Positions 1-38,149 of a DNA stretch of 38,149 nucleotides are shown one piece after another (position 1 is the first letter of the stretch; every line of letters starts with the position of its first letter). Source of the DNA: Phycisphaerae bacterium. Lineage in GTDB: Bacteria > Planctomycetota > Phycisphaerae > Phycisphaerales > SM1A02. Where the stretch lies: assembly GCA_002709755.1 (NCBI GenBank), contig PAQN01000058.1, forward strand, positions 1-38,149, written 5' to 3'. Both the position numbers and the translations under genes were made by a program. The notes below the pieces were generated by a model that did not search any database, was not told the origin of the DNA, and worked only from the letters and a program-made list of their open reading frames with translations.

Positions 1-1
1 C

Positions 2-901
2 CGTCATGTGCTCAATGATGGGGGCGTCTCCGTCGAGGATGTCGATCGAGTCGTTCTGGTCGGTGGTTCCACTCGAATTCCCGCGGTCCGTGAAGCCGTC
101 GAATCGTTCTTCGGTCGAACGCCCTACACCGCACTCGATCCCGATGAAGTCGTCGGGTTGGGCGCTTCGGTCCAGGCTTCCATTCTCGAGGGTCGGACCC
201 GGGGAATGCTCCTGCTCGATGTGATTCCGCTCTCGCTCGGCATCGAGACGATGGGGGGGGCCGTGGCCAAGCTTCTGGTTCGAAACAGCTCGATACCCGC
301 TCGAGCCACGGAACGCTTCTCCACCTCGGTCGACGGTCAGACATCCGTGCGCATCCAGGTGCTTCAAGGGGAGCGTGAACTGGCCGAACATTGTCGTTCT
401 CTGGGGACCTTCGATCTCGCCGGAGTCCCGCCGATGCCTGCTGGAATTCCCAAGATCGAAGTCGAGTTCATCATCGACGCCGACGGCGTCCTTTCGGTGA
501 ACGCCGTCGAGCAGCGCAGCGGTCGAAGAGCCTCGACCCAGTTCGTTCCCAATTACGGACTGACTTCGGACGAGGTCGATGAAATCGAGAATGATTCCTT
601 CACGCATGCTCGCAGCGACATGCATCTTCACCGGGTGATCGATCTTCGTGTCAACGCGTCTCTCGATGTGAAGTGGATCTCTGAGGCGCTGGCGCGGGTT
701 CGAGACCAGCTTTCAGAGGGGTACCTGACCGAACTGGAATCCGAGCTTGGCATCGTCAAGGACTTCATCTCCAGAGCGGCGTCCGATCCCTCCGGGATCG
801 ATGCCGCCGAATTTCAGGCCGCCAAGGAATCCCTCGACGAGAAAAGCATGCGGCTTCACGAGACGGCCATTTCCGAGAGTCTGAGAGACGAGAAGCCCTG
901 A
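2..901 (+). CDS. hscA: Hsp70-family chaperone HscA, 3' portion (5' end outside window)
   Basis: The reading frame is open from the left edge, so the gene starts upstream and about 299 C-terminal residues are visible. They cover the end of the ATPase domain (VLVGGSTRIP, then LDPDEVVGLGA) and the substrate-binding domain (LLLDVIPLSLGIETMGG, then VLQGERELAEHCRSL and GIPKIEVEF), followed by a helical lid. The GERELxxxCRSL and PNYGLTSDEVDEIE signatures fit HscA better than DnaK, and the tail is short, without the disordered DnaK C-terminus. HscA is an ATP-dependent chaperone that acts with HscB and IscU in cytoplasmic Fe-S cluster transfer. hscB and isc genes would be expected to the left of the window. 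A general DnaK paralogue is the alternative. Confidence 0.85.
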   Translation, partial: RHVLNDGGVSVEDVDRVVLVGGSTRIPAVREAVESFFGRTPYTALDPDEVVGLGASVQASILEGRTRGMLLLDVIPLSLGIETMGGAVAKLLVRNSSIPARATERFSTSVDGQTSVRIQVLQGERELAEHCRSLGTFDLAGVPPMPAGIPKIEVEFIIDADGVLSVNAVEQRSGRRASTQFVPNYGLTSDEVDEIENDSFTHARSDMHLHRVIDLRVNASLDVKWISEALARVRDQLSEGYLTELESELGIVKDFISRAASDPSGIDAAEFQAAKESLDEKSMRLHETAISESLRDEKP

Positions 902-996
902 TATGCGGCACGAAGGTTGATTCGTGCCCGATCAACCATCAGACTGGTCGTCGAATTGAACCCATTCCAGCGTGATCGTCGAAGAAGAAGACAGCC

Positions 997-1590
997 ATGG
1001 AAATCACCCGGACAACCACCGCGATGCTCGAAGCGCTCCATGACCCCGCGAATGCGGAGGTGTGGGAGGCGTTCGATCGAAGGTATCGTTCGATCCTGAT
1101 CGGATTCGCCCGCAATCTCGGTCTGAGCGATCAGGATTCAGCCGACATCGCGCAGGAGACTCTGGTCCGATTCGTCAAGGAGTACCGGGAGGGAAGGTAC
1201 GACAGGGAGCGTGGCCGTCTCGGCGCCTGGCTGGTCGGCATCGCTCGATTCCGAATTCTCGACCATCGACGCCGACGTGGAGGTGGCGAACTGATCGATG
1301 AGGCGATCGCCGCCAAACTCGATGATGAACGACACCTGACTCAGATCTGGGAGAATCAACGACGGCATTCGATTCTGCAGGATGCCATGAGTGAGTTTCG
1401 CAGGACGACTCGAACCGATCCCAAGACCATAGAGATCTTCGAGATGCTGATGGTCCATGGACTGACTCCTCAGGCCGTCGCGGAGCAGCATGGCATCACG
1501 GCTCATGACGTCTATCTGGCGAAGAGTCGCGTGGCCCAGGGGCTGCGCAAGATCGTGGATCGCATGCAGGCAGAGTACGACGATGAATGA
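997..1590 (+). CDS. ECF-type RNA polymerase sigma factor
   Basis: A 197-residue sigma-70 family protein of ECF size. Region 2 spans about residues 25-95: FDRRYRSILIGFARN, then SADIAQETLVRFVKEY, then LGAWLVGIARFRILDHRRRR, which is the core-binding and -10 recognition segment. Region 4 spans about 130-190 and holds a helix-turn-helix (LTPQAVAEQHGITAHDVYLAKSR cut short here). There is no region 1 or 3, as usual for ECF factors. No strong Shine-Dalgarno precedes the ATG, only a GAAGAAGA stretch. Its stop codon overlaps the start of the downstream kinase by 8 nt, so the two are almost certainly co-translated. The pairing resembles planctomycete ECF groups associated with Ser/Thr kinases (family knowledge). 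The target promoters cannot be read from the window. Confidence 0.9.
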   Translation: MEITRTTTAMLEALHDPANAEVWEAFDRRYRSILIGFARNLGLSDQDSADIAQETLVRFVKEYREGRYDRERGRLGAWLVGIARFRILDHRRRRGGGELIDEAIAAKLDDERHLTQIWENQRRHSILQDAMSEFRRTTRTDPKTIEIFEMLMVHGLTPQAVAEQHGITAHDVYLAKSRVAQGLRKIVDRMQAEYDDE

Positions 1591-3868
1591 CGCCGAGGGC
1601 ACCACCGGCGACTGTCCGCAACGGGTGGAACTCGAGATTCTGGCCACGGGTGCGACGGCTTCCGAGTCATTGTCCGCACATCTGAAATCGTGTCCCTCCT
1701 GCCAGGAGCTTCTCAGGCAGATCGTCGCAGACAACGATCTCCTCGGGTCCGCGCTGTTCGCCGAATCCGAGTCCAACGACATCGAACGAATCCTCGATCA
1801 ACCCATCGAGGGATACACCGTATTGAAGGAGATCCATCGGGGCGGGCAGGGGGTCGTCTTTCTGGCACGGCAGCTCAGCACCAATCGCACCGTCGCGATC
1901 AAGATGCTGCTGCAAGGTCGTTTTGCGACCTCGAGTCAGCGCATGCGATTCGATCGAGAGGTCGAACTGGTCGCAGGACTCCGCCATCCCGGCATCGTGA
2001 CTCTGTACGAAAGCGGAAGCACGATCGGTGGCGACGTGTATTTCGCCATGGAGTACGTGGATGGCCGGACCCTCGATTGCTGGCATGCCCAGCAGACTCC
2101 GACATCCGAGGAAGTGGCCTCGCTCTTCGTCGAGATCTGCGGTGCGGTTCGATACGCGCACGGACGCGGGATCATCCATCGTGACCTCAAGCCCGGAAAC
2201 ATCCTCGTCGGGGCGGATCATCATCCACACATTCTCGATTTCGGAATCGCCCGTGTCGCCGATTCCGCCTCGACGGATGAGACCATGGCCACCGAGGCCG
2301 GTCAGTTTCTCGGGACATTCTCCTATGCCGCGCCCGAGCAGCTCGAAGGCGCCCCCGAACGTGTCGACGTTCGCGTCGACGTGTTCGCATTGGGTGTCCT
2401 TCTCTACGAGATGCTCTGCGGGCGAAAGCCCTTCGAGATGGGCGACTCCCTCGCCGAGCTGATTGGAAACAGGCTTGATCGAATTCCCCCTGCGCCTTCC
2501 AGTCATGTCTCCGGCATCTCTCATGATCTCGATGTGATCTGTCTCAAGGCCTTGTCGCCCGATCCCGAGCGTCGCTACGCCTCGGCCGGCGAGATGGAGG
2601 AGGATCTGCGTCGTCATCTCGACGGTCGTCCGATCCTCGCGCGTGCGGACAGCACCTCATACGTGCTCGGCAGGCTCATCCGAAGGCACAAGATTCCCGT
2701 TCTGGCGCTGGCCTCGATCGTGGTTCTTGTGATCACATCATTGATCAGTCTCGGCTTCCTGTACGCCGAAGCCGAGCATGAACGCCGTGTCGCCGACGAG
2801 ACGCTTCGTGGTTTCCAGGATTCGATCGGAATCATCAACCCCCAGACGGGTCAGGGGACCCATGACATGTCCGTCGGCGAGTACGTCCGGATCATGGAGG
2901 ACCACGTCGTCAATGAGTTGAACAATCAGCCTCGAGTTGGGTCCGCTCTGTTGACCACGCTCGGTCTCATCGAGCTCGCCTTCGATGAGGTGGAGAAATC
3001 CCAGTCTCTTCTCGAGAAGGCGCTCGAGCTCAGGCGTGATTCCGGTCCGGCGGGTCTTGGCGAGGCCTATCACAACCTCGGACGTGTGCTGTTTCGTCGT
3101 GGTGAGTACGACAGGGCTCTGGTCAATTATCAAAATGCTCTGCGAGAACGACTCGCCGCGCACGGGCGCATCCATCCCGATGTCGCGATGACCTATCAGC
3201 ATCTCGGTTCCACGCAACGGCGAGTGGGCGACTATTCCGCCGCTCTGGCTGAATTCGTCGAGGCCGAGATGATCTGGGAGGCCCTGTACGGTCCGGACAG
3301 TGAGCAGATCGCAGGGCTGCTGAACAACAGAGCCTGGGTTCTGGTCGATCAGGCCCGTGTCTTCGCGGATTCGGGACGGACGGACGAGGCACGCGAACTC
3401 CTCGAAGATGCCCATTTCAGGCTTCTCGATGCATCCGCCATGATTCGGGGCATCGTCCCACCAAACGACTATCGAATCGGTCGCAGCGAGCGATCGGTCG
3501 GTCAGGTGCTGATGGAACTCGGGCGGACCGAGGAGGCGATCCCTCATTTCGATGAGTCGCTGCGAATCCAGATCTCCCGGCAGGGAGATCGATCGGATGG
3601 CGTGCTTCGCACCAAGCTGCTGCGTGCCTCGGCCTACATCGAGCAGGGAACCGATCTCGAGGAGGCCTCCCGGGAGGTCCGCGCCGTGGCCGAGATCCGT
3701 GAAAAACAGGCTCTTGAGTACCAGACGAAATCCGCCTGGCGGCAGGCTCTCATCGCCTTGCAGATGCTGGAGCGAATTCATCTGATCAGGGACGACGCCG
3801 ACTCTCTCGAGCAGGTCCGAGATGATCTGGCTCGAATCGAGAAGGCGCTCCAAGCGTTGTCGGGTTGA
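1583..3868 (+). CDS. Membrane Ser/Thr protein kinase with N-terminal zinc-finger motif and C-terminal TPR domain
   Basis: The ATG at 1583 overlaps the end of the sigma factor gene, giving a 761-residue protein. Residues 33-40 (HLKSCPSC) form an HxxxCxxC motif of the zf-HC2/anti-sigma type. The kinase domain spans about 79-350: glycine loop HRGGQGVVF, ATP-binding Lys107 (VAIKML), catalytic HRDLKPGN with Asp201, DFG at 219-221 and APE at 250-252. All catalytic residues are present. One transmembrane helix lies at about 371-393, preceded by basic RLIRRHK. The rest (about 430-750) consists of helical tetratricopeptide repeats such as AYHNLGRVLFRRGEYDRALVN. The TPR half should be extracytoplasmic if the kinase is inside. 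Overlap with the ECF gene suggests that the kinase, perhaps through the Cys motif, controls that sigma factor (inference). Confidence 0.9.
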   Translation: MNDAEGTTGDCPQRVELEILATGATASESLSAHLKSCPSCQELLRQIVADNDLLGSALFAESESNDIERILDQPIEGYTVLKEIHRGGQGVVFLARQLSTNRTVAIKMLLQGRFATSSQRMRFDREVELVAGLRHPGIVTLYESGSTIGGDVYFAMEYVDGRTLDCWHAQQTPTSEEVASLFVEICGAVRYAHGRGIIHRDLKPGNILVGADHHPHILDFGIARVADSASTDETMATEAGQFLGTFSYAAPEQLEGAPERVDVRVDVFALGVLLYEMLCGRKPFEMGDSLAELIGNRLDRIPPAPSSHVSGISHDLDVICLKALSPDPERRYASAGEMEEDLRRHLDGRPILARADSTSYVLGRLIRRHKIPVLALASIVVLVITSLISLGFLYAEAEHERRVADETLRGFQDSIGIINPQTGQGTHDMSVGEYVRIMEDHVVNELNNQPRVGSALLTTLGLIELAFDEVEKSQSLLEKALELRRDSGPAGLGEAYHNLGRVLFRRGEYDRALVNYQNALRERLAAHGRIHPDVAMTYQHLGSTQRRVGDYSAALAEFVEAEMIWEALYGPDSEQIAGLLNNRAWVLVDQARVFADSGRTDEARELLEDAHFRLLDASAMIRGIVPPNDYRIGRSERSVGQVLMELGRTEEAIPHFDESLRIQISRQGDRSDGVLRTKLLRASAYIEQGTDLEEASREVRAVAEIREKQALEYQTKSAWRQALIALQMLERIHLIRDDADSLEQVRDDLARIEKALQALSG

Positions 3869-3898
3869 AGAGACGCTTCGGGGCTCGGCCGCGGTGCT

Positions 3899-4918
3899 TC
3901 AGGAGCAGTCCGTCCCCCACTTCAGAAGCAGGATGGACAGATCTTCGCCGTCGACAATGCCGTCATTGTTGATGTCCGCGCAGGTATCGTTCAGCCTCCA
4001 CAACGCGAGCAGGCGTCCGAGGTCGTTGCCGTCGACCCTGCCGTCTCCGTTCAGATCCCCGTCGCAGTTCGCGCACGAGTCGGTGCACCTCTCGCTGGCG
4101 GTGTTGACGCAGATGCTGTCCCAGGTCACTTCGCAACAGAATGGATCCAGTTCGCAGACTGTGGAGCAGCAAGTCGCTTCGTTGCAGTAAGGAAGTGGAT
4201 TCAACGCTCCGCACGGTCCGGCGTTCGGCGCTCCGCATCCGGTGGGGATCGGTCCGACCGCTTGCAGGCTGATCACGTAGGAACCGATTTCTGCGGGATT
4301 CGCCGTCGTCCATCCAGCCAGTGGTTTCGTGTTCGGCCCCGCAGGACCCACGACATCGGTGGGATCGTTCGTGAACGCAAACTGAATGTTTCCATCTTCG
4401 TCCAGGGGCACGCTGGCACGGCCACTGACCGCGATGTAGATCAGGCCTGGCTTGTCGATCTTGAATTTGCCGTCGGAGGAGACCTCGCCCACCCGGGCGC
4501 CGGTCGTTCCCAATTCAACCACGCGATTGCCCAGCAGGGGTTTTCCTTCAGGATCGAAGACGAAGAGCGAGGAATTGAATTCTGAAAAACCTGGTGAGAT
4601 CGTTCGGATCTCGAAAAAACCGGGGTCCGTGATCGCGACCGCGTAGACATCCTGATAGTCGGGTTCCTGAAGGCTGGCAAGATTGCCGGAGTTTTCCCCT
4701 TTGAGTTTCCCGGTGATCGACGTCACTTGTGTCGTGGTCGAAAGTTTCACCTCCATGGCGGTGCCCTTGGTGTTGCCGGCGTCTCTTCCTCCATTGCTGT
4801 CCTCGTCCCAGTCGGGGCCGAGCATCGTGCTTCCCGCGTGAAGCGAAGCGAGGCAGAGACCGCCTGCCAACAGGGACAGAAGAGAGGTCTTGATTCCGAT
4901 CGTGATGTATTCGCGCAT
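3899..4918 (-). CDS. Secreted Cys-rich protein with duplicated dockerin-like C-terminus
   Basis: The ATG at 4918 has a GAGG Shine-Dalgarno 6-7 nt upstream and opens a clear signal peptide (basic start, then LLSLLAGGLCLASLHAG), which argues against longer in-frame starts. The protein has 339 residues. About 60-225 is a beta-rich region (DYQDVYAVAITDPGFFEI, then SLFVFDPEGKPLL) resembling PPC-type prepeptidase C-terminal domains. About 228-284 is Cys-rich, with the ATCCSTVCELDPFCCEVTWD pattern seen in planctomycete secreted proteins. Residues 287-337 hold two EF-hand/dockerin-like units, DLNGDGRVDGNDLGRLLALW and DINNDGIVDGEDLSILLLKW. It is probably a cell-surface or extracellular protein. Its ligand is unknown. 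It is convergent with the kinase gene, only 30 nt apart. Confidence 0.85.
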   Translation of the reverse strand: MREYITIGIKTSLLSLLAGGLCLASLHAGSTMLGPDWDEDSNGGRDAGNTKGTAMEVKLSTTTQVTSITGKLKGENSGNLASLQEPDYQDVYAVAITDPGFFEIRTISPGFSEFNSSLFVFDPEGKPLLGNRVVELGTTGARVGEVSSDGKFKIDKPGLIYIAVSGRASVPLDEDGNIQFAFTNDPTDVVGPAGPNTKPLAGWTTANPAEIGSYVISLQAVGPIPTGCGAPNAGPCGALNPLPYCNEATCCSTVCELDPFCCEVTWDSICVNTASERCTDSCANCDGDLNGDGRVDGNDLGRLLALWRLNDTCADINNDGIVDGEDLSILLLKWGTDCS

Positions 4919-5081
4919 AATGAACCTCGAATGTGGAAAGGGGCCTCCATTCTCACTGGGCGTCAGGATGAATTCCAGAAAAAACAGGACCCAATTGGAA
5001 ACTGTGCCACGCAGAGGCGGATTACGCCGAAAAATCGTTTTTTTACCGACGACACCGACGTTCGACGCATCACATCGACAC

Positions 5082-5720
5082 TCATTCCTCGAAGGTTCCA
5101 CCCCTTCGAAGTCTGGCCTCGAGCCTTGAGAGCCTCAAGGCGCTCGGTGCCGTCGAGCCTTCGGTTCTCTCGAGTGTTCGGATGATCGACTGCGCCTCCT
5201 CCATGAGCGATCCCAAGGCGGCCCCGTCAGCTTCTTCAGAGCTCTCGATCTGCACGCCTTGCATCATGCGGATGTCCAATTCGACCTCGCATGCCCGGGC
5301 TCGTGCCAGGAGTTCCTGCCGTCTGCTGGCATCGTCGAAGATGATCATCGGAGCCGGGCGGCCGTTCGCATCCACTTGGTCGCCGCTCGTGTGTTCCCGT
5401 GGCATCCACCAAAGACCCAGAAGGCACGAGCTCCCTGCGGTCACCATCATCATGCCAGCGACTCTGACCGGACGTCGATGCGTACCCGAAAACACGAACA
5501 TGAATGGGAGCGTCAGTGCGCAGATCAGAGCAGGTGCGGCGGCTGACTCTCGAAACCATGCATAGCCCGCGAGCAGGGCAAGAATCGTGGTGAGCGTGAG
5601 AATCCAGATGCTCGCACTCCATCCCCGACCCGCATCGGTCTTCGGCAGGTTCGTCCCCGTTCTCGCCAGTCGTGAGATCAGAAGCATCGCGGTGGCCAGT
5701 GAAAGCAGTGTCATCCCCAT
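5082..5720 (-). CDS. Small multi-spanning membrane protein of unknown function
   Basis: The ATG at 5720 is preceded by a strong GAGGAG Shine-Dalgarno 8 nt upstream, which favours it over an in-frame GTG at 5747 that overlaps the ClC stop codon. The protein has 212 residues. The N-terminal half has three or four hydrophobic segments: MTLLSLATAMLLIS, IWILTLTTILALLAGYAW, ALICALTLPFMFVF and a segment around MMMVTAGSSCLLGLWW. The C-terminal half is soluble, charged and helical (RRQELLARARACEVELD, SALRLSRLEARL) and may form a coiled coil. I recognise no family. As the last gene after the HdeD-like and ClC genes it may be part of the same response, but that is only context. Confidence 0.75.
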   Translation of the reverse strand: MGMTLLSLATAMLLISRLARTGTNLPKTDAGRGWSASIWILTLTTILALLAGYAWFRESAAAPALICALTLPFMFVFSGTHRRPVRVAGMMMVTAGSSCLLGLWWMPREHTSGDQVDANGRPAPMIIFDDASRRQELLARARACEVELDIRMMQGVQIESSEEADGAALGSLMEEAQSIIRTLERTEGSTAPSALRLSRLEARLRRGGTFEE

Positions 5721-5743
5721 GCATCCAACTCCTCGGGCGTGGC

Positions 5744-7186
5744 TCACTCATCCTCTTCGGCGGGTGCGAGGTCTTCGAGCTTCTTGTTGATCAGGAACTG
5801 ACGAGCGAGGGCTTCGTAGATCGAAGGCTCGCAGATCCGGTTGGCGACCATGGCGCCGATCATCGCGGCGAACATGAGAGGCAGGATCATGCCATACGCA
5901 CCGGTCATTTCCGCCATGATCGCGAAGACCGTGATCGGGCTCTGTACCACGCCTGCGAAGTAGGCGGCCATGAACAGCATCATGACCTGAGGCAGGCCGA
6001 TGCCGGGAGCGATGTACTGATCGAACAGGGGGTACGTGATCTGTCCCAGACCCGCACCTGTGGCAAGGCTCGGATCGAAGAGCCCGCCGGGAATCGCACT
6101 CACCAGGCTGATGAAGCTGGCCGATGCCTTCGCGAGCGGATAATACCAGACGGCCTCCGGCGTTCCGGTGTGGTGCGCGTTCACCAGCATCTGTTTCGCC
6201 TGTGCATAGCCTCCGCCATAGCTTTCGCCGAACGAGCCTATCGCGACCAACGCCAGCATGAGACCCAGCACGCCGCCCGTGATCCACGGGTGCTTCGCCA
6301 GCCGTGGTCCGGTGAACCGACTGGCGGTGACGACGAACCGTCCGAACCAGCCGCCGAAGAATCCTCCGATGATTCCGATGATCGGGACGGCCAGCCACTG
6401 ACGAGCCTCCGCGATGAAGTTCGTCATGTCGCCACTGGCGAGAAAGCCGAGCGGTAGTGAGACCCCGCGGTTCACCGTGGTGTAGAAGTGGTAGTCACCC
6501 ATGAAGAAGACACCGACCGCGCACGCCAGAGCGACGGTCCGGATCACGCAGGCGACGCTTTTCTTGTCGAAGGTTCGTCCCACCTCCTCGAAGCAGAAGA
6601 TGACCCCTGCGATCGGCGTGTTGAACGCCGCCGCGATGCCTGCCGCCGAACCGGCGAGAATCAGGCCTCGTTCCATCAGCCATGGTGGCATTCGCACGAA
6701 CCGTGACGAGAGCTGCATCAGGCAGGCCCCGACGTGCACCGACGGGCCTTCGCGGCCCACGGTGATGCCGCTCAGCAAGGCGCCAGTCAGCAGGATCGTC
6801 TTGCCGAATGCGATTCGAAGAGACAGCATCAGCGAGCGTTCCTTGCAGGCGCCGATCTTCAAGGCGGCGATGGCCTGAGGAATGCCGGTGCCCTCCGTGC
6901 CCGGAAACCACTTTCTTTGAACGACCACGATCAACATCATCATGGTCGCCATGAAGCCGGCGGGGAGGACCACGCGCCACCATCCGTCGATTCGAACTCC
7001 AAGGAGATCCTCGTGGCCTCTCAGTCCCTTGAGAAGCATCGATCCCCAGTCCTCGGCCAGCACGAAATACCAGGCGGCGAATCCGGTCAGGAGCGCCGCG
7101 ATGCTGGTGACCAGCAGGACCTTCCATCCCGAACTGGTCGGGGCGAAATGCTCGTCGGTTCGAGGGTGGTGCGGTTGATGCGTCAT
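5744..7186 (-). CDS. ClC-family chloride channel / H+/Cl- antiporter
   Basis: A 480-residue integral membrane protein carrying the ClC selectivity-filter motifs: GTGIP at 99-103, GREGP at 144-148 with the gating glutamate Glu146, and GGLFDP at 367-372. A second acidic pair (FCFEE, 200-201) lies where E. coli ClcA has the proton-path glutamate, so an antiporter is more likely than a channel (inference). There are no C-terminal CBS domains. The protein ends in an acidic tail (LAPAEEDE). It should exchange Cl- and H+ across the cytoplasmic membrane, which in E. coli supports acid resistance. The gene follows the HdeD-like gene by 24 nt. The ribosome-binding site is weak, so translation may depend on the upstream gene. 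Confidence 0.92.
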   Translation of the reverse strand: MTHQPHHPRTDEHFAPTSSGWKVLLVTSIAALLTGFAAWYFVLAEDWGSMLLKGLRGHEDLLGVRIDGWWRVVLPAGFMATMMMLIVVVQRKWFPGTEGTGIPQAIAALKIGACKERSLMLSLRIAFGKTILLTGALLSGITVGREGPSVHVGACLMQLSSRFVRMPPWLMERGLILAGSAAGIAAAFNTPIAGVIFCFEEVGRTFDKKSVACVIRTVALACAVGVFFMGDYHFYTTVNRGVSLPLGFLASGDMTNFIAEARQWLAVPIIGIIGGFFGGWFGRFVVTASRFTGPRLAKHPWITGGVLGLMLALVAIGSFGESYGGGYAQAKQMLVNAHHTGTPEAVWYYPLAKASASFISLVSAIPGGLFDPSLATGAGLGQITYPLFDQYIAPGIGLPQVMMLFMAAYFAGVVQSPITVFAIMAEMTGAYGMILPLMFAAMIGAMVANRICEPSIYEALARQFLINKKLEDLAPAEEDE

Positions 7187-7210
7187 CGTGTGCGTGCCGG
7201 GGTCAACGGA

Positions 7211-7762
7211 TCATCCGGCGATCCGACGAAGTTGATTGGCCTGTCCAAGCTGGATCCATCCCGCGAGGATGAACTGCACGCCGAAGAAGATCGTGAGCAC
7301 CCACGCGGCGGCAAGCGGGAAGAGAAGCATCACGATGCCGGCAAGGATGCCGAGCAGACCCACGGTGATCAGGATGCCGCGGGCGCCATGGCGCGCGAGT
7401 CCCAGCCCGGCCGCGAACTGCATCGCGCCGATCAAGAGGGTCGCGAACCCGAGCAGGGTGACGATCACCTCGATGGATTGCCCGGGGTCGATGATGAGAA
7501 CGAGACCGATGCCGCCCGCGATGACGGGCAGGAACCATCTCATGGCGGAGTTCGCTCCCGCACTGGCCTGCTGTCCGGCGGCGAAGACGCCGATGATGGC
7601 TCCGAACACCAGGAGGTATCCGACCACCGAGATGAAGGCGACCGCTCCATTCAGCTGTGTCAGCACCAGCATCAGTCCCATGAGGATCAGGAGGCACCCA
7701 TCCAGCATGAAGATCCACCATTTGGAAGCGAGTGCCTGGCGTACGTTGGCGTTGGTCGTCAT
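7211..7762 (-). CDS. HdeD-family (DUF308) membrane protein
   Basis: A 183-residue protein with six hydrophobic helices and short loops: WWIFMLDGCLLILMGLMLV, AFISVVGYLLVFGAIIGVF, WFLPVIAGGIGLVLI, SIEVIVTLLGFATLLIGAM, GILITVGLLGILAGIVMLLF and WVLTIFFGVQFILAGWIQL. This is the repeated-hairpin architecture of the HdeD/DUF308 family. The ATG at 7762 has GGAG 8 nt upstream. In E. coli HdeD is linked to acid resistance at high cell density. Its biochemical action is unknown. It is the first gene of a minus-strand operon with the ClC gene and the small membrane protein, and is divergent from the methyltransferase gene across 57 nt. Confidence 0.88.
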   Translation of the reverse strand: MTTNANVRQALASKWWIFMLDGCLLILMGLMLVLTQLNGAVAFISVVGYLLVFGAIIGVFAAGQQASAGANSAMRWFLPVIAGGIGLVLIIDPGQSIEVIVTLLGFATLLIGAMQFAAGLGLARHGARGILITVGLLGILAGIVMLLFPLAAAWVLTIFFGVQFILAGWIQLGQANQLRRIAG

Positions 7763-7819
7763 CGGGAAGACTCCGTATGCGGTTGCCGTTTGGGGCTGTG
7801 GGAGGTAGGAAGGCATCAC

Positions 7820-9016
7820 ATGAATGCCGATTCCAATCATACTTCGAGCCGCCTTGCCACGTGGCATTGGCTGCTGACCGATGACGGTGACAGGTTGCTC
7901 AGGCTCGCGGAGGAGATCGATCAGCCTCAGGTCGCCGATATCGCTCGCCTGCGTCGCCATGGGAATCAGGAACAGGTCGGCGTGGCTCTGGAGCTGGTCT
8001 CGGCGCGTCGCCGTGCGGCCCGGAAGTTCGTCTCTGCGCGGACTCTTTGGTGCGATCTGCCCGGGATCGAGCAGGCGACCGCTCAGGGCGTCGCCGAATG
8101 GAAGGCGGCTCGATTTCAACGACACGGGACCACTGACGTCATCGACGCCTGCTCGGGCATCGGGGGCGATGCGATGGCTCTTTCCACTTCGAACACCGTG
8201 GAAGCGTTCGACCTCGATCCGGTCCGAGTGTGGATGACGGAACGAAATGCCGGTTGCACGGCCCGCGCGGCCGATGTGACGAGCCTCTCCTTGGCCGGTC
8301 GACATCTGCACATCGATCCGGCCCGGCGGGATGAATCCAGCGGGAAGCGACACTGGCGGATCGAACAGCTCCAGCCTTCATGGGGGGAGTGTCTTTCGCT
8401 TCTCGCCGCGGCTCCCGGAGGAGCGTGCAAGCTGGGACCCGGTGTCCCCATGCCTTTGCCCGATCGGCCCGAGCATTCGGAACTGGAATTCATCCAGCAT
8501 CAGGGCCGGATGGTTCAGTGCGTGCTCTGGACCGGCGATCTCGTCGAGGCCCTGGAGGGTGAAACCGCCACGATTCTTCCCGAAGGCCTGACGATGTCAG
8601 GTGAATCGATCGAGATTCCCTGTGCCTCGCGTCTTCCCGAGGCCGGGGATCATCTGCTCGAACCGAGGCCCGCACTTGAACGCGCCGGCCTGATCGGATG
8701 TGGCTTGAATGCGGAGGGCATCGATGCCGCCGAGTTGGCGCCCGGCCTCGGCCTGCTTCTGGCCGACCGCGAAAGCGCGTCTTCCTGGTTCACCGACTGG
8801 ACGATCCGGGCGGTTCTGAATCTGCGCGAAAAAGCGGTGTCCGAGTGGTTGAGGGATCATGATGGTGGAGAAGTGGTCGCCCGGACGCGGGGTGGCGCCA
8901 TCGATGTCGACGGATGGGCCGCGGCCTTGCGAGGATCCGGTTCACGTGGGTTCGTCCTGTTCGGCCTTCGAATCGGTTCGGTCTCACGTGCGATCATCTG
9001 CGACGCACGAGACTGA
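7820..9016 (+). CDS. Class I SAM-dependent methyltransferase with THUMP-like C-terminal domain
   Basis: The ATG at 7820 follows GGAGG and AGGAAGG elements at 7801-7813, giving 398 residues. The frame is open well upstream, but that stretch is antisense to the neighbouring genes and is not coding. The N-terminus is helical. The SAM site is motif I DACSGIGGD at 109-117, with the acidic residue after strand 2 in DLDP (131-134) and a catalytic-loop DPARR at 166-170, which is typical of this family and resembles the D/NPPx motif of N-methyltransferases. The C-terminal region from about 280 (GLIGCGLNAEGIDAAELAPG) resembles the THUMP-like domain found in planctomycete and actinobacterial homologues. 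The substrate is probably RNA, but this is not proven for the family. Confidence 0.8.
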   Translation: MNADSNHTSSRLATWHWLLTDDGDRLLRLAEEIDQPQVADIARLRRHGNQEQVGVALELVSARRRAARKFVSARTLWCDLPGIEQATAQGVAEWKAARFQRHGTTDVIDACSGIGGDAMALSTSNTVEAFDLDPVRVWMTERNAGCTARAADVTSLSLAGRHLHIDPARRDESSGKRHWRIEQLQPSWGECLSLLAAAPGGACKLGPGVPMPLPDRPEHSELEFIQHQGRMVQCVLWTGDLVEALEGETATILPEGLTMSGESIEIPCASRLPEAGDHLLEPRPALERAGLIGCGLNAEGIDAAELAPGLGLLLADRESASSWFTDWTIRAVLNLREKAVSEWLRDHDGGEVVARTRGGAIDVDGWAAALRGSGSRGFVLFGLRIGSVSRAIICDARD

Positions 9017-9036
9017 GTCACCGGGTCCGGTCACGG

Positions 9037-10227
9037 TCAGTTCGCCAGACGAAGAACGAGATCCGCCGGAAGGAAGCTCGAGCCCCACACCGCGATCACG
9101 CCGATGATCGTGGCGAAGACGATCAGGATGACGACTTCCGAGAGAAGCAGGGTGACGTAGGTGCCTCTGGAGATTCCGATCATCCGCAACGTCGCGAGTT
9201 CGTCCTTTCGAAGTCGGACCGAAAGAACGAGCACGAGTCCGATCACGGCGAGCGTCGCCGCTCCGGTCGCGAGCAGGACCCCGCCCACCAGAGCGCCCAC
9301 TCTGAAGACACGTTCGAGTATCTCCTGGACCACCGATGATGGCGTGACCAGAAGGAGATCCTCGCGTCGATCGAGTCTTGCGGAAAGAATGGTGCCGCTC
9401 TTCTCGTCATTCGGAATGATGATGATGGCTTCGATGGGGAGATCGCTGGGCGCACCGTGGAAATGAAGTGAATCCAGACGATCCGGTGTCAGTTCGGTGT
9501 AGGGCGTGACCGCGGCGCTGGCGATGGGGCGTCCATCGTTGTCGCCCATCAGCACATGAGGATCCGTCTCATCATCGATCTCTATGTGGACATGGCCGTG
9601 ACCCGCGATGATCCAGCTTGTTCTCAGATCGCAGAAGACGGCCGCGTCGTCGGCTGATTCACTCCTCGCCAGCACGCCCGTGATTCTGAGGCGCAGTGGG
9701 TAGCCTCCGCCGATGTCCAGCAGGCCCTCGGGATCCGTGAGGATCACGTCACCCGGGCCGAGTCCGGTGGAGGCGGCGACATCGGCTCCCAGCACGCATT
9801 CTCCGGGGACGGCGAAGGAGCGTCCGGTCTCCACGAAGCGCTCGCGATACCGCAGATACTCGACGTCGGTCCCGACCACTGGATGGCCCGAAGCCCGGGC
9901 TGCAAGCGAAAGCGGAATCGAGGTGGCAAGCTGGCTCTGATTGATCGCATCCGATTCGCGTATCGGGAAGGAATCCAGCGGTTCGGGAAGAAACCAGAGC
10001 GAGGCGAGCACCAGGTCGACGCTGCCTCCCGGCGCGCCCAGGACCAGCGGAGTCGCTTCGGCCCGCCTCATCGTGGCGACTTCGCCGCGCTCGAGAAGCG
10101 AGCCTGTCACCAGCGGCAATGCGATGGAGATCCCAAGCGCGAGGGTGATGGTGCAGCTTCGAAAGCCGTGAAACGTCAGGTGCCGCCAGGCGAGCGTGAT
10201 CGCATGAAGGTGTGCGCGCAATGTCAA
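9037..10227 (-). CDS. ABC transporter permease, FtsX/MacB type
   Basis: A 396-residue permease with one N-terminal transmembrane helix (SCTITLALGISIALPLVTG), a long extracytoplasmic domain (about 45-300) and three C-terminal helices from about 305: VGALVGGVLLATGAATLAVIGLVLVLS, TYVTLLLSEVVILIVFATIIG and a last one near IAVWGSSFLP. The cytoplasmic loop RLRKDELATLRMIGISR is the FtsX-family coupling segment. The start is TTG at 10227, with AGGAGG 7 nt upstream and a TTGA overlap with the ATPase stop, so translation is coupled. Permeases of this topology act in lipoprotein release, peptide export or mechanotransmission rather than solute uptake. The substrate cannot be told from the sequence. Confidence 0.9.
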   Translation of the reverse strand: MTLRAHLHAITLAWRHLTFHGFRSCTITLALGISIALPLVTGSLLERGEVATMRRAEATPLVLGAPGGSVDLVLASLWFLPEPLDSFPIRESDAINQSQLATSIPLSLAARASGHPVVGTDVEYLRYRERFVETGRSFAVPGECVLGADVAASTGLGPGDVILTDPEGLLDIGGGYPLRLRITGVLARSESADDAAVFCDLRTSWIIAGHGHVHIEIDDETDPHVLMGDNDGRPIASAAVTPYTELTPDRLDSLHFHGAPSDLPIEAIIIIPNDEKSGTILSARLDRREDLLLVTPSSVVQEILERVFRVGALVGGVLLATGAATLAVIGLVLVLSVRLRKDELATLRMIGISRGTYVTLLLSEVVILIVFATIIGVIAVWGSSFLPADLVLRLAN

Positions 10228-10970
10228 CTGGCACCCTCCTTCATCTCGGTGGCCGCGAGGTTCCGCTCGGAGAGATCGAAGACTTCATCGAAGCGGGGAA
10301 GAATCTCGTGGTCGTGAGTGATGACCAGAAGCGCGGCGCCGGCCGTCGCGACCTCCTCGAAGAGAAGATCAAGCACGGATTCTGCGGTCGTGGGGTCGAG
10401 ATTGCCGGTGGGCTCGTCCGCAAGCACCAGGCGGGGCGTTCCAATCAACGCGCGGCAGATCGCGGCTCGCTGTCGCTCTCCCTGTGACAATCTCTGAGGT
10501 CGTCTCTTCAGGAGCCCCTGGATGCCGGCTCGTCGCGCGAGTTCATGCGCGCGATCCCGAATCTCCGACGTCACGGGTCGTCCCGCAAGTCTGACCGGCA
10601 GCAGGATCGAGTCGAGCACCGTCAGGTAGTCGAGGAGCCTGAATTCCTGAAAGACGAGCCCGACGGATTCGAGTCGCAGTAGTCTGCGCGATTCGTCACC
10701 CATGTCGGAGAGGTCGCGTCCTTCGAACTCGATCGTGCCGTTCTGCGGCGTTCGAATGCCGCAGGTCAGATCGAGCAGAGTCGATTTGCCGCACCCACTT
10801 CGTCCGATGAGCGCCATGGTCCGGCCCGTCTCGAGTGTGAAGTCATCGAGCCGCAGACGAAAGCTGGTGCCCGGATATCTGAAATCGAGATCGCTGGCTT
10901 TCAGAAGTGGTTCGACGTCGGACATGTTGTGGTCTGCATTGCTGGAACGATTGTTGTCCTGGTCGGACAT
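10224..10970 (-). CDS. ABC transporter ATP-binding protein, LolD/MacB type
   Basis: A 248-residue nucleotide-binding subunit with all motifs: Walker A GRSGCGKST at 56-64, Q-loop VFQEF (Gln108), signature LSQGERQR at 161-168, Walker B LVLADEPTGNLD from 181 and the H-loop histidine in ITHD at 219. The ADEPTGNLD form is typical of LolD/MacB/FtsE ATPases, which pair with FtsX-type permeases such as the one directly downstream. The first 15 residues (MSDQDNNRSSNADHN) are polar, and a second in-frame ATG at 10925 is a possible alternative start. Neither start has a strong Shine-Dalgarno. Divergent from the sialidase-like gene, with only about 23 nt between the start codons. Confidence 0.92.
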   Translation of the reverse strand: MSDQDNNRSSNADHNMSDVEPLLKASDLDFRYPGTSFRLRLDDFTLETGRTMALIGRSGCGKSTLLDLTCGIRTPQNGTIEFEGRDLSDMGDESRRLLRLESVGLVFQEFRLLDYLTVLDSILLPVRLAGRPVTSEIRDRAHELARRAGIQGLLKRRPQRLSQGERQRAAICRALIGTPRLVLADEPTGNLDPTTAESVLDLLFEEVATAGAALLVITHDHEILPRFDEVFDLSERNLAATEMKEGAS

Positions 10971-10993
10971 GAAGGGTCGATAGGAGGCACATG

Positions 10994-12154
10994 ATGCAGT
11001 CGACAGGCAAATCCTCGGCGCTCACGTGCATCGTGAGTATAGGTCTTCTCGCAACCGGAGTTCCAGCTCAGGAGAGTGCTTTCATGACAAAGCCACCAGA
11101 TGTCCCAGCGGCCGCCGAGAGTCGGGTGCTGCTCGTGTTGAATCCCGACGAGCGAACCCCGAGACATAGTGAGGGCGATCTTCTGAGACTCGCCGATGGC
11201 GGGCTTCTGTTCGTCTGGACGCGTTTCAGTGCGGGAACGGGGGGAGATCACGATCCAGCCGATCTGGTCGCGGCCGTCTCCGACGATGACGGCCTGACCT
11301 GGTCCGAGCCACGCGTCGTGGTGGCTTCCGAGGGAGGGATGAACGTGATGAGCGTCACCCTGCGTCGACTTCCGGACGATCGGATCGCTCTCTTTCACCT
11401 CGTCAAGCATTCTCTCGTGAACTGTCGGCCCGTGGTTCGTTTCTCCTCCGACGAGGGCGGGACCTGGTCCGAGCCCGTCGAGATCGTTCCTTCCGATGAT
11501 GTCGGTTACGACGTCCTGAACAACGACCGCGTCTTCATCGATTCGAACGGGCGCCTGGTCGTTCCCGTCGCCCGACATGCCGGGGTCGGCATGACATCGG
11601 ATTTCTCGCCGGCCGGCAGACTTCGATGTCATGTGTCCGCGGACGGAGGCGCCAGCTGGTCGGCAGGCGCGTGGGCTCCCGATGTTTCCGGCGTGGCCCT
11701 GCAGGAACCGGGTGTCTTCGCGGCCTCGGATGGCGGGTTGCGCATGCACGCACGCACCGACGACGGCCGACACTACATCATGTCCTCCGATGACGCAGGC
11801 ATGACCTTCTCATCGCCCCGTCCATGGACGCTTCGAAGTCCCCTCAGCCCGGCCACCGTCGAACGACTCGAGGACGGAGATCTTCTGGCGCTGTGGAACG
11901 AACCGCCGGCCGATGTGGAGGCGTCCACCTCCCCCAGGACACCCCTGGTCGCGGCACGCTCGTCCGATGATGGCGTGACGTGGGGGGAGCGCGCGATTCT
12001 CTTCGATCATCCGAACGGCTGGTACTGCTATGTCGCTCATCTGGCCTCTGAAAAAGGGATGTTTCTGGCGACGTGTGCCGGTGATCGTTCCGACGGAAAC
12101 GGTCTGGAGACCACGGTCGTGATCGAGGCGCCACTTCCTCCTCCCGCACCCTGA
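10994..12154 (+). CDS. Secreted sialidase-like (BNR/Asp-box) beta-propeller protein
   Basis: ATG codons at 10991 and 10994 are in frame. AGGAGG at 10982-10987 is spaced best for 10994, giving 386 residues. An N-terminal signal peptide (ALTCIVSIGLLATGVPA) implies export. At least five Asp-box motifs follow: SDDDGLTW, SSDEGGTW, SADGGASW, SDDAGMTF and SSDDGVTW, each marking one blade of a six-bladed propeller as in exo-alpha-sialidases. An early RHSEGDLLRLADGG resembles the start of planctomycete sialidase-family proteins with an arginine near the active site. Whether it cleaves sialic acid or another sugar ester is not shown by the sequence. A glycan-degrading role fits the neighbouring sugar genes. 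Confidence 0.85.
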   Translation: MQSTGKSSALTCIVSIGLLATGVPAQESAFMTKPPDVPAAAESRVLLVLNPDERTPRHSEGDLLRLADGGLLFVWTRFSAGTGGDHDPADLVAAVSDDDGLTWSEPRVVVASEGGMNVMSVTLRRLPDDRIALFHLVKHSLVNCRPVVRFSSDEGGTWSEPVEIVPSDDVGYDVLNNDRVFIDSNGRLVVPVARHAGVGMTSDFSPAGRLRCHVSADGGASWSAGAWAPDVSGVALQEPGVFAASDGGLRMHARTDDGRHYIMSSDDAGMTFSSPRPWTLRSPLSPATVERLEDGDLLALWNEPPADVEASTSPRTPLVAARSSDDGVTWGERAILFDHPNGWYCYVAHLASEKGMFLATCAGDRSDGNGLETTVVIEAPLPPPAP

Positions 12155-12231
12155 ATGAAAGCCTGGCGCAAAATCTCCGGACGCTGCCGACTCGGTCTCA
12201 TCCAGGTCGTCGTGGGTGCTTCCAATGAAAA

Positions 12232-12261
12232 GCGCCCGCCCCGCTGGTTCGGGGCAGGCGC
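12232..12261 (-). terminator. Rho-independent terminator after the Gfo/Idh/MocA gene
   Basis: A 12-bp stem with a 6-nt loop: arms at 12232-12243 and 12250-12261. Read on the minus strand it is followed by TTTT (12231-12228). The one non-Watson-Crick position is a U-G wobble in the minus-strand RNA but a C-A mismatch in the plus-strand RNA, so it belongs to the minus-strand operon. It lies about 40 nt after the oxidoreductase stop codon. Confidence 0.85.
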
Positions 12262-12300
12262 CTGAGATCGGTGGTGCGTTCGACGTCCTCGCGCTCGGTC

Positions 12301-13671
12301 TCAGGAGAGTTCGAGTCCGGGGACGTCCCAGCCGCTTCGGTACGCGCCACGCACGTACTGGTTGGCTTCCGGGAAGTCGGGGAACGTCATCTTGCGTGCG
12401 TCGTAGGCGAGCTTCTGGTTCGGGAAGCGCGAGGCAAGCGCACCGAGCGAGAGGATCTCGCACATGCGTCCCGCGAAGCCGAAGTTCGACTGGGTCTGCG
12501 ATCCGCCGAGTGCGGCGTCGACCCACTGGTGCCAGTGGTTCTGCTCCGGCATGTCGGGGAGCGTGACGTCCTTGAGCTTGCCGTCCACGAACACCTGCGG
12601 GGGATCTCCGTCCATGTTGACCAGGAGCGTCGCCTTGGACCCGACCACCGCGACGGTGTTCTGGCCGAGATTGAAGTCCTCGTCGATGTTGAGTTCCGAG
12701 TGCTTGGGGACCCTGCCGCCATCGGTCCAGCTGAACTTGACGGTCTTGCCACCGCTTGCGTCGACACCGGCCATCTCGAAGATCACGCGTTCCGTGGACG
12801 GGAACATGTCATCTGTCGCGTCGGTGGCTTCGACCACGACGGACTTCGGCTTGTACAGCTTGAACGCCTGGATCGGTGTGTCGCAGATGTGACAGGCCAT
12901 GTCTCCCAGCGCACCGCATCCGAAATCTCGGAAGCCGCGCCATTTGAACGGTGCGTAGGTGTCCTTCTTGTAGTCGCGCATCGGCGCGACGCCGATCCAC
13001 AGATCCCAATCGAGATAGCTGGGGACGGGGTCGCTGCCGGCGGGACGATCCTCGCCCTGCGGCCACCAGCCAGCCGGCCGATCGCTCCAGGCATGGATCT
13101 CGGTCAGTTCGCCGATGATGCCGTCACGAAGCATCGAGAGCGCCTGGCGCTTGGAGATGCGCGAGGCGTTCTGCGTGCCCATCTGGGTGGCCACGACCGG
13201 CTTGCGGATCGCGACGTCGCGCAGGCGACGTGACTCGTAGATCGTGTGGGTCAGGGGCTTCTGGCAGTAGACGCTCTTGTTCTCCATGAGCGCGGTCATC
13301 GAGATCGGTGCGTGCATGTGGTCCGGGGTGGACACGATCACGGCATCGAAACTGCTTCCCATGGTGTCGAACATCTCTCGCCAGTCGCGGAACTTCTTCG
13401 CTTCATCGAACGTGTCCGATGCATTTTCAAGCTGGTTCTTGTCGACGTCGCAGAGCGCCGCGATCTCGACCGCGGCGTGCGAGGCGACGTTTCGCAGATC
13501 GTTCCAGCCCATGCCTCCGACGCCCACCGCTCCGACTCTCAGGATCTCGCTGCGGCCGCCCCGGCCCGCGAACGGTTTCCAGGCCATGCCGGCCATGGGA
13601 GAGACCGCTGCGGCGCCCAGAGTGGTCTTCACGAAAGATCTTCTGTCTATGGCTCTCTTGTTCTTGGACAA
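12301..13671 (-). CDS. TAT-exported Gfo/Idh/MocA-family oxidoreductase
   Basis: A 456-residue protein starting at TTG (13671) with AGGAG 7 nt upstream. No in-frame ATG lies before the signal sequence, so TTG is the credible start. The N-terminus holds a twin-arginine signal (DRRSFVKTTLGAAAVSP). The Rossmann motif GAVGVGGMG is at about 48-55, with an acidic residue closing strand 2 (CDVDKNQ). The family EKP motif appears as QKP at 137-139 (VYCQKPLTH), a variant common in planctomycete exported members. The C-terminal part is the substrate-binding alpha/beta domain. Such proteins oxidise or reduce sugars or sugar acids with tightly bound NAD(P). TAT export fits folding with the cofactor before transport. 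Last gene of the MFS-DUF1080 operon, 21 nt after DUF1080. Confidence 0.92.
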   Translation of the reverse strand: MSKNKRAIDRRSFVKTTLGAAAVSPMAGMAWKPFAGRGGRSEILRVGAVGVGGMGWNDLRNVASHAAVEIAALCDVDKNQLENASDTFDEAKKFRDWREMFDTMGSSFDAVIVSTPDHMHAPISMTALMENKSVYCQKPLTHTIYESRRLRDVAIRKPVVATQMGTQNASRISKRQALSMLRDGIIGELTEIHAWSDRPAGWWPQGEDRPAGSDPVPSYLDWDLWIGVAPMRDYKKDTYAPFKWRGFRDFGCGALGDMACHICDTPIQAFKLYKPKSVVVEATDATDDMFPSTERVIFEMAGVDASGGKTVKFSWTDGGRVPKHSELNIDEDFNLGQNTVAVVGSKATLLVNMDGDPPQVFVDGKLKDVTLPDMPEQNHWHQWVDAALGGSQTQSNFGFAGRMCEILSLGALASRFPNQKLAYDARKMTFPDFPEANQYVRGAYRSGWDVPGLELS

Positions 13672-13692
13672 GTCAAATCTCCTGATCTGGGT

Positions 13693-14877
13693 CTAGTCTT
13701 GCGGGGTCTTTCTTTGAGACGACCCGAGTCTCCTGATTCGTATGTTACGGTATGCCACGTCGTCACCGTGGCCACAAAAGCCAATATGTCCACTCTTTCG
13801 ATCAAGTCCGGGGTGCTTCTGGCCTGACAACGTCCCCTCGGACGTGGCGTCATCGAGGTCGCAGTCCAGAATGACCGTGCCGTTGAGTGTGATTCGAACC
13901 TTGCGACCCTCGACCCGGATCTCCTCGGTGTTCCACTCGCCGACGGGGCGCTGGTAGCCCGGAAGCGCGGGTGAGATTCCGTAGATCGAACCGTGTCGTT
14001 GCCATGGTTTGATTCCCTTGTAGCGCCGATCACCGTTGTCGAGCACCTGGCTCTCCATGCCCAGGTAGGCGGGGTCTCCGTCGAGCGGGGCACGGAGGGC
14101 GATGCCGTTGTTGCTTCCCGGCGAGAGCTTGAACTCGAATCGAAGCACGAAATCATCGAAGACCTCGGCCGTCAGCAGATTGCCCCCGAACTGCGCCTTG
14201 CTGCATTCGATCGCACCGTCTCGCACTCGGTAGCCCTTGGTGGCGCCCGTCCATCCATCAAGGGTCCTGCCATCGAACAACGACTCGAATTCGGGCGTGT
14301 CATGCCTGACGATCGAGAGGGAGACGTCGTCGATGAGCATCCGAGGGTCGTCGGAGTCACTGTCGGAGTCGCTCCCCTGATGCTCGAAGACCAGCATGTA
14401 CGGCATGTCTTCGGGAGCGTCCTCGGGCAGAGTGAAGGTTCCATGCCGTCGGTGCCATGTGGCCGAGTCGCTCTGGCCGGCCTGGATGTCCGCCTTCTTC
14501 GTCATCCTGCCATCCAGCAGCATGACCTCGAGTCGGGCATCCTGCGGCAGCTTCTGCGACCAGGCGACGTCGTAGGTCACACCCGGCTTCAGTGACAACG
14601 GTCTGTTTCGCATGTCGGCGAGGTTCATGACCGCACTCGCCCCGGGTTCGAGCAGGAGGACCTCGCCCGAGCCGAATTCCGAATCCTTCTCATCATGGTT
14701 CGAAAGGCGGGCGTCACCCGATCGTTCCAGCGCGCCTCCGCTTTTCGTCGATGGGTGGTACCAGCCCCAGTTGGCGCTCCCGTCGAGGCCTCCGTTGTGC
14801 AGGGCCGTCGGTTTCAGGTGCTGCGACTGCGCGGGCGCCTGAAGCAGGCATGTCATGAGAAGCAGAACTGGTGTCAT
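13693..14877 (-). CDS. Secreted DUF1080 (3-keto-disaccharide hydrolase-type) protein
   Basis: A 394-residue protein with a signal peptide (MTPVLLLMTCLLQAPAQS). The ATG at 14877 overlaps the MFS stop codon by 4 nt and has GGGAG 9 nt upstream. About 20-175 is a beta-sandwich-like domain (PGVTYDVAWSQKLP, then DDPRMLIDDVSLSI) resembling a carbohydrate-binding module. An acidic linker GSDSDSDSDDP lies inside it. The DUF1080 domain starts at about 185 with SLFDGRTLDGWTG and contains VLRFEFKLSPGSNNGIALR and WNTEEIRVEGRKVRITLNG, the concanavalin-like fold of this family. Some members are now known to hydrolyse 3-keto-glycosides. Pairing with a Gfo/Idh/MocA oxidoreductase, which can make 3-keto sugars, supports that role (inference). 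Confidence 0.88.
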   Translation of the reverse strand: MTPVLLLMTCLLQAPAQSQHLKPTALHNGGLDGSANWGWYHPSTKSGGALERSGDARLSNHDEKDSEFGSGEVLLLEPGASAVMNLADMRNRPLSLKPGVTYDVAWSQKLPQDARLEVMLLDGRMTKKADIQAGQSDSATWHRRHGTFTLPEDAPEDMPYMLVFEHQGSDSDSDSDDPRMLIDDVSLSIVRHDTPEFESLFDGRTLDGWTGATKGYRVRDGAIECSKAQFGGNLLTAEVFDDFVLRFEFKLSPGSNNGIALRAPLDGDPAYLGMESQVLDNGDRRYKGIKPWQRHGSIYGISPALPGYQRPVGEWNTEEIRVEGRKVRITLNGTVILDCDLDDATSEGTLSGQKHPGLDRKSGHIGFCGHGDDVAYRNIRIRRLGSSQRKTPQD

Positions 14878-16265
14878 GTCGATTGGCTCCCAGGGGTGAC
14901 GGATTCCTCGTCCACGGTACCGAGTTGGTCGGTCCGAGTCTCGGATTTCGAGTCCTCGTCATGCCATGGTCGGCAGAAGGGAAGCAGCATGATGATTCCG
15001 ACCTGGATCACGGCTGCCATGAGGTAGATCGATCTGATGTCCATGAGTGGCCCGGATTCCTGCGATTCCGCGACCAGCCATGGTGAGATGTTGTTTCCGA
15101 TCGAATAACTGAGATTCAACATGGACATGTAGGCGGTGAACTGCGTGGCGGCGATCAGACGCCAGCTGACCGACATGAACAAGGCGAAGAGGGTCACCGT
15201 GAGCATGCCCTGCGTGGCGTCGGTCACCACGATGTAGACCGACAGAAGCGTCTGGTCCTCCCACCACGGTCTCGGGGCGATGGCGAACGCCGCGAGAAGC
15301 AATGCGTAGAACACGCAGGCCACGCCGGCGAGCCTTCGCACGCCGATGAGATCGGCCGCGAATCCACCCACCAGGCAACCGGTGATTCCGGCCGCGACAC
15401 CCCAGGTTCCGCTCAGGGTGCTGTAGGCCTCCTGAGTCCAGCCCAGATCGTTCATGAACAGGGTCATGCTCACGGGATAGGTCAGGCCGTTGGGGATCCA
15501 GACCATCAGCGCGAGGATGCCCGCCATGATGGTGCTGCGTCTTCCGAAGCCGCGGAACAATCGTCGGAGCAGCTCGCCCACGGAGTGGTTCGCGGATCCT
15601 TCGTCGGTCTGCGAGGCGTCCTCCGCCAGTCGGGCGGTCCATCGACCTCCGAACGGAAGAAGTCGTTCGCCGGGGCGTTCGCGTATGAAAATCGGAACGC
15701 ACATGATCATGCCGAGCAGGGTGACCATCCCAAGAATCGCCGTGGTCAGATCGGTGGCGGCCAGAACGGCGCCCAGACCGGCTCCGCCGATCGCAGTGCC
15801 CAGGTATTTCGAGCCGTACATCAGCCCGTTGACCCGGCCGCGCTCCTTCGGATCGAGGAGGTCCACGGCTAGTGCGTCGACGCCCACGTCCTGCAGCCCG
15901 CCGAACAGATTGTGTATGAAGATCAAGGTCGCCAGAATCGAGATGTTCTCGACCGGATCGCTGACGTTTCCGATCGTCAGGGCGGTCATCATCATCATCG
16001 ACTGCCCGAAGATGATCCAGGGCCTTCGGCGTCCGTATGCCGGGATCTGAAAACGATCGACGATCGGTCCCCAGCACCACTTGAACGACCAGGGGAGAAC
16101 CGATGCGGTCGCGATCGCCGCGATGCCCATCGTCGAGGCGCCCTGCGTGACCAGCCAGGCGGTCATCGCGATGGTGATGAAGCCGTGGGGGATCCCCTGA
16201 GCGCAATACAGGATGCACAGGCAGATGATCCGAAGAAGAGGATTTCGAGACATGCTGATGGCCAT
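14874..16265 (-). CDS. MFS transporter, AmpG/PAT-like
   Basis: A membrane protein of about 463 residues with roughly 12 hydrophobic segments. The first helix LYCAQGIPHGFITIAMTAWL and the loop KWCWGPIVDRFQIPAYGRRR match the AmpG (muropeptide permease)/PAT family, where QGIP and WxPxVDR are characteristic. The start is uncertain: ATG at 16265 has a close GGGA element, ATG at 16253 is possible, and the frame extends to a TTG at 16316. The gene overlaps the DUF1080 gene by 4 nt (ATGA), so it heads a three-gene operon. It probably brings a glycoside or oligosaccharide, or its breakdown product, into the cytoplasm (inference from neighbours). A true anhydro-muropeptide role is possible but has no support in the context. 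Confidence 0.85.
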   Translation of the reverse strand: MAISMSRNPLLRIICLCILYCAQGIPHGFITIAMTAWLVTQGASTMGIAAIATASVLPWSFKWCWGPIVDRFQIPAYGRRRPWIIFGQSMMMMTALTIGNVSDPVENISILATLIFIHNLFGGLQDVGVDALAVDLLDPKERGRVNGLMYGSKYLGTAIGGAGLGAVLAATDLTTAILGMVTLLGMIMCVPIFIRERPGERLLPFGGRWTARLAEDASQTDEGSANHSVGELLRRLFRGFGRRSTIMAGILALMVWIPNGLTYPVSMTLFMNDLGWTQEAYSTLSGTWGVAAGITGCLVGGFAADLIGVRRLAGVACVFYALLLAAFAIAPRPWWEDQTLLSVYIVVTDATQGMLTVTLFALFMSVSWRLIAATQFTAYMSMLNLSYSIGNNISPWLVAESQESGPLMDIRSIYLMAAVIQVGIIMLLPFCRPWHDEDSKSETRTDQLGTVDEESVTPGSQST

Positions 16266-16378
16266 CGTTCCCTGCAGGCTACCTTTTTTCAGCCTCCTTG
16301 CCGCGGTTTCTCTCAAGATACGTGCCGATCCGCACCGAACCGGGTAGCATCCGGAATCGATCCTCTCATGGAGACTTC

Positions 16379-17305
16379 ATGCATTCGATTCAGACACTCA
16401 TGGACGGCCTCATCGACTACGCGGGATTGTTTCCACCCGCGGATCTCGAGATGAAACCCACCGTCGCGAACTACGGCGAGTATCGCTCGGGAGCGAACGA
16501 CTGGATGCTCTCTCGACTGATCGTGCCTGTCGGACGACTCGAGGAGTTCGAGCGACATGCCGATGGGCGGCTTCCGATCTCCCGTGACCCGGCTTCGGAT
16601 GATTGCTGGGTCATCAGTGCGCTGACCGTCCCGGTCGATCACGATGACTTCGAAGCCGATCTCGAACGGATCGATGCCTTCAACGAGCGACATCTGCCCA
16701 ATGGAAGTGGTGCGGTCGTGGTCGACACGATCGAATGCCGTGCGGCCGATGCCGCCGGGGTGGATCGTGCCCTCGAGCTGATTCCGGATTCCCTCTTTCC
16801 CTACTTCGAGCTCGATCATCGAGGTGACATTCGAGGGCAGGTCGCGGCGATGGCCGGCATGGATTCCGGTGCGAAGGTACGCACCGGAGGCGTCACGCCC
16901 GAGGCTCATCCGACGCCGGCGGAACTGGCTCGGTTCATCAGCGTCTGTGCGAACGCCGAGGTGCCCTTCAAGGCCACGGCTGGGTTGCATCACCCATTGC
17001 GTCATCATGCGGAATCAGTCGGCTGTTCGCAGTTCGGGTTCCTGAACGTCTTCGTGGGCGCCGCGCTGGCATGGAACGGGCGATGCGAGGAGGATTCGCT
17101 CGTCAGAATCCTCGAAGCCGAGTCGCTCGAGGATTTTCAGATCGAAAACGACCGAATCGGATTCGGTGACCAGCATGTCACGCTCGATCAGATCGAACAC
17201 GCCCGGGAGCGTTTCTGTCACAGCTACGGTTCCTGCAGTTTTCTCGAGCCTCTGGAAGACCTCCTCGGTCTCAAGTTGCTGACCGCCGCGAAGGCAGGCA
17301 GCTGA
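16379..17305 (+). CDS. Conserved uncharacterised protein beside fumarylacetoacetase
   Basis: The ATG at 16379 has GGAG about 5 nt upstream and gives 308 residues. I do not recognise a named family. There is no signal peptide or membrane segment, so it should be cytoplasmic. The N-terminus reads MDGLIDYAGLFPPADLEM. The C-terminal half has a conserved-looking block, VPFKATAGLHHPLRHH, followed by GFLNVFVGAALAW. The alternation of short strands with helices could suit a TIM-barrel-like fold (inference). His-rich HHPLRHH and Cys residues near 217 and 243 are candidate functional sites. It ends 43 nt before fahA on the same strand, which links it to homogentisate/tyrosine breakdown. No maleylacetoacetate isomerase is seen nearby, so filling that step is one untested possibility. 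Confidence 0.8.
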   Translation: MHSIQTLMDGLIDYAGLFPPADLEMKPTVANYGEYRSGANDWMLSRLIVPVGRLEEFERHADGRLPISRDPASDDCWVISALTVPVDHDDFEADLERIDAFNERHLPNGSGAVVVDTIECRAADAAGVDRALELIPDSLFPYFELDHRGDIRGQVAAMAGMDSGAKVRTGGVTPEAHPTPAELARFISVCANAEVPFKATAGLHHPLRHHAESVGCSQFGFLNVFVGAALAWNGRCEEDSLVRILEAESLEDFQIENDRIGFGDQHVTLDQIEHARERFCHSYGSCSFLEPLEDLLGLKLLTAAKAGS

Positions 17306-17348
17306 CACGATCTTCTCATCTTCACTTCACGCTTCTCGAAAGATTCTC

Positions 17349-18674
17349 ATGAACGTCACGAACGACCCCAATCTGACCAGCTGGATCGATTCAGCGAACG
17401 AAACCGGCTGCGACTTCCCCATCCAGAACCTGCCTTTCGGACTGTTCACCGTCGCGGGAGACGATCGCCCCCGCATCGGAGTGGCCATCGGGGACATGGT
17501 GATGGACTGTGGTGCGCTCGGACGACGAGGACTTCTCGACGACCACTGCGAGCCCGCGGCTCGTGACGCCCTCGCCGGCACCAGCCTCAACGAGTTCCTG
17601 GCATTGGGACGGATGCATTGGCGCGCCGTGCGGGAACGGATGTCGGCGTTGCTTCGCTCGGACATGCCCGTCCTGAAGGATGACATGGATGCTCGCGAAG
17701 CCTGCTTCTTTCCGCTCTGCGAGGTCGAACTCCATCTGCCCATGGAGGTCGGCGACTACACCGATTTCTACGCCTCGCTCAGTCACGCCACCAACATCGG
17801 TTCGATGTTCAGGCCGGACAATCCGCTCATGCCCAACTGGAAGCATCTTCCCGTTGGGTATCACGGTCGAGCTTCGAGCATCGTGGTGAGCGGCACTCCG
17901 ATCGTCCGTCCCGCGGGACAGACCATCGCCGCCGATGGGGCTGATCCGACCGATGGAAACGTGCGACTGCTCGATTACGAACTCGAGGTGGCGTTCGTGA
18001 TGGGCCCCGGCAATGAGATGGGTGATCGAATCGACATCGAATCCTCGCGAGACCATCTCTTCGGCGTGATGTTGATGAACGACTGGTCCGCCCGCGACAT
18101 CCAGAAGTGGGAGTACCAGCCGCTCGGGCCGTTCAATGCCAAGAACTTCGCGACCACCGTCAGTCCCTGGATCGTCACCCTCGACGCTCTGGAGCCCTTC
18201 ATGGTCGATGGTCCTCCACGAACCGACGACGATCCCGCGAACCTCGACTATCTCGTCTCCGAGAAGGACTTCGGAGTCGACATCGACCTGACGGTCTCGA
18301 TCGCCTCCGAGGGCATGCGAGACGCCGGTGTCGAACCCACTTTGATCAGCCGGGGCAACTACGCCGACATGTACTGGACGATGTCACAGATGCTCGCGCA
18401 TCACACCAGCACCGGATGTCCGATGCGTCCCGGTGACATGTATGCCTCGGGCACCGTGTCGGGAACCACGGAGGATTCACGCGGCTGTCTGCTCGAGCGA
18501 ACGTGGCGCGGTCAGAACCCGATCACTCTTGGTGATGGAACCGAGAGGAAGTTCCTCGCCGATGGCGACGAGGTCATCATTCGAGGATGGTGCCAAGCCG
18601 AAGGGGCGGCACGCATCGGCTTCGGTGACTGTCGTGGTGTCGTCGTGCCCGCCCGAGAGCGCGTTCAGGCCTGA
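17349..18674 (+). CDS. fahA: Fumarylacetoacetase
   Basis: A 441-residue enzyme of the usual length. It hydrolyses 4-fumarylacetoacetate to fumarate and acetoacetate, the last step of tyrosine and homogentisate catabolism in the cytoplasm. The N-terminal SH3-like domain contains NLPFGLFTV. The catalytic domain keeps the metal and catalytic residues: Asp139 in GDYTDFY, His146 in SHATNIG, Glu211 and Glu213 in LDYELEVAF, Asp245 in MNDWSARD, Gln252 and Lys265 in PFNAKNF, by alignment with the mouse enzyme motifs. The gene follows the uncharacterised 16379 gene on the same strand and faces hmgA, whose enzyme acts two steps earlier. Confidence 0.96.
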   Translation: MNVTNDPNLTSWIDSANETGCDFPIQNLPFGLFTVAGDDRPRIGVAIGDMVMDCGALGRRGLLDDHCEPAARDALAGTSLNEFLALGRMHWRAVRERMSALLRSDMPVLKDDMDAREACFFPLCEVELHLPMEVGDYTDFYASLSHATNIGSMFRPDNPLMPNWKHLPVGYHGRASSIVVSGTPIVRPAGQTIAADGADPTDGNVRLLDYELEVAFVMGPGNEMGDRIDIESSRDHLFGVMLMNDWSARDIQKWEYQPLGPFNAKNFATTVSPWIVTLDALEPFMVDGPPRTDDDPANLDYLVSEKDFGVDIDLTVSIASEGMRDAGVEPTLISRGNYADMYWTMSQMLAHHTSTGCPMRPGDMYASGTVSGTTEDSRGCLLERTWRGQNPITLGDGTERKFLADGDEVIIRGWCQAEGAARIGFGDCRGVVVPARERVQA

Positions 18675-18704
18675 CGTCGCCTGCACGCGATGCCGCACGC
18701 TCGG

Positions 18705-19256
18705 TCAACGAGCGGATTCGATCAGTCGTTCGGTCGGAAGGTCCAGCCGGTTTCCGACTTCCAGCCCGAGGCGGTCGAGGGTGCCTGGTGCGAATTCGAG
18801 CGCGAACTGCACCAGATGTCTGCTCGAATATCGGGGAAGGCGTGCCTCGTACGTCGCGATTCGTTCGTCGGGGCGTCGTTCGGGGGGGCGCTTCATGCGG
18901 TGCATGCTGAGGATTCGTCCGTCGGTCGAGACATAGGCGATGTCGATGTCGGTGAGGCAGTCCTTCATCCAGAAGCCCAGGACGTCGCGTTTCGGATAGG
19001 CGAAGAGCATGCCTTCGTTCCTCGGAATCGTCCGTCGACCGCCGAGTCCTCGTGCCCGCGATGTAGGATCGTCCGCGATCTCCATGAGAAATGTCTCCGC
19101 AGCGACCGGAATCCTGATTCGATCGAGTCCGGAGATCGGATGTTTCGTTGGTAGGCCCGTCTTGGCGGGGTTCGACTTCGCAGGTTCGTCTTGCGATGCT
19201 GCCACCGTCATCATGCTCGTACAAAGCAGAATCATTCCGGTCAGGCATGTACGCAT
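18705..19256 (-). CDS. Exported DUF192-domain protein
   Basis: The ATG at 19256 opens a signal peptide (RTCLTGMILLCTSMMTVAAS) and lies 8 nt after the hmgA stop codon. A longer frame upstream would run through hmgA and has no support. The protein has 183 residues. The DUF192 core covers about 60-175: EIADDPTSRARGLGGRR, then GMLFAYPKRDVLGFWMKD and DIAYVSTDGRI. The FWMKxCL and LFxFP-like patterns are hallmarks of the family. Its function is unknown. It is usually a small beta-barrel domain in exported proteins. It is likely co-transcribed with hmgA, although no role in aromatic catabolism is evident. Confidence 0.85.
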   Translation of the reverse strand: MRTCLTGMILLCTSMMTVAASQDEPAKSNPAKTGLPTKHPISGLDRIRIPVAAETFLMEIADDPTSRARGLGGRRTIPRNEGMLFAYPKRDVLGFWMKDCLTDIDIAYVSTDGRILSMHRMKRPPERRPDERIATYEARLPRYSSRHLVQFALEFAPGTLDRLGLEVGNRLDLPTERLIESAR

Positions 19257-19264
19257 GAGACGTC

Positions 19265-20518
19265 TCACCAGGTGTTCGCCGTGGTGCCGTCCTTCGCCTT
19301 GCCGTCGTGGGCATGGGTTCCCGCGGTTTGTGGGAAGTGCTCGCCCTCCCAGCTCGCCGGATAGTGCGAGTCGTCCATGTCGAGTGCGGCCTTCGTCGGA
19401 TGAAGAGGTCGGAAGGTGTCGCACATGACGGCAAGCTCGTTGGTGAACTCCGCTCCCAGTGACTTCTCGATGGTTCCGGGATGCGGTCCATGAGGGATTC
19501 CCTGCGGATGCAGGGTCAGGGAACCGACCTCGATGCCCTTGCGCGCCTTGTAGTCGCCCTCCACGTAGTAGAGCACCTCGTCTGAGTCCAGATTGGAGTG
19601 GTTGTAGGGCACGGGGATCGCATCGGGATGCCAGTCAAGGGTCCGCGGACAGAACGAGCAGATCACGAAGTTGTGCGCCTCGAAGGTCTGGTGCGTCGGT
19701 GGAGGAAGATGGTGCTTGCCCGTGATCGGGCTGAAGTCATCGATGTTGAAGCAGTAGGGGTAGTAGCAGCCGTCCCAGCCCACCACGTCGAGCGGGTGGT
19801 ACTCGTAGGTGTAGGTGTGGACGCAGTCACGCGCCTTGATCCTGACCTCGAACGATCCCTTCTCGTCGAATGTGAGTGGAAACTCCGGAAGGCGCAGATC
19901 TCTTTCGCAATACGGGGCATGCTCGAGAAACTGGGAGGTGGTCTTCGACATGTATCGAGGTGGGGGGGCGATGTGGGAGTGGTTGCAGGTCTCGATGACG
20001 AGGAACTTCACCGGCGGTTCGTCCGCGGGCTGATCGTCGAAGACCAGGCGGTAGATCGTTCCCTTGGGAATGATGATGTAGTCCTTCTTGCCGAACTTCA
20101 ACGTGCCGAACTGGGTGTGGCAGGTCCCGGATCCGAAGTGGATGAAGATGCACTCGTCACCCTGTCCGTTCTTGTAGTGGTAGTCCATGCCTTCGGCGGG
20201 AGAGCACACGCTCATCTCGCAGTCGGCGTTTCCGAAGAGCACGACGCGTCCTGTCACGGGATCGCCCTTTGGTTTCATCGGCGCACTCTTGACGTGACGC
20301 ATACGCATCGTGTCCTGCTCGACGTATTCGGCCTTGGTCGAATAGAGCGGTTTCCATCCGGTCACCTGTGTCGGAGGGTGTATGTGATAGATCGTGGAGG
20401 TGGGGCCGACGAAGCCTTCGGTGCCGAACACTTCCTCTGAGTAGAGCGCACCGTCCGGTCGTCGGAACTGGATGTGTCTTTTCGGGGGGAGTTGACCAAG
20501 CGTGGTGTAGTATGGCAT
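19265..20518 (-). CDS. hmgA: Homogentisate 1,2-dioxygenase
   Basis: The ATG at 20518 has GGAG 7 nt upstream and gives 417 residues, a little shorter than the roughly 440 of the human and Pseudomonas enzymes. The longer upstream frame is low-complexity and basic and is rejected. The enzyme opens the homogentisate ring with O2 to maleylacetoacetate. A double cupin fold is implied by HFGSGTCHTQFGTLKFGKKDYIIIPKG (about 127-153; only part of this is motif). Likely Fe(II) ligands are His307 in PYNHSN, Glu314 in DSDEVLYY and His343 in GIPHGPHPG. It belongs with fahA on the facing strand. A TACAAT -10-like element lies just upstream. Confidence 0.95.
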   Translation of the reverse strand: MPYYTTLGQLPPKRHIQFRRPDGALYSEEVFGTEGFVGPTSTIYHIHPPTQVTGWKPLYSTKAEYVEQDTMRMRHVKSAPMKPKGDPVTGRVVLFGNADCEMSVCSPAEGMDYHYKNGQGDECIFIHFGSGTCHTQFGTLKFGKKDYIIIPKGTIYRLVFDDQPADEPPVKFLVIETCNHSHIAPPPRYMSKTTSQFLEHAPYCERDLRLPEFPLTFDEKGSFEVRIKARDCVHTYTYEYHPLDVVGWDGCYYPYCFNIDDFSPITGKHHLPPPTHQTFEAHNFVICSFCPRTLDWHPDAIPVPYNHSNLDSDEVLYYVEGDYKARKGIEVGSLTLHPQGIPHGPHPGTIEKSLGAEFTNELAVMCDTFRPLHPTKAALDMDDSHYPASWEGEHFPQTAGTHAHDGKAKDGTTANTW

Positions 20519-20539
20519 TCGCGTTCTCCGGTTTGCCTC

Positions 20540-20545
20540 ATTGTA
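20540..20545 (-). promoter_or_regulatory. Candidate -10 element for hmgA
   Basis: Read on the minus strand the bases are TACAAT, one change from the TATAAT consensus, 21-22 nt before the hmgA ATG. The -35 region at the right distance (about GACCCG) is poor, so an activator or another sigma factor may be needed. Prediction only. Confidence 0.3.
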
Positions 20546-20921
20546 CGCATCTGAGCACTTTTCGGGTCGGTGAATCGATGATTGGATCAGGGTTCGCGCT
20601 CGACTTCTGTCCGGGTCATCCGCGTTTTCACGTGCCGGGTCCGACCGGTCGCGGGCGTTCCTGCATCCCGGTGACCCGGGTGGTCGTCGAAATGGCGTAT
20701 TCCCGGTTGTCTGAGGGGCTCGTGCCGGGAATGGTGCCTGCCACTGGCATGGTGAGGCTTGAGCGCCTCTGAGCGTCGACCCTCGAGTGGATTTCGCGCT
20801 CCTCACCGCGCAATGAATCATTCAGCGATGTGTTTCGACTCCACGGGAGGGAACGGGGTATCCTTTGCCATCACGTCCACCCTTTCGGTGACCGTTCCAT
20901 TCACAACGATCGGATCGAGCC
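20546..20921. other. Non-coding spacer between hmgA and the 20922 operon
   Basis: About 400 nt separate the hmgA and 20922 start codons. I find no convincing gene here. A TATCCT hexamer at 20859-20864, about 60 nt before the 20922 ATG, is a weak -10 candidate for the plus-strand operon. A short CCCGGTGACCCGGG imperfect palindrome lies near 20670. No terminator is needed because the flanking genes diverge. Confidence 0.4.
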
Positions 20922-21317
20922 ATGCGCATACCAGTTCCTCTCATCGTCTTCGTCTTCGGACTGCTTCTGACCGGCCTCGGGCTTCTGGCCTATTTCGCGT
21001 TCGCAGTCGCTGAAGATCGATCCTGGACCGCATTTATTCCCGCGTTCTGGGGTGTTCCCATCATGGTCTGCGCGATCGCCTCGCTGTTCGCTCAGAATGT
21101 CCGCAAGCATGCGATGCACTTCGTCGCGATGCTCGCCCTGCTCGGCGTGCTCGCACCTCTCGGGCGTCTGATCCCGACGAGCATCAAGGAAGGCTTCACC
21201 TTCGATTCGAAGAGCTTCACCCAGATCGCGATGTGCGCGCTCTGCATCGGACTGCTCGTGGTCATGGTCAAGTCGTTCATCTCGGCCCGGCGTGAACGCA
21301 AGGCGGCCGAGGCGTGA
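20922..21317 (+). CDS. Small four-helix membrane protein of unknown function
   Basis: A 131-residue hydrophobic protein with four predicted membrane helices: PLIVFVFGLLLTGLGLLAYFAF, FIPAFWGVPIMVCAIASLF, MHFVAMLALLGVLAPLG and IAMCALCIGLLVVMVKSFI. It ends in a basic tail ARRERKAAEA. No motif identifies a family. The ribosome-binding site is weak. Its stop codon overlaps the GTG start of the pseudouridine synthase by 4 nt (GTGA), so the two are translationally coupled. Confidence 0.82.
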   Translation: MRIPVPLIVFVFGLLLTGLGLLAYFAFAVAEDRSWTAFIPAFWGVPIMVCAIASLFAQNVRKHAMHFVAMLALLGVLAPLGRLIPTSIKEGFTFDSKSFTQIAMCALCIGLLVVMVKSFISARRERKAAEA

Positions 21318-21949
21318 ACGAGCCCTCGATTCTTCATGAGGCTTCCGACTGGTTGGTGGTCGACAAGCCCGCCGGGTGGCACAGCACCGGTGAGGATGGC
21401 AGCATCGAAGGATGGCTGCGCGAAGCGCGTCCCGAGCTCGACGAACTCGAGGAATCCGGTCTCGTGCATCGTCTCGACCGAGGGACGACCGGCTGCCTGC
21501 TTGTCGCGAAGTCCTCGGCGACTGCGACGACCCTTCGAGATGACATGAAGAGCGGTGTGATCAGGAAGACCTATCAGGCGCTTGCCGGCGGCACGGTTCC
21601 ATGGGGCGGCCGTTTCGTGCTCCATTTCACCAGTCGCTACAAGCGTTCCAAGAAGGTGTCGGTCGCCAGAAACGGTGAGGTTCGGCACCGCGGCACCTGC
21701 ACCTGGTCGATTCGCGAGCGGGGGAGTCACGTGACTCTGGTCGAGGTGGAACTGGTCGGCCCCGGACGCAGACATCAGATTCGAGCGGGTTTCGCCCATG
21801 TCGGTGCGCCCCTGCTCGGTGACGAGTTGTACGGTGGCGAGTCCTGGGCCGAGGATCGCCCTGCACTGCATGCCTGGCGTCTCGAACTGGATGGCGTCGT
21901 CGTTGAAAGTCCGTCACCCTTCACCGCGGTGATGGAACTTGAAGCCTGA
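21314..21949 (+). CDS. RluA-family pseudouridine synthase
   Basis: A 211-residue protein starting at GTG 21314, overlapping the previous stop codon. The catalytic motif HRLDRGTTG at 52-60 places the nucleophilic aspartate at Asp55. Other family signatures are VVDKPAGWHS near the start, RKTYQAL at about 84-90 and the C-terminal VGPGRRHQIRAGFAHVG (RRHQIR motif). It isomerises uridine to pseudouridine in rRNA or tRNA. Without an S4 domain it belongs to the short RluA/TruC-like group, and the exact site modified cannot be assigned. The MFS gene follows after 6 nt. Confidence 0.92.
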   Translation: MNEPSILHEASDWLVVDKPAGWHSTGEDGSIEGWLREARPELDELEESGLVHRLDRGTTGCLLVAKSSATATTLRDDMKSGVIRKTYQALAGGTVPWGGRFVLHFTSRYKRSKKVSVARNGEVRHRGTCTWSIRERGSHVTLVEVELVGPGRRHQIRAGFAHVGAPLLGDELYGGESWAEDRPALHAWRLELDGVVVESPSPFTAVMELEA

Positions 21950-21955
21950 GCCGTC

Positions 21956-23278
21956 ATGACCGACGTGACCCATTCCGACCGATCCGGACGCTTCGGCGCG
22001 CTTCGTCGCAATCTTCGACTGCTGACGGCGGACGGCGCCACCTGGGCGATCATGACGGGGACGGCCGAGTGGCAGTTCGCCCTCTTCGCGCTCGCGATCG
22101 GTCTCTCCGAAGTGATGGCCGGGCTTGTCGGGACCGTTCCTCTCTTCGCGGGAGCGGTCCTGCAATTGGTCACGCCCTGGGGTGTTCGTCGTGTCGGATC
22201 GATTCGTCTCTGGGTCTGGGTCTGCGCCGCGATACAGGCCTGCGCGCTGCTTCCTCTCGCGATCGGGGCATTCAGCGGGACGTTTCCATGGTGGGGGCTC
22301 TATGCCTGTGTCTGCATCTACTGGGCCTCCGGATTCGCGACCGCCCCTCCCTGGCAGAGCTGGTTCACGACCCTGGTGCCATCCGCCATCCGTCCGACGT
22401 TCGTCGGTCATCGTGATCGCTTCGTCCAGGCGGGACTCGCCTGCGGGATGCTGGCAGGGCTGTTTCTCCAGTTCGGTGAATCGCAGGGCTGGCCTCTCAT
22501 CGCATTCGGCGTGGTCTTCGTGGTGTCGTTTCTCGCCCGCATCGGTTCGACGATCTGTCTCGCGAATCAATCGGATGCGGAACCTGGATTGGTCGAGAAG
22601 ATCGAAGGTCTGAGTCCGAGCGGGATCAGGCGCGACTTCGCCGATCGGCGGACACGTCAGCTTCTTCTCTACATGCTCGCCTATCTCCTGAGCGTGATGA
22701 TCGTCGGGCCGTATTTCGTGGTGTACATGCGCAAGGAACTTCACTTCGAGTACTGGCAGATCACCGCCGGTCTCTTCGTGATGATTCTGGTGAAGGCGAT
22801 GATCCTGCCCTACATCGGTCGCCTCGCCAAGCGGATCGGCCCCGGCCGCGTGCTCTGGATCGGCGCGGTCGTCACCATGCCCATGGCCGCGCTCTGGGCG
22901 GTGGATGATTCCTTCCTGTGGATCGTCGTCGTGCAGACGCTGGCCGCGATCGGCTGGGCCTGCTGGGAGACGGCGACGTTCCTACTCATCTTCGACATCA
23001 TTCCCGCCGAGCGCCGGACCTCGGTCCTGACGGTCTATCAGTTCGTCCGGGCGGCGGCGTTTCTGATCGGATCCCTCATCGGTGCCGCGATTCTCGAGTT
23101 GTTCGGTGTCGGTCCGACCGGATACATCGCACTCTTCGTGATCAGCAGCCTGATGCGCTTCGTCACGCTCTTCATGCTGGCCTCGCTCGAGCCGACGGGG
23201 CTGCAGCTCCGAGACCGGACCCGAAAGGGCGTGGTGCGGGCGGTCGGCTTTCTTCCGGGCATCAACTCACCCGACTGA
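21956..23278 (+). CDS. Major facilitator superfamily transporter
   Basis: A 440-residue protein with about 12 hydrophobic helices and a basic cytoplasmic N-terminus (DRSGRFGALRRNLRLLTADG). The first half includes LFALAIGLSEVMAGLVGTVPLFAG and a WQSWFTTLVPSAIRPTFVGHRDR loop. The second half includes PYIGRLAKRIGPGRVLWIG, where GRLAKRIGPGR corresponds to the inter-helix MFS loop, and IIPAERRTSVLTVYQF. The PAERR and P.IRPTFVGHR loops recall MFS proteins of unknown substrate common in planctomycetes. Last gene of a three-gene operon, convergent with the TM2 gene (10 nt between stop codons). Confidence 0.88.
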   Translation: MTDVTHSDRSGRFGALRRNLRLLTADGATWAIMTGTAEWQFALFALAIGLSEVMAGLVGTVPLFAGAVLQLVTPWGVRRVGSIRLWVWVCAAIQACALLPLAIGAFSGTFPWWGLYACVCIYWASGFATAPPWQSWFTTLVPSAIRPTFVGHRDRFVQAGLACGMLAGLFLQFGESQGWPLIAFGVVFVVSFLARIGSTICLANQSDAEPGLVEKIEGLSPSGIRRDFADRRTRQLLLYMLAYLLSVMIVGPYFVVYMRKELHFEYWQITAGLFVMILVKAMILPYIGRLAKRIGPGRVLWIGAVVTMPMAALWAVDDSFLWIVVVQTLAAIGWACWETATFLLIFDIIPAERRTSVLTVYQFVRAAAFLIGSLIGAAILELFGVGPTGYIALFVISSLMRFVTLFMLASLEPTGLQLRDRTRKGVVRAVGFLPGINSPD

Positions 23279-23288
23279 TCATGACCGA

Positions 23289-23582
23289 TCAGAACCAGGG
23301 CCGTCGTTCTTCGATGTAGGTCTGGTAGAACTCCTCGTCGGACTTGGTGAGGTAGAGGATGCCCTCGATCAGGCCGATGATTCCCATGGCCGCGCCGGCC
23401 AGGCCGAATGTGATGATCGACCCCACGATGGTCACCACCAGCATGATGATGCCTGCCGAGGTGTAGCCGAGGATGAACTTGTGGATGCCGAGTCCGCCAA
23501 TGAGAATGCCGAAGATGCCGGCCATGATCTTCTTGTTCTTCGCGTCCTGGATATTCGGGGGTGGAGCTGGCATCTCGTTCAT
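23289..23582 (-). CDS. TM2-domain membrane protein
   Basis: A 97-residue protein with AGGAG 8 nt before its ATG. After a short Pro-rich N-terminus (MPAPPPNIQDAKNKK) comes the TM2 domain: a helix IMAGIFGILIGGLGIHKFILG, a short turn YTSAG, and a second helix IIMLVVTIVGSIITFG continuing to MGIIGLIEGILYLTKSD. GGLGIHKFYLG-like sequence after helix 1 is the family hallmark. Function is unknown. It lies 80 nt after the glycosyltransferase stop on the same strand, so it may be read from the carotenoid operon, though it has its own good ribosome-binding site. Confidence 0.9.
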   Translation of the reverse strand: MNEMPAPPPNIQDAKNKKIMAGIFGILIGGLGIHKFILGYTSAGIIMLVVTIVGSIITFGLAGAAMGIIGLIEGILYLTKSDEEFYQTYIEERRPWF

Positions 23583-23662
23583 GTGTGTTCTCCTGGCGAA
23601 CTATTGGTTCCGGTCATGTCGATTCCCGGGCACGCGCTGTCCCGGAATGTGGCTCGAGAATA

Positions 23663-24820
23663 TCAGGTCGCCTTCCCGGCTGCGGTGAAGGTTCGTCCTC
23701 GCCATGAGCGGGTGCCCCTCAGGTGGGCGTAGAGACTCCACCACTGCATGATTGTGGTCGCGATGACCGCGAATGGGTGCAGCAACGGACCGACAGGGGC
23801 CTGGCGGTAGCGTATGGCGAGTGCGATTCGCATCGTCAGCATGATGGCGATCGTCGAGATCGAGATGGGAGCGGCGACCGGAAGCCAGACGCCGCTCGCG
23901 AGGCAGTAGATCACCACGCCCCACGGGAGCAGGTGTCCGACCATGTGAATGACGGTGATCAGAAGCAGGATCCAGATCGAACCGAGGCCTTCGTAGCCGT
24001 TCTTCGCGAATCCGTGGAAGCTTTCGATGAAGCCTCGGTACATCCGACAGCGCGCGAGATCGGTGCCATCGATCAGGTCGGTCTCCCAGCCGTGTGATCT
24101 GAAGTTTCGGGGCATCTTGATCCCGTCATGCATCGAATCGTGAAACGCATCATGGCCGCCGGTTTCCAGCCAGGCCTGCCGGCGGGCGAAGAGGAACTGA
24201 CCGCATCCGGCGGATGCCTCGGGTTGGAGGGTCTTGCGCATGCCGCCCATGGGGAGGTATCCGAGAAGCAGCACGTGAATCATCGGCACGAACAGCGCTT
24301 CGCCGATGGATCCGGTGAGTTCATGTGGAAACGCGGAGATCAGGCCGAGTCTCGGGCGATCTTGAACGGTCGCCAGTGTTCTTCTCAGCCAGCCTGATTC
24401 GAAACGCACGTCGGCGTCCGTGAAGAGCACCCACTCGCCTCGGGCGGCTTCGCCCATCCTCTGGCAGGCATGTTGTTTTCCGTTGTGCCCCTGAGGGAGC
24501 GGTCGTGTCGAAACCGATCTGATGCGGGGGTCGTCCTTCATCATCCTCGCCAGGATCTCCGACGTTCCGTCGGTGCTTTCATCATCGTAGACCAGGACCT
24601 CGATCGCCTCGTGATCTCCGGAGAGGAGCGAGAGAATGCACGCTTCGAGATTGTCCTCCTCGTTTCTCGCGGGAATGCAGCAGCTCACGAGTTCTTCGCC
24701 TCGTGGTGCGTCCCGTTGATTCGGGGCGCGATGCAGTCTTCGCATGTTGATGAAGGCGATGGTCGAGGGAACGGCGACCATCGCCAGACTGATGATCGAG
24801 ATGATTCCGATGATGGTCAC
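23663..24820 (-). CDS. Family-2 glycosyltransferase, CrtQ-like (carotenoid glycosylation)
   Basis: A 385-residue membrane-anchored GT-A enzyme. The GTG start overlaps the acyltransferase stop codon by 4 nt (GTGA) and has AAAGGA 9 nt upstream. One N-terminal helix (IIGIISIISLAMVAVPSTIAF) precedes the catalytic domain: CIPARNEEDNLEACI (48-62), YDDESTDGT (78-86), LPQGHNGKQHACQRM (108-122) and the metal-binding TDADVRF (134-140). Two or three helices follow from about 290. The LPxGxxGKxxAC element is shared by CrtQ and HpnB-like enzymes. In staphyloxanthin synthesis CrtQ glucosylates diaponeurosporenoate at the membrane. The neighbouring desaturase, aldehyde dehydrogenase and acyltransferase support that role here. 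Confidence 0.85.
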   Translation of the reverse strand: MTIIGIISIISLAMVAVPSTIAFINMRRLHRAPNQRDAPRGEELVSCCIPARNEEDNLEACILSLLSGDHEAIEVLVYDDESTDGTSEILARMMKDDPRIRSVSTRPLPQGHNGKQHACQRMGEAARGEWVLFTDADVRFESGWLRRTLATVQDRPRLGLISAFPHELTGSIGEALFVPMIHVLLLGYLPMGGMRKTLQPEASAGCGQFLFARRQAWLETGGHDAFHDSMHDGIKMPRNFRSHGWETDLIDGTDLARCRMYRGFIESFHGFAKNGYEGLGSIWILLLITVIHMVGHLLPWGVVIYCLASGVWLPVAAPISISTIAIMLTMRIALAIRYRQAPVGPLLHPFAVIATTIMQWWSLYAHLRGTRSWRGRTFTAAGKAT

Positions 24821-25641
24821 GTCGCTGAGTCCTTTTCGGCTCGGTGGGAGAGGTCGATGGCGGTCTTTCTGCCGCGCATTCTGAGCCAGAGATCGTAGAT
24901 CGGATGGGTTCCGGTTGACTCGCCCCCGAGGATCGTTCTGAACGAATCCGCGTTTCTCGTCATCGCGTGCCGCGACAGTTCATCGGTGTTGCGCTGCATC
25001 ACGTCGGTGATGGCTCTCAGCCAGCCGGCGGTGCTGGGTCGTTCCGGGACGGGGACATGCTCCACCTGAAGGAGGCATTCCGGTCGAGCATCCGACCAGA
25101 ACACGTATTCCATCGAGAGGGAGGCGACCGTCGCCTCCGGATGTCCGGCCGCGATTCTCGCGATTCCCGGTCGTGGTCGGACCGGCTCCCGAACGTCACT
25201 GAATCGTCCCTGAGGCGTGATCCACATGTTGGTCTTCGGGGTCTGCGTGAATCGGCGTGTCACCCACTCCTCCATCACGTTCAGGGAGCGAGGATCCTCA
25301 GGGTCGACTCCGAAGACTCCGATCGACTTGAAGATGCCGAATTGTTCCAATTGGGCCGCATCCATCGGCGAACAGATCTCGCGGTCGCGGAAGTAGCGCC
25401 GGTGAAGTTCGATGCCCACCAGAGGATCCCACCACGATGAATGATTCATCGCGAAGATGATGGGGCCTCGCACGCCTGCGAGCTGTTGCAGCGCCTGATT
25501 CGAGCCTCGCACCAGACGGACGCTGTTGAACTGCTTCTTGAGCTTGCGACGAGCGATGATCGACATCATCGAAAACATCCCCGGCTTGAATCGTCCGGGA
25601 ATGAATTTCGCGCTGTCGGTCTCCTTCCCGTCGAGGCTCAT
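24817..25641 (-). CDS. PlsC-type acyltransferase (CrtO-like role)
   Basis: A 274-residue protein whose ATG overlaps the upstream desaturase stop codon by 4 nt (ATGA). The acyltransferase motif I NHSSWWD is at 66-72, giving His67 and Asp72 of HxxxxD. Motif III is TPQGRFSD at 142-149, where glutamine replaces the usual glutamate of PEG. PLVGIELHRRYF and GIFKSIGVFGVD fit the lysophospholipid-acyltransferase fold. By context it probably transfers a fatty acyl group to the glycosylated carotenoid, as CrtO does for staphyloxanthin, although staphylococcal CrtO is a different sequence type. A general phospholipid acyltransferase is the alternative. No clear membrane helix other than a short hydrophobic N-terminal patch. 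Confidence 0.82.
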   Translation of the reverse strand: MSLDGKETDSAKFIPGRFKPGMFSMMSIIARRKLKKQFNSVRLVRGSNQALQQLAGVRGPIIFAMNHSSWWDPLVGIELHRRYFRDREICSPMDAAQLEQFGIFKSIGVFGVDPEDPRSLNVMEEWVTRRFTQTPKTNMWITPQGRFSDVREPVRPRPGIARIAAGHPEATVASLSMEYVFWSDARPECLLQVEHVPVPERPSTAGWLRAITDVMQRNTDELSRHAMTRNADSFRTILGGESTGTHPIYDLWLRMRGRKTAIDLSHRAEKDSAT

Positions 25642-27215
25642 CTGGCGGCCAGTGCCTCCACCGGATCGACCGCGTCATCGTGGATGTCATGATCCAGTCG
25701 TGCCGCGCGTGCCGCGCTGACCCCCGACATCAGGACCATCGGAACACCGGGCCCGGGGTTCGTGCTGCCACCCGTCAGATACAGGTTCGAGTAGACGTTG
25801 CTCTTGTTCTTCGGCTTGAAACCACCGTTCAGCCGACCGTGGGAGGCCAGTCCGTAGATCGCGCCGCCCTCCGCGTTGTACATGCCTTCGATGCTCTCCG
25901 GAGTGAGCGCGCGTTCGACCACGATGTGCTCTTCGATGTCCGGCATGCCGCCGGCGGTCTTGAGCTTCTCGATGATCGTGTCGCGGTAGCTTTCGAGCAG
26001 CCCGCCGGGACCTTCCCAGGTCTGATCCTCCCGTTTCCAGGCGGTGTGCACCAGAATGTAGAGCGATTCGCATCCCTCGGGCGCCTGACTGGGATCGGTC
26101 CGTGAGGGCACCGCCAGATAGAGCGAGGGATCCTTCGCCGGAACGCCACGGCCGTAGATGTCCGCGAACTCCTCCTTGGGGTCTCGGCTGAAGATGAAGT
26201 CGTGATGAAGCAGGTGGTCGTACTGTCGGTCCAATCCGAGGTACAGCACGACGCCACTGCAGGCGGGGGTGTACTTCCCGCCGATGGTCTTCTGTTCCTT
26301 GAGCGCCTCCGGCGAACCGTCCAGATCACGATAGGTTCGTTGCACGTCGCAATTCGAGATCACGATGTCGGCCTCGAGTTCGGTGCCGTCATCGAGCACC
26401 ACGCCCGTCACGGTGTCGCCCGATGAAAGGAGTCTCGCGACGCCGTTTCCGGTGCGGATGTCGACGTCCATCTCGCGAAGGATCCTCTCGAGTGTCTGCG
26501 CGATCTTCCGGGTGCCGCCCATCGGGTACCAGCAGCCCTGGTCGACCTGGGCCGCCGCGATCAACGAGAGAATCGCGGGGGCCATGAACGGACTCGACCC
26601 CACGTACTGCAGGAAGTGTTCGACCAGCTGCCGCATGTGAGGGTCCGGGATGTGCTTCTTCACCGTCGCGCCCACCGTGCTGTGGAAGCGCATCGCCATG
26701 ACGTCCCGCAGCATCGCGAAATCGGACATCGGGACCGCCTTCATGACGTCTCGAACCGAACCCACGTCGCGGTAGAAGAAGACCCGTTCACTCAGTCGGA
26801 ACATTCGTCTCGAGAACGCGACGAAGTCGGTGTAGCCGCGACCCGTTCCCGTGCCGGGGAATTGCGCCTCAAGTGCGTGGCTCATGGCCTCGACGTCCTT
26901 GAGGAGGTCGATTCTGGTGCCGTCCTCGTAGAAGCAGCGCCACTGCGGATCGAGGTCGATCAGTTCGCAGTAGTCCTCCATCCTCCTGCCGGAGCGTTCG
27001 ACGATCCCCTTGAAGACCGGCGGCATCGTGATGATGGTCGGCCCCATGTCGAAGGTGTATCCGTCGACTTCGAGGATGTTCATCTTGCCGCCGAGGTGAT
27101 CGTTGCGTTCGATCAAGGTGACGTCGCAGTCGGTGCGTGCCAGTTCGACGGCCGATGAGAGGCCGGCGAGGCCGCCGCCGATGACGATGACCTTCTTCGC
27201 GTTCTTCGAGATCAT
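25638..27215 (-). CDS. CrtI/CrtN-family carotenoid desaturase/oxidase
   Basis: A 525-residue FAD-dependent amine-oxidase-fold protein of the usual length. The dinucleotide-binding motif IVIGGGLAGLSSA is at 10-22, with the ribose-binding glutamate in LIERNDHLGGKM. FDMGPTIITMP matches the CrtI family. The C-terminal FAD segment LYLTGGSTNPGPGVPMVLMSG ends the fold in its normal place. In C30 pathways such enzymes desaturate diapophytoene or squalene (CrtN) or oxidise terminal methyl groups (CrtP), and sequence alone does not decide here. Both ends overlap neighbours by 4 nt, so it is locked into the ALDH-acyltransferase-GT operon. Confidence 0.9.
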   Translation of the reverse strand: MISKNAKKVIVIGGGLAGLSSAVELARTDCDVTLIERNDHLGGKMNILEVDGYTFDMGPTIITMPPVFKGIVERSGRRMEDYCELIDLDPQWRCFYEDGTRIDLLKDVEAMSHALEAQFPGTGTGRGYTDFVAFSRRMFRLSERVFFYRDVGSVRDVMKAVPMSDFAMLRDVMAMRFHSTVGATVKKHIPDPHMRQLVEHFLQYVGSSPFMAPAILSLIAAAQVDQGCWYPMGGTRKIAQTLERILREMDVDIRTGNGVARLLSSGDTVTGVVLDDGTELEADIVISNCDVQRTYRDLDGSPEALKEQKTIGGKYTPACSGVVLYLGLDRQYDHLLHHDFIFSRDPKEEFADIYGRGVPAKDPSLYLAVPSRTDPSQAPEGCESLYILVHTAWKREDQTWEGPGGLLESYRDTIIEKLKTAGGMPDIEEHIVVERALTPESIEGMYNAEGGAIYGLASHGRLNGGFKPKNKSNVYSNLYLTGGSTNPGPGVPMVLMSGVSAARAARLDHDIHDDAVDPVEALAAR

Positions 27216-28618
27216 GAGCTTTTTCCGGAGTGGGGTTGAGGAGAGTTTGAAGTGACTTTCGAATCGTCGTCCACACTGGGGCGCCGGACACCGATGAGTT
27301 TCTCGAGCTTGGCGAGAGCGGCATCGGTCGGAACATCGGTCGGCATTCTCATTTTACGCGGTGTGGTGGTCACGTGGACGGGTCTCGACATCGAAAGCAG
27401 GCCGGCGGCGCCTCGACTGGTCCCCCAGCCGCTCGGGCCGTGGCCGGAGATCGAGGCACCCGGATGTGCGGTGGGGATCAGGACGTCGTTGATCGTCACC
27501 GTCGCGCTTCGAAGCTCGGCAGCGAGGCCTCGCGCCGCGGTCGGGTTTCCGGTCCAGATCGAGGTCGCCAGATACTGTCCGACGCCCTGGTGGTGTTCGA
27601 GCATCTCGTTCAAGCTGGCGCACGCATGGACGGCGAGCGCCGGGCCGAAATGATCACCGTCCATCAGGGGGGTCCCGTCAGGGCAGTCCAGCACGACTCG
27701 GGGGAGAAACGCGGACGCATCCGACTGGGCCTCGGTGTGTGGAATCGCGCGACCGCCGGCCCTGACCGCCTCATCGACCTGGGAGTCGATCCGTGCAGCA
27801 TCTTCGGGCAACGTCAGTCGTCGCGGGATCGCCTTCTCGGCAAGCGGGGTCAGCGCAGCACAGAACGCCTGGTATCGATCCTGGTGGACCAGGACCCGGC
27901 GAGGCGCCATGCAGGTCTGCCCGGCATTCGAGGTGACCGCGGTCCAGATCGAGCGAGCTGCCAGCTGTACATCCGCATCCTCGAGCACGAGCGCGGAATC
28001 ACGTCCGCTGAGTTCCAACGTCGAGGGAATCAGCCGTGAGGCACAGGCTTCCGCGACCAGGCGACCAACTCTGGTCGACCCCGTGAAAACGAGGTGATCG
28101 AGGGATTCCCGTTCGATCATGGCTGCTCCCGCCTCTCGTGTGGCGGGGAGCGAGCGCAGTGCGCGCTCATCCAGTCCGGCCTTGTGGGCGAGCTCGATCA
28201 GGAACGCCTGGCACTGCGGGGCGTGTTCCGAGGGCTTGATGATGAGATCGTTCCCCGCCAGGGCCGCCTGCAGCATCTGGATGCCGAGCAGCTGGATGGG
28301 GTAGTTCCAGGTCGCGATGATGCCGACCGTACCGAGGGGGACGTGTTGAATTCGATGTTGCTGCCCGAACAGCCAGATCGGACGGCCTTTCAGTCGTCGT
28401 GTCTTCAGAATGCGTCGGGCCTGTCTTTGGTGCCACCGGCAGGACGCGATCAGCGGAAGAAGCTCCGCGGTGATCGTCTCATGTCGGGGCTTCCCGAGCT
28501 CCGAGTCGGCCAGCCGAACGAATTCCTCGGTTCCCTTCAGAATCAGGTGGCGAAAACGTCCGGCCCAGCGTGACCGATCCGCTCTCAGCAGTTCGAGTTG
28601 TCTAGAATGAGAAGTCAT
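27212..28618 (-). CDS. Aldehyde dehydrogenase (probable apocarotenoid aldehyde oxidation)
   Basis: A 468-residue NAD(P)-dependent aldehyde dehydrogenase. Start chosen at ATG 28618. No good Shine-Dalgarno lies at the normal distance, although AGGAGG occurs about 21 nt upstream, so the start is uncertain. Motifs: WNYP at 104-107, cofactor-binding FTGST at 178-182, general-base Glu202 in LELSGRD and nucleophile Cys236 in NAGQTC. The form LELSGRDSALVL matches the short ALDH3/CrtNc-like branch. In C30 carotenoid synthesis AldH turns the 4,4'-diapo aldehyde into the acid before glycosylation. First gene of the four-gene operon and divergent from the second desaturase across about 100 nt. Confidence 0.88.
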   Translation of the reverse strand: MTSHSRQLELLRADRSRWAGRFRHLILKGTEEFVRLADSELGKPRHETITAELLPLIASCRWHQRQARRILKTRRLKGRPIWLFGQQHRIQHVPLGTVGIIATWNYPIQLLGIQMLQAALAGNDLIIKPSEHAPQCQAFLIELAHKAGLDERALRSLPATREAGAAMIERESLDHLVFTGSTRVGRLVAEACASRLIPSTLELSGRDSALVLEDADVQLAARSIWTAVTSNAGQTCMAPRRVLVHQDRYQAFCAALTPLAEKAIPRRLTLPEDAARIDSQVDEAVRAGGRAIPHTEAQSDASAFLPRVVLDCPDGTPLMDGDHFGPALAVHACASLNEMLEHHQGVGQYLATSIWTGNPTAARGLAAELRSATVTINDVLIPTAHPGASISGHGPSGWGTSRGAAGLLSMSRPVHVTTTPRKMRMPTDVPTDAALAKLEKLIGVRRPSVDDDSKVTSNSPQPHSGKSS

Positions 28619-28719
28619 AGTTGGAGCCGTTGGTTTGGGCCTCCTATGGTAGACAACCGCAGAGGTGTCCGTCCGAGTTCTTCCCCCAGTCCCTCCCATC
28701 ATCTTCGAAGGCCCGATTC

Positions 28720-30168
28720 GTGTCACATACCACCAGCTCCGTTCCAAGAATCAGCGTCGTCGGGGCAGGCCCCGGCGGCCTGACCGTCGCCATGCTCCTT
28801 GCCGCCAGTGGCGCCGATGTCACGCTCTGGGAGGCGCACGATCGGGTGGGGGGGCGTTCCCGGCGCATCGAGATCGACGGTCATGGATTCGACTGCGGGG
28901 CCACCTTCTTCATGATGCCCTGGGTGCTCGACGAGATCACGCGGGCCTGCGGTTATCCGCTCGAATCCCTGCATCACATGGATCGGCTCGATCCGATGTA
29001 CCGCCTGGTCTTTCGGGGGGATCTGGGTGATCTCACGCTCGACACCACTCAGGATCTCCAGGAGATGGCATCGCGACTCGACGCCGTCTGCCCGGGAGAT
29101 GGTCAGGCCTTCCTCGCCTTCATGAAGGAGAACCGACACAAGCTCAACGCGATGACCCCGGTGCTTCGCGATGCGGTCCGAAATCCGCTCGACCTGGTCA
29201 AGCTCAGGAATCTCGGGGCCGCCAAGTACATCAAGCCCTGGGAGTCGGTCTACGACAACCTCTCCAAGCGCTTCAGTGACGAACGTGTCCGTCTGTCCAT
29301 GAGCTTTCAAAGCAAGTACCTCGGGATGAGTCCCTTCGAGTGCCCCTCGATCTTCACCATTCTTCCCTTCATCGAATACGAAGATGGTGTCTGGCACCCG
29401 CAGGGGGGCATCAACTCGTTGCTTGCGACCCTCGGTCGAACCTGCGAGGAACTCGGGGTCGACGTGCGCACCGGTTCGCCGGTCGAATCGGTGACCTACC
29501 AGGGACGGCGGGCCACCGGCGTGGTGGTCGATGGCGTCGAACATGCTTGCGATCACGTCGTTCTCAATGCCGACGCGACCTGGGCGATGCGCCATCTCAT
29601 CCCAGAAGGCCTTCGCCCTCGTGGCTGGTCTGATGCCGAGATCGGGAAGAAGCGTTATTCGTGCAGCACCTGGATGAGCTACATGGCGATCGAGGGCGAG
29701 CTCGATCTCCCGCATCACACGATCTGCTTCTCGGGCGACTATCGACGCAATCTGCAGGACATCACCACCGACCTGAAGGCGTCCGAGGATCCCTCGATGT
29801 ACTTCTGCAACCCGGTGCCGATCGATCCATCCATGGCGCCGCCCGGAATGTCCAGCCTGTACTGCCTGATCCCGACCCCGAACTGTCGTGCCGACGTCGA
29901 TTGGGCCGCGGAAGGACCCCGTTTGCGTGAGAAGATCGCCGAGCAGCTCGAGCGCCTCGGCATCTCGGATATAAAGGATCGGATCATCGGTGAGAAGATC
30001 ATCTCACCCGACGACTGGCAGGCCGACAACATCCATCTCGGCGCGACGTTCAACATCGCCCACAATCTCGGGCAGATGCTGCACCGTCGACCGCTTCACA
30101 AGCTCAACGGACTCGAATCGACCTGGATGGTCGGGGGGGGACGCACCCCGGATCGGGTCTTCCCGTGA
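28720..30168 (+). CDS. CrtN/CrtP-like carotenoid desaturase/oxidase, frameshifted near its 3' end
   Basis: GTG at 28720 is the likely start: GAAGG lies 8 nt upstream and the FAD motif SVVGAGPGGLT follows at residues 12-22. The protein as read has 482 residues. HDRVGGRSRRIEIDGHGFDC and GATFFMMPW match the CrtI/CrtN family, and HPQGGINSLLATL is the mid-protein signature. The reading stops abnormally: after TWMVGGG it reads RTPDRVFP and ends, whereas the next frame supplies the expected THPGSGLPVIF. A single missing G in the eight-G run at 30133-30140 explains this. It faces away from the ALDH operon and should act with it in the same pathway, as the partner desaturase or terminal-methyl oxidase. 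Confidence 0.85.
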   Translation: MSHTTSSVPRISVVGAGPGGLTVAMLLAASGADVTLWEAHDRVGGRSRRIEIDGHGFDCGATFFMMPWVLDEITRACGYPLESLHHMDRLDPMYRLVFRGDLGDLTLDTTQDLQEMASRLDAVCPGDGQAFLAFMKENRHKLNAMTPVLRDAVRNPLDLVKLRNLGAAKYIKPWESVYDNLSKRFSDERVRLSMSFQSKYLGMSPFECPSIFTILPFIEYEDGVWHPQGGINSLLATLGRTCEELGVDVRTGSPVESVTYQGRRATGVVVDGVEHACDHVVLNADATWAMRHLIPEGLRPRGWSDAEIGKKRYSCSTWMSYMAIEGELDLPHHTICFSGDYRRNLQDITTDLKASEDPSMYFCNPVPIDPSMAPPGMSSLYCLIPTPNCRADVDWAAEGPRLREKIAEQLERLGISDIKDRIIGEKIISPDDWQADNIHLGATFNIAHNLGQMLHRRPLHKLNGLESTWMVGGGRTPDRVFP

Positions 30169-30302
30169 TCTTCCTCGCCTCACAGACGACCGCAAGACTG
30201 CTGTGTCGAGAGCTCGGCCTTGACTGCGTGCTCGACCAACCTCTCGCTCTCCGGCGTCACAAGACGGGGTCACAGTCACCGCAGGAGCTGGTCGGTCGAT
30301 GA
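30133..30302 (+). other. Out-of-frame C-terminal continuation of the 28720 desaturase
   Basis: Adding one G to the run at 30133-30140 makes the frame continue as GGGTHPGSGLPVIFLASQ, then TTARLLCRELGLD, and end at a TGA at 30300-30302. THPGSGLP plus ARLL is the conserved FAD-closing C-terminus of the family, so these bases are coding in origin. The full product would be about 527 residues, the same size as the neighbouring 525-residue paralogue. Confidence 0.85.
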
Positions 30303-30337
30303 GATGATTGACCGATAAATTACAACTTGGACGATGT

Positions 30338-30361
30338 CGGATTTTTTCAGTCAGAAATCCG
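30338..30361 (+). terminator. Possible hairpin terminator after the desaturase
   Basis: Perfect 7-bp arms (30338-30344 and 30355-30361) around a 10-nt loop, followed by a moderately T-rich GTCTTCTT. It lies 36 nt after the restored desaturase stop codon and about 100 nt before the next gene. Weak as a terminator because the stem is short and the T-tract is broken. Confidence 0.3.
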
Positions 30362-30465
30362 GTCTTCTTGACTAGCTTTGCTTGTTGAACAATTCGCAAT
30401 GCGCCGGTTGCCATCTGATCCGATCGGGACCGGCGTGTGCTGTATTTTCGAAGAGGTTGAGTTCC

Positions 30466-31728
30466 ATGACCGCTGTCAAGTCCGTTCCGCTTCGTCTCTC
30501 GCAGATATCCTGCTTGCTCTCATTGCTCCTTGCGGCAGAAACGCTTGTTGCTCAGCAGAAGCTCGGTGAGATGCCTCCACTGCCCCAGGCAGCTGATTTC
30601 AGGGAATCGAACGAGTCGACGATCACCTCCTCCGAGCCCAAGGTGTTCGACATGTTCGGTGCGACCATCCGATCCGTGGATCGCGATGGAACTCAAAACA
30701 TGCTGGTCGGTCACTCGAGGGGGGTCTGGGAGCTCTCGCGTGACGAGTCAGGCAAGTGGATGCCGGTGTTTGAGATCAAGGCCCCTGAGTCATGCTCGAA
30801 TCCTGGTACTTTCGGCATGGCCTTCGACGTGGATGGCGACACCGTCGTGCTTCGCCCCGTCGCATTGGGTGACAAGGCTCGGATTCATGTGTTTCGTCAG
30901 ACCGATACCGATACTGGATGGAAGCATGTACAGGACATCACACCCCCGATGTTCCCAGACGGAAGACGATTCGGTCTGAAGGTGACGGCCGGAGATGGTT
31001 GGCTCTGCGCTCATGGCCGGAGTGGTGTGACGGTATTCAAGAAGAATGAAAAGGGCATGTACCTGTTTTCGCAGGTGATCGACTCGGTGGGAGAAAACGA
31101 GGCCGACAGGGATCGTTTTGGAAAGACGATCACAGTCGATGGTGGTCAGATGATCATCAGCTCGTTTCGTGCGACAGGTCGCAATGAGCGCGTTGATGTC
31201 TTTGCATTGAATCCTGAGGGGAAATGGAGGCATGTCCAGGTTCTCGATCCCCCGCACAGAAAATTCGGGACATGGTTCGGTCATGCCCTGGATGTCTCCG
31301 GTGACTGTCTGGTGATCTCCTCACCGCGTTGGCGTGACATGACCGGCCGTGTCGATGTCTACCGTCGGGGTTCCGATGATCTCTGGAAGCACGTGCAGGA
31401 GCTTGCCGTCTATCCAGACAGCCTGAGCTCGTTTGGAACGCAACTGTCACTGGAAAAAGACAATCTGGTCGTCGGAGCTTCGATGCCCAACGTCCCCGGT
31501 TCCGCATACGTGTTCAAAGGGGATTCAGCGGGTCGATTCAAGCGAACCGCGATGGTGGGTCTGCCCGGAAACGAACACATTTCCTCCGGATTCGGTACAG
31601 CCACTCTCGTGCGAGACGGGCAGTTCTACGTCTCGGCTCCATCAGTGGAATCTGGAGGATTCGCCAAGGCCGGTCGCATTTATGAATACGCTTTCCCTCC
31701 GGAATCCCCGTCCGTGGCATCGGAATGA
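30466..31728 (+). CDS. Secreted beta-propeller-like (FG-GAP-type) protein
   Basis: The ATG at 30466 has GAGG 9 nt upstream and opens a signal peptide (SQISCLLSLLLAAETLVAQQ). The protein has 420 residues. Recurrent units alternate a FGxx segment with short beta strands: DMFGATIRSVDRDG, RRFGLKVTAGDGW, DRFGKTITVDGGQ, TWFGHALDVSGD, SSFGTQLSLEKD and SGFGTATLVRDG, each about 55-65 residues apart. Units end in patterns such as RVDVYRRGSDDLWKHVQEL. This is the FG-GAP-like propeller arrangement common in planctomycete secreted proteins. No catalytic motif is seen. It opens the block of exported surface proteins, and its role is unknown. Confidence 0.82.
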   Translation: MTAVKSVPLRLSQISCLLSLLLAAETLVAQQKLGEMPPLPQAADFRESNESTITSSEPKVFDMFGATIRSVDRDGTQNMLVGHSRGVWELSRDESGKWMPVFEIKAPESCSNPGTFGMAFDVDGDTVVLRPVALGDKARIHVFRQTDTDTGWKHVQDITPPMFPDGRRFGLKVTAGDGWLCAHGRSGVTVFKKNEKGMYLFSQVIDSVGENEADRDRFGKTITVDGGQMIISSFRATGRNERVDVFALNPEGKWRHVQVLDPPHRKFGTWFGHALDVSGDCLVISSPRWRDMTGRVDVYRRGSDDLWKHVQELAVYPDSLSSFGTQLSLEKDNLVVGASMPNVPGSAYVFKGDSAGRFKRTAMVGLPGNEHISSGFGTATLVRDGQFYVSAPSVESGGFAKAGRIYEYAFPPESPSVASE

Positions 31729-32220
31729 ATTCCAAAGTCTGATCACGCACTCGAGATTCATGAAACTCGAATGGCAGTGGAACGCCCGGATCGAAGAGGT
31801 CTGGCGCGATGTCTGATTCGATGGCTCCGTGGCTCTCTGTGGGTTCTCCTGCGGCATGTGGCTGCCTTTTCGTCTCATCCAGGAACCGAATCTGCAGGCG
31901 CGCACTCCCGTGGTGAATCCTGTTGTTCTGGTGCGACTCATGTGGTCTGCATGAGTGTGTTCGATGACGTGCAGTGTCTTAATTAATATGAGTCGAATTG
32001 ATTCAACTGTTGCTTTTCAAATAACGCAAATGACTGTCAATGAGGCTTTTTCGAGTTTCTAAAAAGAGAGTCGGATTTATGTTTTTCTAAGCCTCAATGA
32101 TGCTCTCGGAATGCTTTGATTCGAGTTCGTTTTTCTCTATTCTCGCCGCGCTTCTTAAATTCGTTTGCGCGTCTGTTCGCGCTCGGAAGCAGTCTCTTCA
32201 AGCTTGGAGAAAGTGTAAAA
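31729..32220. other. Long AT-richer non-coding spacer before the 32221 surface protein gene
   Basis: About 490 nt without a credible gene. The second half (about 31980-32140) is clearly richer in A and T than the rest of the window. It contains a perfect 7-bp hairpin at 31936-31956 (loop 31943-31949), a possible end signal for the 30466 gene, and an 8-bp inverted repeat TGAGGCTT/AAGCCTCA at 32041-32048 and 32089-32096. A TTGATT (32116-32121), 16-nt gap, TATTCT (32138-32143) pair is the best promoter candidate. The leader would be about 70 nt. Confidence 0.45.
32116..32143 (+). promoter_or_regulatory. Candidate promoter for the 32221 gene
   Basis: TTGATT at 32116-32121 and TATTCT at 32138-32143 with a 16-nt spacer. 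The -10 side lies in a block (32125-32150, core TTTTTCTCTATTCTCGC) that recurs with small changes at 36802-36826 before another short gene. Prediction only. Confidence 0.35.
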
Positions 32221-33696
32221 ATGAAGAAAAGCATGATCATCGCCGCAGGTGCGGCATTCATCGTGTCCGGCAGCGTTTTCGCTCAGGATGTGCCCGATCC
32301 CAACCCAGTGCAGAACGCCGATGGCACCTTCACCTGGTACACCGGAAACAACACTCAGTATCCCGTCATCCAGGACGTCCTTGACGCCTGCATGGATGGT
32401 GATGAGATCGTCGTGGTGGCTGGTCAGTACGTCGAAAGCCTCAACCTTAACCGTAACGATGTTTCGCTCCGACCCGCGACTCAGGTGACTGCCGTTGCTG
32501 GTAGCAGCACCGGTGCCATCGAAGATTCATGGCAGGAAGTCATCTTCTGGAACCCCACTGAGGGCTTCAACAACGACAACGGTCACGCCATCCTCGCTGG
32601 TTCCAACACGACCAACACCTACGTTGGACGTCCCCGTGAGTTCAAGCAGCTTGCAAACGGAAGCATCGTGCCCAACACCGCGCCTTTCGCAAACGCAGCC
32701 GGTGGCGCTGAATGGCTTCCCCTGGCAGGTTCGGCTTCAGGTGCAAGCCTGAAGAACATCTGTGATGTTGCTTACACGGGCGCTAGCTCACTCAGCAATG
32801 TTCAGAAGGGCCTCTCCGCAGGCGGCAACTACGGCATGACCTTCTGGTCACGTTCCATCGACGACGTTGCGGTCCGCACCAATGGTTCGAACGCGACTTT
32901 CAACTACTGTGACATGACTGCTCAGAACGGTTTCGGCGGTGGCGTGATGGTCACCGGTGCCACTGACGCAACCTCCTTCGTCGGATGCAGAGTCCGCGAC
33001 ACATGGTCAGGCGGCCAGACTTCCGACGGTCAGCCCGTCCACGCGGTCACCATTGCCGGTGGTCATCCCATGTTCGCTGGTTGCCAGGTCACCATGAACC
33101 AGGGTGGTGCTGATGGCATCATTCGTCACACTGCTGGCGAAGCTTCCTTCACGGCTTGCCTCATCAACTCCAACACCAGCCCCGTCAGCGACGGCATCTA
33201 CAAGGCTGATGGTGGTGCGCACGCGACCTTCGCCGGTTGCACCATCCAGGGCAACACTTCGCGAATGGGTACGCTTTGGTTCGACTCATCCGCCTGCGCG
33301 CAGGACGAGTACATGATGCTCACTGATTGCATCTTCGACACCAACGCCACCATCGACGGTCAGTACGGCGCGACCGCATACTGCACCGACGCAGTCGCTG
33401 GTCGTAGCCCGCTCATCGTCCTCGACCGTTGTGAGATTCACAACAGCAATGGTGGTGGTACCGATTCCGGTTCCATCTGGTACGAGAAGGATGTTGAGTC
33501 CAACTACTTCCCTGATTACCGCATCCTGCGTGACATCAGCAGCGCGACTCTTCTGGCAGACAGCGCCAACCAGAACGGTGCAGTCGGTACCGCCGCCAAC
33601 GAAGGTGGCAGCCTTGACGCCATCGCTGGTGACATCAACGGTGACGGCACCGTCGACGGCATGGACCTTGCCGCACTTCTGGCGAACTGGGGCTGA
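32221..33696 (+). CDS. Secreted parallel-beta-helix surface protein with dockerin-like tail (module B alone)
   Basis: The ATG at 32221 has GGAG 11 nt upstream and begins a textbook signal peptide (MKKSMIIAAGAAFIVSGSVFA). The protein has 491 residues. The mature N-terminus VPDPNPVQNADGTFTWY leads into a YPVIQDVLDACMDGDEIVV segment of the kind that starts pectate-lyase-like helices. Repeated turns follow: FNYCDMTAQNGFGGGVMV, SFVGCRVRDTWSGG, MFAGCQVTMNQGG, TFAGCTIQGNTSRMG. The C-terminus DINGDGTVDGMDLAALLANW is an EF-hand/dockerin-like tail. The codon choice (AAC, ATC, ACC, GGT strongly preferred, more GCT and GTT than neighbours) suggests high expression. The whole mature protein is paralogous to residues 447-905 of the next gene. 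Confidence 0.85.
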   Translation: MKKSMIIAAGAAFIVSGSVFAQDVPDPNPVQNADGTFTWYTGNNTQYPVIQDVLDACMDGDEIVVVAGQYVESLNLNRNDVSLRPATQVTAVAGSSTGAIEDSWQEVIFWNPTEGFNNDNGHAILAGSNTTNTYVGRPREFKQLANGSIVPNTAPFANAAGGAEWLPLAGSASGASLKNICDVAYTGASSLSNVQKGLSAGGNYGMTFWSRSIDDVAVRTNGSNATFNYCDMTAQNGFGGGVMVTGATDATSFVGCRVRDTWSGGQTSDGQPVHAVTIAGGHPMFAGCQVTMNQGGADGIIRHTAGEASFTACLINSNTSPVSDGIYKADGGAHATFAGCTIQGNTSRMGTLWFDSSACAQDEYMMLTDCIFDTNATIDGQYGATAYCTDAVAGRSPLIVLDRCEIHNSNGGGTDSGSIWYEKDVESNYFPDYRILRDISSATLLADSANQNGAVGTAANEGGSLDAIAGDINGDGTVDGMDLAALLANWG

Positions 33697-33723
33697 TCGC
33701 TTCAGTCAGTACACAACACCTTT

Positions 33724-33748
33724 GAATCATGGTGAGGTTTCATGATTC
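33724..33748 (+). repeat. Inverted repeat after the 32221 gene
   Basis: Perfect 8-bp arms GAATCATG (33724-33731) and CATGATTC (33741-33748) with a 9-nt loop, 28 nt after the stop codon. No T-tract follows. It stands directly before the true terminator and could protect the transcript's 3' end. Confidence 0.5.
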
Positions 33749-33766
33749 GAAGTGCTTGAATTGCAT

Positions 33767-33803
33767 GAACCCGTCAAGCCTCGCTTGGCGGGTTCGTGCT
33801 TTT
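33767..33803 (+). terminator. Rho-independent terminator of the 32221 gene
   Basis: Arms at 33767-33778 and 33784-33795 form a 12-bp stem with one U-G wobble in the plus-strand RNA, a 5-nt loop, and a TTTT run at 33800-33803. The wobble would be a mismatch in the other strand, which fixes the orientation as plus. Confidence 0.8.
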
Positions 33804-33844
33804 CCGACCCATTATTGAAGTTTTTCGTTACACACAAGGCAGAG

Positions 33845-36562
33845 ATGTTCATGCCCTATTCCACCGCCATCGTTTCGTTCTTCGTTGCTTGCCTGCTTCA
33901 GTCATTTCTAGAGACTTCAGCTCATGCGCAGGTCCGCATCCAGGGTTCGCCCACGGAGTATCCCACGATCAGTGCCGCGGTTGGAGCAAGTTCGCCCAAT
34001 GATGTCGTCGAAATCGACACGGGAACCTATTACGAATCCGACATCACCATCAGTCATCCTCTGGTCATCAAGGCGGTTCAGGTCAACGCCGACTACCCCC
34101 AGGTCAGGATCGACGCATCCGGCAACGGACGTCATTTTTTCGTTCAGGCAGATTGCACGCTCCTGGGGCTTCGTCTGCGAAAGGGTGATGCCTCTGGTTC
34201 AGCAATCGGTGGTGGTGATGGTGGGGCGATCCTGCATGACGGGGGACTTCTGACTCTCAGGGACTGTATCATTCAGACCAGCTCCGCACAGTCTGGTGGT
34301 GGCATCTCGACGAACGGATCCACCCTGGATCTCGTCAGATCCAAGATTCATTCCTGCACCGCCACCGCGCGCGGTGGCGCCATTCACATGGCGGGTTCGA
34401 CGGTGCAGGCAATAAGCCTTCTGTACCTGACTGATTGCACGATCACAGACAATGACGCCGGAATGGATGGTGGCGGTATCCACATGACCGACAGCACTCT
34501 AAATGCGGTCCGTTCCGAAGTACATGACAACAAATCCTCTGGAGACGGTGGTGGGGTCTGTGTTCTGGGAACGGGCGTGGCTTTGATGACTCCCGTTTTG
34601 AACATGGCGGACTGTGCCATCAGCGGAAATGTCGCCAATGGATCGGGTGGTGGGGTTCATGCCGACAAGGCGACTCTCGATCTCTTTCAGGTGGCGATCG
34701 AATACAACCGATGCGACGGTCCCAGTGGACTTTCACTTGGCGGTGGAATGTACATCGAGCAGACGGCCTGCAAGTCGTCCGAGTGTTCTCTTTCATTCAA
34801 TGAATCAAGCGGTTCCGGTGGGGGCGTGGCCCTGGTGAGGGACTTTGATTTCAATATGCCGCAGCATTTGGTCTCTGAGTTCGAGTCATGCATCTTCCAG
34901 CAGAACGTCGCGGGACTGACCGGGGGTGGACTCGAGATTCGTCTTTCGGGGGTTCCGGTGATCAAGGGCTGTCAGATCTTCGACAACATGGCCTCGAACG
35001 GCGGGGGAGCATTCCACCTGGTGCGACTTCAGCCGGGTTCGAATCCGATGCCGGACATCATGGATACGTTCATCTGCAGCAATTCCGCCTTGCAGATTTT
35101 CTGGAATCTCGGGTCCCAGGGATTCAACGATCTTGGCGGAAACACCATTCTCGAGAATTGCGCGCCGCCCTATGCCGGGGGCGACATTCCAGATCCGAAC
35201 CCGGTTCAGAACGAAGATGGCACCTACACATGGTATGCCGGCAACAACACCCAGTACCCGGTCATCCAGGAAGTGATTGATGCGTGTGATCCCGGTGACG
35301 AAATCGTGATCATGGCAGGCGAATATGTCGAGAGTCTGTCTCTCGACAAGCCGGACATCACGATCCGTCCGGCCACCACCCCTGGCGGGCAAGGGCCTGA
35401 GGCCGGATTCCAGAAGGTCGTCTTCTGGAACCCCACCGAGGGTTTCGAGAACGACAACGGGCATGCCTTCCTGCTCGGTCCGAACACATCCAACACCGTT
35501 GTCGGTCGCCCTCGTGAGTTCACTCAGCTCGCGAATGGCTCGATCGTGCCTACCAGACTTCCGTTTGGTGGCGGAATGGCCAGATCCGAATTCGATCCCG
35601 AAGCGGTCTTTCTGCCAATGTGCAACATCGCCTACACGAATCTCGATTCGATGACCCGCACGCAAAGAGGTCTGGCGGGGTATCTCGGTGACGAGCTCGC
35701 GATCGAGTTCTGGTCACGTTCGATCGATGATTATGCAGTGAGAACGATGAATTCACTGGCGTCGGTGAGTCACTGCAAGATCACATCGCAAAACGGTTTC
35801 GGAGGTGGGCTCTTCGTCGAGGGTGATGATGATGCGACATCCTTCGTCAACTGCAATGTCGTGGACACCTATTCCGGTGGTGTGACGAATGATGGTCATC
35901 CTGTCCATGCAGTGCTGATCCATGGGGGCAATCCCTCCTTTTCGGGCTGTTCCGTCGCTCGCAATACAGCCGGCGTGGGAGGGATCATTCATCAATCCGG
36001 CGGAACCGGTGTGTGGTCCGGATCAGTGATCGGAGGATACAGGTACGACGACATGAACAATGCGCCGGTGTCCGATGGTATCTACGTGATGGTCGATGGG
36101 GCCGCCCCGAGTTTCCATGGCTGCACCTTTCGATGCAATCTGAGTCGTTTCGGAACCGTCTACTTCGATTCATCGGACAACCAGGATCACGAGTTCGTCC
36201 TGTTTTCGGAAACGGCTTTCCTCGAGAACATGACCGTGTCAAGTCAATATGGCGCCGTCGCATGGTGTGTGGACGAACTGCCGGGGCGATCGCCCTTGGT
36301 CGTCTTCGATCTGTGTCGTTGGTTCAACGATCTGAACGACCAGGGAACGGAATCGGGTTCACTGCGCTGGGAGAAGGACGTTCACAGCAACTATTTCCCG
36401 AGTTACAGAATTCTCAGAGACCTCAGTTCTAGTCGGTTGAAAGCAAACGCATCACCCTACGGGGCAGGTGCCTCTGATGGCACGATGACAGCTGATCTCA
36501 ACGGAGATGGCGTGGTGGACGGCGTCGACCTCACGATTCTGCTGGCAACCTGGGGTGGATGA
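33845..36562 (+). CDS. Secreted two-module parallel-beta-helix protein with dockerin-like tail (module A + module B)
   Basis: ATG codons at 33845 and 33851 are both possible. The first has AAGG 5 nt upstream, giving 905 residues. Signal peptide: AIVSFFVACLLQSFLETSAHAQ. Module A (about 28-440) starts VRIQGSPTEYPTISAAVGAS and continues with Gly-rich helix turns such as GGGDGGAILHDGG, SGGGISTNGS, MDGGGIHMTDS, GDGGGVCVLG and GSGGGVHADK, the Chlamydia-polymorphic-protein-like or choice-of-anchor type of right-handed helix. Module B (447-905) starts DIPDPNPVQNEDGTYTWY and matches the whole mature 32221 protein at roughly two of three residues. It ends DLNGDGVVDGVDLTILLATW. No catalytic residues are obvious, so adhesion or structural use is as likely as polysaccharide cleavage. 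Confidence 0.85.
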   Translation: MFMPYSTAIVSFFVACLLQSFLETSAHAQVRIQGSPTEYPTISAAVGASSPNDVVEIDTGTYYESDITISHPLVIKAVQVNADYPQVRIDASGNGRHFFVQADCTLLGLRLRKGDASGSAIGGGDGGAILHDGGLLTLRDCIIQTSSAQSGGGISTNGSTLDLVRSKIHSCTATARGGAIHMAGSTVQAISLLYLTDCTITDNDAGMDGGGIHMTDSTLNAVRSEVHDNKSSGDGGGVCVLGTGVALMTPVLNMADCAISGNVANGSGGGVHADKATLDLFQVAIEYNRCDGPSGLSLGGGMYIEQTACKSSECSLSFNESSGSGGGVALVRDFDFNMPQHLVSEFESCIFQQNVAGLTGGGLEIRLSGVPVIKGCQIFDNMASNGGGAFHLVRLQPGSNPMPDIMDTFICSNSALQIFWNLGSQGFNDLGGNTILENCAPPYAGGDIPDPNPVQNEDGTYTWYAGNNTQYPVIQEVIDACDPGDEIVIMAGEYVESLSLDKPDITIRPATTPGGQGPEAGFQKVVFWNPTEGFENDNGHAFLLGPNTSNTVVGRPREFTQLANGSIVPTRLPFGGGMARSEFDPEAVFLPMCNIAYTNLDSMTRTQRGLAGYLGDELAIEFWSRSIDDYAVRTMNSLASVSHCKITSQNGFGGGLFVEGDDDATSFVNCNVVDTYSGGVTNDGHPVHAVLIHGGNPSFSGCSVARNTAGVGGIIHQSGGTGVWSGSVIGGYRYDDMNNAPVSDGIYVMVDGAAPSFHGCTFRCNLSRFGTVYFDSSDNQDHEFVLFSETAFLENMTVSSQYGAVAWCVDELPGRSPLVVFDLCRWFNDLNDQGTESGSLRWEKDVHSNYFPSYRILRDLSSSRLKANASPYGAGASDGTMTADLNGDGVVDGVDLTILLATWGG

Positions 36563-36586
36563 TCGCTGAATCTTCGGTCTTCATTC

Positions 36587-36606
36587 GACACCCGGACTGT
36601 GGTGTC
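36587..36606 (+). terminator. Weak hairpin after the 33845 gene
   Basis: 6-bp arms GACACC (36587-36592) and GGTGTC (36601-36606), loop of 8 nt, followed by TCTTGTC. It lies 25 nt after the stop codon. Too short for confidence. Confidence 0.3.
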
Positions 36607-36852
36607 TCTTGTCTGCATGCTTCGTGGCGTGGGTGTGTTCGCTTCTCGTTCAAGAGGCTTCTGCCATCGGGCCGGTCGTTGCCGTGTCTTGTCTTGCGAT
36701 CGCGAATTCAAGTCATTCATGCATTGATATTAAATACGCATTATTCGATTAAAGTCCGGAAACTTTAATTTCTCAATTCGCTCATGCGTGGTTTTGGTCA
36801 CGTTGTTTTTTTCTATCCTCGCTGTGTTCACGCATTTTGTCGAGGAGTTCAG
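36607..36852. other. Non-coding spacer with AT-rich stretch and hairpin
   Basis: About 245 nt without a gene. From 36711 to 36780 the sequence is markedly AT-rich and contains an 8-bp inverted repeat ATTAAAGT/ACTTTAAT (36748-36755 and 36762-36769). The block at 36802-36826 resembles the sequence at 32125-32150 upstream of the 32221 gene, with a TATCCT at 36814-36819. Confidence 0.4.
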
Positions 36853-37020
36853 ATGAACACGTACGTGACCAACCAGGCCGAATTACTTGTCGCACGCCCA
36901 GCACTCTCTTTCGGATTTGCGGCCTGTCCTGTTGCAAGTCTCGGTGTGATTGCGCGCACACAGATCATGCGTCACCCCGATTCTTCTGGCTGCCTTGTGG
37001 AGGTGGTTCGGGCGTGCTGA
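36853..37020 (+). CDS. Possible small protein (55 residues) with strong ribosome-binding site
   Basis: The ATG at 36853 is preceded by GAGGAG (36842-36847) with a 5-nt spacer, one of the best Shine-Dalgarno sites in this half of the window. Its upstream block resembles that of the 32221 gene. The peptide MNTYVTNQAELLVARPALSF and so on has no signal peptide or recognisable motif and ends REVVRAC-like (EVVRAC). It could be a real small protein, a leader peptide for the 37116 gene, or the stub of a lost paralogue. I cannot tell which. Confidence 0.3.
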   Translation: MNTYVTNQAELLVARPALSFGFAACPVASLGVIARTQIMRHPDSSGCLVEVVRAC

Positions 37021-37115
37021 CGAGGCGATGTTCGTTTTCGCCGTCCTGTGTGTTGTGCCTTGTTTGTCTTTTTCGCTTCGAATGAATCGTTCTAAGAAAT
37101 CAGAGAAATTCAGAG

Positions 37116-38149
37116 ATGTTCATGAACTTTCCAAGCACCGTCCTTTCGTTTCTCGTCGCCTGTCTTCTTCAGTCACTGATGTTGACCTCCGCGCACGGTC
37201 AGGTCCGCATTCAGGGCTCCGCCGTCGAGTATTCAACGATCAGTGCGGCCGTCAGTGCGAGTTCGTCAGGCGATGTCATCGAGGTCGACTCGGGGGTCTA
37301 CTACGAATCCGGCATCACCATCAGTCATCCACTGCAGATCAGGGCGGTCCAGATCATCTCGAATCAACCGCAGGTCACGATCGATGCGTCCGGCATGGGC
37401 CGTCATTTTCTGGTCCAGGCCGATTGCACGCTCGAGGGACTGCATCTTCGAAATGGCGACGTCTCCGGCACGGGTGATGGTGGAGCGATCCTGCATGACT
37501 CCGGTGCACTCGTCCTGAACGACTGCGTCGTCGAGTCCAGTGCTGCGAATTCTGGTGGTGGCATCGCCGGGAAAGGTGGCGATCTGACACTGGTCAGATC
37601 ACAGGTCTTCTCATGCAACGCCAGCATTGACGGCGGCGGCATTCACGTGGGTGGTGCGTCATCTCAATCACAGCCCACCGGCACTTTCGTCGAGTCGGGC
37701 CAGGCACTCGGAAACGCCAACAGCTGGTCAGTCGCCCTCGGCGACGTCGACGGCGACGGTGATCTCGATGCCGTGGTTGCGGCTATTAGCCAGCCCACTT
37801 ACCTCTGGATCAATGATGGTACCGGCATCTTCACAAACTCCGGACAGCAACTCGAAAACAGCAACTGCACCTCAGTCGCCCTCGGCGACGTCGACGGCGA
37901 CGGCGACCTCGATGCCATGATCGCGAACGAAGGTTTTCCCAACACCCTCTTGATCAACGACGGCGCCTGCATCTTTACCGACTCCGGACAGTCACTCGGA
38001 AACCCAGGTTCCACCGCGAGCAAGTCAGTCGCCCTCGGCGACCTCGACGGCGACGGCGACCTCGATGCCACTTTTGCGAACGCGCTCGGCGATCTCAATA
38101 CCGTCTGGACCAACGACGGCAACGGCATCTTCACCGACTCCGGACATAC
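37116..38149 (+). CDS. Secreted module A / FG-GAP repeat protein (3' end outside window)
   Basis: The frame is open from ATG 37116 (second ATG at 37122) to the window edge, at least 344 residues. The leader CAGAGATGTTCATG is the same as in the 33845 gene. Signal peptide: TVLSFLVACLLQSLMLTSAHGQ. Residues about 30-186 are a close paralogue of the start of module A in the 33845 protein (VRIQGSAVEYSTISAAVSAS, GRHFLVQADCTLEGL, DGGAILHDSG). At GGGIHVGGASSQ (about 178-186) homology stops, and from residue 188 FG-GAP/VCBS-like repeats take over, each with SVALGDVDGDGDLDA. The DGDGD loops are probable Ca2+ sites. The product is a chimera of the two fold types found in its neighbours. Likely surface-exposed, function unknown. 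Confidence 0.8.
   Translation, partial: MFMNFPSTVLSFLVACLLQSLMLTSAHGQVRIQGSAVEYSTISAAVSASSSGDVIEVDSGVYYESGITISHPLQIRAVQIISNQPQVTIDASGMGRHFLVQADCTLEGLHLRNGDVSGTGDGGAILHDSGALVLNDCVVESSAANSGGGIAGKGGDLTLVRSQVFSCNASIDGGGIHVGGASSQSQPTGTFVESGQALGNANSWSVALGDVDGDGDLDAVVAAISQPTYLWINDGTGIFTNSGQQLENSNCTSVALGDVDGDGDLDAMIANEGFPNTLLINDGACIFTDSGQSLGNPGSTASKSVALGDLDGDGDLDATFANALGDLNTVWTNDGNGIFTDSGH
37677..38149 (+). repeat. Tandem FG-GAP coding repeats of 144 and 153 bp
   Basis: Three full units and the start of a fourth. The conserved core (TCAGTCGCCCTCGGCGAC and following to GATGCC) occurs at 37728-37772, 37872-37916 and 38025-38069, nearly identical in DNA. The spacing is 144 bp and then 153 bp, that is 48 and 51 codons. 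High DNA identity in a coding repeat points to recent duplication or gene conversion. The array continues past the window edge. Confidence 0.85.

Follow-up and report, generated by a model that had tools for sequence, protein, structure and literature searches.

A hypothetical 'planctosome' of dockerin-tailed exoproteins has been described for freshwater Planctomycetes (PMC6461901). The locus reported here is also to be compared with the beta-helix exoproteins of Pfam Beta_helix (PF13229; NosD/pectate-lyase fold), which have the same fold and repeat pattern as its products, and with the FG-GAP/VCBS beta-propeller proteins (PF13517), which share with one of its products, p3, 48-residue calcium-loop repeats and end strands as in closed propellers. 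The locus is very probably a four-gene tandem array of secreted, dockerin-tailed beta-helix genes, built by duplication of one module (B), fusion of a second (A), insertion of a propeller and exchange of segments between copies. Searches of the open-access literature on FG-GAP, dockerin and beta-helix proteins in Planctomycetes turned up no account of such an architecture.

Modules of the array and their predicted fold

The window, that is, the whole stretch of DNA that was analysed, is the complete contig C58 (38149 bp) from the draft genome of a marine planctomycete (G000; 2.62 Mb in 59 contigs). A gene for an FG-GAP_2 secreted protein (FG2, 30466..31728; Pfam PF14312, E 1e-12) lies 5′ of the array and, like the array genes that follow it on C58, is on the + strand. 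The first of these, p1 (32221..33696), encodes 491 aa comprising a signal peptide, module B (a predicted right-handed beta-helix) and a one-loop dockerin-like tail. The second, p2 (33845..36562), encodes a signal peptide, module A (beta-helix; about residues 29-445, 33929..35179, from alignment to p3 and to the sister species), module B (residues 446-905, 35180..36559) and a one-loop dockerin-like tail. An earlier note had read p1 as module B and p2 as module A followed by a complete module B, and the module alignments bear this out: residues 23-491 of p1 align to residues 447-904 of p2 with 52% identity (E 5e-166), and module B of p2 is 52-56% identical to p1 and to a copy on contig C15. The third gene, p3 (37116..38149), opens with the start of module A (residues 1-185, 37116..37670; 62% identity to residues 1-189 of p2, E 3e-74, and about 70% in DNA over 563 bp), continues through a junction (GASSQS/QPTGTF, 37671..37685) and then consists of FG-GAP repeats (37686..38149; PF13517 FG-GAP_3, E 1e-19) with three calcium loops and the beginning of a fourth repeat. 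The composition given for p3 in the earlier note, an A start and then FG-GAP, holds for this part, but the gene is not finished, as the right end of C58 falls within its repeats. The module joints are as sharp as had been claimed, at residue 445/446 of p2 and residues 185-189 of p3. The likeness also claimed near the start codons of p2 and p3 extends to CAGAGATGTTCATG only, with no upstream similarity above shuffles, and promoter and terminator scans likewise gave nothing above shuffles. Similarity at the module level far exceeds that of generic beta-helices, module-A matches outside the genus falling to about 30-36% identity among 181 genomes of the family.

AlphaFold2 models of p1 (pLDDT 77) and p2 (pLDDT 73) show successive short strands, forming a beta-helix in p1 and two beta-helix domains in p2, and the top Foldseek matches are beta-helices; both modules are predicted to be right-handed beta-helices. 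PF13229 is matched by 11 of the 31 B members, p1 and p2 being unmatched at E 0.1, and a PDB sequence search with a B profile returned dockerin tails and one calmodulin only. The site equivalent to the A/FG-GAP junction of p3 falls, in the p2 model, in a loop between beta-helix strands E180-183 and E191-196.

The Foldseek matches include polysaccharide lyases, esterases, tailspikes and one adhesin, with low TM-scores. One reading takes the array proteins for catalytic polysaccharide lyases of the PL6-like double beta-helix kind, their genes multiplied to exploit glycans; it would be compatible with the evolutionary account given below. In its favor, p2 matched PL6 alginate lyases at E ~1e-8, and p1 matched RbmB, a pectate lyase and a pectin methylesterase; however, with TM-scores of about 0.2-0.38, a poor superposition (about 0.2) and no enzyme family, lyases included, named by Pfam or NCBIfam models for the array proteins, it seems rather unlikely from the predicted models. 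The reading preferred here is that the array proteins are secreted, putative glycan-binding or glycan-processing exoproteins, whose role would be extracellular glycan binding or processing. An adhesion role is possible.

The predicted propeller of p3 and its probable continuation on C15

Four contig ends of G000 stop in FG-GAP repeats, with 5′ parts on C58 and C42 and 3′ parts on C15 and C31. On C15 a single open frame leads from four FG-GAP repeats (PF13517, E 1e-36) into a beta-helix stretch about 95 residues long that carries a generic C-terminal cap, and on through GGDIPDPNPVQ to module B in full and a tail; among the FG-GAP-ended contigs, a beta-helix end followed by B was found on C15 only. 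Downstream are a B-only gene, a convergent gene for an M12B metalloprotease with a dockerin tail, and a gene for a ZnuA-type protein. G002 and G003, of the same genus, have an empty site, in which the CrtI gene of C58 directly precedes the gene at C15 6637-9906 with no array between them. In G052, of another genus, one block (L078) holds an FG-GAP_2 gene, B genes, a terminal B gene (54.7% identical to that of C15) and a metalloprotease gene, FG2 thus being kept together with the array, as it is also a kept neighbour in the sister species G001 (L077). The synteny in G002, G003 and G052 places C15 after C58 in the array order. The facing ends of the two contigs have no exact overlap and, since no read or contig bridges them, we infer the contiguity of the two. 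The missing portion of p3 most likely sits on C15 (L042:8281 down to 5963, − strand), and the order would be FG2, p1 (B), p2 (AB), p3 (A, FG-GAP, helix end, B), B and metalloprotease. The earlier note had pointed past the right edge for further members, and the array indeed has four genes rather than three, the fourth being on C15 if the contigs adjoin. p3 is almost certainly composed of an A start, an FG-GAP propeller, a beta-helix end and B, a propeller nested in a beta-helix protein; this architecture is known from one genome. The beta-helix end on C15 is weakly alike to the A end of p2 (about 30% identity) and may derive from another beta-helix gene.

Domain content and synteny speak against C31 as the partner of C58 and against C42 as the partner of C15. 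The ends of C42 (L043:3-410, − strand) and C31 (L046:2057-2857, − strand) fit one stand-alone FG-GAP gene with a TSP3-like and dockerin-like end, a possible source of the p3 insert. The ZnuA-type gene that adjoins the array in G000 (L042:780-1757) adjoins other genes of the left of the window in G002 and G003, and has therefore moved.

The calcium loops of p3 (D-x-D-x-DG) are regularly spaced (48-51). With three repeats and a partial one on C58 and four on C15, p3 plus C15 would have at least eight, the contig gap splitting the region; a complete FG-GAP protein in the same genome has seven calcium loops. The first FG-GAP strand (GTFVE) and the last (NVVWLN) appear to be in phase to close one blade, and a closed propeller fold is predicted. 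Such closure would bring the propeller ends together and would therefore suit insertion in a loop. An assembler could have produced the chimera by crossing from module A into the FG-GAP repeat of another gene, as such repeats are present in several genes and at four contig ends. Nevertheless, the junction at 37671 has at most 19 bp of exact sharing with any other FG-GAP region examined (k-mer test negative), and a repeat-induced chimera is therefore unlikely; exact FG sharing is longest for C58 against C15, at 53 bp; the second junction, back to beta-helix, is present on C15; and similar in-frame inserts occur in another genome, G002. An assembly artefact is considered highly improbable, and a genuinely nested propeller is the reading retained.

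In G002 the same FG family was found inside a metalloprotease domain (C71, L127:2898-5477, − strand), with TTWHND before the insert and GDTYMENLEW after it. The host domain is putatively M43-type, to judge from its HEIGHYLGLFHTF motif; more than 25 homologues in the bacterial family have the corresponding site, TW.ND-Y..SL.W, uninterrupted. The N-terminus of the same gene begins with the signal peptide of a stand-alone FG gene and part of one repeat. The same cassette recurs at two further G002 loci (L128:3295-6990 and L126:2-3211), in one arrangement following a signal peptide and preceding a beta-helix, in the other following a beta-helix and preceding a two-loop dockerin tail. The FG repeats of G002 have up to 65 bp of exact sharing between contigs, which makes these examples provisional, though no longer repeat spans the protease junctions.

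To judge from the sequences, FG-GAP appears to be a promiscuous in-frame cassette in this genus. It is tentatively proposed that the propeller might be transferred by short-homology recombination (e.g. at W-x-N-D) in the same repeat phase, with repeated insertion at permissive loops of unrelated extracellular domains. Since one propeller family is nested repeatedly, even in a protease domain, domain insertion by recombination becomes testable within one genus.

Ancestry and exchange between copies

Among 45 genera of the family, several carry module B in tandem, with 2-5 genes per array, and every array read outside this genus has B alone. Given these B-only arrays and the resemblance of the p1 signal peptide to those of the G052 B genes, B alone is likely the ancestral form and A an addition; the A fusion and the propeller insert would be lineage additions. 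Close relatives of module A were found in G000 and G001 only (single-cell genome AG-333-L23, sister species), the latter being the single result of a contig scan of genomes for relatives. G001 keeps the order CrtI, FG2, p1 and p2 start, with amino-acid identities to G000 of 96, 87, 86 and 78%, respectively, and its contig stops before p3. Within the G052 array, a B gene (C78, L078:6710-8326, − strand) has an in-frame TGA and is likely a decaying copy or a sequencing error.

The duplication and exchange of parts proposed in the earlier note find support in the tandem B arrays of several genera, a within-gene mosaic and an A part younger than B. In the whole-B tree the B of p3 groups with p1 (99/98) and that of p2 falls outside, yet the A start of p3 is p2-like. 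In windows along B, p3 is nearer p2 up to about residue 220 and nearer p1 beyond (about 67-77% vs 43-54%). MaxChi reached the permutation floor (p 5e-5) with a break at residues 225-239 of p1 (32893..32937, + strand), the mosaic breakpoint that is also drawn from half-trees; it fired as well on the control p1/G052_1/p3, and rate variation therefore plays some part. The C-half tree united p1, G001 and p3 (100/98) and p2+p3 was rejected (AU p 0.0046), while in the N-half tree p2+p3 was favoured at 87/90 with the alternative standing (p-AU 0.068). A mosaic module B in p3, p2-like in its N-half and p1-like in its C-half, is supported by these alignments and trees. Synonymous divergence (pS) between p2 and p3 was 0.51 (0.42-0.60) in the A start and 0.68 (0.62-0.74) in B, the intervals being separate, and by this measure the A part of p3 appears younger than its B part. 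The p1/p3 exchange is older than the species split, since p3 falls outside p1+G001. The exchange among the array copies is domain shuffling of an old and slow kind.

The array, flanked by the gene of an FG-GAP_2 exoprotein on one side and by that of an M12B-type metalloprotease on the other, would have been assembled as follows. Module B alone would be the ancestral unit, multiplying in tandem. Within this genus, a further beta-helix (A), bringing its own signal peptide, would have become fused N-terminal to B, and one copy would have gained an FG-GAP propeller, inserted in frame into a loop of its module A. Segments would also have passed between copies: p1 and p3 would have exchanged the C-half of B, and p2 and p3 the A start.

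Between G000 and G001, dN/dS was 0.05 for CrtI, 0.19 for FG2, 0.38 for p1 and 0.34 for the p2 start, so that the array is evolving faster than its neighbours, yet under purifying selection. Surface variation and phage escape had been suggested earlier. A locus in which rapid module swaps change surface antigens and evade phage or grazers would fit the mosaic genes and a purifying selection weaker than the neighbour's (omega 0.34-0.38 vs 0.05 for CrtI) but is scarcely credible, since AG-333-L23 preserves the order of p1 and the p2 start as well as the genes ahead of them, the p1/p3 exchange is older than the sister-species split, identical DNA tracts between array paralogs reach no more than 20 bp outside the FG repeats, silent donor cassettes gave no sign and omega across the gene is below 1. 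Slow shuffling is the account kept here, and what looks like a hotspot of module swapping can be both old and stable. The series B, A+B, and A with nested propeller + B, for which sister-species and outgroup references exist, shows how large multidomain Planctomycetes exoproteins arise.

Dockerin-like tails and comparison with known systems

The tails in p1, in p2 and in the gene on C15 are one-loop versions that fall below the Pfam cut-off for dockerin; two-loop versions are present in G025-type relatives. About 56 dockerin-type tail matches were found in the G000 genome (92% complete), which gave no match to cohesin (PF00963) at E 0.01. A cohesin-dockerin complex was rejected, cohesin not having been found. 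With about 56 tails and no cohesin, a role as a general tag for the surface or for sorting seems likelier for the one-loop tail than one in a cellulosome.

The planctosome (PMC6461901) is a loose parallel, G000 sharing with it dockerin-like tails, a tailed M12B reprolysin adjoining the array and TSP3 repeats elsewhere. G000 differs from both cellulosome and planctosome in being without a cohesin match and in having array tails of one loop, not two. Compared with the PF13229 exoproteins, module B is set apart by a conserved block at its N-terminus (PDPNPV..DGT..WYVGNNTQYPVIQDVLDA), belongs to no named family and occurs in tandem arrays. Finally, p3 differs from FG-GAP/VCBS proteins in that its propeller is inserted in other secreted domains, with at least eight repeats expected against seven in the complete relative from the same genome.
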